This document shows positions 1 to 46,695 of a stretch of DNA of 46,695 bases, one piece after another. Each line of letters opens with the position of its first letter. Position 1 is the stretch's first letter. The notes beneath the pieces are model-generated. The model saw only the letters and a program-made list of their open reading frames with translations, was not told the DNA's origin and ran no database searches. Source of the DNA: a virus; the IMG/VR virus record IMGVR_UViG_3300020122_000429, positions 1-46,695 of that record. One strand, given 5' to 3'. Made by a program: the position numbers and the translations under genes.

Positions 1-194
1 CCGACGCCGCCGCCTACGCCGCCGCCGCCGCCGCCGACGCCGCCGCCTACGCCGCCGCCTACGCCGTCGCCGCCGCTATACGAGACGAGATCCTTACCGC
101 GATGGCTCAGGAAGGTGAGGCTGCGCTGGTCGCGTGCGGCTCGCCGGGCGTGCAGTGGCTGTCACTCTGCGATGAGACTCGCGATGGCGTGTAA
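1..194 (+). CDS. Ala-rich repeat protein, C-terminal part (continues from window end)
   Basis: This is the 3' end of the gene that starts with GTG at 46167. Codons start at positions 3, 6 and so on, and the codon split across the window ends (g at 46695 plus cc at 1-2) is Ala, so the frame is continuous on a circle. The first part encodes a low-complexity tract of Ala with regularly spaced Asp and Tyr. A non-repetitive tail of about 35 residues follows (IRDEILTAMAQEGE and onward) and stops at TAA 192-194. The full protein would be 240 residues. Function unknown; Ala/Asp/Tyr tails of this kind occur in phage proteins without assigned role. Confidence 0.75.
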   Translation, partial: DAAAYAAAAAADAAAYAAAYAVAAAIRDEILTAMAQEGEAALVACGSPGVQWLSLCDETRDGV

Positions 195-396
195 GGGCTG
201 TGAGGACGAGCGACGCGTGGCCGAGCAAGCGCATCGGCATCCTGGGCGCGTATACTCATGTCCGCTCGACGGTGCCGAGATCGAGATCGTGGTACGAGGC
301 GAGGTGACGGCGCAGAATCAAACGCTCGTGCAGCAGTGGATGGCGGTCGTGTACGACATTCTCGTGGCACCGCTGGAGGCAACGCATGGCAACTGA
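184..396 (+). CDS. small protein with Cys pairs
   Basis: 70 residues. The ATG at 184 overlaps the stop of the preceding gene by 11 bases, the usual tight packing here, so it is preferred over the in-frame ATG at 115. The N-terminus has CKGC and a further Cys-Pro near residue 30, suggesting a small zinc-binding site followed by a short mixed alpha/beta domain. Function unknown. Confidence 0.6.
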   Translation: MACKGCEDERRVAEQAHRHPGRVYSCPLDGAEIEIVVRGEVTAQNQTLVQQWMAVVYDILVAPLEATHGN

Positions 397-619
397 TCGA
401 CTACGGGTGCGGTGGTACGATGCCGTCATGCTCGCGCAGGTGACGACACTCTCGTTCGAGCGTGGGGCGACGAAGGACGGACCGGAGACGAAGCCGTCGC
501 CGTTGTTCTCGTTGGCGAGCCAGTACGCGAATCACGGCTTCTGGGCGACACCAACCCGGTTCATCCCGGGCCATCGCGTGATCGACGTCGAGGTCGTACT
601 AGAGGAAACGCATGGTTGA
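386..619 (+). CDS. hypothetical protein
   Basis: 77 residues, preceded by a good ribosome-binding sequence (GGAGG six bases before ATG). It overlaps the previous gene by 11 bases and the next by 8. The C-terminal half has alternating hydrophobic residues (HRVIDVEVVLEE) suggesting beta strands. No family recognised. Confidence 0.6.
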   Translation: MATDRLRVRWYDAVMLAQVTTLSFERGATKDGPETKPSPLFSLASQYANHGFWATPTRFIPGHRVIDVEVVLEETHG

Positions 620-1076
620 GACCGAACCGATCGACGCGGCCGAGCTCGCGGCGCTCGAGCGCGCGGCGGATGCGACGAACGGTGAGCGACCCGTGAAGAC
701 GGGCGATGCACTCGAGCAGATCCTTGCTCACGAACGAAGTACTTCGGGGCCCACAGCAGAGTCGCCGCCTCCTTCCGCGGCTCCGATCACCGCCCCTGCA
801 GCCCGGCCAAGTGGCGTGGATACGCCGGGCCTCACGCCTGTCTGGAAAGTGGGGGAGGATGGGAAGCTCGTGCCGCTCGTCGAAGCGGCGGCGATCGAAG
901 CACGGCTCGACGCGCAAGACGCGATGCTGCGCGAGATTCACGCCCAGGTGCGACACACGATGCTGCTCACGATGCTGCTCACCGATCGCTTCAACGTGAC
1001 GGCGAAAGAATACGACGCCGCTGAACGGATGGCCGTGCAGGCCGCGCAGCGCGCACAAGGGGAGACCAAACCATGA
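612..1076 (+). CDS. hypothetical protein with Pro-rich linker and helical C-terminus
   Basis: 154 residues with AGAGGA upstream of the ATG. Residues about 1-45 are acidic and helical, 46-75 form a Pro/Ala/Ser linker, and about 95-150 look like a long helix rich in Met, Leu and Ala (MLLTMLLTDRF). The pattern suits an oligomeric structural or scaffold-like accessory protein, but no family is recognised. Confidence 0.6.
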   Translation: MVETEPIDAAELAALERAADATNGERPVKTGDALEQILAHERSTSGPTAESPPPSAAPITAPAARPSGVDTPGLTPVWKVGEDGKLVPLVEAAAIEARLDAQDAMLREIHAQVRHTMLLTMLLTDRFNVTAKEYDAAERMAVQAAQRAQGETKP

Positions 1077-1528
1077 ACGACTGGCATCGTGAGATTCTCG
1101 TGCTGCCCGAACGTCCCGCCTCGTGGGTCGAGCTCTCGTTCGCCTTTCTCGTCGGCCTCGTGATCGGCGTCATCTTGACTGTCACGTTCGCGGCGGGTGT
1201 TGCCCATGCGGGCGGCCCGGTCGTCGTCACCTGGAATCAGAGTGCCGACTGTGCCGCGGTCACGGGCTGGGAGCTCGCAGCGGCGCCGATCACGACGACG
1301 AAGCCGAATCCCGTCTTCAGCGATGCGACCCTCGCCGTCTCGATCGCGAACACGGCCCCCGTCGCGTGCGGGCCGGCGGCAACGAAGACGGTCCTGCTCA
1401 CGGGCGTCGGGAGCAGCCGCTACTGGCTCACGGCGGTTGCCGGTACGACGAAGAGCAACCCGAGCAACAACGTGGACGCCAGCCTCCCTTTGGCTGCACC
1501 GTCTGGCCTGCAGGTTGTACCTCAGTAA
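1073..1528 (+). CDS. secreted or membrane-anchored protein with Ig/FN3-like region
   Basis: 151 residues, ATGA overlap with the previous gene. Residues about 18-42 are one hydrophobic segment ending in AHAGG, so it is either a long uncleaved signal anchor or a Sec signal cleaved after AHA. The rest is Thr/Ala/Val-rich with a strand pattern (VVVTWNQS, YWLTAVAGT, SNPSNNV) like a fibronectin-III-type fold. Residues C and C in the first and middle part could pair outside the cytoplasm. It may decorate the envelope or virion; role unknown. Confidence 0.6.
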   Translation: MNDWHREILVLPERPASWVELSFAFLVGLVIGVILTVTFAAGVAHAGGPVVVTWNQSADCAAVTGWELAAAPITTTKPNPVFSDATLAVSIANTAPVACGPAATKTVLLTGVGSSRYWLTAVAGTTKSNPSNNVDASLPLAAPSGLQVVPQ

Positions 1529-1583
1529 CGGTCAGACGGAATCCGCGCACTGGGGTCACGACGACGCGCTGGCAACCGCAACG

Positions 1584-1835
1584 ATGCACACCGACACTGC
1601 CGTAAAGTACCTCGTCAACGTGCTCGCGCGTGCCTGCCTCGTGCAGCTTCGCGTTCCACTGGCACCCGAAGCGCTCACGAGCGAGCAGGTGGCGCGCCTC
1701 AATGACGCCTACGCGGCCGCGACGGAGCTGGTGCGCCAGGAACGGGACGCGATTGCGCTCGAGGTGCAGATGCGCGGCGTCTGCCCCTGGTGTAACGACG
1801 CGCGACACGACGGCGACTGTGCGGTGCAGGGATGA
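1584..1835 (+). CDS. small protein with C-terminal zinc-finger-like motif
   Basis: 83 residues from ATG 1584; the frame is open further upstream, but the sequence before this ATG does not look protein-like. The body is helical (AYAAATELVRQERDAIALEVQ) and ends with CPWCNDARHDGDC, a CxxC-x-H-x-C arrangement likely to bind zinc. It overlaps the next gene as ATGA. Function unknown. Confidence 0.55.
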   Translation: MHTDTAVKYLVNVLARACLVQLRVPLAPEALTSEQVARLNDAYAAATELVRQERDAIALEVQMRGVCPWCNDARHDGDCAVQG

Positions 1836-1999
1836 AACGTGAACCGAAGCCGTATTGGACCTACCCACGGCGAACGTGTCGCACGCTGCACCACTGCGAG
1901 GTCTGCAAGCAGCAGATCACCGACGGGCAGACGTACTACGATGGCGGCTGGAATCGGCGCGCGCACATGACATGTGTCATCAAGCCGCCGTCGACCTAG
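1832..1999 (+). CDS. small zinc-finger-like protein
   Basis: 55 residues, ATGA overlap with the upstream gene. It contains CEVC around residues 23-26 and a His/Cys pair (HMTC) near residue 48, a C2HC-type zinc-binding pattern. The stop TAG shares three of its bases with the stop of a convergent minus-strand gene (CTAG at 1996-1999). Role unknown. Confidence 0.55.
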   Translation: MKREPKPYWTYPRRTCRTLHHCEVCKQQITDGQTYYDGGWNRRAHMTCVIKPPST

Positions 2000-2079
2000 C
2001 GCCAGCGACAGACCCAGACGAACGCGACGCCGATCGCGGCGAGCATCAGGACCGCGAACCAGCGGTCACTGAGCCGCAT
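1996..2079 (-). CDS. 27-residue membrane peptide
   Basis: A tiny gene whose product is almost entirely one transmembrane helix (FAVLMLAAIGVAFVWVC) with basic residues at both ends. Its start overlaps the end of the upstream gene by 14 bases, which fits translational coupling at the end of this operon. It could be a small inner-membrane effector or lysis accessory; no homologue recognised. Confidence 0.5.
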   Translation of the reverse strand: MRLSDRWFAVLMLAAIGVAFVWVCRWR

Positions 2080-2248
2080 CGGAATCCGGGTCGTTGTCCG
2101 GCGACACGAGGCGAAGCGTATACAAAAGCTCACTTGCGCGATTGGCGTCAGGCGAGGCCGGGTCGAGTGTCGTTGCGAGGTTGTCGACCAGATCAGCCAG
2201 TTGAAACACGAACCATGTGAGACGTTCCAAATCGATTCCTTTACGCAT
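2066..2248 (-). CDS. hypothetical helical protein
   Basis: 60 residues, ATG overlapping the preceding stop by 8 bases. An amphipathic helix (WFVFQLADLVDNLATTLD) is followed by a second helix and an acidic tail. No recognisable family. The start was chosen for the overlap; a longer upstream frame is a shadow of the neighbouring gene. Confidence 0.5.
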   Translation of the reverse strand: MRKGIDLERLTWFVFQLADLVDNLATTLDPASPDANRASELLYTLRLVSPDNDPDSDAAQ

Positions 2249-2372
2249 CGTCGTCCTCGCTTCCTCCGTCGCGGCACCGCGCACACTTCGGCGACCAGGG
2301 CTCGCACCCGAGCAGGTGATAGCGCCGATGGCAGACGACACACGTCCACCATCGGCCCCAGCTGGCGCTCAT
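2241..2372 (-). CDS. 43-residue zinc-ribbon protein
   Basis: Starts in an ATGA overlap with the upstream gene. It has CVVC near residues 11-14, then C23, C30 and C33, so two knuckles suitable for one zinc, and ends with an acidic tail. Very small Cys4-type proteins like this are often nucleic-acid or protein adaptors in phages, but its target is unknown. Confidence 0.55.
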   Translation of the reverse strand: MSASWGRWWTCVVCHRRYHLLGCEPWSPKCARCRDGGSEDDDA

Positions 2373-2731
2373 GCGGAGACTCCATGGGCGTCGCGAGGCC
2401 ACGCACACGTTGCGCATTCCGCTTGCGGTCCGTGAACTGAGGACACGTACGCGGTGGCTTTGCTCATGGTGTAGGCGTCTCTCGGCGACCAAGCGCCGCA
2501 CGGCTGCTCCGCGACGTGCCCGAACCCTGCGGCTGCTCGTGCGGCAGCGAGGGCGGCGGCTTCGGTCCCGCCGACACAGACGTCCCACATTGTCCCATTG
2601 ATCGTAGGAAATGCTCGCCAGCGCGGAAGTCGGCTGAATCGAATATCGGTGCAAATGGTCTCGACGTAGTTGTCCGTGTCGTCCGGCTCTGCCGTCCCTA
2701 CGCGTCGTGGATCGAGGTGGTGGAGGCTCAC
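2369..2731 (-). CDS. hypothetical protein with C-terminal CxxC
   Basis: 120 residues from GTG 2731, chosen because it makes a GTGA overlap with the stop of the upstream gene. The middle (WRAFPTINGTMWDVCVGG) looks like a compact alpha/beta core, followed by an Ala-rich helix and CATC near the C-terminus. The stop overlaps the next gene as ATGA. Function unknown. Confidence 0.55.
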   Translation of the reverse strand: MSLHHLDPRRVGTAEPDDTDNYVETICTDIRFSRLPRWRAFPTINGTMWDVCVGGTEAAALAAARAAAGFGHVAEQPCGAWSPRDAYTMSKATAYVSSVHGPQAECATCAWPRDAHGVSA

Positions 2732-3171
2732 GTACAGGCTCCGCAGTGCCCGCAGGCGTCGTTGCACCCGATCCCCGGATGCTCGGGGCGCTGATCCTGC
2801 TCGGCGAGGTCACGTACGAACTCGTCGTAGCAGGTGGCGCAGAGATAGGGCGGGCGACGTCGGAGGTTCGTGGTCAGGACGTGACAGCCCTCGCAGGGCC
2901 AGCCATTCGCCCCAGGAACGACGCACACGCGCAAGCTGGACGATTCCTGCTCCGTGAAGGGCTGCGTCGTTCCTGAGGCGATTCTGTGCGTTCCTGGGGG
3001 TGTACCTGTTTCGGGCGCTCGATCGAGACGCGGATGCATGGCGCGATCGAGGGCGTTGGCGAAGACGAGCCATTGGCCCGTCGGGACAGACTCGGGCCCG
3101 TGGGTGACGGTGCGCGTCATGAGGAGCAGGAGCGACTCGGCGAGCTCGCGGGGAAGGGTGACGGTGCTCAC
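2728..3171 (-). CDS. zinc-ribbon-containing protein
   Basis: 147 residues from GTG 3171 (GTGA overlap); an earlier TTG at 3195 is possible. The N-terminal half is helical (PRELAESLLLLMTRT). The C-terminal half carries CEGC, a CATC about 18 residues later, and a last cluster C-x3-C-x2-C-x2-C, so one classical zinc ribbon plus an extra metal-binding tail. Function unknown. Confidence 0.55.
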   Translation of the reverse strand: MSTVTLPRELAESLLLLMTRTVTHGPESVPTGQWLVFANALDRAMHPRLDRAPETGTPPGTHRIASGTTQPFTEQESSSLRVCVVPGANGWPCEGCHVLTTNLRRRPPYLCATCYDEFVRDLAEQDQRPEHPGIGCNDACGHCGACT

Positions 3172-3377
3172 TTGGCACGCTCTTGTTGTGGCCAAAGTCC
3201 CCCAGCGATGAGGCGATTGCGGCTAGCCTCCCGCAGGGCAGCAACGCCTGCAGTCCCTTTTTTGGCGATGAAACAGGCGCCATGGGCGTAGCATCGCGTC
3301 GAGTAGTGGACGTACGGCGTATCGTAGTGAACCATTTCGTGACAGAAGCGACAGGTTCCAACCCAGCCGCCCCTCAC
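3168..3377 (-). CDS. zinc-finger-like protein
   Basis: 69 residues from GTG 3377 (GTGA overlap). It has CRFC at about 9-12, several His/Tyr residues and CYAHGAC near 29-35, then a basic helical C-terminus. The arrangement is a C2HC-like zinc site and a helix that could bind nucleic acid. Not assigned to a family. Confidence 0.55.
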   Translation of the reverse strand: MRGGWVGTCRFCHEMVHYDTPYVHYSTRCYAHGACFIAKKGTAGVAALREASRNRLIAGGLWPQQERAK

Positions 3378-3562
3378 GCGCGCACCCCAAGCGCCGAGAG
3401 AATCAGCGTGGCCGCTTCGACGCTCGGAAAGTACCAGTAGCCCGGCACGGGCCCAACGGGGCGCACGTAGACGCCGCAGAACTGCACGAGGCCACGCTCG
3501 AGACGCGCATGTACATCCGAGGGCGAACCGGTGACGTTGACGTTGCTCTGTTGCACGATCAT
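3374..3562 (-). CDS. hypothetical protein
   Basis: 62 residues with GAGG eight bases before ATG 3562. A strand-rich core (GLVQFCGVYVRPVGPVPGYWYF) leads into a short helix (SVEAATLILSALG). It is the second gene of the leftward operon and overlaps its successor as GTGA. Confidence 0.55.
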   Translation of the reverse strand: MIVQQSNVNVTGSPSDVHARLERGLVQFCGVYVRPVGPVPGYWYFPSVEAATLILSALGVRA

Positions 3563-3651
3563 GGATGAATCCTCACGTTTCTCCGGGACCGTCGTGACGT
3601 CCGCGGCCGATCCTGCCTCGTCCGTGAGGCAGTGACGGTCGGGGGCGGCCG
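3563..3651 (-). other. short intergenic stretch with inverted repeats
   Basis: Between the first two genes of the leftward operon. It contains a 6-base inverted repeat, TGCCTC and GAGGCA, and an outer GCGGCCG/CGGCCGC pair. These could form an RNA structure such as an attenuator or processing site. No T-run is present, so it is not a classical intrinsic terminator. Confidence 0.25.
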
Positions 3652-3786
3652 CTAGTCGCCGAGATCGGCGTCCACGAGACGTTTCGCCGCGACGAGTGAC
3701 GCCGCGTTCCCAACGAAGCGCTTGTGACGCCAGACGGAGAACCCGTCAGCCAACGTGATGATCTGATAGCCGCGATAGTGTCGCAT
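3652..3786 (-). CDS. 44-residue protein, first gene of leftward operon
   Basis: Has a strong ribosome-binding site (GGAGGT five bases before the ATG). The product begins MRHYRGYQIITLADGFSVWRH and continues as an Ala/Lys/Arg helix ending in an acidic tail, resembling small phage proteins that recognise a motif through a beta-beta-alpha unit. Function unknown. It is the promoter-proximal gene of the operon that faces the control region. Confidence 0.55.
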   Translation of the reverse strand: MRHYRGYQIITLADGFSVWRHKRFVGNAASLVAAKRLVDADLGD

Positions 3787-4157
3787 GTGTCACCTCCGAG
3801 CGCCCAAACAGCAGCACGCCGCGTACCAGCCGCCGAACGCCGAGAAACCACAACGAAATTCAGCCGCCGCAAAGCACGTGCGCTGTCGCAATAGTGCCAG
3901 GTGTCACGAGAGCACTGCGCGTGTGCCAGGTACGCACAGCAGGGAGCAGCACAGGAACAGGAGCCGCTAAGTCAACGTTCCCATTGAGCGCGGGTTGACG
4001 ACTGACCTACGCGCCCTTTCTATTCAACTACATAGCGTAGAATATATGGCTTGCCATACAACAAGATCCCAGGCGCATGGGGCCCCTGGGCGTAGGATGA
4101 ATTGACCCTCACTCGCGTACGCAGTCAGTCACTGAGACCTAGTATGTACCAGACTCA

Positions 4158-4194
4158 GTTGACATATACCATGTCATTCTGGTAGAGAGTCAAC
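4158..4194. promoter_or_regulatory. overlapping operator-like dyads
   Basis: Two nested inverted repeats overlap the predicted promoter: TGACAT-5-ATGTCA (4160-4165 and 4171-4176) and GTTGAC/GTCAAC (4158-4163 and 4189-4194). The next gene encodes a ribbon-helix-helix-like protein; that fold typically binds such short dyads, so autoregulation is a reasonable inference. Confidence 0.5.
4159..4188 (+). promoter_or_regulatory. promoter of the 4197 operon
   Basis: Consensus -35 TTGACA (4159-4164), an 18-base gap, then TAGAGA (4183-4188). The hexamer starts 14 bases before the ATG at 4197, so transcription would begin at or next to the start codon. The same architecture recurs at several other operon starts. 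Confidence 0.5.
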
Positions 4195-4196
4195 CT

Positions 4197-4463
4197 ATGT
4201 CAGTGATGCGACGCTTTCAGGTGGGGATCACCTACGACGACTACGATCGGCTGGTGGCTCGAGCCACCCTTGAGGGTCGATCGATCGCGGCGACGGCGCA
4301 GCGGGTGCTCGTGGCGTGGCTGCACGGGCCGGAGTCGGGGGCACCTGCCGTGGTCGAGCAGCGGGGGCCTGTCACGCCACCTCGGCAGCTCGCCGTGACG
4401 GAGCATCCTACGCCGACCGACGACGCGGGCGTGCCGGAGTTGAAGTACGAGCCGCTCGGATGA
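4197..4463 (+). CDS. ribbon-helix-helix-like DNA-binding protein
   Basis: 88 residues. The first 45 residues fit the Arc/CopG pattern: a short basic strand (RRFQVGITYDDYDRL), a helix, a turn and a second helix (SIAATAQRVLVAWL). A flexible Pro-rich tail follows. It directly follows two operator-like dyads, so it may repress its own promoter. Only weak Shine-Dalgarno sequence is visible. It overlaps the next gene as ATGA. Confidence 0.6.
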   Translation: MSVMRRFQVGITYDDYDRLVARATLEGRSIAATAQRVLVAWLHGPESGAPAVVEQRGPVTPPRQLAVTEHPTPTDDAGVPELKYEPLG

Positions 4464-4681
4464 GCGACGATCGCGACTGGAGCGACTACGCGATCGACGA
4501 CATCGTGTGTCGGCGCGAGACGAAGGGCGGGGCGCTCGTGTGCTGCGTGAAGGGCGGGAAGCCAAGCGACGAGTTTCTGATCCCGAAGGGGCTCGTGCGC
4601 GACGATAGCGAAGTGTACGCGGCCGGCACGGAAGGGACGCTTGTCATCCCGACGTGGCTCGCCGAGGAGAAGAATTTATGA
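4460..4681 (+). CDS. hypothetical protein
   Basis: 73 residues from ATG 4460 (ATGA overlap). It has a beta-rich look (GALVCCVKGGKPSDEFLIPKG, EGTLVIPTWLAEEKN). It sits between the DNA-binding gene and the GroES gene; its last codons contain the GAGGAG ribosome-binding site of the GroES gene. Function unknown. Confidence 0.55.
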   Translation: MSDDRDWSDYAIDDIVCRRETKGGALVCCVKGGKPSDEFLIPKGLVRDDSEVYAAGTEGTLVIPTWLAEEKNL

Positions 4682-5148
4682 TCGCGAGCGGCACCGATCT
4701 CACGAAGCTGACGCAGGCGACGCTGCTCACCGAGTACCTGTCGATCGGGCGCTACCCCGAGCGCTACGGCCGCGTCGAACGCCAGCAGCTCCGGCGTGCG
4801 CTTCGGAGTGAGCTGATTCGTCGTGGGGTCGACGACGTGCCGCCGCTCGACGAGGAACCCTGTCGCCTCCGGCCCCTCGCCGATCACGTCGTCGTGCTGC
4901 CCGAGCACCAACCGGACGTCACGCCCGGCGGCATCATCCGGCCTGAGTCCGCGAAGGAGGTGCCGATGCAGGGCGAAGTCCTCGCCGTCGGGCCTGGCGT
5001 CGTCGAGCCCGGGATCGGGACGCGCGTGCTGGCCGTCAGCGTCGGCGATCAGGTGCTCTTCGGGCGCTACAGCGGGATCGAATTTACCCTCGACGAGCAA
5101 AAGCTGCTCATCATGCGCGAGGCCGACGTGCTCGGGGTGCTCACGTGA
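4678..5148 (+). CDS. GroES-type co-chaperonin with N-terminal extension
   Basis: 156 residues from ATG 4678, which has GAGGAG upstream and an ATGA overlap. Residues about 65-155 match the Cpn10/GroES fold: PLADHVVVLPE opening, a mobile-loop region with PGGII, GEVLAVGPG, VGDQVLFG and the typical end LLIMREADVLGVL. The first 63 residues are an extra helical, basic domain not present in bacterial GroES (usual length about 95). Phage co-chaperonins such as T4 gp31 replace host GroES on GroEL so that the capsid protein can fold; a similar role for this protein is inference. It lies early in the block before the packaging genes. Confidence 0.85.
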   Translation: MIASGTDLTKLTQATLLTEYLSIGRYPERYGRVERQQLRRALRSELIRRGVDDVPPLDEEPCRLRPLADHVVVLPEHQPDVTPGGIIRPESAKEVPMQGEVLAVGPGVVEPGIGTRVLAVSVGDQVLFGRYSGIEFTLDEQKLLIMREADVLGVLT

Positions 5149-5384
5149 GCTACGGTACGCAGATCAGCCAAACGACCGACCGGATCGTTGGTGTCGATCA
5201 CATGGCGTCGCTGACGGAAGTCATCGAGTATCGTGGGCGACAACCGCATCGGTTTGTGGCCGACATGTTGCAGCAGCTCGCCGAGCTTGCGGTGCCGCGC
5301 TGTTCGCCGCTTCTCGATCGCCCGACGCCAGGTGATCTTCTCAAGATCGAGATTCGTATCGAGCGGTTGAATCCGAACCCATGA
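5145..5384 (+). CDS. hypothetical protein
   Basis: 79 residues from GTG (GTGA overlap with the co-chaperonin gene). A helical central part (RFVADMLQQLAELAV) and a final strand (DLLKIEIRIERL) are visible. No family recognised. Co-translation with the GroES gene is likely. Confidence 0.5.
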   Translation: MSYGTQISQTTDRIVGVDHMASLTEVIEYRGRQPHRFVADMLQQLAELAVPRCSPLLDRPTPGDLLKIEIRIERLNPNP

Positions 5385-5563
5385 CCGAGGACGCCGCGCA
5401 CGCGCTCGCGGTCGGCTGTGCCGCGGCGCTCCTCATCGATCGGCTCATCACGCCCGTCATGGCCGAGCCCGTGATCCTCTCGGTCGTGGCGGCCTTTCGG
5501 AAGCTCCCCATGACCGTGCTCCTCGATCCGACGATCGTGATGCCACGAGAGCCCGACGCATGA
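5381..5563 (+). CDS. small hydrophobic protein
   Basis: 60 residues, ATGA overlap. Largely apolar (ALAVGCAAALLIDRL, VILSVVAAF), with one or two weak membrane-associated helices. Could be a small membrane protein; no family recognised. Confidence 0.45.
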   Translation: MTEDAAHALAVGCAAALLIDRLITPVMAEPVILSVVAAFRKLPMTVLLDPTIVMPREPDA

Positions 5564-5763
5564 CGCTCGACGCCACGGCGCTCCTGCTGTTCCTGTGCAT
5601 TCAGAACGCGAACGACGCTCTGCATGTGTGTTTGACGCGCGGGCCTGCCTCGTGGAGTGAAATACCAGAAGATCTCGCGGCGAAAGAACGCGACGCGTGT
5701 CGCACGCGGTTCAAGATCGCCACGACGGCCTGCATCGATGCCGCCTCGACGGCGAATCCATGA
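5560..5763 (+). CDS. small protein with hydrophobic N-terminus
   Basis: 67 residues, ATGA overlaps at both ends. The N-terminus (ATALLLFLCIQNAND) is hydrophobic but short for a signal. Four Cys residues are spread through the chain (LCIQ, HVCL, DACR, TACID). Function unknown. Confidence 0.45.
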   Translation: MTLDATALLLFLCIQNANDALHVCLTRGPASWSEIPEDLAAKERDACRTRFKIATTACIDAASTANP

Positions 5764-5954
5764 GCCCGCAGAACAAGACGCCGCGCCAGGTGCCGGGGCT
5801 GGCGCTCGTATCGCTCACGGCCCTGATCGACCCACTCGATAAGCGGAAGCTCGAGATGGTTGCGGAAGATACGAAGCAGTCGGTCGGCTGGCACGTGCGT
5901 CGCGCACTCCGCGACTACCTCGCCGACTTCTTCCTCCGAACGTCACCGTCGTGA
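5760..5954 (+). CDS. probable ribbon-helix-helix protein
   Basis: 64 residues from ATG 5760 (ATGA overlap). After a basic N-terminus it reads VSLTALIDPLDKRKLE, then a helix and GWHVRRALRDYLADFF, resembling the strand-helix-helix order of CopG-like proteins. It could regulate this block. Assignment rests on pattern only. Confidence 0.45.
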   Translation: MSPQNKTPRQVPGLALVSLTALIDPLDKRKLEMVAEDTKQSVGWHVRRALRDYLADFFLRTSPS

Positions 5955-5967
5955 TACCTCGGCGCGC

Positions 5968-6642
5968 ATGAGCCGCACCCTCGCCGACGACTTCACGCTG
6001 AACCTCGATCGGAAGACCGCCAACCGCGGTCTCGCCCGGCGGCTCATGGACGGCACGCTCCGGCCCCACGAGCGCGAGGACCTGCGGAAGGTCGAGCAGA
6101 TCGCGCAACTCGAGGAAGAGGGCCAGAAGTACCCGATGATCGCCCACGAGCTCGGCAAGGACGTCGAGTGGATTCGGCGCTGGGTGCAGACCGAGAAGTA
6201 CCGCGTGCTCAGGGCCCACATCGCGCAGCGCAGTCTCATCGTCGATGACGTACAGGCGTTTCAGCGCCGGCAGCACGAGCGGAAGCGCTTCGACGCGAAC
6301 GGCGTGAAGGCCCTCGACTACTTCGATCAAGCCTTCAAACGCTATGGCAACGACGTCCGGGAGGAGCGGAACGGGAAGATGAAGCTCGTGCATCGCCGCG
6401 GCGACTTCGTGGATCTCGATCGCGCCGAGCGCGCCGCGAACCTGTTCGCCAAAGCCGCCGGCTGGACCGAGCCGATCCCAAACACGGCGAAGCCCCGCAC
6501 GCTCCCGCCGGGCGTCATTCAGGGGCAGATGCAGGCGATGCTCGCGGCCGATCGGCGGGAGACGGTCGTGCGCGTGACGGTCGGGGACGCGACGGTCGAG
6601 ATCGGCAGCCGCGAGACGGCGGCGCTCGGGGACGAGGCATGA
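5968..6642 (+). CDS. terS: putative terminase small subunit
   Basis: 224 residues. An N-terminal helical region includes a helix-turn-helix candidate (KYPMIAHELGKDVEWIRRW, residues about 52-70), followed by a long basic helical segment and a strand-rich end (ETVVRVTVGDATVEIG). It lies about 1.1 kb upstream of the large terminase, the usual order. Small terminases bind the packaging site and present DNA to the large subunit; the assignment here rests on position and the HTH, not on a recognised family motif. Its 3' end is part of a duplicated segment (see 6615-7082). Confidence 0.5.
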   Translation: MSRTLADDFTLNLDRKTANRGLARRLMDGTLRPHEREDLRKVEQIAQLEEEGQKYPMIAHELGKDVEWIRRWVQTEKYRVLRAHIAQRSLIVDDVQAFQRRQHERKRFDANGVKALDYFDQAFKRYGNDVREERNGKMKLVHRRGDFVDLDRAERAANLFAKAAGWTEPIPNTAKPRTLPPGVIQGQMQAMLAADRRETVVRVTVGDATVEIGSRETAALGDEA

Positions 6643-6791
6643 AAATCGCCACGTATCGCGGCTGGAATGTGGCGGTGCATCCCGAACGTCCGAAGGGCTG
6701 GCGAACGGTGCGGTTTGCCAACTGTGTCGTGCGTGCGCTGTGCTTCGGTCGATGGTCGCTCGCGCGCCTTTGGATTACGGAGCGCCTGTGA
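6639..6791 (+). CDS. 50-residue basic protein, cassette copy 1
   Basis: ATGA overlap with the small-terminase gene. Basic and aromatic (YRGWNVAVHPERPKGWRTV), ending with a Leu/Arg-rich helix. It occupies the first of two tandem cassette slots whose borders are duplicated. It is not similar to the product in the second slot. Function unknown. Confidence 0.5.
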   Translation: MKIATYRGWNVAVHPERPKGWRTVRFANCVVRALCFGRWSLARLWITERL

Positions 6792-6841
6792 CCTGGCCGA
6801 CGATCCCGCTCCCGACGGCGGCGCTCGGGGGTGAGGCGTGA
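6788..6841 (+). pseudogene. 17-codon chimeric remnant at duplication junction
   Basis: GTG 6788 opens a frame that reads TWPTIPLPT, the N-terminus of the 7053 gene, and then AALGGEA followed by stop, the C-terminus of the 5968 gene (AALGDEA). It is therefore the fused head and tail left by a tandem duplication. It keeps the GTGA overlaps on both sides, so it may still be translated and pass ribosomes to the next gene. Confidence 0.6.
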
Positions 6842-7056
6842 AATGGGTCGCCGGACTGCTCGCCCTTCTTGCGACGTCAGCGCTCGCGGATGACATGAAG
6901 CTTCGCCGGACGTGGTACATGAACGTGTACACGCGCTCCGGTCGCGGGCTCCAGGTGGACATGCACGGGAAGATCACGGGAAATCTCCGTGCCGCGAATG
7001 CGCTTCGCGTGATCGCGAAGAATCTTGAGCACGAAGACCGCCGGAAGTCGCCATGA
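6838..7056 (+). CDS. small secreted protein, cassette copy 2
   Basis: 72 residues from GTG 6838. The N-terminus (KWVAGLLALLATSALADD) is a clear Sec signal peptide with cleavage expected after ALA. The mature part is about 55 residues, basic (KLRRTWYMNVYTRSGRG). It sits in the second cassette slot. It should act outside the cytoplasm of a Gram-negative-type host; role unknown. Confidence 0.55.
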   Translation: MKWVAGLLALLATSALADDMKLRRTWYMNVYTRSGRGLQVDMHGKITGNLRAANALRVIAKNLEHEDRRKSP

Positions 7057-7322
7057 CCTGGCCGACGATCCCGCTCCCGACGCAGGCGCGCGCGCTCCTG
7101 CTGCTGCCCGCCGGCCTCCGGGCCTTCGACGAGGATTTCGTCGTCGACTTCCCGGTGCCGGCGTTCATCGACGTCGAGAGCGACCGCTATACCTGCATGC
7201 ACGTGCATCATGGCGCCGAGGTCGATCGGGAGACGCGCGCCCTCTACGTGCTCGGCGGACGCTATCTCCCCTACGGCGCCGGCACGCTCCGGCTCGATCC
7301 CGATGAGGCTCGCGATCAGTGA
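7053..7322 (+). CDS. hypothetical protein
   Basis: 89 residues, ATGA overlap. Its first ten codons lie in the 29-base repeat that also occurs at 6789-6817. The chain has a strand pattern (FVVDFPVPAFIDVES, ALYVLGGRYLPYG), suggesting a small beta-rich domain. Function unknown. Confidence 0.55.
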   Translation: MTWPTIPLPTQARALLLLPAGLRAFDEDFVVDFPVPAFIDVESDRYTCMHVHHGAEVDRETRALYVLGGRYLPYGAGTLRLDPDEARDQ

Positions 7323-7489
7323 CGTGGATGGTGCTCGCGCTGCTGCTCGCCGGCTGCGAGCACACGACGCCCTACGAAGAGTGTCTCGATCGCGCGACGC
7401 GGCAGATCATGTCCCAGAGCCGCGTGCATCCCTCGCTCGCCGCCGTCCGGGCCCGCGCCGAACGCCTCTGCGCCGCGCTCCGGCGATGA
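7319..7489 (+). CDS. small lipoprotein
   Basis: 56 residues from GTG 7319 (GTGA overlap). The N-terminus (MVLALLLAGC) ends in a lipobox, so the mature product would start at Cys13 and be lipid-anchored. The remainder is a short helical domain with two more Cys. Small phage lipoproteins include outer spanins and superinfection-exclusion proteins, but nothing here decides between them. Confidence 0.55.
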   Translation: MTWMVLALLLAGCEHTTPYEECLDRATRQIMSQSRVHPSLAAVRARAERLCAALRR

Positions 7490-7746
7490 GCGCGAACCTC
7501 GGCCGCGACGCGCGCGGGCGCTACTATCCCTCGAAGGCCGCGCGGCTCAAGGTGCACTACCGCTGCGCGCAGTGCGGTCGCGATCTCTTCCGGTCGGAGG
7601 TGCATCACATCGGGCATATGAAGTGGCGAAAGTTTCGCGGCGAGATGATGCACCGACGTACGCCTGGCTACTCGCTCCGCGCATCGCCCTGGTGTGGGCC
7701 CGTGCAAATCGCCCCGAATCCGGCGTATCGGAAGCAACATGGGTAA
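7486..7746 (+). CDS. small CxxC/HH protein, HNH-like fragment
   Basis: 86 residues, ATGA overlap. It has CAQC at about 27-30 followed by EVHHIGHM, as in the first half of an HNH nuclease (CxxC then xxHHI). The second half lacks the usual N and the LCxxCH knuckle. HNH proteins next to the large terminase are common and can assist packaging. This one may be a degenerate HNH or an unrelated zinc protein. Confidence 0.4.
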   Translation: MSANLGRDARGRYYPSKAARLKVHYRCAQCGRDLFRSEVHHIGHMKWRKFRGEMMHRRTPGYSLRASPWCGPVQIAPNPAYRKQHG

Positions 7747-9649
7747 CGTCAGCATCGGACGCGATGAGAGCAACTGGCTCGTCATCCCGCCGACCCCGCC
7801 GGCTGAGTGGTGGCTAAAGCCGGAGCACACGGGCCTCCCGGAGTCGGAAGAGCTGACCCGCCTCGAAGCGATGCGTGGCGCGTTTGCGCGCGGTGAGGGA
7901 CCGGCGTTCTCGGACGAGCAGTACCGCCGCTACTGTCGGCTCCGCGGCATGCGCGATCTCTTCTTCCTCGGGAAGTGGGTGCTCGGCTTCGATCGCCTGC
8001 AAGGCGAGTTGCACGCCGATCTCGCGTACGCCTGGCAATGCCCCGACGGCATCGAGCTGACGCGCGGCCCCGCCGGCCTCTTTCGCTGGGCGACGATTCC
8101 CCGTGGGCACTTGAAGACGACGATCCTCACGATCTCGTACGCGATCTGGCTCCTCGTTCGCGATCACGACGAGCGCATTTTGATCTACTCGGCGAACTAC
8201 ACGCTCGCGAAGAAAATCTTCGGTTTGATCCGCGCGCTCCTCGAAGGGAAGGGCGCCGCGGGGGCGTTCTTTCTCGAGTGCTATCCCGAGCTGAAGACGA
8301 CCTCGGCACAACGCGACAAGGACAAGTGGGCCGAGAACGCGCTCACGATCCCGCGCACGACGCCCTTCACCGACTACTCGCTCGAATGCTCCGGCATCGA
8401 CGCCAAGATCAGCGGCTCGCACTTCACGACCGAGCTGGTCGACGATGCGGTCGCGAAGCTCGAAAACGCCGAGCAGATGACAAAGATCCTCGACATGTTG
8501 AACAACCTCGACCCGCTGCTCGACAGCTTCGAGACCGGCAAGCGCCGGATGGCGTGTACGCCCTGGGGTTTCTGGGACCCGGCCGCGCGCGCCGAACGGA
8601 ACGAAGCCGAGGCCCTCGTCTGTCGCCGGTCGATGTTCGAGGACGTCGACCCAACCGCGGTGTGCGGGCGCGTGCCGATCACCGATCCCGCGAAATTCAC
8701 GTATGCCCGCCTCACGTATCGCTGGAAGGCGAACATGGACCGGACGATCGCGAAGGCGAAGAAGATCGCCCAGCAGACGCCCTACTTCTTCTCCTGCCAG
8801 TTCAACTGCTACCCGAAACGCGAAGGCACCCTCGGCTTCCGCTCCGAATGGTTTCGGCGCTTTGTCCGTCGCGGCGACGTGCTCGTCGAGCTGGGCATCG
8901 ATGCGCGCGAGGTGAAGAAACTTCCGCTCGCTGCCTGTAACGTCTTCATCACTGTCGACCCGATCGGCGGCGATCGCCGTGGCACCTACGGCCCCGCCGA
9001 TCCGAACCGCGCGCCGTCGATGGATACGGATTACGTCGGCATCAGCGTGGTCGCCGTCGCCGACGACAACATGAAGTACGTGCTCGACGTCCGCCGGAAG
9101 CGTTACAACGACGATGAGTTCGTCACCGTCATCTTCGATCTCGTCGCCTACTACCATCCCCGCTCGGTGCACATCGAAGCGACCGCCGGCCAGCGCCACA
9201 TCTTCAAGGCGTTCCTCGACGCCTGGCGGCGCGGCAAGCCGATGTTCGTGCTCGGCGAGTGGAAAGGCGGCCATGCCTCGAAGTCGGAGCGGATCCGCGG
9301 TCTGATCCCGCAGATCTCCGAGGGCTTCATGCTCTTCCGCACCGAAGCGCCGCCCGCGATTCAGGAAGGGATCGACGACTGCATGCAGGAGCTGCTCGAC
9401 GGCGAGACGAGCCAGCACGACGACGCGAAGGACTCGCTCTCGGCGATCTTGCAGATCGCGTATCCGCCCGGCCAGGGCGCCGAGCAGTCGTATCAGCAGT
9501 CGCTGCACACGCTCGCGGAAGACGACGAGCTTGCCCGTCTCGATCCGACGAGCCGCTGGGCCTGGGATCTCGTGCGAAAGAAGCAGCGCGCGAACACGTC
9601 GCCGTTCTCGCTCGGCGAGGGATTCAACGCAGGCGGGGCGAACGCCTGA
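7739..9649 (+). CDS. terL: terminase large subunit
   Basis: 636 residues from ATG 7739, which overlaps the previous stop by 8 bases. N-terminal ATPase: a Walker A variant PRGHLKTT at about 121-128 and a Walker B with acidic pair in TELVDDAV at about 230. C-terminal RNase H-like nuclease: Asp in VFITVDPIGG near 400, a second in DTDYVGIS near 428 and a last in HDDAKDSLSA near 560. It would translocate DNA into the prohead through the portal and cut the concatemer. Upstream are the putative small subunit and an HNH-like protein, downstream the portal. Confidence 0.92.
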   Translation: MGNVSIGRDESNWLVIPPTPPAEWWLKPEHTGLPESEELTRLEAMRGAFARGEGPAFSDEQYRRYCRLRGMRDLFFLGKWVLGFDRLQGELHADLAYAWQCPDGIELTRGPAGLFRWATIPRGHLKTTILTISYAIWLLVRDHDERILIYSANYTLAKKIFGLIRALLEGKGAAGAFFLECYPELKTTSAQRDKDKWAENALTIPRTTPFTDYSLECSGIDAKISGSHFTTELVDDAVAKLENAEQMTKILDMLNNLDPLLDSFETGKRRMACTPWGFWDPAARAERNEAEALVCRRSMFEDVDPTAVCGRVPITDPAKFTYARLTYRWKANMDRTIAKAKKIAQQTPYFFSCQFNCYPKREGTLGFRSEWFRRFVRRGDVLVELGIDAREVKKLPLAACNVFITVDPIGGDRRGTYGPADPNRAPSMDTDYVGISVVAVADDNMKYVLDVRRKRYNDDEFVTVIFDLVAYYHPRSVHIEATAGQRHIFKAFLDAWRRGKPMFVLGEWKGGHASKSERIRGLIPQISEGFMLFRTEAPPAIQEGIDDCMQELLDGETSQHDDAKDSLSAILQIAYPPGQGAEQSYQQSLHTLAEDDELARLDPTSRWAWDLVRKKQRANTSPFSLGEGFNAGGANA

Positions 9650-9661
9650 GCCCGTGACAGC

Positions 9662-10075
9662 ATGGCAAACGCCATGCTAGACGCCGAGCCCATGTGGCTC
9701 AGCCGCCGGAGCGTGAATGCGCTCGACGATGCCGTGACGACGATCGCCGGCAACTTCGAGCGCACGCTGGCGGTGCTGCGGGAAGAAAACTCGACGTTGC
9801 GTCGCATGCTCGAAGCTGAAGGCGCTCGCGCCAATCAGCTCCTGCTCGAACTGACGAAGGCGGCGGTACTGTCGGCGGCGACTTCGGTCGCTGGACCCGC
9901 AGCAGCGCATGTGGGCTCACCGCCGCCTCGCCGGACTTCCAAAGATCCGGTCCCAGGCGTCGGCAATCTGCTCGATCCGGTGCCGTTCGGCGACAAGGCG
10001 GGCCTCTTCGACACCGAGGCCGCCGCCTCCCTGATGGCCGCCGAGGACGACGATGGCATATCTGCCGCCGCCTAG
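9662..10075 (+). CDS. hypothetical coiled-coil protein between terminase and portal
   Basis: 137 residues. An N-terminal helix with heptad-like spacing (FERTLAVLREENSTLRRMLEAE, trimmed from a longer helix at about 30-65) suggests a coiled coil, followed by a Pro-rich linker and a short acidic C-terminus. The 3' end overlaps the portal start by 23 bases. Probably a head-assembly or packaging accessory by position; no family recognised. No clear ribosome-binding site. Confidence 0.6.
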   Translation: MANAMLDAEPMWLSRRSVNALDDAVTTIAGNFERTLAVLREENSTLRRMLEAEGARANQLLLELTKAAVLSAATSVAGPAAAHVGSPPPRRTSKDPVPGVGNLLDPVPFGDKAGLFDTEAAASLMAAEDDDGISAAA

Positions 10076-12407
10076 TCCCGCGACGGCTCCGACGAGCAGC
10101 CCCGACCTGAAGGGCGTACTCGGCGTCTCGAACGATTCGAGCGAAGACGCGAAGGCAAAGCGCCGAGACGCCCGCAACGAATTCATCGGCCGCATCCGGT
10201 CGGCGCGCCACGAGATCCTGCGAAGCTGGCTCGAAAACTGTCTCTTCTACATCGGCCTGCAGTGGCTCGCCCCACTGCCGGACGGCCGTGGCTTCATGCG
10301 CGCGAACCTTCGCCGCGACGTCCCGCGCCCCGTCACGAACCGCTTCAAGACGATCCTCGACGCGATCGACGCCCCGCTCTCGCGGCTCGAGCCCGCGCTC
10401 ACGTGCGTGCCCGGTAGCGACAAGGACGACGATCGCATGACCGCCGACCTCGGCATTCGGGTACTCGACTACCTCTCGCAGCAAGTCGAGCTGGATCGCT
10501 TCAAGGGACAGCTCTCGAAGATCCTGGTCACGTGCAACAACGCCTACGGCCACCTCGGCCTCGATCCCTCCGGCGGCGGTATCGTGCGCGTCCCGCAGTG
10601 GCAGTGCGCGCAGTGTCAGGCCGTCGTCTCTGCAAGCACGGCCGCCGAGAAGCACGGCACGTGCCCCACGTGTCAAGGCACGCTCCGGCCGACGCAGACG
10701 CAGCCCGACATGGTGAACCCGGGCGCGCTCTTCCTCGAAGCGCTTACCCCCTTCGAGGTCTGGGTCGACTTCGCGATCCCGCGCATGGACGATCAGCCGA
10801 TCGTGATGATCCGTCGTTTGCGCCCGCGGAAGTGGGCCGAAGCGACGTGGCCTGAGTACGGGCAGCAGATCAAGAACCTGCCGAGCTGTTCGTCAACGAG
10901 CGACCTTGGCATGACGTTCTTGCAGTCGCTGATCCGCCTCGCCCCCGGCGGCGCGCCGACGCAAGGCGGGATCGGCTTCGGTGCTCCGATCCGCTGGCAA
11001 GAGTCGATCATCGACGACATTCTCTACATCAAGCCCTGCACCGACTATCCGAATGGGCTCTACATGCGGATGCTCGGCGACGAGCTCGAAGTCGAGGTGA
11101 TGGATCTCGGTGACGTCGCCCACGACGGTACGCTCGAGGAACCCGGCGCGCCCTTCATTCCGATCGTGCACTACGGCTACGACGATGTGCCGGGCTCGCA
11201 CGTGCACACCGGTCCCGCCGATCACCTGAAAGATCTGCAGCGCCAGCGGAACCGGCGCGAAGCCGCGATCGAGCTGTATTTCCAGCGGATGGCGAACGGC
11301 GTCTGGCTGATTCCCGAAGGCACGGACGTGCAGACGCCGACCGGCGAAGAAGGCTGGGTGATGCGCTACTCGCCGCTCGGGAGTGGCGGCGCCAAGCCCG
11401 AGCGCATGGAAGGGTCGCGCCTCCCGTCGAGCTTCGTCGAGTGGCTGCAGTTCACCGACAAGCAGATGGAAGACATCGCGGGCACGTACGATCTCTTTCG
11501 CGGCAACAAGCCGCCGAACGTGTCGAGCGGCTACGCGATGCAGATTCTGACCGAGCGCGCGCAGGCCCGCTTCGCGCACGTGTACGGCAACTACGAAGTC
11601 GCGCACGCGAAGCTCGGCACGTACATGTTCCTGCTCTTCCGGAACCACGCGCCCGACGAGATTTACTTCAAGATCAAGGGCGAGGAGTCGCGCTGGACCG
11701 TCATCGCGATTCAGCGCGCCGACCTCCGCGGCGGCATCGACTTCCGCGTCGAAGCCGGGAGCGCGCGTCCGAAGACGACGCTCGAAAAGAAGGCGAGCGT
11801 CGAGCAAGCGGTGCAGCTGCAGCTCATCGACCTGCAAGACCCCGACGTGCGGCTCCAACTCCTGCACCTCTACGGCATCCCCGAGCTGATGCCGATGGCG
11901 CAGGCCGACGACGAACAAGTCGCGCGCGAGCACGCGACGTACTTGCAGTGGGCGCGCTCGTGGACCGATCCGCTGACGGGCCAGCCGATCACGGGCTCGC
12001 CCGAGGAGATGATGTTGCCGGTCTTGGTCGACGCGCTCCTCGACGATCACCCGTTCCACCTGATGCGCCACAAGAAGTTCATGCTCTCGCAGGAGTTCTT
12101 GCAGACGCCCGACTGGTGCCGGCAGGCGTTCCGCGACGGGCACTACGTCGAGCATCTCTACGAGGAGCAGATGAACGAGATGCAGGCCGCGCAGCAGGCG
12201 GCGCCGCCGGTCGTGAACCCGCCGCCCGAAGCCGGTGGGCTGCCGTCGAAGAAGGGCCCGACGATGGCGCCCGGTGGTGGCGGCGGTCCCGCGGCCGGGC
12301 CCGCACGCGCGCAGGGACAAGCGACGGCGATGCAGCACGGCCGACCGCCCGGTCCCGGTGCTAAGGGCGGCCAGTCGATCGCCGAGGCGATGGCGCCGCC
12401 GGCTTGA
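10053..12407 (+). CDS. portal protein with inserted zinc-ribbon
   Basis: 784 residues, ATG with GAGGA upstream. Size, location directly after the terminase and pattern (LENCLFYIGLQWL, RPVTNRFKTILDAIDA, then long helices and a Gly/Pro-rich C-terminus) fit a podovirus-type portal that forms the dodecameric DNA channel. Unusual: residues about 185-213 contain CAQC and CPTC 22-25 residues apart, a complete zinc-ribbon knuckle pair within the body of the protein. The final 70 residues are low-complexity Gly/Pro/Ala. Confidence 0.85.
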   Translation: MAYLPPPSPATAPTSSPDLKGVLGVSNDSSEDAKAKRRDARNEFIGRIRSARHEILRSWLENCLFYIGLQWLAPLPDGRGFMRANLRRDVPRPVTNRFKTILDAIDAPLSRLEPALTCVPGSDKDDDRMTADLGIRVLDYLSQQVELDRFKGQLSKILVTCNNAYGHLGLDPSGGGIVRVPQWQCAQCQAVVSASTAAEKHGTCPTCQGTLRPTQTQPDMVNPGALFLEALTPFEVWVDFAIPRMDDQPIVMIRRLRPRKWAEATWPEYGQQIKNLPSCSSTSDLGMTFLQSLIRLAPGGAPTQGGIGFGAPIRWQESIIDDILYIKPCTDYPNGLYMRMLGDELEVEVMDLGDVAHDGTLEEPGAPFIPIVHYGYDDVPGSHVHTGPADHLKDLQRQRNRREAAIELYFQRMANGVWLIPEGTDVQTPTGEEGWVMRYSPLGSGGAKPERMEGSRLPSSFVEWLQFTDKQMEDIAGTYDLFRGNKPPNVSSGYAMQILTERAQARFAHVYGNYEVAHAKLGTYMFLLFRNHAPDEIYFKIKGEESRWTVIAIQRADLRGGIDFRVEAGSARPKTTLEKKASVEQAVQLQLIDLQDPDVRLQLLHLYGIPELMPMAQADDEQVAREHATYLQWARSWTDPLTGQPITGSPEEMMLPVLVDALLDDHPFHLMRHKKFMLSQEFLQTPDWCRQAFRDGHYVEHLYEEQMNEMQAAQQAAPPVVNPPPEAGGLPSKKGPTMAPGGGGGPAAGPARAQGQATAMQHGRPPGPGAKGGQSIAEAMAPPA

Positions 12408-12438
12408 CTCGGGCTGTTGGCGCTAGAACGCTCGGGCC

Positions 12439-12624
12439 ATGGGGCTCATCGATCTCATCGTCGCGTTCGCGCTGATCGGCTTCTGTCTCTGGCTCGTCAT
12501 CACGTACGTGCCGATGCCGGCGCCGATGTCGCAGGCCCTCGTCGTGATCGTCGTCATTGTGATCGTGCTCTACGTGGCCCGCATGCTCCTCGGTGGCCAC
12601 CCCGATCTCCGACTCGGACCTTGA
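12439..12624 (+). CDS. two-helix membrane protein, Thivi_2564-like
   Basis: 61 residues. Two transmembrane helices (IDLIVAFALIGFCLWLVI, and ALVVIVVIVIVLYVARML) with a short PMPAPM loop match the small membrane family often annotated Thivi_2564, frequent in phages and holin-like in shape. A TAGAAC hexamer 15 bases before the ATG may be its -10. A role in lysis is possible but not shown. Confidence 0.6.
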   Translation: MGLIDLIVAFALIGFCLWLVITYVPMPAPMSQALVVIVVIVIVLYVARMLLGGHPDLRLGP

Positions 12625-12650
12625 TCGCCGGCCCCCGCGCGCGGTAGAGA
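12621..12650 (+). promoter_or_regulatory. putative promoter before 12657
   Basis: TTGATC (12621-12626), 18 bases, TAGAGA (12645-12650). The hexamer lies 12 bases before the ATG at 12657, again predicting a leaderless or nearly leaderless transcript. Confidence 0.4.
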
Positions 12651-12656
12651 GCGGCC

Positions 12657-12827
12657 ATGGTCTACCAGGGGTTCGCGTCGGTGAAGCGCTCGGCCGCTGC
12701 CTCAGGCGCGCGTGATCCCGGTGCCGTCGCCGCCGCGGCAGGACGCGCCAAGTACGGCGCGAAGCAGTTCAACCACGCTGCCGCGACCGGCACGTCGCTC
12801 GAACACGCGAAGCCGAAGGGCAAGTAG
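12657..12827 (+). CDS. small basic Ala-rich protein
   Basis: 56 residues. It begins MVYQGFASVKRSA and continues as an Ala/Gly/Lys-rich chain. The motif GFASVKR recurs at the C-terminus of the next gene's product, so the two may belong to one functional pair. Possibly DNA-binding or a head-associated basic peptide; function unknown. Confidence 0.5.
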   Translation: MVYQGFASVKRSAAASGARDPGAVAAAAGRAKYGAKQFNHAAATGTSLEHAKPKGK

Positions 12828-12989
12828 GTGCCGGCACAGTCCCCAGCCCAGCAGCGCTACATGGGCATGGAGTACGCGAAGGCGAAGGCCGGCGAAAAGA
12901 CTGACGTCAAGATGTCAGTCGATCAGCTCCGCGACTTCGCGAAGAAACCACCAGGCGGATTCGCCAGCGTGAAACGTACGGGAGGGTAG
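12828..12989 (+). CDS. DUF3008-like small protein
   Basis: 53 residues from GTG immediately after the previous stop. The pattern SPAQQRYMGMEYA, a lysine-rich middle, then LRDFAKKP and GFASVKR resembles the DUF3008 group of short basic proteins (AQQRFMGM start, DFAxTKH end) found in phages and bacteria. Biochemical role is not known. Confidence 0.5.
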   Translation: MPAQSPAQQRYMGMEYAKAKAGEKTDVKMSVDQLRDFAKKPPGGFASVKRTGG

Positions 12990-12993
12990 CAGC

Positions 12994-13212
12994 ATGGGAC
13001 TCACGATCAGCGCGAACGATCCGCAGGCGACCCTCGTCACCGGCCCCGGCACCTTCACCGCCGACCAGAAGAGCTTCATCTCGGGGCTGATCCGCGGCGT
13101 CGCGGACACCGACATCACGGCGCTCGTGCTGAAGGACTCGGCGGGGACGATCTGCTACGTCTACCCGACGACGGGTGGCGCCACGATCACGGTCTCGACG
13201 ATCGCGCCGTAA
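12994..13212 (+). CDS. hypothetical beta-rich protein
   Basis: 72 residues with a strong GGAGGG ribosome-binding site. Contains ALVLKDSAGTICYVYPTTGGATITV, written here in parts: strands ALVLKDS and TICYVYP and a Thr-rich end. By position among head genes it may be a minor virion or decoration protein. Confidence 0.55.
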   Translation: MGLTISANDPQATLVTGPGTFTADQKSFISGLIRGVADTDITALVLKDSAGTICYVYPTTGGATITVSTIAP

Positions 13213-13217
13213 GCCCG

Positions 13218-13673
13218 ATGGCGCTGCGGGACGTGCGTCCGCTGTTTCGCCATGCGCCGACTGCGGAAATGCAGGCACTCGATGCTGAACGTGCGGCAAG
13301 CGCGAACGAGGGAGACACAGCGGTGTTCAACGGATCGGGCGACGTGAACCCGGGGCTCGGCGGCGTCACACGCGACGAGTATCGACGAATGTACCCTGCG
13401 TTGCGTGCGACTGCGAATGCTCGGGCCGCACAGGCTGGCGATCCCGGTCAGGCGGGCACGCACGAGAACACGTCCGAGAACGCGGAGGCTGGCTTCTTCG
13501 CGCCGTTCCAGTTCTCGCAAAGCATGGCACCTGCGATGAACTACAGTCCCCCCGGCTACGTCGAGGCGGGACAGCGCCGACCTGAGGACGCGGACCCAGC
13601 CTACGAGACCGCGTACCGAAACTCCTACTACCTGAATCAGCTCGCGCGCGCGGGCGACGTGAACCGTCGATGA
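13218..13673 (+). CDS. hypothetical protein
   Basis: 151 residues, mostly polar and disordered-looking with many Asn, Gly and Glu (ASANEGDTAVFNGSG, ENTSENAEAGFF), and a Tyr-rich C-terminus (AYRNSYYLNQL). No clear ribosome-binding site. Its stop overlaps the next start as ATGA. Likely a small structural component by context. Confidence 0.55.
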   Translation: MALRDVRPLFRHAPTAEMQALDAERAASANEGDTAVFNGSGDVNPGLGGVTRDEYRRMYPALRATANARAAQAGDPGQAGTHENTSENAEAGFFAPFQFSQSMAPAMNYSPPGYVEAGQRRPEDADPAYETAYRNSYYLNQLARAGDVNRR

Positions 13674-14167
13674 GCAGCGACGGCCTCCGCTTCCGCTGGC
13701 GCGACGAGGGCTCGATCGCCGGCATCCTGCTCTCGGTGACGGCCGGTGATCCCGTGCCGGCGCTCCCGCTCGATCAGACGACGGGCGTGCTGATCAGTCT
13801 CGTTCCGACTGGCACGATCGTGACGCTCTGGCAGGCGACGGTCTCGCCGCTCGCGAGCTTCGACCTCTTCTACGCGATGGCCGGCGACTACCCGACCGAC
13901 GACGCGCTCGAAACCGCCGTCGTGCCCGCGCTCGCGGGGCAGCTCGAGCTGACGTGCAAGAACGGCGACGCTGCCGAGCAAATCTGGATCGAACAGTTGC
14001 GGGCGGGCTTCCCGTACCGCCGCTTCTCCGACGTCGCGCGCTACGCGATCACGCCCGGCGGCAGCGGCTTTGACGGTACGGCCGGCGTCGTCGACCTGAT
14101 CCGCTACAAGAACGACACGACCGCGACCGCGACCCTGCGGTATCTGCTCGCGAAAGCGCCTGCGTAG
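13670..14167 (+). CDS. hypothetical structural protein
   Basis: 165 residues. Strand-rich N-terminal half (GILLSVTAG, GVLISLVPTGTIVTLWQA) and a mixed second half ending in TATATLRYLLAK. It resembles small phage head-fibre or decoration proteins in composition but is not assigned. ATGA overlap with the preceding gene. Confidence 0.55.
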   Translation: MSSDGLRFRWRDEGSIAGILLSVTAGDPVPALPLDQTTGVLISLVPTGTIVTLWQATVSPLASFDLFYAMAGDYPTDDALETAVVPALAGQLELTCKNGDAAEQIWIEQLRAGFPYRRFSDVARYAITPGGSGFDGTAGVVDLIRYKNDTTATATLRYLLAKAPA

Positions 14168-14228
14168 TTTTGCCTCCTCGACCGATGCCATGCGCTCTGC
14201 CATTGCTCGACGCCATGAGGATCGCCTG

Positions 14229-14522
14229 ATGCCGAGTCTGCCGAATTGGATTCGCGAGCTCCGCGAGCTGCCCTGCGAGATCCGCGAGATCAAGGTGACG
14301 CTCGCCGCGATCCAAGACGATCAGGTGCGGATACAGCGCGCGCTCACGAAGCTCGTGCAGACCGAGGCGCACGAGGCCGAGGTCCTCGCCGCGATCCAGT
14401 CCGCGATCGGCGCCGTCGACATTCCGCCCGGGAAGCTCGAAGCGATCAACACGATCATCCAGGCCAATCTCAAGAAGCTCCGGGGCGTGATCGCCAGCGC
14501 ACCCCCGACCGCGCTCAAGTAA
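14229..14522 (+). CDS. coiled-coil protein
   Basis: 97 residues from ATG 14229, chosen because GAGGA lies seven bases upstream; an ATG at 14190 is also in frame. The chain is one long amphipathic helix region (IRELRELPCEIREIKVTLA and LEAINTIIQANLKKLRGV). It probably oligomerises. Function unknown. Confidence 0.55.
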   Translation: MPSLPNWIRELRELPCEIREIKVTLAAIQDDQVRIQRALTKLVQTEAHEAEVLAAIQSAIGAVDIPPGKLEAINTIIQANLKKLRGVIASAPPTALK

Positions 14523-14553
14523 GCTGGTCCAACCCAACGAAAGGAGACTCACC

Positions 14554-14769
14554 ATGGCCGCCACGATCGACGACATTCTCCAAGGTGTCAGCGACGAATC
14601 GACGCTCGAAGACAGCGTGATTCAGCTCCTCACGAACGCGATGCAGAACCAGGGCATCCCGCAGGCGAAGATCGATGCCGTCGTTGCTGCGCTCAACAGC
14701 AACAAGCAGAAGCTGAACGACGCGATCACCGCCAACACGCCCGTCCCGCCGCAGCCTGTCACCCCGTAA
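14554..14769 (+). CDS. small helical protein
   Basis: 71 residues with strong AAAGGAG before the ATG. Helical (VIQLLTNAMQNQGI, KIDAVVAALNSNKQKLNDAI), with a short Pro-rich tail. It shares general composition with the upstream gene's C-terminal half (GKLEAINTI / AKIDAVVAAL). It is the last gene before an intrinsic terminator, and its strong ribosome-binding site hints at high expression, so a virion protein is likely. Confidence 0.6.
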   Translation: MAATIDDILQGVSDESTLEDSVIQLLTNAMQNQGIPQAKIDAVVAALNSNKQKLNDAITANTPVPPQPVTP

Positions 14770-14811
14770 CGCTCTCGGCGTACGCTAGAGATTGGCGTCT
14801 CCGTACGTCGA

Positions 14812-14851
14812 GCCGCCCGAGTGCCTTGCGGTGCTCGGGCGGTTGTGTTTT
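14812..14851 (+). terminator. intrinsic terminator
   Basis: A perfect 9-base GC-rich stem (CCGCCCGAG 14813-14821 with CTCGGGCGG 14834-14842), a 12-base loop, then TTGTGTTTT. It lies 43 bases after the stop of the last head-accessory gene and before the capsid operon promoter. Confidence 0.75.
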
Positions 14852-14966
14852 GGGGAGCGCGCCACGCGGAATTCGCCGCGTGACTTCCGTGCTGACGTAC
14901 GCGGGCCCGGACATACGGCCGGGGGGTCGCCGGGCCCGTGCTCTCACGCGCGCTGTGCGCTTCCCC

Positions 14967-14996
14967 TTGACACTCGACACAGCGTTCGCGTAGAGC
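14967..14996 (+). promoter_or_regulatory. promoter of the capsid operon
   Basis: Perfect -35 TTGACA (14967-14972), 18 bases, TAGAGC (14991-14996). The hexamer begins 13 bases before the ATG at 15004, so the scaffold transcript would be leaderless or nearly so. It follows the terminator at 14812-14851. Confidence 0.55.
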
Positions 14997-15003
14997 GGGC
15001 GCC

Positions 15004-15846
15004 ATGGCAGATGGCGTCCTCGATTCGCTCGCCCCGGCGCCGACCCAGGCACCGACCCCGCCCCCGAGCACGCCCGCTGCCGCACCCGTCGCGTCTCCGG
15101 CACCCGCGAGTGCGCCGGCCGCCGCTCCATCGGCGGCGCCGGCCGCACCTGCGGTCGATCACGCCGCGATCGAGCGGCAGATTCTCAAATCGCTCGGCTA
15201 CGAGTCCGCCGACGACGCCCGCGCCGATCTCGAGTTCTCGCGTCGTGCGCGTGCCGAGTACCAACGACAAGCCGAGTTGCAACGCCAGAACGATCCCGGC
15301 CGCCAGGACGCGATGCGCCGCGGTCAGGCGCTTCGCGCGCTCGTCGCGGAGGGCTACAACCCCGACGTCGCCGACTCGCTGGCCCAGCTCCCCGAGATCA
15401 CCCAATTTCTGAATGACCAGCGCGCCGACGCCGCGAATCGCGATCTCGACGGCGCGCTCGAAGAAATCGGCATCGCCTTCGACGGCTCGAAGGAGTCCGC
15501 CGATCTTCGCCAGCTCTGGGAAGATGCGCTGTCCGACAAACTGAACGCCAACCCCGCCCTGAATCGCCGCTACTTCGGCACCCCCGCCGAACGGAAAGCC
15601 GTGATCCAGGAAATGGTGGCGACCGAAGAGCGCCGCATTAACAACGTGCTCGCACGGCAGGGCGCCACCGCCCTCCGCGACCACGCCGCGCGCGCCCAGC
15701 GCTCCCCCCGCGGGATGCGCAGCACCGCCGCCCTGCCGACTGTCCGCCAGGCGACCCCGACCGCGACCGATCCGATCAAGCGACGCCAGGAAAGCCGCAC
15801 GATCGTGAGCGGGCAACTCGACGACGTGTGGAACGCCACGCGCTGA
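15004..15846 (+). CDS. capsid scaffold protein
   Basis: 280 residues. The first 55 residues are Ala/Pro-rich and disordered; the remainder is highly charged and helical (DARADLEFSRRARAEYQRQ, KAVIQEMVATEERRINN) ending with basic segments. Composition and position directly before the major capsid gene are typical of phage scaffolding proteins, which guide procapsid assembly and then leave. No ribosome-binding site is seen, in keeping with the promoter spacing. Confidence 0.75.
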   Translation: MADGVLDSLAPAPTQAPTPPPSTPAAAPVASPAPASAPAAAPSAAPAAPAVDHAAIERQILKSLGYESADDARADLEFSRRARAEYQRQAELQRQNDPGRQDAMRRGQALRALVAEGYNPDVADSLAQLPEITQFLNDQRADAANRDLDGALEEIGIAFDGSKESADLRQLWEDALSDKLNANPALNRRYFGTPAERKAVIQEMVATEERRINNVLARQGATALRDHAARAQRSPRGMRSTAALPTVRQATPTATDPIKRRQESRTIVSGQLDDVWNATR

Positions 15847-15869
15847 CGTTCGGCGCCTGAAGGACGACC

Positions 15870-17162
15870 ATGGCTCAGACGGATACCACTAGTTACAGCG
15901 CCGCCCTCAAGATCGTCTTCGGCCCGAAGCTGATCGAGGAGCTGGTGACGACGTGCCCGCTCACCGAACGGTTTCAGCAAGCCGACATGATGCAGTGGGA
16001 AGGGCGCGACACGATCGAGTACCCGCTGCACGTCGGTCGGAACCAGGGCTTCGCCTACGGGCGTGAGCGCGGGCCGATCGCCGTCGCGGGCGCCGAGGAG
16101 TTCGTCTCGTTCAAGGTGCCGCTCATGACCGGCTGGGGCCGCTTGAACATCTCCGGCAAGGTGATGAAGGTCTCGCAGTCGTCCAAGGGCTCGTGGAAGC
16201 GCGCGCTGCAGAACGCCTATGACGGTCTCCGGGCCGCGGTGCTCCGCGACAACAACCGCATCCGCTTTCACGACGGCCGCGGGGTCCTCGCGCTCGTGAA
16301 TGGCGCGGGTGGCGACACGACCACGCTCACCGTCGACAGCCCCGGCGGCGTCGCCGGCAGCGTGAACGGCGCCCGGTATCTGCAGAAGGGCATGCTGATT
16401 GGCATCTCGAACGCGACCGGCACGACGCTCACCGCCGTCCGCACGATCACCGCGATCGGCGCCGCCGGCACGACCGTCACGCTCGATCAGCCGATCTCGG
16501 CGACGCAAGCGCCCGACAACGGCTTCATCTTCCGCTTCCCCGATCCGAACGCGCTGACCCTCGCCGACTCGGCGCTCTTCAAGGAGCCGATGGGCCTCCT
16601 CGGCATGATCGACGACGGCACGTTCGTGAATCAGTATTTCAACGTCAACCGCACCGCGTACCCGGTCCTCAAGGCCAACGTCTTTGCGAGCGTCGGCGCG
16701 CTGAACCTCGACACCATGCAGCAGGGCTTCGATGTCGCAAGCCAGCTCGGCGAGACGATGCCGACCGAGCTGTGGGCGCATCACTCGACCCGGCGCGCGT
16801 ATCTCGCGCTCCTCGTCGCGAACCGGCGCTACCTCTCGACCGGCGGTGCCAACGATCACGACGGCGGCTTCAAGGGCCAGGCCGTCACGACCGACATCGA
16901 GTTTGGGGGCGTGCCCTTCAAGGTCGATCGCGACTGCCCGTACTCGACGATCTTCGGCGTCGCGTGGGACAACGCGATGCGGTACGAGAACCCGGCCGGC
17001 GAGTGGATCGAGGACGACGGCAACCTGCTCCGCATGGTGCCGGGCCAGGACGTCTTCGAGGCCGTCTGGCGGCAGTACGACAACTACGCGATCGATCGCG
17101 TGAACGGCTGCTTCCGTCTCGATGGCGTGAACACAAATATAGTCGTCGCTCACGTGCTCTAG
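15870..17162 (+). CDS. major capsid protein
   Basis: 430 residues with AGGA before the ATG. The size, order after the scaffold, and features such as an N-terminal arm, a helical spine (GSWKRALQNAYDGLRAAVL), TELWAHHSTRRAYLAL and a C-terminal strand region fit the HK97-fold capsid of P22-like or N4-like podoviruses. Residues about 135-215 are Thr/Gly/Val-rich strands (GGDTTTLTVDS, TVTLDQPIS) and may be an inserted surface domain. It is the likely client of the phage GroES. Confidence 0.8.
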   Translation: MAQTDTTSYSAALKIVFGPKLIEELVTTCPLTERFQQADMMQWEGRDTIEYPLHVGRNQGFAYGRERGPIAVAGAEEFVSFKVPLMTGWGRLNISGKVMKVSQSSKGSWKRALQNAYDGLRAAVLRDNNRIRFHDGRGVLALVNGAGGDTTTLTVDSPGGVAGSVNGARYLQKGMLIGISNATGTTLTAVRTITAIGAAGTTVTLDQPISATQAPDNGFIFRFPDPNALTLADSALFKEPMGLLGMIDDGTFVNQYFNVNRTAYPVLKANVFASVGALNLDTMQQGFDVASQLGETMPTELWAHHSTRRAYLALLVANRRYLSTGGANDHDGGFKGQAVTTDIEFGGVPFKVDRDCPYSTIFGVAWDNAMRYENPAGEWIEDDGNLLRMVPGQDVFEAVWRQYDNYAIDRVNGCFRLDGVNTNIVVAHVL

Positions 17163-17171
17163 GAGGCGATC

Positions 17172-17657
17172 ATGAGCTGGAATCCAGGCATCATCGCCGA
17201 CATTCTCGGCCGCGAACCGACGAAGCTCGGCCGCGTCGGCTCCGAGCCGATCAACGCGATCATCACGGCCGTCCGTGACAACCAGCCGGCGATCGACATC
17301 CTCCCGCCATCGTTCTCGTCGGTCACGAACACGAACGACACGGCGCAGACGCTTCGTGCGAGCGCCGGCCGGCTCTACTGGATGCGGGTGGTGAACACCT
17401 CGGCGGCGGCGATCAACGTCGTGCTCTCCGACGGCGGCAACACGATCATCGTCGGCGGCTGTGTCGTTCCGGCGCAGATCGCCGCGAGCGGTAACATCGC
17501 CGCCATTCCGGGCGTCGCCGAGGTCTCGTTCTTCGCGGGCGCGCACGGCGTCGGCCAGATCATCACGACGGATCTTCGCGTGCGGGCCTTCACCCTGTCG
17601 GACGGCACGACCGGTGCCGCGGCCGGCGTCACCGTTACCGTGCTTACGAGCGCGTAA
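17172..17657 (+). CDS. putative decoration or head-associated protein
   Basis: 161 residues with a very strong AGGAGG site. After a helical start the chain is strand-rich (LYWMRVVNTSAAAINVVLSD, TIIVGGCVVPAQI), like small beta-sandwich virion proteins. The strong ribosome-binding site right after the capsid gene suggests high copy number. Function inferred from place only. Confidence 0.6.
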   Translation: MSWNPGIIADILGREPTKLGRVGSEPINAIITAVRDNQPAIDILPPSFSSVTNTNDTAQTLRASAGRLYWMRVVNTSAAAINVVLSDGGNTIIVGGCVVPAQIAASGNIAAIPGVAEVSFFAGAHGVGQIITTDLRVRAFTLSDGTTGAAAGVTVTVLTSA

Positions 17658-17666
17658 GGAGCGACG

Positions 17667-18062
17667 ATGTTTTCAGACGAAGATCGGCAAATGCTCGTCG
17701 TTCCCTGGACGCTCATCGCGGGGGACCTGAACAACATCGTGGCGGTCGCCGGCAACTCGATCGTGCGGACGGTCGTCGCGAACTGCGTCTTGACCGAAAT
17801 CCGCGCCTCGGCGCAGGGGGCTACGGCCGCGACGCAGTTCGTCGTGACGCTGCTCCGCGCGAGCACGGTGGTCGCGACGCTGACATCGGCCGTGCCCTAC
17901 GTGGCGGGTGTCATCGTCGCGGCGACGGGCCTGAACATTCCACTCTCGAAAGGCGATCTCCTGACCGTCAAGGTCTCGGGCACCGACGCCGACACCGATG
18001 ACCTCTTCGGCTTCATCGTCGAAGCCGCGCTGCAACCGCTCGCGAACGCACCGAGCACCTAG
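17667..18062 (+). CDS. putative head-associated beta-rich protein
   Basis: 131 residues, AAGGAG before the ATG. Many Val/Thr/Ala strands (SIVRTVVANCVLTEIRASA, VVATLTSAVPYVAGVIVAA) followed by a calcium-loop-like acidic stretch DADTDD. Probably a virion surface protein by context. Confidence 0.6.
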   Translation: MFSDEDRQMLVVPWTLIAGDLNNIVAVAGNSIVRTVVANCVLTEIRASAQGATAATQFVVTLLRASTVVATLTSAVPYVAGVIVAATGLNIPLSKGDLLTVKVSGTDADTDDLFGFIVEAALQPLANAPST

Positions 18063-18065
18063 GTG

Positions 18066-18518
18066 ATGCGTCGGCTGCTCCTCGCGTGCGTGGTCGTGGT
18101 GGCCTGGCTGCTTGCCAGCGGGCAGGCCGAGGCGCAGACGGCGACCGCCACCGCGACGCCCACCCCGACGCGCACCGCGACACCGACGCCCACGGCCACA
18201 CCCACCGCGACGCCCACTGTCACCGCGACCCGTACTCCGATGCCCGACATCGCCTGCGGGACCGGCCCTGGTGCTGGCGGTGCGCGCACCTCGGGCGTCT
18301 GCGGCGGCTTGTGCGGCCTCGGCACGGACGGCGTCGCGCAAGTCTGTCGCTGGGATCACACCGCCGCGAACACCGGCTGTCATTGCGTCGACACGACCGT
18401 CGACTGCGACTTGGGCGGGATCGGGCAAGAAATGTGTAGCCAGGGCGAGTGCGATCGGCCGCCGACGATGCGCGGAGGGAATTGCACGCGCGATGGCAAT
18501 ATCTGTCGCTGTAAGTAG
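18066..18518 (+). CDS. secreted Thr-Pro-linker, Cys-rich protein
   Basis: 150 residues from ATG 18066 (a GTG at 18063 is adjacent). A Sec signal (LLLACVVVVAWLLASGQAEA) is followed at about 25-58 by a run of Thr-Pro/Ala-Thr repeats, then a compact domain with 12 cysteines (patterns CGGLC, CHC, CSQGEC, CRC). Twelve Cys after a signal peptide imply six disulphides outside the cytoplasm. It resembles cell-surface proteins of some Deltaproteobacteria-like genomes rather than usual virion proteins, yet lies in the capsid operon. Confidence 0.65.
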   Translation: MRRLLLACVVVVAWLLASGQAEAQTATATATPTPTRTATPTPTATPTATPTVTATRTPMPDIACGTGPGAGGARTSGVCGGLCGLGTDGVAQVCRWDHTAANTGCHCVDTTVDCDLGGIGQEMCSQGECDRPPTMRGGNCTRDGNICRCK

Positions 18519-18526
18519 GAGAACGT

Positions 18527-19039
18527 ATGGCTGACGGCGACGAGAAGATCGACCACAACGACCGGGTGCTGGTGAAGAACCGCGTCACCGACGCCAAGGT
18601 CGAGATCCAGTTCAACGGGTGTGTCCTCAGCTGGCAACCTGGCGAGACGCGCTCGATTCAGCGGGTCGAGGCGTACGAGCATTACGTCCGAAAGTCGCGC
18701 ATCTTCATCGATCCGACCGGCGAGGTCTTCCCCGTCGAGCGCTTCGCGATCGTCGACACGAACGGCGACCCGATCGAGCCCGGCGCCTCCGCCGTGCCCA
18801 TGACCGCCGCGGAGTGCAAAGAGATCGCCAAGAACGGCTTCATCGATTCGTCGCGGCTCCCGCAGGACCGCCTCGTCGGCGGCTGGCAGATCCGCGACCA
18901 GCAGACCGGCGAGTTCCCGACGCACACGGAAGTGAAGGCGGTCCCGAAGGGCAACGAAGTCCCGCCCCCGCTCGTCCGCCCGTCGAATCGGGCCGCGATC
19001 GAACGCGAGCTCGACCAGATCGAAGGCGCACCCGTCTGA
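18527..19039 (+). CDS. hypothetical virion-associated protein
   Basis: 170 residues, AGGAG before the ATG. A beta-rich first half (DRVLVKNRVTDAKVEIQF, CVLSWQPGETRSIQ) with an EHYVRKSRIF segment is followed by a charged C-terminal helix (AAIERELDQIE). The position between capsid and adaptor genes suggests a structural role. Confidence 0.55.
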   Translation: MADGDEKIDHNDRVLVKNRVTDAKVEIQFNGCVLSWQPGETRSIQRVEAYEHYVRKSRIFIDPTGEVFPVERFAIVDTNGDPIEPGASAVPMTAAECKEIAKNGFIDSSRLPQDRLVGGWQIRDQQTGEFPTHTEVKAVPKGNEVPPPLVRPSNRAAIERELDQIEGAPV

Positions 19040-19089
19040 CGCCCATCTCGGCGGGAGCCGCGGGGGCGTAGGGGCGAGGCGACGAGGGG

Positions 19090-19539
19090 ATGCAGCTTCC
19101 GCCGGGGTATCAGCAGCAGCTACGTCGCTTCGACGCGGAGCTTCGTGTGCGGTGGAGCGCCCGGACGCATCGGTGGCTCCTCGAGCGAAAGGCCCGGTAC
19201 GGCCGCGTCTCGATTGACCCGGCGAAATACGGCTTCGCCGAGCACGATACGGTCGTGCAGATGCGCGACGGCTACTTCGCCCTCGGCAGTTACGGTCCGC
19301 GCGAGCTTCCGCCGGTCGATCGGCTGATCGCCTATCTGCGGACGCAAGACGTGCGGCGCCGGGGCGATCAGGACTTTGATCGGCTCGCCGAAGCGCTCGC
19401 GGACGAGCTCGACGCCGCCGACCTCGCGCGCGAGGAGCAGCAGCGCGCGGCCGCGCTCGCGGACGTGGGCGACCGGAGCGGCGAGCAATGGGAGCACGAG
19501 CGCTGGGCGCAGGGCGCGCGGGTAGCCGTCCCGCGCTAA
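19090..19539 (+). CDS. hypothetical protein
   Basis: 149 residues, GAGGGG before the ATG. N-terminal basic alpha/beta part (RFDAELRVRWSARTHRWLLE) and a C-terminal charged helix (FDRLAEALADELDAADLA). Its TAA shares two bases with the TAG of the convergent sigma-like gene (CTAA at 19536-19539). Function unknown. Confidence 0.55.
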   Translation: MQLPPGYQQQLRRFDAELRVRWSARTHRWLLERKARYGRVSIDPAKYGFAEHDTVVQMRDGYFALGSYGPRELPPVDRLIAYLRTQDVRRRGDQDFDRLAEALADELDAADLAREEQQRAAALADVGDRSGEQWEHERWAQGARVAVPR

Positions 19540-20075
19540 GATCGCCGACTCCAGGCAGCGTATGCGCGTGCCTCAGCTTTTCGGGCGCGGACTGATCGAC
19601 GGAGACGTATGGGATCACGTAGGTGTGTCTCGGCGCGTTTGAGGATCACCCACGGCATCGTGGGACTTAAGAAAAACCGGGCACCGATGTCTCGAAACGT
19701 CCAAGGCGGCCCAGCGAATCCATAGCGGAGGCGAACGACCTGTTCTTCGCGCGGTGAGATGTCAGCGAGGATGGGCCACGCGAAATGGAGCCAGCATTCG
19801 AAGACGGGATCGTCAACGAGCGGACGACTGCGAACGCGTTCCGCGTCGACATACTTCTTCCAGGTCTTCGCGAGATGGTTGGGTGCGAATACTTCGGCAA
19901 GACCCCGATCGAGGCGATCCTGAATGTCTGCTTCGGTAGTACGGTAACGCCGTGCCAGCTCAGGCAAGCTCCAGCAGTGGTCATGCCAGCCGTATCGGAG
20001 CCCGAGGAGATGAGCGCTGTGCCCATAGAAAAGCACCATGGCAGGCCACATCTCCGTGCCGATCACCACCGCCAT
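19536..20075 (-). CDS. sigma-region-4-like regulator
   Basis: 179 residues from ATG 20075 (GTG 20102 is an alternative). The C-terminal third reads ISPREEQVVRLRYGF, then WTFRDIGARFFLS and KRAETHLRDPIR, which follows the consensus of sigma-70 region 4 (PREExVxRLRxG, TLxEIGxxFxxS, AxxxLRxP). The segment SLPELARRYRTTEADIQ (about 41-57) looks like a second helix-turn-helix. No region 2 is seen, so it may be an anti-sigma-like appropriator, a phage transcription co-factor or a divergent sigma. It lies antisense within the structural block and needs its own promoter. Confidence 0.6.
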   Translation of the reverse strand: MAVVIGTEMWPAMVLFYGHSAHLLGLRYGWHDHCWSLPELARRYRTTEADIQDRLDRGLAEVFAPNHLAKTWKKYVDAERVRSRPLVDDPVFECWLHFAWPILADISPREEQVVRLRYGFAGPPWTFRDIGARFFLSPTMPWVILKRAETHLRDPIRLRRSVRARKAEARAYAAWSRRS

Positions 20076-20095
20076 TTCTAGCAGTCCACGCGCCC

Positions 20096-20125
20096 TCGCC
20101 ACCAGCTCATAGGGTGTGCTACAGG
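20096..20125 (+). promoter_or_regulatory. putative promoter before 20133
   Basis: TCGCCA (20096-20101), 18 bases, TACAGG (20120-20125), 13 bases before the ATG. This restarts plus-strand transcription after the minus-strand sigma-like gene. The match is weak, but spacing equals that of the better promoters. Confidence 0.3.
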
Positions 20126-20132
20126 GCTCGCC

Positions 20133-20429
20133 ATGCGGACCTTGTGCGTGCTCGCGGTACTGCTCGCCGGCTGCGCGAACGTCAGCAGCACGAAGCTGAC
20201 CCGCAAGCCCGACGGCACCTACGTCTTCAACGGCGGTCAGAACGCGGCGCTCGAAGGCATGCTGCTGCAAGATCACGGCGCCTCACTCTCGATCAAGAAG
20301 CTCTCCGAGACGACGAGTGTCGATGCCATCAACGCCGAAGCGAACCGGGAAATCGGGCTCGTCAACGCGGTCAGCGACGCGATCCTGAAGGCCGTCGAGG
20401 CCGGGATGAAGGCGGCGGGCAAGCCGTGA
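20133..20429 (+). CDS. lipoprotein
   Basis: 98 residues. Signal MRTLCVLAVLLAGC with lipobox LAGC; the mature protein would be lipidated on Cys14. The rest is a short strand region followed by a helix (NAVSDAILKAVEAGMKAAG). It overlaps the adaptor gene as GTGA. A spanin-like or exclusion role is possible but unproven. Confidence 0.6.
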   Translation: MRTLCVLAVLLAGCANVSSTKLTRKPDGTYVFNGGQNAALEGMLLQDHGASLSIKKLSETTSVDAINAEANREIGLVNAVSDAILKAVEAGMKAAGKP

Positions 20430-21205
20430 GCCTGTCCCGTCAGACGATGCAGTCGCTCGTGGACGAGATCCGCGACGACCTCGACGAGCCATTCGATCCG
20501 ACCGGGAATACGAATTTCTGGTCGCAAGACTACATCGTGCGCCAGATCAACCGCGGCCTCCGCATGGTCTGGCAGATCACCCGGAACGACAAGGGGAGCG
20601 AGTGGTTCGTGCGGAAGATGCGCTCCGATGATCCGCCCCGCTCGATCTTCGGGCAGGAGTACAACCCCGCCGGCTTCCAGGGCGTGACGGGTCGGACTGA
20701 GCTGATCCTGCCGCCCGACTGCGGCGAGCTGCTCTACCTCGAGCCCGTCCTGAACACGATCACCACGGTCGCCGCCGACGTCCGGTTCCGCTACCAGGCG
20801 GGGCTGAACGGCAGCGTCTTCCGCGAGCTGTCGCGCACGTCGACGATCGGCCTCTCGGAGTATTGGGGCGCGGTCGTGCAGCGGCAGGAGGGGCCGCGGT
20901 TCGTCTTCAAGCCGCCCTTTGCCGACACCCTCGTCGAGTTCGAGATTGAGTACATCGTGAAGCCCGACAGCTACGCGCTGACGGACACGTTCGAGGGCCT
21001 CGGCTTCGACGATCTGCTCCTCGATGCGGTCGAGGCGTACGCGGTGCAGGAGTGCCGGCGGAAGGCCGACAACCCCGCGAAGCTCTCGGAGGCGAAAGAC
21101 ACCTGGGCCGAGCGGCGCGCGCTCGTCATCGAGACGATCTCGCCGATGCAGTCGATCGAACACGAAACCGTGCAGGGCTTCCTGCCCGATGACGGAGGCT
21201 TCTGA
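20426..21205 (+). CDS. head-tail adaptor-like protein
   Basis: 259 residues from GTG 20426 (GTGA overlap). Begins TMQSLVDEIRDDLDEP with a following SQDYIVRQINRGLRMVWQI, then a beta-sandwich-like middle and a helical end (LLLDAVEAYAVQECRRKAD). This helix-beta-helix plan and the place between capsid and tail genes suit a connector that binds the portal, analogous to P22 gp4 or T7 gp11. Assignment by pattern and position. Confidence 0.6.
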   Translation: MSLSRQTMQSLVDEIRDDLDEPFDPTGNTNFWSQDYIVRQINRGLRMVWQITRNDKGSEWFVRKMRSDDPPRSIFGQEYNPAGFQGVTGRTELILPPDCGELLYLEPVLNTITTVAADVRFRYQAGLNGSVFRELSRTSTIGLSEYWGAVVQRQEGPRFVFKPPFADTLVEFEIEYIVKPDSYALTDTFEGLGFDDLLLDAVEAYAVQECRRKADNPAKLSEAKDTWAERRALVIETISPMQSIEHETVQGFLPDDGGF

Positions 21206-21570
21206 TGGCATCGCTGCACATCGGTCCGGTCGACCTCATGCCGAACCAGGCGCTCGGCGAATACCAGTACGCGTACATCAACCTCGCCCAGACCGCCGTG
21301 ATCGTCACGGCGGGCGCGGGCGTCCTGCACGCTGTCCTTGTCGGCGTCGCCGGGACGCTCTTGAAGCTCTACGACGTCGCGAGCGGCGGCACGACGGACG
21401 CGACGACGCAGATCGCGACGATCGACGCGAGCGCGCCGACGACCGCGGGGCCGTTCCTCCTCGATGTCGCTTTCGGGAAGGGGCTGACCGCGATCCTGAC
21501 CGGCGCGGGCGAAGTGACGCTCGCCTTCCGCGGGACCGCGACGCTCTCGCCGCGTACCTACATCGGCTAG
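21205..21570 (+). CDS. hypothetical beta-rich virion protein
   Basis: 121 residues; TGATG overlap with the adaptor gene. Contains alternating strands (AYINLAQTAVIVTAGAG, VLVGVAGTLLKLYDVA) that resemble small beta-sandwich tail or head-decorating proteins. No family recognised. Confidence 0.55.
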   Translation: MASLHIGPVDLMPNQALGEYQYAYINLAQTAVIVTAGAGVLHAVLVGVAGTLLKLYDVASGGTTDATTQIATIDASAPTTAGPFLLDVAFGKGLTAILTGAGEVTLAFRGTATLSPRTYIG

Positions 21571-21577
21571 GCGGTCG

Positions 21578-21784
21578 ATGCCGACGACGATCTGCGCGAT
21601 GCCCGAATGTGGCCGAGACGCATTTAGCACCGCCGTGCTCACGGTCGGCAAAGACAAAAAAACAGTACGAGTTGCGCTCTGTCGCTACTGTGCGGCTGAG
21701 CTGATGGGATTCAAGCCTCCGCTCCAAGGCAAGGGAACGTTGGAGCTTGGTCCCGACGTGAAGACGGGCGGCGAACGGCCGTAG
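21578..21784 (+). CDS. small zinc-binding protein
   Basis: 68 residues. CAMPEC near residues 6-11 and CRYC near 35-38 make a four-Cys site with strands between them (TAVLTVGKDKKTVRVAL). It looks like a zinc-ribbon adaptor, here unexpectedly within the tail block. Function unknown. Confidence 0.55.
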   Translation: MPTTICAMPECGRDAFSTAVLTVGKDKKTVRVALCRYCAAELMGFKPPLQGKGTLELGPDVKTGGERP

Positions 21785-21787
21785 GTT

Positions 21788-23125
21788 ATGCCGAAGGTCG
21801 GCTTCGACGGCTACCAGCGCGGCCTCCTCGTCCGAAACGGCCCGCGCATCGTGCCGCGCGGCTTCGTCCGCGGCGCCCTGAACATCGCCTTCCCTGCGGG
21901 ACGCATGCGCTCGCGCCCGGGGCTCGCCCCCGCGCACGGCGCCGCCTTCCCCAATCCGGTCCGCGGCATGGGCATCCACATCCGCGCCGACGCGTCGCGC
22001 GACATCCTGGTCGCGAGTGGCGCCGCGCTCTACCGGATGCCGCTCTACGGCGACCCGATCCTGCTCTCGCTCGCGGCACTCCCCTCGACGCAGCAGACGC
22101 GCGTCGATCCCGTGAAGGGCGTGCACTTCCTCTCGCTCTCGGCCGCCGACTCGACGACGATCATCTACGACGCCGTGAACCCGACGCTGAAGTGGACGGG
22201 GACGGCGCTCACGAAGCTCGGCCTCCCGACCCCGACCGCGCCCGCGGCGCCCGCTGGCAACGGGGGTGCCTCGATCGGCCGCGGCGTCCGCGACTACTAC
22301 CGCACGCTCAAGACCGCGTACCACGAGGGCGACTTGTCAGCGGCGACGCGTGTCACGCAGACGGCGGCTGGCGGTCAGGACTTCACGTCGCCGGTCGATG
22401 GCGTCGACTTCGACGATCCGCAGGTAACGAAGTGGGTGCTCTACCGAACGCAGGCCGGCGGGGCGAAGCCCTTCTTCGTCGGGCAGGCTGATCTCGGGCT
22501 CCCGATCAGCGACAACCTGACCGACGAAGTGCTTGGCGCCGGGAGTCCCGCGGAGCAGCTCGTCAATCGCCCACCGGACACGTCACCGTTCACCGGCCTC
22601 TTCGCCTCGATGACGGAATTTCAGTCGCTCGTCTGGGGCGTCGACACGTACGATCGCTCGCTCGTGCGCTTCTCGTGGGGCACGGATCAGTACATGGCCC
22701 CCGAGGGCTGGCCCGAAGAGCGCACGATCCCGATTGCCCACGGCGACGGCGACGAGATCACGGCGCTCGTTGGCTTCGCGAGCCGTCTCATCGTCTTCAA
22801 GCAGCTCTCGACCTGGGCGATCGTCGGCTCGCTCGACGCCGGCTACACCGTCATGCCCGTGCTCGCCGCGAGTGGCGGCCGGCGCATCGGGATCGGGTGC
22901 ATCGCCGCCGACGCGATCCTGCCGCTCGAGAACGAGCTGATCTTCCCGTCGCGCGAGGGTTTCTATGCCCTCGATCCCGTCGCGTCCTCGGTCTCGGGCG
23001 CGCTCGAAGCGAAGAAGCTCAGCGACCCGATCGACGCGCTCTACGAGTGCACGGACTTCTCGCTCGGCGCCGCGGCGCTCTACGATCGCCTCCACAACGT
23101 GTACGTGTTCTTCGGCCACGGATAA
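21788..23125 (+). CDS. tail protein, beta-propeller-like
   Basis: 445 residues. Repeating strand blocks with Trp and Asp turns (TIIYDAVNPTLKWTG, ELIFPSREGFYALDP, SLVWGVDTYDRSLVRF, LIVFKQLSTWAIVGS) suggest a propeller-type tail nozzle or stopper, in the place of T7 gp12 or P22 gp10. It follows the adaptor gene and precedes another long tail protein. Specific family not named with certainty. Confidence 0.6.
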   Translation: MPKVGFDGYQRGLLVRNGPRIVPRGFVRGALNIAFPAGRMRSRPGLAPAHGAAFPNPVRGMGIHIRADASRDILVASGAALYRMPLYGDPILLSLAALPSTQQTRVDPVKGVHFLSLSAADSTTIIYDAVNPTLKWTGTALTKLGLPTPTAPAAPAGNGGASIGRGVRDYYRTLKTAYHEGDLSAATRVTQTAAGGQDFTSPVDGVDFDDPQVTKWVLYRTQAGGAKPFFVGQADLGLPISDNLTDEVLGAGSPAEQLVNRPPDTSPFTGLFASMTEFQSLVWGVDTYDRSLVRFSWGTDQYMAPEGWPEERTIPIAHGDGDEITALVGFASRLIVFKQLSTWAIVGSLDAGYTVMPVLAASGGRRIGIGCIAADAILPLENELIFPSREGFYALDPVASSVSGALEAKKLSDPIDALYECTDFSLGAAALYDRLHNVYVFFGHG

Positions 23126-23128
23126 GCG

Positions 23129-24229
23129 ATGCCAGTTGGATTCATTCGGCGCCTTGCGCGCCAGTCGTACCGCACGACGTTCGTGCTGCACGTCAACACG
23201 TTTCCGACGCTGCAGGACAACTGGACGACGCAGCAGACGACGACCTACGACGCGAACAACCCCGCGGCGGGGCCGGGCGTCTGGGGCGGGACGCTCACGG
23301 ACCTCGATCGCGAGTTCACCGCAACGGGCTCCGGCTACACGGTCGACGGAGCGCTGCTCACGTTCGTGCAGAAGCCCGAGGGCAACAGCCTCGGCCAGAG
23401 CGGCAGCCTCGGCGGCCTGATCGCGAAGGTACAGCCGACGTATCCCGACGGCTCGACAGCCGCGTTCGAGGTCTGGTCGCTGAAGGGCACGACCTGGACG
23501 AAGCGGCGCCGCATCCCGCTCGCGACGGTCTGCCGTTCGGGCGAGACGGTCGTGATCGACGCGACGGGCCCTGTGCTCGCCGACACCGACGTCGATGCCT
23601 ACTGGGTGACGCTCGCCCCCGACATCGGCTCGGAGACGCTCACGTGGCTCGCCCTTCATGTCTACGGCATCTGCCTGAACGACCCCGTGACGCCCGCCTG
23701 CCCACCCGGCACGCCGCCGGAGGACTGCGAAGGCCCTGAGTGCGGCGTCGATCGCGACAGTTGGCTCTGTCTCCCGCCGCCCGAGGAGCCGACCCCGGCG
23801 CCGAACCCCAACCCGTTCGTGCTCCCCGGCATCCCGGTCAAGATCCCGAACCCGACGACGTACGTCTTCGCGAACCATCACTACTTTCACGACTGCCCGC
23901 GCCCGACGCAGATCGTGATGCTCTTCGGCGAGATTCCCGACGGCGGGAGCGTCACTGTGACGGTCGCGAACACGAACGGCGTCGTCTTCGCCGAAGGCGT
24001 GCAACAGACGATCGTCGCTCCGGGCACGATGACGTGGACGGTGACGAGCGGCTTTCATGCGCAGAACGCGCCGGCCACGTCGGCGCTGCCCCCCGCGCAA
24101 GAAGCCGCCTCGACCGACTTTCTCTTCACGCGGAAGCTTGACGGCTCGGCGTTCGCGGTGGCAGGGAACCTGCTCGATATTCTTGAATTCTGGTGGACTT
24201 ATAATATTGGATTTCAAGAAGTTTGCTGA
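23129..24229 (+). CDS. putative tail protein with Cys/Pro-rich linker
   Basis: 366 residues. N-terminal 190 residues form a Trp/Thr-rich beta domain resembling a carbohydrate-binding sandwich (FEVWSLKGTTWTKRRRI, DAYWVTLAPD). A Cys/Pro linker follows (CPPGTPPEDCEGPEC) and then a second beta domain (GSVTVTVANTNGVVF). The last 15 residues (EFWWTYNIGFQEVC) are encoded by locally AT-rich DNA next to the HNH gene and may not be the ancestral end. Confidence 0.6.
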   Translation: MPVGFIRRLARQSYRTTFVLHVNTFPTLQDNWTTQQTTTYDANNPAAGPGVWGGTLTDLDREFTATGSGYTVDGALLTFVQKPEGNSLGQSGSLGGLIAKVQPTYPDGSTAAFEVWSLKGTTWTKRRRIPLATVCRSGETVVIDATGPVLADTDVDAYWVTLAPDIGSETLTWLALHVYGICLNDPVTPACPPGTPPEDCEGPECGVDRDSWLCLPPPEEPTPAPNPNPFVLPGIPVKIPNPTTYVFANHHYFHDCPRPTQIVMLFGEIPDGGSVTVTVANTNGVVFAEGVQQTIVAPGTMTWTVTSGFHAQNAPATSALPPAQEAASTDFLFTRKLDGSAFAVAGNLLDILEFWWTYNIGFQEVC

Positions 24230-24257
24230 TTTGTATACGATTTGCGCCTGCGCAAAT
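24180..24257. repeat. inverted repeats at the tail-gene/HNH junction
   Basis: Two inverted repeats lie in a locally AT-rich stretch: TTCTTGAA (24180-24187) with TTCAAGAA (24213-24220), and ATTTGCGC-ct-GCGCAAAT (24240-24257). They bracket the convergent ends of the tail gene and the HNH gene and could act as a terminator-like structure or mark an insertion edge. Confidence 0.5.
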
Positions 24258-24787
24258 TGCGTGGTGAGTCGTTGGTGTATGGTCGCCCACGCCTTTGTCG
24301 CGGAAGGGGCGGCAAACCCAAGTGTCCCCAGATTTTCCCTGCAAGAATATCCGAGATGTGAGAAATGCTCGTTCGGTAGCGTCGTGCGATGAGGTAGCGA
24401 GCTTCGCCCGCAACGGGCAAAGCGTGGATTGCCCGGATATCCTCTTCGGAGTAGCGCGCCCATGGGATCTGGGTACCGCGAGGTTGGCGGCCTTTCGCCA
24501 CCTTATCAGCCATATTGGCTGCTGCGTCGCCGAGAAACAGGTGATCGGGGCGAACGCAGAGCGGGACGTCGCAACGGTGAAGCACGTGCAGCGAGGTTGC
24601 ACCGTATGTGAGAAACCAGGCGACACGATGCGCGCCGACGTCATGGTAGCGACCGTCGATGTCTCGCCATCCAAAGGTGCCGTACTTGCCGGCGCGCGCG
24701 GCGCGCCAGTACCAGCAGCTATCCGTCCGTCTTTTCTACCTTTGGCCAAAAGCGCTCGGCATTCGTCTTCGGCTTCGGTCCAGTCAT
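24214..24787 (-). pseudogene. HNH homing endonuclease, frameshifted
   Basis: The frame from ATG 24787 encodes a typical HNH start (NAERFWPKVEKTD) and then stops at TAG soon after. Another frame continues with SCWYWRAA, GAHRVAWFLTYGA, VLHRCDVPLCVRPDHLFLG and NMADKVAKGR, the canonical HNH_3-type core, plus a C-terminal DNA-binding region (YLIARRYRTSISHISDIL). The frames join if the tandem 4-base repeat CCGTCCGT at 24723-24730 is one unit shorter. The intact product would be about 190 residues. It is convergent with the tail gene and probably a free-standing selfish endonuclease. Confidence 0.75.
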
Positions 24788-24851
24788 CAGACAACGCTAG
24801 CGCGACGCCCCAGAATCGCGCTAGAGAGCGAGCCGCATAGGGGGTGCGTGG
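24788..24851 (+). promoter_or_regulatory. promoter and leader of the 24852 operon
   Basis: TAGCGC (24798-24803), 18 bases, TAGAGA (24822-24827), then a leader ending in AGGGGGTG close to the ATG. The stretch 24818-24854 is closely repeated at 33507-33542 (four mismatches and one gap), so both are likely the same kind of promoter plus ribosome-binding site. Confidence 0.5.
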
Positions 24852-25073
24852 ATGCAGGCGTTGCTCGACTTCTACAACTCGCCGCTCGGCCGGAAGCTCG
24901 TGAACTGGGGCGTGACGGCGTTCGGGCTCTTGCTGCAAGCCGGCCTGATCCCGCTCGATTACCCCATCGGCCCGTTCTCGCTCGGGCAGCTTCTGACGAT
25001 CGTCGGCCTGCGACTTCCGAGTCACTCGGTGCAGGGTGCGTCGGCTGTCTCGCCGAGCATCAAGGGCACCTGA
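24852..25073 (+). CDS. small membrane-associated protein
   Basis: 73 residues. A hydrophobic stretch (LVNWGVTAFGLLLQAGLIPL) and a second apolar part (PFSLGQLLTIVGL) suggest one or two membrane helices, followed by a polar tail. It starts an operon and precedes another membrane peptide, so the pair could be holin-like; this is inference. Confidence 0.5.
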   Translation: MQALLDFYNSPLGRKLVNWGVTAFGLLLQAGLIPLDYPIGPFSLGQLLTIVGLRLPSHSVQGASAVSPSIKGT

Positions 25074-25192
25074 TGCTCTTCCTCGGCGCGATCGGCTTCG
25101 GCTTCGTCGTCGGCGGGGTCTGCGGCTACGGCTTCGCGATGTGGGAACGTAACGCCTACGAAGATGGAGGGCATTTTCATGACGGACCGTAG
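25073..25192 (+). CDS. 39-residue membrane peptide
   Basis: ATG shares one base with the upstream stop (TGATG). One transmembrane helix rich in Gly and Phe (FLGAIGFGFVVGGVCGYGFA) followed by a short acidic/His tail (GHFHDG). Within its 3' part lies the GGAGGG ribosome-binding site of the next gene. May assist the preceding membrane protein. Confidence 0.5.
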   Translation: MLFLGAIGFGFVVGGVCGYGFAMWERNAYEDGGHFHDGP

Positions 25193-25490
25193 TGAACTAC
25201 CGGCGGACATGCAGGGTGCCTTCGAGGGTGATCCGCCAACGGGGCCGCCCGTGCCCGTGATTGCTATGCTCGACCTTGTGCAGGCGCTGCTCGACTATCG
25301 CCTTCAGGGCCAGTCGGGACCGCCGCCAACACGAATCAAAATGTCCCTGCTTGCGCGCCGCGCGTATCTCGCCGAGCTGATTCGGACGCGTCGTTTCGTC
25401 AAAACCGAACCGGATGCATCACCATCACCCGACATGCTACCAGTCGCCCTCGACGAAGCTGCGGAAGGATTTTCGATCCGTTTCGAGTAA
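25179..25490 (+). CDS. hypothetical protein
   Basis: 103 residues from ATG 25179, chosen for the GGAGGG site; an earlier in-frame ATG at 25164 lacks one. Helical centre (VIAMLDLVQALLDYRLQG, LARRAYLAELIRTRRF) flanked by polar ends. No family recognised. Confidence 0.5.
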   Translation: MTDRSELPADMQGAFEGDPPTGPPVPVIAMLDLVQALLDYRLQGQSGPPPTRIKMSLLARRAYLAELIRTRRFVKTEPDASPSPDMLPVALDEAAEGFSIRFE

Positions 25491-25493
25491 CCC

Positions 25494-26180
25494 GTGTCGA
25501 TCTGTACCGACGCCTACCGCCCCGTCATCATCCGCCCGCGCCGCGTGCGGGCCGCTGAGTGCTCGGCCTTCGCCGATCAGAACCGGTGGATTAATTTTGT
25601 CTACTCGCTGAACCTGACGCCCGATCCCTCCGACAACGATCCCGCCTCGGGCCTCGGGGCCTGGTCGGTCTGGGACTTGCCGGTGACATTCGCGGCGCAG
25701 GACGTCGCGCCGAACGGCGACGATCAGCTCTTCGTCGCGATCGCGAACCGCGTCTATCTGCTCGACTGGACCGCGTACCGCGATCAGTGGAACTGGGACG
25801 CGTACGGCCCGATCTACCGAAAGCTCACGCTCGGTCCGATTCCAGGGAGTCGCGACGAAGAGGAAGAGGGCAAGTACAGCCTCGCGGGCCTGAAGCGCTT
25901 TCGGACGTTCTCATTCGAGCTTGCGAAGCCGCCCGCCGACGATCCGGTCGAGTCGCAGTATCGCGTCGGTGTCAGTGAAGACGGCGACACGTCGGGCGCC
26001 GAGGCCGCCGGCTACCGTCGCACGCAGCGGAACGCGAGTGCGCGTGTGGCCAAGAAGGGCTACAGCTTTCTCGTGACGCTCGAGCACGACGCGAACGAAG
26101 ATCTCCCGATCCTCTGGTGGGAAGCGGACTGGGAAGAGCTTGGCGGGCGGCGGCGCGTCGATACGATCGTGAGCACGTAG
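25494..26180 (+). CDS. putative tail protein
   Basis: 228 residues from GTG. Beta-rich with many aromatic residues (QLFVAIANRVYLLDWTAYRDQWNWD in parts: VYLLDWTAY, RTFSFELAKPP, YSFLVTLEHD, LPILWWEADWEELG). It looks like a structural tail component near the fibre gene. No specific family is recognised. Confidence 0.55.
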   Translation: MSICTDAYRPVIIRPRRVRAAECSAFADQNRWINFVYSLNLTPDPSDNDPASGLGAWSVWDLPVTFAAQDVAPNGDDQLFVAIANRVYLLDWTAYRDQWNWDAYGPIYRKLTLGPIPGSRDEEEEGKYSLAGLKRFRTFSFELAKPPADDPVESQYRVGVSEDGDTSGAEAAGYRRTQRNASARVAKKGYSFLVTLEHDANEDLPILWWEADWEELGGRRRVDTIVST

Positions 26181-26612
26181 ATGCCGGGCTATCGCGACGC
26201 GGTGCGGACGAAGCAGGCTGAGTCGGCGGCGGCGTCGAAGAAGCAGGGTGGCAACGTCGACGACGTGCGCCGCGAGTCGCGGGGCTCACAAGCGACGGGC
26301 GCCATGCTCATTCGGAACGTCAACGACTCGACGCCGACGCAGGGCCACGAACGCCTTGCGACTGACGATTTTGTCGGCCAGGTCTTCGATGGTACGAACA
26401 CCGAGTTCACGATCTCCCGGAGCGTGCTCGGCCAGAACATCGCGCTCGTGCGGATCGATCAGGCAAGCGGCTCCCTCATCCGCCTCGACAAGACCACGAA
26501 CCCGGCGCCCTCGGCGAATCAGTTTTGGTTCGACGGGTTCTTCACCGTACGGGTCGGGACGCCGCCCCAGCCCCTCGATGGCATTCTCGCCTACTACGTG
26601 ACCGCCCTCTAA
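26181..26612 (+). CDS. putative tail-associated protein
   Basis: 143 residues starting directly after the previous stop. Polar, helical N-terminus, then strands (NTEFTISRSVLGQNIALVRI) and an aromatic end (NQFWFDGFFTVRVG, ILAYYVTAL). Likely a small tail or fibre-attachment protein by context. Confidence 0.55.
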   Translation: MPGYRDAVRTKQAESAAASKKQGGNVDDVRRESRGSQATGAMLIRNVNDSTPTQGHERLATDDFVGQVFDGTNTEFTISRSVLGQNIALVRIDQASGSLIRLDKTTNPAPSANQFWFDGFFTVRVGTPPQPLDGILAYYVTAL

Positions 26613-26654
26613 CGCGCCCTAGCGTCCGCCGTGCGGTCTGCTGTATAGGGCGCG
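26613..26654 (+). promoter_or_regulatory. inverted repeat overlapping a TATAGG box
   Basis: A perfect 9-base inverted repeat, CGCGCCCTA (26613-26621) and TAGGGCGCG (26646-26654), with a CCGC/GCGG stem inside the loop. The TATAGG hexamer (26644-26649) lies 12 bases before the ATG at 26656. It could be a terminator-less attenuator, an operator over the -10, or both. Confidence 0.45.
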
Positions 26655-26655
26655 C

Positions 26656-27489
26656 ATGCCGCTCTCGGCCGTGAAGCCGATGCCCGCGTACAATCCGGTA
26701 CGCTATGGGCCGGGGACATCGTCGATCCAGTCGCTCTACTCGGGCACGGGCGGCGAGACGAACGCCGAGGCCGTGAAGGGCGCGACCGCCTTCAAGAACG
26801 CGCTCGGTCTTCCGAGCTATCAGGATCTCTTCAAGCAGTTCGGTCCCGGCACGCAGGAATTCGGGAACGCGGGGCTCGCAAGCAGCGCGGCCGCGGACCT
26901 GAAGGGCAACCTCGCCTCCGATCGTGCGCAGCTTGCCGGCCAGCAGCGGAACCTCGCGTCGGCGCGCGCCGGCATCGTGAACCCGACGGGCACGCAGGGC
27001 TTCAAGAACATCATGCGGCTCACGAACGAGCGCGCCGGCCAGCAAGCGATGACGGATCAGATCGCCGCCGCCGACGCGGCCTCGCGTCGCGGCTACGTCG
27101 GGGGCTACAACCCCGAGCAGGCCGACCTGAATCGCCGCGAGGCCGTCGCCGAAGCCGGCTATCAGACCGCCGACGAGCAGCGGCAGGCGAATCAAGATCT
27201 CTTCACGGGCGAGAACGCGCTCTACGGGAACGAGGCGCAGCAGTACGGGAACGAGCTTGGCGCGTACACGAATCTCACGCAGACCGCCGCCGAGCTTCCA
27301 ACCAAGTACCTGACCGCCTTCTCGGGCCTCCTCGGCGGTCTCGGCGGGTACGGCGACATCTTCGGTACCGCCATGAAGGGCGCCATGTTCGACGAGCAGA
27401 ACCGCCAGGAGCAGAAAGCCCGGAATCAGCAGCCGATCACCGACGCCCAGAACCGGATTCTCTCGGGCCGCTCGGCCGGGTTCGCGTGA
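26656..27489 (+). CDS. internal virion-type helical protein
   Basis: 277 residues. Long Ala/Gln/Asn-rich helices (LAGQQRNLASARAGI, ANQDLFTGENALYGNEAQQ) and a Gly-rich hydrophobic patch (FSGLLGGLGGYGDIFGTAM) near 225-245. This composition is common in podovirus ejection proteins that exit the virion and form a channel across the envelope. No exact family named. Confidence 0.55.
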   Translation: MPLSAVKPMPAYNPVRYGPGTSSIQSLYSGTGGETNAEAVKGATAFKNALGLPSYQDLFKQFGPGTQEFGNAGLASSAAADLKGNLASDRAQLAGQQRNLASARAGIVNPTGTQGFKNIMRLTNERAGQQAMTDQIAAADAASRRGYVGGYNPEQADLNRREAVAEAGYQTADEQRQANQDLFTGENALYGNEAQQYGNELGAYTNLTQTAAELPTKYLTAFSGLLGGLGGYGDIFGTAMKGAMFDEQNRQEQKARNQQPITDAQNRILSGRSAGFA

Positions 27490-27767
27490 TGGCGGCGGGC
27501 GGCACGATCGGCGTCCCGACCGGCGCCGGCATCACGCGCCAGACGCCGAGCTACGGCCTCGGCCTCCCACCGGACCTCCCGATGGGCGATCAGCGCGCGA
27601 TGGCCCGGAAGCTGATGCAGCAGCGCGGCGCGGGCTTCAGTCCGGGCGGCATGAGCGATCAGAACACGGGCGACATGGCGGCCCTGCTGCAGTACCTCGG
27701 GAATCAGAGCGGCGGCCGGCAGGCGCGTCCGCGCGCGCGTGGCTTCGCTGGCGTGCAGCGGCGGTAA
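27486..27767 (+). CDS. hypothetical Gly/Gln-rich protein
   Basis: 93 residues from GTG (GTGA overlap; ATG follows at once). Low-complexity Gly/Pro/Gln/Arg composition ([18 protein letters not shown]) with one helix, basic C-terminus. Probably virion-associated because of coupling to the previous gene. Confidence 0.5.
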
Positions 27768-27771
27768 CGCC

Positions 27772-30700
27772 GTGCGCGGCGTCCTCGCCTGCGTCGTCGC
27801 GCTCCTGCTCACCGCCGCGTCCGCGTCCGCGAACACGAGCGACGGCCCTGGCATCTTCACCGCCTCGGCCGGCACCTCGCTCGCTGCGACCTTCTTCCAG
27901 GGCCGGAATTCCGCGTCGAGCACGCAGACGGGTGCCGGCGTCTTCTGGACCAACAACCAGGGGCCGCTTTCGGGGGTCTGCTCGGTCGCGGTCGAGCTTG
28001 GCGCGGCGCCCGGTGGCGCCACGTCGTGGGACGTGCACCTCCTCTACGACGAGACGGCGCTCGCGGCGTCGGAGTCGTGCCAGGCGACGACCGCGAACCT
28101 GAAGGACTCGGGCACGATCTGCACGATCACGGGTGCCGCGAAAACGTGCACCGGCACTGTGACGCTCAGCAGCGTGAACGCCGGCACCGGCATCGCGGTC
28201 GGCGGCTGTCTCCAGATCGAGTACGTGCGCAACGGCGCCACGACGGCGACCAGCACGGAATTTGTGTCACTCGCGTGCAAAGACGCGAACGGCGACGGGA
28301 TCGAGAACTACTCGTCGAATTCGACGACGAGCGTCAATGCGACCGCGTTCCTCGGGCCGCTCGTCTCGACCGCGGCCTCGAACAACACCTTTTACGTCGC
28401 GCCGATCGCCGTGAATCAGTGCGCCGGGAACGTGTCGCTCACGACCGCCCCCGGCGCCGGCAACTCCTGGGCCCTCGATGCGGTCGTGTCGACGGGGGCG
28501 CTCGGCGCAACCCAGCAGTGCACCGATCTCACGTACACGACGACGGCGCTCAGCGCGACGATCGCCAACACCGACAAGAGCGTCAAGTTCGCGTCGACGT
28601 CGACCTTCACGGTCCCGCAGTTCGGCTGCTTTCAAACCCGCCTTCGCCGCGTGAGCGCCGCCGCAACCGGCACGGGCGGCGAGGTCTTCGGTCTCGACTG
28701 CACGCCGGACACGAGCGGCACTGTCGCGACCGGCGCGGGCTCGTGGTTCGGCGGCGCGGCGAGCCAGAGCTTCGGCACCGTACGGATGGGCGTCACGGCG
28801 GGGGCCTTCAATACCGGAACCGGCACGCGCATCGTCGCGCCTTACGATCTCGGCACGTGCTCGGGCATCGTCTCGATGAACAGCGCGCCGAGCGCCGGCA
28901 CCTGGGACATCGCGCTCGAGAAAGGCGATCAGGCCGGCGCCGCCTGCACAGGGTCCGGCAGCTACACGGCGACGAGCGTGCTCGCGCAGATCAACACGAC
29001 GCAGCACACCGCCACCTTCACGGGCGCAGCCCTCAACGCGACGAAGGGCACCTGCGTCGCGCTCATCGCAACGCGGAATGGCCACTCCGACGCGACGGGC
29101 CTCCTCACCTGGGCCGTCGACTGCACGACACTCAGCGCGACCGCGACCCCAACGCCAACGGCCACAGCCACCCCAACGCCGACCGCCACCGCGACGGCGA
29201 CCGCGACACCGACGCTCACGACGACGGCGACACCGACGCGTACTGCGACCCCGACCATCACCGCCACACCGACCGCTACCCCCACCCCGACGGCCACGGC
29301 CACGGCCACCGCCACAGCGAGTCCGACCCCGACACCCACGCCGACCGCGACACGGACCCCGACGCCGACCGTCACGCCGACCCCGACGGCCACCCGGACG
29401 GCGACGCCGACGGTCACGGTCACGCAGACCCCGACCCCCGGCCCGACGGGCTGCAGCGGCGGCGCGATTCGGCCACAGGACATGCACGATCCCGACTCGT
29501 GTCCGTACGGCTTCCCGACCGACCCGGGCCACGTCATCGTCGACTCGTTCTTGTGGAAGGGCTCGCACTGGCGCTGGGTCGATCTCTTCGACTACTTCGT
29601 CCCGAAGCCAACGAGTACCGCGGCGGTCGTGACGCCGACGCCGACGGCTTCGCGCAGCCCGACGCCGAGCCCGACGGCGACGCTTGTGCCCGAGAATGCC
29701 GTCGTGTTCGTGCAGGGCGGCGCCGCCAAGGGGACCGACGGGAGCTTTCTCTACGATCCCGCGTTCAACAAGCTCTCGATCGCCTCCGTCGCCCCGGACA
29801 ATCCCGATGCCGAGCTCACGATCGGGGATGTCCCGAATCAGACGTTTTTCGATCTCCTCGTCGGCGCGCCCGGGACGGCGCCCGAGGTCAATATGGAGGG
29901 ACATAACGCGAGCGATCTGTTCTGGACGTGGGTGCAGTGCTCGGACACGCTGACCGACACGAATCACGTGGAGTTCTATCGCCAGGCCGCCACGTGCGTC
30001 GGCGATCTCGCGAGTGATCAAAACGGGGCGAGCATCTACATCTGGGACGCGGAAGCCGGCGGCAGTTCTGGCGATGCCCGGACACACGTAGCGATGCGGG
30101 ATCAAGTCTACGTTGCGGCGGCGCCGTCGCCCTCGTACGCACCCGTGAATCGTGACTTCGCCGTCGGGGGCAGCACCTCGACGCTGGCGGTCGTGCTGCG
30201 CTTGCTCGGGCTGACGCACGATGTCGCGCTGCCGCAAAAACCGAACTGCAGTGTGCTCGGCACGACAGCCGGGGGCATCGTCGAATGCAAACCGACCGCG
30301 ACGGCCACCCCGACGCCGACCAGCACGGCGACCGCGAGTCCCACGCCGACGAAGACCGCGACCCCGACCGTCACCGTCACGCCCACGCCCACGGTCACAG
30401 CGACCCCGACCGCCACGGCGAGCCCCACTCCGACGGCACTCATGTGCAGCGACATCCTCGGCTGTATTCCCACGCCGACCGCCACCCCGACGTCCACGGC
30501 GACGCGTACGCCCACGCCGACCGCGACTGCCACGCCGAGCCCCACGCTCTCGGCGACATCCACCGCGACCGTGAGCCAGAGTCCGACGGCCACGGCGACT
30601 CCGACGCCGAGTGCTAGCCCGACGCCAACGATCGTCGGCACGCTGATCCCCGTGCACCGTTCAACCTCGGCGCCCGGCTCGGGCCCGTCGTTTTTCGATC

Positions 30701-32904
30701 GCGAGTACGCGATCAGCAAGATCGACACAAAGCCCCTCCCGAACGGTACGCCCGCGCTCGAGATCCGTCCTGCGGCCCAGCCGACCGTCGGCGCATCCCT
30801 CTTCGCCGTGTCGCGCTCGGCGGCCAACGGCAACTCGATTTTGAACGTCTGCGACAAAGTGGGCGGCAGCGACACGTTCGCGAGCGGCATCGCCGTACGG
30901 ATCGATACGGGAACGGACGACGATACGACCCTGCATTGCGATCAGATCAGTGGGGATGCGCCGGTCGTCTTCGAGATGGGCACGACAACGAGTCCGAAGG
31001 TGTCGGGGGCGGCCGGCTCGGGTGGCAAGCTTATGCAGATGGCATCGCAATTTGCGGCCGGGGCCGACGATCAGGAAATGGACAACTTTCAATCATACCT
31101 GACGATCGACCCGACGAACACGCATAAGTTTTACAGTGTCGGGATGGGCTCGAACGTCACGTTGCAGGGGACGGGCGGCGACACGCCCGCGCTACCGATC
31201 GCCGCGACGGCGGTCAGCTCTTACCTCCAGCTTGGCGAAACCGGCAACGGACTGATCCGCACCGCAGGCGGCTACAATGCACAGCTGCAACTCAACAGCG
31301 ACGGCGGCACGACGGCGGCCGGCACGTACTATGGCTTCCTGCTCCGCGAGGGTGGTCTCGGCGGCGGGTGCACTGTCCCACTCGGGACGTGTTTCGACCT
31401 GACGGACGAAGGGGCGCTGTATATCCCCGCGCTCACCTACGCGCCGACGACGAATCGCTACTCCATCAAGAGCCTCGGCACGACGACGCACATGGAACAC
31501 GCGGGCGCGATCTACATCGCTCCGAACGGCACGCCGACCGCAAGCGCCTCGCCGTCGCCAACCGCGAGCCCGACGAACACGAGCGCCGCCACGCCGACGG
31601 TCACGCTGACGCCAACGCCGACGGCCACCACGTCGTCGACGGGAACCGCGGTCGCGACCCCCGGCCTCGTCGTCGACTATCCGGTGTTCCTTACGAAGCC
31701 CGTCGGGATTGGCGTGGCGGCGCCGCAGGCGAAGCTGCACGTCGCCGAGGAAGTCACGAACGTCGCCACGGCGGCCGACACCATTCGCAACATTTTCTCC
31801 GATTGGGTGCTCCGCCCGCTCTGGTCGTCGCTCGGCAACTACGTCGGGGTCGACTCGCAAGTGACGACGGCAAGCGACATCGGGTTCTCGCAGATCATCG
31901 GCGCACGGGCCATCGTCACGCATCAAGGACAGGGGCTCGTCGGAAACTTGGCTGGGAGTCAGACGCAAGCGTTCAATGGGGGAGCGAGCGCAGCGAACAC
32001 GGGGACGTTCACGGCAATGCGCGGCGCACTGGTTCAGGCAATCAATAACTCTATGCGCGGCGCATCGGGGACACTTGTCGGCGGCTCGTTCTCGGGTGCG
32101 CACCGCTCGACGTCAACGCTCACGAACCTCTATGCGGCGCACGTCGCGATCGACATTCGCGGCGGCACCGTCACGAACGCGTATGGCCTTCGCGTGCGCG
32201 GTTTCAACGACACCGGCACGGACTTGCTCCAGGGCGGGACGATCAGCTCCGTCGCGGACATGGTGGCGATCGGCGATTGGAACAGCGGGCCGACGTATCC
32301 GAGCAACCCGCGTCAGCTCTTCATCGAAGCGTGCACGGCGACGAACTGCACCGGAATCGCCAACGAGTCGACATCACGGTTCGCGCAGCGGGTGGACGTT
32401 GGCCCGACCTCGACCGCGACGCCGACCCCGACTGCGAGTCCGACCGGCACCGCCGCGACGCCGACCGGCACGAGCGTCATTGCCACCGCCACGCCTACCC
32501 CGACGGCGACCGCGACCGTTTCGCCGCAGCCTGCCGCCACGCCGCTCGTCGAGCTGCACGGCGGGAACTTCATGCTCGACAACGGACATGAGGTGTCGCG
32601 GCAGACCGTGCCCCCGAACGTGACCAGCTGTGGCACCGGCCCGACGCAGCCGGTCCGCGGCGACGCGTCTGATACGGTCGGTAAGTTCACGGTCGGCTCG
32701 GCCGCGACCGCCTGCACACTCAACTTCGTCTACACCTGGACGAACGCGCCGAAGTGCCACGGGGAAGTGCAGACGGGCACGGTCGCCAGCGTATTCGCGA
32801 TCGGCACGACCGAGACGACGACGGGCGTCACCTTCACGACGAGTACGCTCGCCTCCTCGATCAGCGGGCTCACAATTCAGTACTGGTGCAAGGGAAACGA
32901 GTGA
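27772..32904 (+). CDS. giant secreted Thr-Pro-repeat fibre-like protein
   Basis: 1710 residues from GTG 27772. A signal peptide ([17 protein letters not shown]) is followed by three related beta domains of about 130-150 residues, each with paired Cys. Six Thr-Pro/Ala-Thr tracts (about 457-560, 613-640, 841-891, 900-956, 1253-1296, 1543-1590) separate further beta domains. [14 protein letters not shown] near 1310 is a motif usual in phage tail-fibre stalks, but no C-terminal S74 chaperone is seen. The C-terminal domain ends [15 protein letters not shown]. Either a receptor-binding fibre with an odd export signal or a phage-encoded surface protein. Confidence 0.7.
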
Positions 32905-32907
32905 CCG

Positions 32908-33120
32908 ATGGCCCCCGAGACGCTCAGCATCATCCAGCTCGTCATTCAATCGGCGACGACGATCCTCGTCACGTGGATCGGACGGCGCATGTACACGCTT
33001 GAAAAGAACACGAACAGCATCAAAGATGAACTGGTGCGGACGACGCGGCTCGCCGCGCACGCGGCCGGCGTGAAAGACGAGAAGGAACGCCAGGCGCAAC
33101 AGCCCCCGAACGGCGCGTAG
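32908..33120 (+). CDS. single-TM protein with coiled-coil tail
   Basis: 70 residues. An N-terminal helix (IIQLVIQSATTILVTWIG) spans the membrane, followed by a charged coiled-coil region (LEKNTNSIKDELVRTTR). This layout resembles inner-membrane lysis accessories such as i-spanins or small holins. It directly precedes another coiled-coil protein. Confidence 0.5.
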   Translation: MAPETLSIIQLVIQSATTILVTWIGRRMYTLEKNTNSIKDELVRTTRLAAHAAGVKDEKERQAQQPPNGA

Positions 33121-33126
33121 TTCTAC

Positions 33127-33483
33127 GTGGACGAAAGCCTGGTACCTGCTATGCCCCCTCGCAACCGACGGCCCCTGAACGGCGCCGACGTGGAGGGGGA
33201 GAGTGCCGTGGCGATCCAGCAGCAGATCCGCGATCTGGACGCGAAGGTCGAGGACATCCGCAGCTCCGTCGCGACGATGGCGATCGCGCAGGCGACCGCG
33301 ACGGGCGAACAGCACGTGCTCGCCGCGAAGCTCGATGGCTTCAAGGACAACATCGAGGATCGGATCGAAGCGCTCGAGATGCAGCGCTCGCGGAACGAAT
33401 GGCAGTCGTGGGCCGAGCGGTTCGGCTTCACGCTCGTCGGCGCGGGCGGCGTCGAGCTGCTCCGACGGATCTTCGGCGGCTAG
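33127..33483 (+). CDS. coiled-coil protein with C-terminal hydrophobic helix
   Basis: 118 residues from GTG 33127; ATG 33151 is also possible. Central coiled coil (IQQQIRDLDAKVEDIRSSV, LDGFKDNIEDRIEALEM) and a C-terminal apolar stretch (WAERFGFTLVGAGGVELL). Together with the upstream single-TM protein it may form a lysis or membrane complex; not proven. Confidence 0.5.
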   Translation: MDESLVPAMPPRNRRPLNGADVEGESAVAIQQQIRDLDAKVEDIRSSVATMAIAQATATGEQHVLAAKLDGFKDNIEDRIEALEMQRSRNEWQSWAERFGFTLVGAGGVELLRRIFGG

Positions 33484-33486
33484 CGC

Positions 33487-33539
33487 TTTCCTCGCACGGC
33501 CGCGCTGCGCTATAGCGCGAACCGCACAGGGGGTGCGTC
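33487..33539 (+). promoter_or_regulatory. promoter and leader of the 33540 operon
   Basis: TATAGC (33511-33516) inside the self-complementary GCGCTATAGCGC (33507-33518), then a leader with AGGGGGTG near the ATG. Almost the same sequence precedes the gene at 24852. The -35 region at 33487-33492 (TTTCCT) is weak. Confidence 0.4.
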
Positions 33540-33770
33540 ATGGGACTCGCGGACGTGAAGAAGCTCGATGCCTACAACACGCGCGGCGGCGGCGGGTACC
33601 GCGATCAGCTGAAGAGCCTGATGGGCGGCGACGCCGAGAACCCCACCGAGGAACGCCGTGAGGGCGGCAAGGAAGAGCCGGGCGAGCCCGCGCCGGGGAC
33701 GCCCGCCTACCTGCAGCGCCGGCAGAAGCAGGGCGAGGCCGATCTTCGTAACGCCCCCCGGATGAAGTGA
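33540..33770 (+). CDS. small acidic/basic polar protein
   Basis: 76 residues. Begins MGLADVKKLDAYNTRG, then a charged Glu/Lys/Pro stretch (EERREGGKEEPGEPAPG) and a basic end. The N-terminal ADVKKL is shared with the next gene's product, so both may use the same docking motif. Function unknown. Confidence 0.5.
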   Translation: MGLADVKKLDAYNTRGGGGYRDQLKSLMGGDAENPTEERREGGKEEPGEPAPGTPAYLQRRQKQGEADLRNAPRMK

Positions 33771-33771
33771 C

Positions 33772-33951
33772 GTGGCGGGCTTCGCCGACGTGAAAAAGCT
33801 CTTCGACGAGCTCGGGATCAACCCGCTCGCGCAGCCGACGCCGGCCCCTGACGATGAGGGGCGGCGGGCACAGGAGCTCGAGATGCGACGGCGGCAGCAG
33901 CAGCAGGATCTGAAAGAGGCGCCACCCGCGCCAGTCTGGGGAGCGAACTGA
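33772..33951 (+). CDS. 59-residue protein sharing ADVKKL motif
   Basis: GTG start one base after the previous stop. FADVKKLFDELG is followed by a Pro-rich linker and a helical Arg/Gln stretch. Its stop shares one base with the next ATG (TGATG). The repeated start motif suggests descent from, or joint function with, the upstream gene. Confidence 0.5.
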   Translation: MAGFADVKKLFDELGINPLAQPTPAPDDEGRRAQELEMRRRQQQQDLKEAPPAPVWGAN

Positions 33952-34157
33952 TGGGCGCCGGATTTCAAGGGGTGGGGCGGTTGCGCGACGACGACATCCT
34001 CGCGACACCGGGGAGCCCGCGAGAGCGCGGACGCGATGCAATCTTGCAGATGCAGCAGCATCTCGACGAGATCGAGGAGCGACGCCAGCAGGTGAATCCG
34101 AACGATCTCAGCGTCGATGAAGTGCGCCAGTTTCGTCAGCAGAATCAGCGGATCTGA
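33951..34157 (+). CDS. small helical protein
   Basis: 68 residues; TGATG overlap. Charged helices (QMQQHLDEIEERRQQ, SVDEVRQFRQQNQRI) suggest a coiled coil. It precedes the large internal protein genes and may be a virion accessory. Confidence 0.5.
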   Translation: MGAGFQGVGRLRDDDILATPGSPRERGRDAILQMQQHLDEIEERRQQVNPNDLSVDEVRQFRQQNQRI

Positions 34158-34159
34158 CC

Positions 34160-35968
34160 ATGGGGCTTCCGAGCGTCGAGAATCTCGCCCAGCTGCAAGC
34201 CGCCGAGGACGAGCGGAAACGGAAGCTCGATCAGAGCACGCTGCTTAGCGACAAGATCGCGCTCGCGCGCCAACTGACCGAGGAAAAGGCGAGCGAGGCC
34301 GAGGGTCCGGCGGCGCAGTTGAAAGCGCTCGGCGCGGGCAAGGCCGCGGTCGATCCCGACGTGCTGCAGAACGCCAGCGAAGATGCGTTCCTGAACGAGC
34401 AGAACATGCGACGCCTGACGCGCCGGAGCGATGCGCTCGCGACCAAGCAGGCGGCGCTCGACGTACCAGGCCCGACGGCGCGCGAGCGCTACGACACGAT
34501 GGCGGCCGGCGCGGGCCGCTTCGCGAACGAAGATCCTGCGCTCGCCGCCGAGGAGCTGAAGAACAACCCGCGCGGCCGTGAAAGCGACGCCGATACGCTG
34601 CTGCGGCAACTGCAGGCCGGGAGTGTTCCACGTGAAACATCAACCCGGCCGATCTACGCCGGCATCGGGGCGCAGGACGAGCCGTACTTCACGAACCTGA
34701 CGCCCGGCGAGCTGCACCAGGAGCAGCACGACACGAACATCATCCGCGGCCAGGCCGGCGAGGAACCGATCCAGGGTGGCCCGCACGACCTGAAGCGCAT
34801 CCGCGTCGGCGGTACGTCGCTCGGGCCGTCGGGTGGCAGCAAGGACATGACGCCACAAGCGATGCTCCTCCGCGACATCACGGCCAAGCGCGACGAAGCC
34901 GATCGGGCACCGCTCACCCCGATCGAGCGGGCGCAGGATCTGACGGTGCAGCAGCCCGCGTGGGACACGATTGCGGCGCGCTCGAATCCCGCCGACGTCG
35001 CGGGCCAGCTCACGCAAGCCGTCGCCGATCAGCGCCTCCGGCCCGAGACCGCCCAGGTCTTGCAGCGCCGCTATGCTGCCATGGCCGAGCACGCGACGGA
35101 TTCCGATACGCGGGAATTTCAGCCCGACCTCTGGCAGACGATGCTCGCCGGAGGCCGCCCGCCCGCCCCCGGCGAAGCGAAGGCGCGTGCCGCCGCGGGA
35201 GGCACCGCCGTCCCGGAAGCCGAAGCCCAGAAGCAAGCCGCCGTCCAGAGTGCCCTTCAGGCGCCCGCAAATGCCCCAGGAACGCTTCCGAACCCCGCCG
35301 AGACCGCCGCTACCCCCTCACCGCAACGGACGCCGCAAATCGGCGGCGGGGCGCCGCCCGAGCCGCCCCCTGCGGGTGGTGGTGGTGGGCCGGGGTGGCT
35401 CGCGACCGGTGTCGGCGAGGCGGCGCGCTTTGGCCTGCCGATCGCGGGGCAGGCACTCGGGGGAATCGCGGGTGGCGTGCTCGGTCGGAGTCCGGGCGCG
35501 ATGCTCGCCGGCAAGGCGGCCGGTGGCGCGCTTGGGGGCGCGGGCGGGACCGCAATTGCGAACTACCTCGAAGACAAGCCCGTCGATCCCCGGGAGGAGC
35601 TACTCGCGACGATCCTCGGCGGAGCGACGGGGCCCGCGCTCGGCGCGCTCGGCAAGGCGGGCACTGCGGCGAAGGGCCTCGGCGAAAGTGCCATCGAAGG
35701 CATCCAGGGCTATCGTGCCGCGCCGTCGGTCGCGCGTGGCTTTCAGGCGGTCGAGGAAGCGCGGCAACTTGGCCGGGGCGTGCTCGGTGCGGGACAGCAG
35801 CTCGCCGGCAACATCGCCGCCGAGGGCGTCCCAGGCCTCGCCGAGACCGCCATCGGTGAGCGCGGTCGCCAAGTCGCCCCCGATCTCGTGCGTCTCCTTG
35901 CCACCCGCAAGGGCCCGAAGCCGAGTCCCGCTGAGCTGGAGGCGTTGCTGAAGCTCGTAGGACGGTAG
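34160..35968 (+). CDS. internal virion protein with glycine-zipper segment
   Basis: 602 residues. N-terminal 350 residues are charged helices and disordered Ala/Pro segments. A Gly/Pro run near 395-402 leads to about 120 residues of Gly/Ala-rich hydrophobic sequence (PIAGQALGGIAGGVLG, GGALGGAGGTAIANYL, ILGGATGPALGALG), a glycine-zipper pattern able to enter membranes. This is typical of ejected podovirus proteins that form the trans-envelope channel. Role inferred. Confidence 0.6.
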   Translation: MGLPSVENLAQLQAAEDERKRKLDQSTLLSDKIALARQLTEEKASEAEGPAAQLKALGAGKAAVDPDVLQNASEDAFLNEQNMRRLTRRSDALATKQAALDVPGPTARERYDTMAAGAGRFANEDPALAAEELKNNPRGRESDADTLLRQLQAGSVPRETSTRPIYAGIGAQDEPYFTNLTPGELHQEQHDTNIIRGQAGEEPIQGGPHDLKRIRVGGTSLGPSGGSKDMTPQAMLLRDITAKRDEADRAPLTPIERAQDLTVQQPAWDTIAARSNPADVAGQLTQAVADQRLRPETAQVLQRRYAAMAEHATDSDTREFQPDLWQTMLAGGRPPAPGEAKARAAAGGTAVPEAEAQKQAAVQSALQAPANAPGTLPNPAETAATPSPQRTPQIGGGAPPEPPPAGGGGGPGWLATGVGEAARFGLPIAGQALGGIAGGVLGRSPGAMLAGKAAGGALGGAGGTAIANYLEDKPVDPREELLATILGGATGPALGALGKAGTAAKGLGESAIEGIQGYRAAPSVARGFQAVEEARQLGRGVLGAGQQLAGNIAAEGVPGLAETAIGERGRQVAPDLVRLLATRKGPKPSPAELEALLKLVGR

Positions 35969-36038
35969 CGAAGCGGTTTAACCAAAATGCGAATTTGGTC
36001 CAAAAAATTAACCTCGCGAGCAGGGGCGCGAGGTTAGC
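35969..36038 (+). promoter_or_regulatory. AT-rich intergenic with two hairpins, may hide the next RBS
   Basis: ACCAAA (35981-35986) pairs with TTTGGT (35994-35999), and TAACCTCGCG (36009-36018) pairs perfectly with CGCGAGGTTA (36027-36036) across an 8-base loop. The GAGG that would serve as ribosome-binding site for GTG 36039 lies in the second arm, so the stem could block translation. No T-run follows, so it is not a simple terminator. Confidence 0.5.
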
Positions 36039-39000
36039 GTGGCGTTTCGCGATCTCGTCCCGTCCTACTTCAACGAGGAAGACGACCCGACCCTCGAGGA
36101 TCAGCCCGACATCGCGGCGGCGCCGCTCTTTCGCGACCGTGGGAACGTCGAGGACATGCGGAAGGCCGTCGAGCAGACGGCGCCGTCGACGATGGGCTAT
36201 GCCGAGCGCTTCCGCCGGGGCCTCCTGCACGACGTCGGCGACATCGGCCAGGCCCTCGCCGCGCCGCTCTACTACGGCGCCCGCGAGCTCTACCGCACCG
36301 TCGAAGATCCCGGCGCGCAAGTCGAGAAGTACAAGAATCTGATCGCGAAGGTCGCCGACGATCCCTACGGCACCGCCGAGCGGGTCGGCAGCGCCGCGGT
36401 CGACGCCTTCACCGCCCCCTACCAGCGCCAGCCCGGCGAGGGCTACACCGATGTGCTAGCCCGGAACGTCCTCGACCGCCCGCTCGGGACGCTCATGGAC
36501 GTGTCGGCGGCGGTGGGCATCCCGGCCGGGCTCGCCGAGCGCGCGGGGGTCGCCGGGGCGGGCATGCTTGCCGACGCGGCCAAGAGTCTCGATCCCCTGA
36601 CGCTCGCGAACAAGGCGCTCGAAGGCACGCTGCGCACGACCGCCCCCGACGCGCTCGCGCGGCTCGAAGCGTCGCGCACGATCACCGACCTCGCCGCCGA
36701 GCAGAAGACGCGCCAGACTGCGATCCATCAGCAGTTCGCCGCGCAAGCCGCCGACGTGTTCTCGGGACTCGAGCCCGCCGACAAGGCCCTCTTCTTTCCC
36801 TACGTAGAAGGCCGGTTGAAGGCGATCACCGAAGGCCCGGAAACCGGCGTCCTGCAAGAGCTGACGCCCGACGGGCAGTACACGCCGCGTGGGATCGATC
36901 AGGGGAGGCTCGCGCGGCTCGAGGACGCGCGCCAGAAGTACCTCCCGATCCTCGACGGCTTCGAGACGCAGATGGGCTATCAGCCTGAGCAATACGCGCA
37001 GGAGGTCGCGAACAAGACGCAGCGCGATCTCGTCGCCGCCGGGAACGACCCGCTCGCGCCCGAACATCAGGCGACGACGCAACAGGCGTATCAAGATGCC
37101 CTGCAAGAGGCGACGGAGCGACAGACGGCGCGCCGCACGCTTTCGACGCGCACCTCGCTCGACGTGCAGCGCCAGCAAGAGTTCGCGGCGAAGGTCGAGC
37201 AGATCAAGCTCGACCAGGGCGCCGCGGCGGCACAGGACTACGCCTCACGCTATCCGGTGAAGCCCGCGACGCCCGAGGAAGCGATGGACGTGTGGGGGCC
37301 GCAGGGCGGCCTCTACTTCCCACACTCAGGCGAGGTCTTCACGCGCGATCAGGTGAACATCGGCACGATGCTGACGAAGGTGCGCGAGTCGGTGCCGTGG
37401 AAGAACAACGCCGGCACGCTCTACCGGACCGGTGCGCTCGACACGATGGACCCGGAGAAGGCGCTGCTGCGCACGCAGATCGCGCTGCAGGGCGGCACGG
37501 GACGCGCCGAGATTCTCGACCAGCTCGGCCAGCGCTTCGGCGAGAAGCTCGGGGCCAACTACGCCTTCGGCAGCGACCCCGACTTCCGGGCCGGCACGCA
37601 CTACCTGCTCCGACCGGGGACGCTGCATCAGGAAGCCGCGCTCGGCGAGACGATGAACGATCTGATGCAGTCGCTCCTGAAGCACGGCGACGATCCCGCC
37701 GTCGCGAACATGAACATGCACGATCTGATGACGCAGGCGGCGTCAAAGATCGACACGACGTTCCCGCTCCGCAGCGACACGCCCGCCTACAAGGTGCCGA
37801 ACGGCGTCGGGCAGGCGATCAAGAACTGGACGGACTCGTTCGAGCCGGCGACGAACCCGGTTGCGAAGTGGCTCGACGTGTCGGCCGATCCGTTCAACTT
37901 CGTGACCCTCAACCTCCGTCCCGCCCGCATCCTGAACAACCTCGTTGGCAACACGATCTTTCAGGTGCTGCAAGGTATCCATCCGTTCAGCACCACCGGC
38001 ATCGGCGCCATCAGCGACATGGCGAAGGCCGGCGCCTACAAGCTCGGGCTCACGTCGTCGGAGGAGGCGGGGAAGCTCGCGAAGGTCTTCGAGCTCCCCG
38101 GTGTTGCGACGGGCGGGCTCTCGGGCGCGCAAGACTACAGCTCGCGCACCGAGCAGCTGCTGAAGAATCACCCGCTCGCGACGATGCTCGGTGGGAAGCA
38201 GCTCGCTGCCTACGGCGACGCGATGCAGCGGCTCAACAGCCACGTCGAGACGTCAGCACGCGCGCTCTCGACGCTCTTCGAGCTCAGGAAGCAATCGCCG
38301 GGCCTCATGGCGCGCATGGCAGGGGCCGCGAAGACGACGATCGATCTCGGTGATCATGTCGCCGATCTCGCGAGCCGTGGCGTGCAGGCGCTCGACGACG
38401 CCGGCTATGCGGCGGCGCTCAAGAACGTGAACCGGTTTCTGAACGACTACGGCCGCAGCTCGCCGATCGAGCGCACATTGCTGCGACGGATCTTCCCGTA
38501 CGAGAAGTTCTACAAGCACTCGATCGACCTCGCGCTCAAAACGCCCTTCGAGCAGCCCGCGAAGATGGCGCTGCTGCGCTCGCTCGGGAAGGCGGCGCAG
38601 AACGACTTTCACGAGACGCTCAGCAACTGGGGCTTCGATCCGACGTCGATGGTAACGCCGTGGCGGCAAGATCAAGTCCCGATCGGGCTCCGGGATGCCG
38701 GCGACGGGAAGGGACCGCAGCCCGAGCTCTTGAACCTGCAGGGCCCGTCGCCCTTCTCGATGCTCTCCGGCAATGATCCCGGGCAGCAGGGCCTCGGCGC
38801 CGTGCATCCTGCGATCAAGGCCGCACTTGAAAGCGCGCTCGGGATCAACTTCTTCACGATGCAGCCGTTTCAGGGCCCGACGTCGACCTTCGAGAACAAG
38901 GAAGTTGATCCGGCGACGGGCCTCGTGCAGCAAGCGCACGCGCGACCCGGCCCGATCACACAGTTCGCGCAGCAGTTCTTTCCGACGCAGATCGCGCGCA

Positions 39001-39368
39001 CGTTCCTCGCCGGCAAACGTCAGCCGCTTGATACCTCGTCGCTCCTCGATCAGTTCCTCGCCGACGTACACGGCGAACCGGGCATGGCGTACAAGCTCGA
39101 CGCGCGCGGGAAGCCCGTCGAACGCGAGCCAACAAATCCCCTCGCGAGGCTCTTCGTGCCGGTCCCACAGCCGCTCGAAGCACCGACGAAGCAGGAGATG
39201 CGCGGCCAGAAGTCGCTCATCACCGAAGAGTACCGAAAGATCGGTCGTGCGAGTCCGGCGCTACAAGACGTGCTGCGCGCGCGGCGGAAAGCCGCAGCAG
39301 CGGAACGAATACAGCAGCAGGACGAGCAGGGCCGGCCGTATCGCGTGCCGCTGCGACGTGAGCGCTAG
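36039..39368 (+). CDS. large internal virion / ejection protein
   Basis: 1109 residues from GTG. Helical, Ala/Gln-rich throughout (TQRDLVAAGNDPLAPEHQ, EQIKLDQGAAAAQDYA) with a hydrophobic region (NFVTLNLRPARILNNLVG, about 625-645) and basic C-terminus. Its length, place as the last late gene and composition match the large internal core proteins of podoviruses (T7 gp16-like in role). No lytic transglycosylase motif was identified. Followed by only three bases before the end of a convergent gene. Confidence 0.6.
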   Translation: MAFRDLVPSYFNEEDDPTLEDQPDIAAAPLFRDRGNVEDMRKAVEQTAPSTMGYAERFRRGLLHDVGDIGQALAAPLYYGARELYRTVEDPGAQVEKYKNLIAKVADDPYGTAERVGSAAVDAFTAPYQRQPGEGYTDVLARNVLDRPLGTLMDVSAAVGIPAGLAERAGVAGAGMLADAAKSLDPLTLANKALEGTLRTTAPDALARLEASRTITDLAAEQKTRQTAIHQQFAAQAADVFSGLEPADKALFFPYVEGRLKAITEGPETGVLQELTPDGQYTPRGIDQGRLARLEDARQKYLPILDGFETQMGYQPEQYAQEVANKTQRDLVAAGNDPLAPEHQATTQQAYQDALQEATERQTARRTLSTRTSLDVQRQQEFAAKVEQIKLDQGAAAAQDYASRYPVKPATPEEAMDVWGPQGGLYFPHSGEVFTRDQVNIGTMLTKVRESVPWKNNAGTLYRTGALDTMDPEKALLRTQIALQGGTGRAEILDQLGQRFGEKLGANYAFGSDPDFRAGTHYLLRPGTLHQEAALGETMNDLMQSLLKHGDDPAVANMNMHDLMTQAASKIDTTFPLRSDTPAYKVPNGVGQAIKNWTDSFEPATNPVAKWLDVSADPFNFVTLNLRPARILNNLVGNTIFQVLQGIHPFSTTGIGAISDMAKAGAYKLGLTSSEEAGKLAKVFELPGVATGGLSGAQDYSSRTEQLLKNHPLATMLGGKQLAAYGDAMQRLNSHVETSARALSTLFELRKQSPGLMARMAGAAKTTIDLGDHVADLASRGVQALDDAGYAAALKNVNRFLNDYGRSSPIERTLLRRIFPYEKFYKHSIDLALKTPFEQPAKMALLRSLGKAAQNDFHETLSNWGFDPTSMVTPWRQDQVPIGLRDAGDGKGPQPELLNLQGPSPFSMLSGNDPGQQGLGAVHPAIKAALESALGINFFTMQPFQGPTSTFENKEVDPATGLVQQAHARPGPITQFAQQFFPTQIARTFLAGKRQPLDTSSLLDQFLADVHGEPGMAYKLDARGKPVEREPTNPLARLFVPVPQPLEAPTKQEMRGQKSLITEEYRKIGRASPALQDVLRARRKAAAAERIQQQDEQGRPYRVPLRRER

Positions 39369-39371
39369 CCA

Positions 39372-39710
39372 TCAATCGTGCGAGCCTGCAAAGTAGAAAG
39401 CAAGCCGCTCACGGAGCGCGGCGATCTCCGCCCGTGCGGCGTCGCGCTCCCTGTGGATAGCGGCGGCGATCGTACGGCAGACCCATGCGACGTGCTCAGC
39501 CTCGGCGGCCGGACACGGGTCGTCTGGCTGCTGGTAGCGCGACACCTCGCTCAGCACGCCGTTGAAGTCTCGCAATAGGTCCGAGTGTTCGCGGCTAATC
39601 GCCATCACCCCACCCCGGCAGCACTCGCAATGCTTCCGCATTAGCGTCTCGCCGGCATCGGCTTTGCGTGGGCTGACCAGAATGCCGGGGCACGTCTCAG
39701 TCGTTGCCAT
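39372..39710 (-). CDS. hypothetical protein, last gene of early operon
   Basis: 112 residues. CEC-C cluster (HCECCRGG) near residues 28-33, then a helical body with a charged C-terminal helix (HRERDAARAEIAALRERLA). Such short helical proteins with Cys are common in phage early operons. Starts within the end of the upstream gene (14-base overlap). Confidence 0.55.
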   Translation of the reverse strand: MATTETCPGILVSPRKADAGETLMRKHCECCRGGVMAISREHSDLLRDFNGVLSEVSRYQQPDDPCPAAEAEHVAWVCRTIAAAIHRERDAARAEIAALRERLAFYFAGSHD

Positions 39711-40032
39711 CGCGGGCCTCCGCCTTCAACGGGAAATGCTTGTCGAGTAGAGCCCGCGCTTCGTCGCACGCCTCGCAGTCTTGATGATCCGCGCACATGA
39801 AGACGTGCCGTAAGCAGTCCGCGAATTGCGCGGCCAACGACGGCGCGTCGATTTCGAGCGTCCAGCCACAATGCGGCGATGTGAAAAAGGCGCGCGTAAG
39901 GGTGAAGAATGATTTTCGCGCGGCGAGGCGTTGGAATTTCAGGAGGTGCGTGGTGATGGCGACGAGCTGGGCCCGCTCCTGACCCGCGCCCCGACCGCTC
40001 ACATAAATGCCGTCACGCTGTATCTCAGCCAT
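39697..40032 (-). CDS. hypothetical protein
   Basis: 111 residues from ATG 40032 (GGAGG six bases upstream; a GTG codon precedes it). Strand/helix mix (AQLVAITTHLLKFQRLAAR, SFFTLTRAFFTSPHCGW) and a Cys/His-rich stretch (CADHQDCEACDEA) that may bind metal. No family recognised. Confidence 0.55.
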   Translation of the reverse strand: MAEIQRDGIYVSGRGAGQERAQLVAITTHLLKFQRLAARKSFFTLTRAFFTSPHCGWTLEIDAPSLAAQFADCLRHVFMCADHQDCEACDEARALLDKHFPLKAEARDGND

Positions 40033-40186
40033 CACGAGCCTCCGTCGTAAGAAACCTGCCGCGTTGTCTACTTTGTACGGACCACGCCTCGGGTCGTATT
40101 TGTAGGCCGGGCTGTGGCAAGAGCGCCACGCTCGCGACCATCATCGCGACGCACGCCGCGAGCGTGAGGCTAGACTTCCGTGTCAT
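40025..40186 (-). CDS. 53-residue membrane or secreted peptide
   Basis: ATG 40186 overlaps the end of the RusA gene by 17 bases in another frame. The N-terminus MTRKSSLTLAACVAMMVASVA is a signal-like or single membrane helix, followed by a basic tail. Its 3' end holds the GGAGG site of the next gene. Function unknown. Confidence 0.45.
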   Translation of the reverse strand: MTRKSSLTLAACVAMMVASVALLPQPGLQIRPEAWSVQSRQRGRFLTTEARDG

Positions 40187-40583
40187 AGAGCGTGATCGTG
40201 CATCCGGCGTCTTCCCCTTCCCGACACCAGCGTTTCGTCGCCATCAGGTCGATGATCTGGCGGTCGTCGCCGAGCAGCTGTCCGTGCACGAGCGCATCAC
40301 CCACTGCGCGGACCATCTTGTCGAGGTCGAGCGAGGGATACGGCCGTGTCGGTTTCTTCGGCGTGCGACAGCGGAAGGACGCGAGCAGGTAGACGGGTCG
40401 CATGATGACGGCGGGCAGGCGTTGCCGTGCGACCATCGCCTCCGCGGCGACCGCCGTACGCCACGGCCCGAGCTTCTTCGACTGCTCGATCATGCGCGGA
40501 TGGCGCGCGCCCTGCGGTTGCACGATGCGCTTCGAGCCCTGCGAGGCGGGATCACCCGCGACGAAGAATTTCGCGAGGATCAT
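40170..40583 (-). CDS. rusA: RusA-family Holliday junction resolvase
   Basis: 137 residues. The opening FFVAGDPASQGSKR, the acidic core PSLDLDKMVRAVGDAL with LGDDRQIIDL, and the C-terminal strand follow RusA: conserved Asp residues in DLDK and DD coordinate magnesium for symmetrical cleavage of four-way junctions. RusA is about 120 residues, so length fits. In the phage it would process branched DNA before packaging. It starts in an ATGA overlap with the upstream gene. Confidence 0.85.
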   Translation of the reverse strand: MILAKFFVAGDPASQGSKRIVQPQGARHPRMIEQSKKLGPWRTAVAAEAMVARQRLPAVIMRPVYLLASFRCRTPKKPTRPYPSLDLDKMVRAVGDALVHGQLLGDDRQIIDLMATKRWCREGEDAGCTITLYDTEV

Positions 40584-40804
40584 TGATTAAAAATCGCCGT
40601 GTTCCACAGCAAGGCGCGTTCAACGAGACCCTTTACGTCCTCGAAAGAATGCAGAACCAACGACGGGCCCCCTGTAGTAAAGATCTGCGTAATACCAGGA
40701 TTCACGCTTTGGAGGCGATAAATGGTATCAAGTTTGATCCATTCAACTTCGCCGCGTATTCCGACGAATGGAATACCATCAATAATGTTCGTGCTTATTC
40801 TCAT
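40580..40804 (-). CDS. hypothetical protein with low GC
   Basis: 74 residues from ATG 40804 (ATGA overlap). Strands and a helix (NIIDGIPFVGIRGEVEWIKL, LVLHSFEDVKGLVERALL). The gene uses noticeably more A/T-ending codons than its neighbours, which suggests a different origin. Function unknown. Confidence 0.55.
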   Translation of the reverse strand: MRISTNIIDGIPFVGIRGEVEWIKLDTIYRLQSVNPGITQIFTTGGPSLVLHSFEDVKGLVERALLWNTAIFNQ

Positions 40805-42294
40805 GGTGTCGGTCCCGGACAGGGGCCGTGATGGCCGAGACACTCCGGCGGTCGGGGAGGGAAGCGCAGATCGTCGACCTCGACCGCGAGATACTTCGGT
40901 GTCGTCTCGATATGCCGTTCGAGGATCGTCACGTGCCAGGGCCACGCATCATACGCCGCCCCGACCGCGAGCACCTGATCGCTGAGCGCCGTGCCGCCGA
41001 AGGGGGCCAGCAGGAGCGACTGGTACGGCGAGAGCGGCGCCCCGTCCATGTGCGGCGGCATCAAGATCGGTGGCGGGAGCCAATGCGGGATGGCTCCGGC
41101 GATCATCGCGTCGTTCATCATCCAGTCGTTCCCTTCGACGAAGCGGGCTTCGAGGCTCAGCCACCCGCCCGTGCCGGTGAGCAGCGGGAGCAGCAACGCC
41201 TTCACGTCGGGCTCGCCGTACACGTTCGCGGACGTCGGATCGACCGCCGCGTCGTCGAGCGCCGAGATCCGCCAGATGCCTGTGAACGGATTGCCGGAGC
41301 CCTCGGCGGGGACGGTTGCGATCTGTTGTGGCTGTCCCGCCGACACGAGCCACCCGAGCTGCCGCTTATGGAGCGCGTTGATGTCGCCGACGCCCTGCCC
41401 CATGAAATCGAACCACTCGCCGTATTCCTTGTTCGTGCAGAGCGCCGCCGGATCGTCGGGGATCGCCGGCACGGCATGACAGTCGAGGCTGTTGGCGTGC
41501 ACGAGGCCGAGCGTGTGGCCCGTCTCGTGCGCCAGCATCGGCCACTTCTCGTTGTTGTACTCGAGCCCGAGCATCACGAGCCCGTCCGGCGTCTGCAGCC
41601 CAACGGGCCCGACGAACGCGAGGCCGCCCGGCGCGTCGGAGATGCCATGATCGATGCCGTCCATGCAGTAGCGCGGGGTGCCGTCGAGGTTCACGGGCCG
41701 CGGGATCACGATGTCGATCGTCGTGACCGTGCGGAAGTCGACTTGCCCCGTCGCAAGCCGCACGGCCTCGCGCGTTAGCTGATCGAGATCGCACGCGATG
41801 TCGTCGGCGCGGAACGGGCTGAACTGAATCGGCAGCGTGATCGTCCGATGCGTCGCGTGTCCGTAGCTTGCGTTCGCCCACACTTGCGCTTCCTTCGGTC
41901 CGAGCGCCGCGACTTCCGCCCACGGCCGCTCCCAGGCGACGTCAGCGAAGCTGATCGGGATCACCAGCTCGACGATGATGGCCGGCGCGGGCCGCGGCGG
42001 CGGCTTCGCGAGGATCGTCACGCCCGTGAGATCAGGATTCGGCACGAACGTCCGCGACTGATCGGGGCGCCCGCGGAGCTTCACGAGTGCTCCCGGCACG
42101 AAGCGCGGATCAGGCGCAACGACCATCGTGTGCGTCTTCCCCCGCGCCATCCGCCACTCGCCAACGGTCGCGACGACTTGGCCGCTCGTCGGGTCGATCG
42201 TGTCGCGGGCGAGATAGCGCAGGGTGCCGGTGCGGGTGGAAGCGAAGGCGGGTGTGGCAGCGAGGAGATAACAGACAACGAGGAGGGATCTCAT
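40801..42294 (-). CDS. secreted gametolysin-like (M11-type) metallopeptidase
   Basis: 497 residues from ATG 42294 with AAAGGAG upstream. Signal peptide MRSLLVVCYLLAATPAFAS. Residues 256-266 are HETGHTLGLVH, the HExxHxxGxxH zinc site of metzincins, and DFMGQG near 298 is the Met-turn. The stretch HANSLDC, EYGEWFDFMG and NALHKRQLGWL follows the spacing of peptidase M11 (gametolysin) proteins. A zinc protease exported by a phage could trim surface proteins or act in lysis or exclusion; target unknown. It is placed oddly, within the recombination operon, with a small secreted partner upstream. Confidence 0.8.
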   Translation of the reverse strand: MRSLLVVCYLLAATPAFASTRTGTLRYLARDTIDPTSGQVVATVGEWRMARGKTHTMVVAPDPRFVPGALVKLRGRPDQSRTFVPNPDLTGVTILAKPPPRPAPAIIVELVIPISFADVAWERPWAEVAALGPKEAQVWANASYGHATHRTITLPIQFSPFRADDIACDLDQLTREAVRLATGQVDFRTVTTIDIVIPRPVNLDGTPRYCMDGIDHGISDAPGGLAFVGPVGLQTPDGLVMLGLEYNNEKWPMLAHETGHTLGLVHANSLDCHAVPAIPDDPAALCTNKEYGEWFDFMGQGVGDINALHKRQLGWLVSAGQPQQIATVPAEGSGNPFTGIWRISALDDAAVDPTSANVYGEPDVKALLLPLLTGTGGWLSLEARFVEGNDWMMNDAMIAGAIPHWLPPPILMPPHMDGAPLSPYQSLLLAPFGGTALSDQVLAVGAAYDAWPWHVTILERHIETTPKYLAVEVDDLRFPPRPPECLGHHGPCPGPTP

Positions 42295-42653
42295 GGGGCC
42301 GGACTCCTTTCGTGGCTGCGGACGGTCGTGCGATCGAACGTGAAGGTGCCGCCGGTCGGGGTGCCGGCGAGCGGACAGAGCACACGCCAGGTACGAAAGT
42401 CCCAGAGCGTGACGCTCACGCTGAACGGTCGATGCTCGGTCACGACGCCGCGCTCCTCTTCGAGCGTGTCGACGAGGAGCTGACAGACGAGCGGGGCATG
42501 ATGGCCGTCGCGCACCGTGAGGAGATGGCTCGTCAGCGTGAAGGCGGTCGGATCGGTGACGGTAAGACTGGGAAGATCGAGCAATGCCGTAACGATGGTC
42601 TCGGCGTGAGCGGGCGTGACGATAAGCACGAGCAGCAGCGGAAGATATTTCAC
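42291..42653 (-). CDS. small secreted protein
   Basis: 120 residues from GTG 42653 (GTGA overlap with the nuclease gene). Signal peptide KYLPLLLVLIVTPAHAE, then a beta-rich domain (TAFTLTSHLLTVRDGH, FSVSVTLWDFRTWRV) with two Cys that could form a disulphide. Being coupled to the metallopeptidase gene, it may be its partner, chaperone or inhibitor; this is inference. Confidence 0.6.
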   Translation of the reverse strand: MKYLPLLLVLIVTPAHAETIVTALLDLPSLTVTDPTAFTLTSHLLTVRDGHHAPLVCQLLVDTLEEERGVVTEHRPFSVSVTLWDFRTWRVLCPLAGTPTGGTFTFDRTTVRSHERSPAP

Positions 42654-43537
42654 GAGGCGGACTCTCCTTTGGCAGCGATGATGGCTTGGCCCTGCGTGCA
42701 GAATGGAAGCGCGGAGCAATAGTGCCCTTCACAGCGGGGCGACTCGCCGGGGCGCACACGCACCTCAAGGCGAGGGTCGAGATCCGCGTGAGCATCGGCG
42801 AGCACGCGAGAGGGATACAGTCGGAGTGCGTTCTTATTGCCGATCTTCGCGACCGCAAAGACCGTCGGCTTTTCCCAGCGCTCCTCGGGCGTGCATTGCG
42901 GCAGCACGCGACGCGCTTGTTGATGCAGGGCGACGCGTGCTTCGAGAAACGCCTGGCACTGTGCCGTGGGCCAGAGCGGCAACGGAATCACCGAGACCTC
43001 ATGTTCGGGATAGCTCTCGGGGTAATTGCGCCGTTCGTTCTTGCGAAAGTCCCGCCCAAACGCGACGACTTCAACCTCGTGGATGTTCGGATGGCCGTTC
43101 TGCCGACCGAAATGGGCGAGCAGATTGACTTGCTGCTCCCACTCGACTTTGCCCGTGGTCTTCGGGTCGAGCGCGTCCTTGATCGACCAGACCGACGTGT
43201 CCTTCCAGTCGGTCAGCTTCTTCTTCGTGAGCGTCACGAGATCGAGCTTCCCCGACACACGCCAGCCGAGGCAGTCGACTTCCCAGCGCACCTCGGCAAT
43301 CTCGTTGACACCGGCCGCGCGTTCGAGGATCGCGTGAATCCCTTGCGAGCGGAGCGCCCAGATGCGATCGGCGACGTCTTCGGTCAACTCGCCCTCGTGC
43401 TGGCGCATGAGCGCGACTTGGCGCGGGGGGGCGATCAGACGCGTGATGGAGATATCGGCGGTGCCGGGATCATACGGATCGTTGCTGCAGGCAGCGACCA
43501 GGGCTTCGGGTAAGTTAAGACGATTCGTTATGCGCAT
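42650..43537 (-). CDS. PD-(D/E)XK nuclease, Cas4-like with Cys cluster
   Basis: 295 residues from ATG 43537 (TTG 43543 would overlap the previous stop). The early HAILERA helix, GKLDLV and DWKDTS form the catalytic core of the PD-(D/E)XK superfamily. At the C-terminus CEGHYCSALPFC, with another Cys farther upstream, matches the iron-sulphur staple of Cas4/AddB-type nucleases. Next to the SSB-like gene and upstream of RusA, it would be the recombination exonuclease producing 3' ends. Confidence 0.75.
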   Translation of the reverse strand: MRITNRLNLPEALVAACSNDPYDPGTADISITRLIAPPRQVALMRQHEGELTEDVADRIWALRSQGIHAILERAAGVNEIAEVRWEVDCLGWRVSGKLDLVTLTKKKLTDWKDTSVWSIKDALDPKTTGKVEWEQQVNLLAHFGRQNGHPNIHEVEVVAFGRDFRKNERRNYPESYPEHEVSVIPLPLWPTAQCQAFLEARVALHQQARRVLPQCTPEERWEKPTVFAVAKIGNKNALRLYPSRVLADAHADLDPRLEVRVRPGESPRCEGHYCSALPFCTQGQAIIAAKGESAS

Positions 43538-43539
43538 GG

Positions 43540-44058
43540 TCAAAACGGTATATTGTCGTCATCGTTTGGTGGTGGTGCTTCGTCGCGCCCGTGCACGTCT
43601 GGTGCGCGCTCCTGTTGGCGGACGTAGCCGGGTGTCACCGGCATCGGCGACATGCCTTTGGGTAACCGCATAATCGACGAGATGTTCGCGTACGTGTTGC
43701 CCTTGCTCACGTTATGCACAATCTGCACGTAGGCGTTTGCCCCGATCAAATCGTCCAGCTCAAAGCCCGCCAGCTCAGCGTCGGTGAACGCCCGTCCGCG
43801 CCAGGCTTCGAGATCGTGTAGCAGCTTCGCCTTCTCGTGGAGCGAGAGCGTGTAGCGCTGCGAGATCACGAAGGGCTTCCCGGTCTCGGGATCGTGCTCG
43901 CTCGAATGCCAGACGATCCGCACCATGGGCTTGAGCTTCGCTTCCTCGCCCCAGGCCTGCTCGATCATGCCGAGATCGACGACATCGACGCAGACGACTT
44001 GCTGCGGGCCTTCGGGGGCGGGGTTGAAGTTTGACGACTGACGACGAGCCACCACCAT
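43540..44058 (-). CDS. single-stranded DNA-binding-like protein
   Basis: 172 residues with GAAAGGA before the ATG. Strand-rich body (QVVCVDVVDLG, PMVRIVWHSS, NAYVQIVHNVSKG) and a disordered C-terminal tail ending NDDDNIPF, the acidic Phe-ended tip typical of bacterial SSB, which recruits partners. Placement beside the nuclease fits a phage SSB in recombination and replication. Confidence 0.7.
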   Translation of the reverse strand: MVVARRQSSNFNPAPEGPQQVVCVDVVDLGMIEQAWGEEAKLKPMVRIVWHSSEHDPETGKPFVISQRYTLSLHEKAKLLHDLEAWRGRAFTDAELAGFELDDLIGANAYVQIVHNVSKGNTYANISSIMRLPKGMSPMPVTPGYVRQQERAPDVHGRDEAPPPNDDDNIPF

Positions 44059-44063
44059 AACGG

Positions 44064-44284
44064 TTATGATCCTTTCGGAAAGTATTTATCAATGAGCGCG
44101 AGAATGTCGCGGTGCAAATCGTTGTCCTGTTCAATCGACCCTCGACGTCGCGGTACACGAGCGAGGTGAAGCGGCGCCGTCCGAAGCTCATCGGCGCCGA
44201 CTCTGCCTCAAGTCGCACAGAAAGGTCAAGCGGGAAATATTCCTTCTTCGCGCTTGTAATCTCTACCGATTCGCCGTACAGCAT
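44064..44284 (-). pseudogene. small early protein, apparent -1 frameshift
   Basis: The frame from ATG 44284 reads LYGESVEITSAKKEYFPLDL and on to SLVYRDVEG. Another frame then continues IEQDNDLHRDILALIDKYFP and stops just before the SSB-like gene, where its last codons hold the ribosome-binding site. One extra G at the GGG run (44139-44141 on this strand) would join them into 73 residues. Without it, translation runs on in the wrong frame over the SSB-like gene. The cause may be sequence error, mutation or, less likely, programmed shifting. Function unknown. Confidence 0.6.
44254..44282 (+). promoter_or_regulatory. putative promoter of the rightward early operon
   Basis: TTGTAA (44254-44259), 17 bases, TACAGC (44277-44282), 13 bases before the ATG at 44290. 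It lies inside the opposite-strand early gene, as it must because the divergent start codons are only five bases apart. Confidence 0.4.
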
Positions 44285-44289
44285 CCCGC

Positions 44290-44481
44290 ATGGCGACTCG
44301 CGGCCGTCCTCGCAATCGTATCCCCACCGTCACCGTCTCGATCCAGCTCTCGCGTGCCGTGAAACGGCAGGCCCAAAAGCTCGCCGATAAGGAGGGCCTC
44401 GCGCTCGCGACGTGGGTCCGTCGGCTGATCCTGAAGGCGCTCGCCGAGGCCGAGGCAGCGGAGAGCGTGCGGGCGGCCTAG
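44290..44481 (+). CDS. small ribbon-helix-helix-like protein
   Basis: 63 residues. Basic N-terminus, a strand (TVTVSIQLSR), helix (AVKRQAQKLADKEG) and second helix (ALATWVRRLILKALAEA) as in Arc/CopG-type DNA-binding proteins. It opens the rightward early operon and is probably its regulator or that of the divergent one. It ends one base before the next start codon. Confidence 0.65.
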   Translation: MATRGRPRNRIPTVTVSIQLSRAVKRQAQKLADKEGLALATWVRRLILKALAEAEAAESVRAA

Positions 44482-44482
44482 C

Positions 44483-45202
44483 GTGTCCTGGGCGAAGCTC
44501 GACGATGGCTTCTACGATCACCCGAAGGTGCTCGCGACGAGCAACGCGGCCATCGGCCTCTACTGCAAGGCACTCACCTACTGCGGGAAGCACCTGACCG
44601 ACGGCGTGATCCCGGCGGCGGTTGTTACACGTAACCTCGTCGGAACCGACGCAGAAGTCGACGAACTTCTCCGTAACAACCTCTGGACGCGCGAGGCAGA
44701 AACGTATCGCGTCATCAACTACCTTCGCTACCAAACGTCTTCTAAGTCCGTAAAAAAAGAACGGAAACGTGCGAAGCAGGGAATGCGTGCGTTACGAGCC
44801 CGGAGGGCGAGGGGTGTTACGCGTAACACTGGATTGGATTGGAGTGGTAAAGAATCTTCTTCTTTGGGGAAGAAAAGAGCGCGAGAGAAGAAGGGGGCGC
44901 TCGCCTACTCGACGCCGTTCCTTCGGTTCTGGGGGGCGTACCCGGCGCGCGACGGCCGGCGTGACAAGAAAGCCGAGGCGTGGCGTGAATGGCAGACGCT
45001 CGCGCCCGATGAGACGTTGCAGGCGACGTTGCTGCGGGCGCTGCTCGCGTATCGCGTCGACAAGCCGGTGGACGCCTGCCGGTGGCTGAAGCATCGGCGG
45101 TGGGAAGACGAGGCGGCCGTCCGTACGCCTCGCGCCGTGCCACCGCGCAATCCTGAACTCGAACGGATCAAGGCCCGTGATCGCGAACTCGGACGCGGTT
45201 GA
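44483..45202 (+). CDS. replication initiator / replisome organiser
   Basis: 239 residues from GTG. Residues 1-75 (WAKLDDGFYDHPKVLA, GLYCKALTYCGKHLTDG, WTREAETYRVINYLRYQ) form a winged-helix-like domain common in phage replication proteins. A basic linker follows, then FLRFWGAYPARDG and KKAEAWREW with WLKHRRWEDE, the typical C-terminal helicase-loader-binding part. It would open the origin and load host DnaB. The linker DNA carries dyads that could be the origin. No DNA polymerase is encoded, so the host replisome is used. Confidence 0.75.
   Translation: MSWAKLDDGFYDHPKVLATSNAAIGLYCKALTYCGKHLTDGVIPAAVVTRNLVGTDAEVDELLRNNLWTREAETYRVINYLRYQTSSKSVKKERKRAKQGMRALRARRARGVTRNTGLDWSGKESSSLGKKRAREKKGALAYSTPFLRFWGAYPARDGRRDKKAEAWREWQTLAPDETLQATLLRALLAYRVDKPVDACRWLKHRRWEDEAAVRTPRAVPPRNPELERIKARDRELGRG
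44624..44829. other. candidate replication origin within the initiator gene
   Basis: Two dyads, GTTACACGTAAC (44624-44635) and a perfect 16-base palindrome centred on ACGCGT (44814-44829), plus half-sites GTAAC (44673-44677) and GTTAC (44791-44795). They surround an A/purine-rich stretch near 44745-44780. This is the layout of lambdoid origins, which lie inside the initiator gene. Confidence 0.45.
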
Positions 45203-45695
45203 CTTAAAAGTCAATCCGATCCCGCGCCAGTGCGATGCCTGCTTCCGCACGAAGGGCTTCTGGCGCTATCCCGACTCGCGGCGCTGGCACTGCATCGCCT
45301 GCGCACCGCCAGTCTCGGCGGATGGACTGGTATTCGACTGGGACGAAGCGACGGGCGCAGCAACCACTCCAATCGCCTCGGTGATCGACGCGACGGAAGC
45401 AATGGCTGTCCCAGCCCAACCCAAGCCCTGCGTCGATCCTGGGGCAACCTCGTGCGTTCTAGGGCCTGTGGATAACTCGGTAGATAACTTCGAGGATGCG
45501 ACAACGCTGACGATTCGGAAGCAGATGGCCGCGCTTCCGCGCGAGCCCTGGACGCATCCGAAACCCCCGCCGTGTCCGGTCTGTGGTGGGGGCGTGTTCT
45601 GGCGACGTATTGGAGACGCGTTGGTGTGGTGCGCGACGTGCGTGCCGTGTGCCGATCGCTTCGGTGCGTACTGGTATCTTGCGCACAGCGACTAA
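45177..45695 (+). CDS. two-zinc-ribbon protein
   Basis: 172 residues from GTG 45177, overlapping the initiator gene by 26 bases. CDAC and CIAC (about 20-41) make the first ribbon; CPVC and CATC (about 136-160) the second, with a disordered linker between. Such double ribbons occur in primase-like or DNA-binding accessory proteins. Coupling to the initiator suggests a replication role. Confidence 0.6.
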   Translation: MIANSDAVDLKVNPIPRQCDACFRTKGFWRYPDSRRWHCIACAPPVSADGLVFDWDEATGAATTPIASVIDATEAMAVPAQPKPCVDPGATSCVLGPVDNSVDNFEDATTLTIRKQMAALPREPWTHPKPPPCPVCGGGVFWRRIGDALVWCATCVPCADRFGAYWYLAHSD

Positions 45696-45770
45696 GCGCG
45701 CAGGGCTGCACGGGCGCGCTGGGATCGTGCGAAGTCGCAGAACGAAACGCATGGAAAATCGCCGCGCGAC

Positions 45771-45881
45771 GTGGCATCGGAGTTGCTGCACCCCACACGT
45801 CGGGAAGTTGGGGAGGTTGCGGCGGTCGAGGCGACAAGGATGTCCCTCGGCCGCCGTGACATCACGAAAGGCGAACCATGA
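45771..45881 (+). CDS. 36-residue hypothetical protein
   Basis: From GTG 45771, ending in an ATGA overlap with the next gene. Amphipathic helix (REVGEVAAVEATRMSLG). The frame is the same as that of the previous gene and stays open back to its stop at 45693, with a protein-like composition (RARWDRAKSQNE), so the true start may be a rare codon upstream. Confidence 0.35.
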   Translation: MASELLHPTRREVGEVAAVEATRMSLGRRDITKGEP

Positions 45882-46108
45882 GCGATGAGCAACCGAAGCG
45901 CACCCGCAACAAGGCCGCGATCGAGGCCGCCTACCGCGCTGGCTACGCCGATGGCTACACGGCCGGCATCGACGAGGTGAAGCGCATGCGCGACGAAGAG
46001 ACGCGCCGCGAGGCCGGCATCCGCGAAGGCTTGACGAAGCTGCAGCAGCAGCCGCGCGTCGTCCGCAAGCGCCGCACGCGCGCCGAGAAAGAGTGGCCGA
46101 GCGCATGA
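45878..46108 (+). CDS. small basic helical protein
   Basis: 76 residues with AAAGG upstream. Charged helix (NKAAIEAAYRAGYADGYTAG) and basic C-terminus (VVRKRRTRAEKE). It overlaps the next tiny gene as ATGA. Probably nucleic-acid binding; no family recognised. Confidence 0.55.
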   Translation: MSDEQPKRTRNKAAIEAAYRAGYADGYTAGIDEVKRMRDEETRREAGIREGLTKLQQQPRVVRKRRTRAEKEWPSA

Positions 46109-46170
46109 GCGAGAGCCAGCTCCGAGAAGCACAAGGCAAGGCGCCGCTCGTCGAGCGGAGTAGCCCGTGA
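46105..46170 (+). CDS. 21-residue peptide gene
   Basis: ATG overlaps the previous stop (ATGA) and its stop overlaps the next GTG (GTGA). Product starts MSESQLREAQGKAP. It may serve mostly to carry ribosomes from gene to gene. Low certainty as a functional peptide. Confidence 0.4.
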   Translation: MSESQLREAQGKAPLVERSSP

Positions 46171-46695
46171 CGGTCGCGATCGACGCGGCGCTCGCCGCGA
46201 AGGTACTCGCGCTCGTGGACCAGGGGCTCGTACAGGGCCTCGGCGAACCGATTCCAGGGCGGATGTGCGTCGAGGCCGCGGTTAACTTCGCGCTCGGGAA
46301 CGCGCATGGCGACCAGCCGCGGTGTGTGGGATCGGCGGTGCGCGCTTTCAAGATCCGCCTCAACGACTCGCGGTGGTCGAGCGATCAGGCGCGCGCTCGT
46401 GGCATGCGACGGCTCGCGATCGCGCAGCTTGGATCGGATACGATCAATCAGCGCGCCTTCGCGCGGCGCGTCGCGCAGGGCGCCATCCAGCAGGTGCTCC
46501 CGATGGCGCTTCGCGCGGCGGCATGGGGCCATCCGAATCCGGCGCACGCGAACGCACTGGTTGCCGCAGCAGAGGCGTGCGCCGCAGGCGGTCAGCAGGA
46601 AACACGCGAGGCGCGTCAGGTCGCGCGTGCCGCCGCCGACGCCGCCGCCGACGCCGACGCCGCCGCCGCCGCCGCCTCCGCCGACGCCTCCGCCG
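46167..46695 (+). CDS. Ala-rich repeat protein, N-terminal part (continues at base 1)
   Basis: GTG 46167 with a GTGA overlap. Residues about 1-110 form a helical domain with the segment RMCVEAAVNFALGNAHGDQP, SAVRAFKIRLNDSRWSS, RARGMRRLAIAQLGS, a pattern seen in uncharacterised phage proteins with Ala/Tyr/Asp repeat tails. From about residue 150 the chain becomes almost pure Ala with Asp. The frame runs off the window and resumes at base 1. Function unknown. Confidence 0.7.
   Translation, partial: MTVAIDAALAAKVLALVDQGLVQGLGEPIPGRMCVEAAVNFALGNAHGDQPRCVGSAVRAFKIRLNDSRWSSDQARARGMRRLAIAQLGSDTINQRAFARRVAQGAIQQVLPMALRAAAWGHPNPAHANALVAAAEACAAGGQQETREARQVARAAADAAADADAAAAAASADASA
46625..46695 (+). repeat. 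GCC-triplet low-complexity tract at the circle junction
   Basis: Interrupted GCC/GAC/TCC triplets encode the Ala-rich tail and continue over bases 1-80 with GCC/TAC/GAC triplets. An assembly commonly opens a circle at such a repeat, and the exact repeat length at the junction is uncertain. Confidence 0.7.

Follow-up and report, generated by a model that had tools for sequence, protein, structure and literature searches.

A predicted exported M11-like zinc metalloprotease encoded in the recombination operon of a tailed phage

Algal gametolysin strips Chlamydomonas cells of their protein wall (PMC6704257). The DNA analysed here (the window) comprises an entire IMG/VR virus record, 46,695 bases long, and it encodes a predicted protease that shares with the gametolysin-type family (Pfam PF05548) and its bacterial relatives the motifs HExxHxxGxxH, EYGxxxDxMG and HKxxLGWL and about 300 aligned residues, but is divergent, compact and phage-encoded, its core being 40–47% identical and the whole alignment 20–27%. 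With the immune inhibitor A2 zymogen (PDB 4yu5, 4yu6) the modelled protein shares the fold over the catalytic and following beta region, although the two are only about 15% identical. The third point of comparison is a set of M11 proteins from other phages, described below; these are likewise phage-encoded and compact, with an intact zinc site and predicted exported or membrane-anchored N-termini, but they belong to other phages, occupy other genomic positions and pass the PF05548 threshold.

Phage enzymes that act on peptidoglycan and polysaccharides are well known. The initial annotation of the window knew of no established phage role for the M11 family, and our search of the open-licence literature agrees, as it returned neither a phage role for gametolysin or peptidase M11 nor one for phage metalloproteases in exclusion or lysis; metalloproteases go unmentioned in a recent survey of viral lytic proteins (PMC12596118). 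The literature and phage records searched contain no description of a predicted exported metzincin-type protease in several different phages.

The phage and the operon carrying the protease gene

The window is a tailed phage, with the following head and packaging genes.

7694-9649: terminase large subunit
10053-12407: portal
15870-17162: major head protein

Counterparts of the window's structural genes occur, in unchanged order, in another viral contig, G019, and no relative of the window terminase was found in viral contigs. PADLOC gave no match. The left-end gene cluster encodes a GroES-like co-chaperonin (Cpn10, Pfam E 2e-22) at 4654-5148 on the plus strand. An 11-kb fragment (L020, IMGVR_UViG_3300037071_003958) is a close relative of the window phage, with 87% identity in the capsid and 71% in the terminase.

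The protease gene lies at the right end, in a minus-strand stretch whose order is SSB-like, exonuclease, 120-aa gene, protease, 74-aa gene and RusA.

43540..44058, minus strand: phrog_862 protein whose acidic tail (DDDNIPF) is SSB-like; the operon stretch begins with this gene
42650..43543, minus strand: phage exonuclease (phrog_2139), same operon, upstream of the 120-aa gene
42291..42653, minus strand: 120-aa gene, predicted exported protein, GTG start with AAAGGAG ahead
40801..42294, minus strand: predicted exported M11-like zinc metalloprotease, 497 aa, ATG start with AAAGGAG ahead
40580..40804, minus strand: 74-aa protein with no assigned function, ATGA overlap with the protease stop
40170..40583, minus strand: RusA-like Holliday junction resolvase, ATGA overlap with the 74-aa gene

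Four successive 4-nt stop/start overlaps join these genes, GTGA at the exonuclease/120-aa junction and ATGA at each of the 120-aa/protease, protease/74-aa and 74-aa/RusA junctions. Because of these consecutive overlaps, the protease and 120-aa genes belong to the operon running from the exonuclease to RusA, as had been proposed at the outset. Recombination operons of phages are usually early, and we infer early expression of the protease from its neighbour genes. As a general rule, the early timing first proposed is not supported, since the four other phages have the gene within or beside late or structural genes.

The position of the gene also bears on whether it could be cargo of a temperate phage that serves the lysogen. 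The gene is accessory, its product is predicted to be exported and many bacteria themselves encode M11-like enzymes, but no integrase or phage repressor was found among the window genes scanned, and the gene lies inside a recombination operon; we regard such lysogenic conversion as improbable.

The initial annotation had named a host fragment joined to the phage contig in a chimeric assembly as another possibility. Most M11-like genes are bacterial, and the other phages of the window lineage lack the protease. Against this, the 4-nt overlaps tie the cassette to phage genes on both sides, its tetranucleotide make-up equals the phage median, its codon usage is within the range of phage genes, no bacterial relative is closer than about 47% over 80 residues, and independent phage contigs carry M11 genes. 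Given the operon overlaps and a composition that is the phage's own, an assembly chimera was rejected as very unlikely.

The protease is missing from the closest sequenced phage relatives, G019 and MW202554.1, the latter a complete circular genome, which is why we regard it as an accessory gene dispensable for the lineage; relatives of the exonuclease have no such cassette in the DNA examined. The best bacterial relatives in about 500 genomes do not exceed the value given above, so that no recent donor is known. Searches by peptide patterns revealed no close relative of the protease in viral or genome contigs, and plasmids gave no relative of it. Two genomes (L175, L176) gave apparent matches, which were discarded as antisense to a sulfatase-like gene.

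The 120-aa gene begins at a GTG that overlaps the exonuclease stop, and its own stop overlaps the protease start. Its product has the predicted signal peptide (M/V)KYLPLLLVLIVTPAHA, and two cysteines lie in the mature part, which is about 100 aa long. Pfam, PHROG and PADLOC yielded no match to it, no relative turned up in phage records or viral contigs, and its single-sequence model (pLDDT 50) was too poor for use. It had been put forward as a partner of the protease. This proposal gained no support, given that no matching gene was shown beside the other phage proteases, and that, since no relative of the 120-aa gene was found, adjacency and coupling are what the designation rests on. A related proposal is that the small protein is a periplasmic inhibitor until lysis, after which the freed protease would hit neighbouring cells or grazers. 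Both proteins are predicted to be exported, they are translationally coupled with the small one made first, and the latter has the size and two cysteines noted above; however, the small protein lacks a sequence relative and a usable model, and no equivalent gene accompanies the other phage proteases as far as shown. We therefore hold a toxin/inhibitor pair to be unlikely.

Sequence and predicted fold of the protease

The protease can be divided into the following predicted regions.

aa 1-18: signal peptide
aa 20-97: N-terminal beta region
about aa 100-320: metzincin catalytic domain
41497..41529, minus strand, aa 256-266: predicted zinc-binding site HETGHTLGLVH (HExxHxxGxxH), invariant in alignments A1 and A2
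41398..41427, minus strand, aa 290-299: EYGEWFDFMG block with the Met-turn M298
to about aa 475: post-catalytic beta region, followed by a proline-rich tail

To predict signal peptides we applied a simple rule of our own, under which 8 of 52 likely genes and 7 of 251 decoy frames are positive. It flagged the protease (N-terminus MRSLLVVCYLLAATPAFA|ST; Sec type) as well as the 120-aa protein, in agreement with the initial annotation, which had assigned signal peptides to both.

The zinc site, the Met-turn and the M11-like spacing, all claimed in that annotation, were confirmed: no match to the motif with M11 spacing is expected by chance (100 shuffles of the window), and the profile described below gives an E value of 5e-27. 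HExxHxxGxxH with a downstream Met-turn places the protein in the metzincin clan, and EYGxxxDxMG and HKxxLGWL (here HKRQLGWL, downstream of the Met-turn) at the family spacing, together with homology along the domain, make it M11-like. H256, E257, G259, H260, G263, H266, Y291, G292, D296, M298 and G299 are invariant in a 48-row alignment with 47 relatives, and judged by these residues the window protease is catalytically competent.

In Pfam, PF05548 (Peptidase_M11) reached 15.2 bits, below the gathering cut-off of 21, and for this reason we use the name M11-like, without formal Pfam M11 membership. PF13583 (Reprolysin_4) reached 23.2 bits against a cut-off of 22, over aa 220-273 only (54 residues); this match is driven by the zinc-site motif and is far weaker than that of the M11-like profile (89 bits). 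As Pfam was equivocal alone, a dedicated profile was built: 120 prokaryotic proteins with the M11 motif were gathered from species genomes, and 99 of them were used. It matched the window protease over aa 67-396 with the score and E value already given, the motif part of that score being partly circular because the members were chosen by motif. When the core was removed, the N-terminal part still scored 9 bits, compared with at most 0 in 200 shuffles, and the C-terminal part alone gave no score against this profile. All three bacterial members tested pass PF05548. Kinship to M11-like peptidases thus extends beyond the motif, and on sequence grounds the window protease is a divergent M11-like (gametolysin-type) relative. 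Of the original reading as a phage-encoded gametolysin-type protease, the homology and all catalytic residues stand, and the family name is qualified by the score under the Pfam cut-off.

The AlphaFold model of the protease has a mean pLDDT of 68.5, with the catalytic part mostly at 75–90. Its best match among solved folds is the InhA2 zymogen (Z 18.4 over 320 residues), followed by families near Z 10, among them ulilysin (Z 10.0) and ADAM17 (Z 9.3), which indicates a predicted metzincin fold. Although immune inhibitor A (M6) is the best fold match, the protease had no Pfam match to it at E 1 or better.

M11 proteases in other phages

A strict M11 DNA motif had no match in viral contigs, which reflects a limit of the pattern, because scanning 2.9 million viral contigs with a profile as guide then revealed four more phage contigs, G020, G021, G022 and G023 (L147-L150: IMGVR 3300005438_000008, 3300049893_001639, 3300028381_000007 and 3300009177_000034). 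A second scan with the phage proteases as queries gave no further contigs among the matches listed, and in INPHARED (50,697 GenBank phage records; queries, the window protease and two bacterial members) no M11 domain was found. Terminase, portal or capsid genes are present on all four contigs. All four proteases score above the PF05548 cut-off and have an N-terminal signal peptide or hydrophobic segment, and each keeps the zinc site intact, so that the loss of catalytic residues in relatives, raised initially as grounds for doubt, was not seen.

The protease gene lies between terminase and portal in G021, where its neighbours are two further exported proteins that look fibronectin-like, and after the tail genes in G020, G022 and G023; in G022 an endolysin is encoded a few kb upstream on the same strand. 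Near the G022 protease, a small lipoprotein and an exported proline-rich protein (L160:15618-15956 and L160:17019-17516) form part of a cluster of exported proteins. The G022 phrog_862 SSB-like protein (L160:7235-7768) is 48% identical to that of the window (43540-44058), closer than those of the exonuclease-bearing relatives.

The phage proteases are compact (about 420–560 aa) compared with a median of 794 aa for complete bacterial M11-like proteins, 10 of 84 of which are 560 aa or shorter. A phylogeny of M11-like peptidases that includes phage contigs, suggested in the initial annotation, grouped three phage proteases (support 99/94) and gave the window protease a very long branch, at 3 substitutions per column; a single origin of all phage proteases was neither shown nor rejected (AU p 0.23 for four and 0.11 for five).

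Since four other phage contigs carry such a gene too, some phages appear to send a protease out of the infected cell. It is conceivable, though we think it less likely than not, that exported M11-like proteases are a recurrent strategy of unrelated environmental phages, in which a compact gametolysin-type enzyme, taken or shared, would target envelope or matrix proteins beyond the infected cell, here with a dedicated small exported partner.

Possible roles of an exported protease

An exported, active protease is the simplest reading and a probable one; its target would then lie outside the cytoplasm. The best explanation at present, offered tentatively, is that the product of this accessory phage gene is a divergent M11-like metzincin, catalytically intact and Sec-exported, that acts outside the cytoplasm and most likely aids progeny release; we infer its expression, export, activity, substrate and benefit. 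The protease would be translated from the recombination operon, cross the inner membrane by its signal peptide, bind zinc via H256, H260 and H266 with E257 as the base, and cut host-envelope or surrounding proteins during infection. Protein layers or matrix around the dying cell would thereby be loosened, which may help progeny to exit and spread. Release or dispersal is favoured by the location of the gene within or behind late genes in four of the five phages, although it fits less well in the window phage, where the gene lies with recombination genes and not in a lysis cassette, than in the others.

This placement among recombination genes implies earlier expression and so favours exclusion or envelope remodelling. 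By trimming receptors on the outer membrane or cell surface, an early exported protease could prevent a second phage from adsorbing, and the recombination-operon position (usually early), the predicted export and the accessory status of the gene in its lineage are all consistent with such superinfection exclusion. On the other hand, the gene is near late genes in four other phages, and the literature searched contains no paper describing such a role. We rank release by envelope loosening first, and removal of surface proteins against superinfection, itself a possible but less probable role, comes only slightly behind.

A secreted protease might also free amino acids from external protein during infection. 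The bacterial relatives are widespread large proteins, and soil phages have been reported with degradative auxiliary genes (PMC9485262). However, a short lytic cycle leaves little time for profit, and the window genes that were scanned include no other degradative gene, so that auxiliary nutrition appears rather unlikely. If active, the protease would equip phages to attack protein components of the envelope or matrix, and it would allow a direct test of whether phages drive extracellular proteolysis.

Predicted signal peptides are also found elsewhere in the window. A 1,721-aa protein (27739-32904, plus strand) and a 151-aa protein (18063-18518, plus strand) of the structural module start with one, and so do the G019 relatives of the former (L023:9272-13012 and L023:6843-9275), one of which has proline-threonine tracts. 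Exported giant proteins inside a tail module are unexpected. Because other large tail-module proteins carry a signal peptide too, its presence here may not mean simple secretion, and other members of this phage group's protein set, besides the protease and the 120-aa protein, may be exported. Two more small proteins (1073-1528 and 6838-7056, both plus strand) have signal-peptide-like N-termini, and the first of these has a fibronectin-like look and resembles the exported neighbours of the protease in L148.
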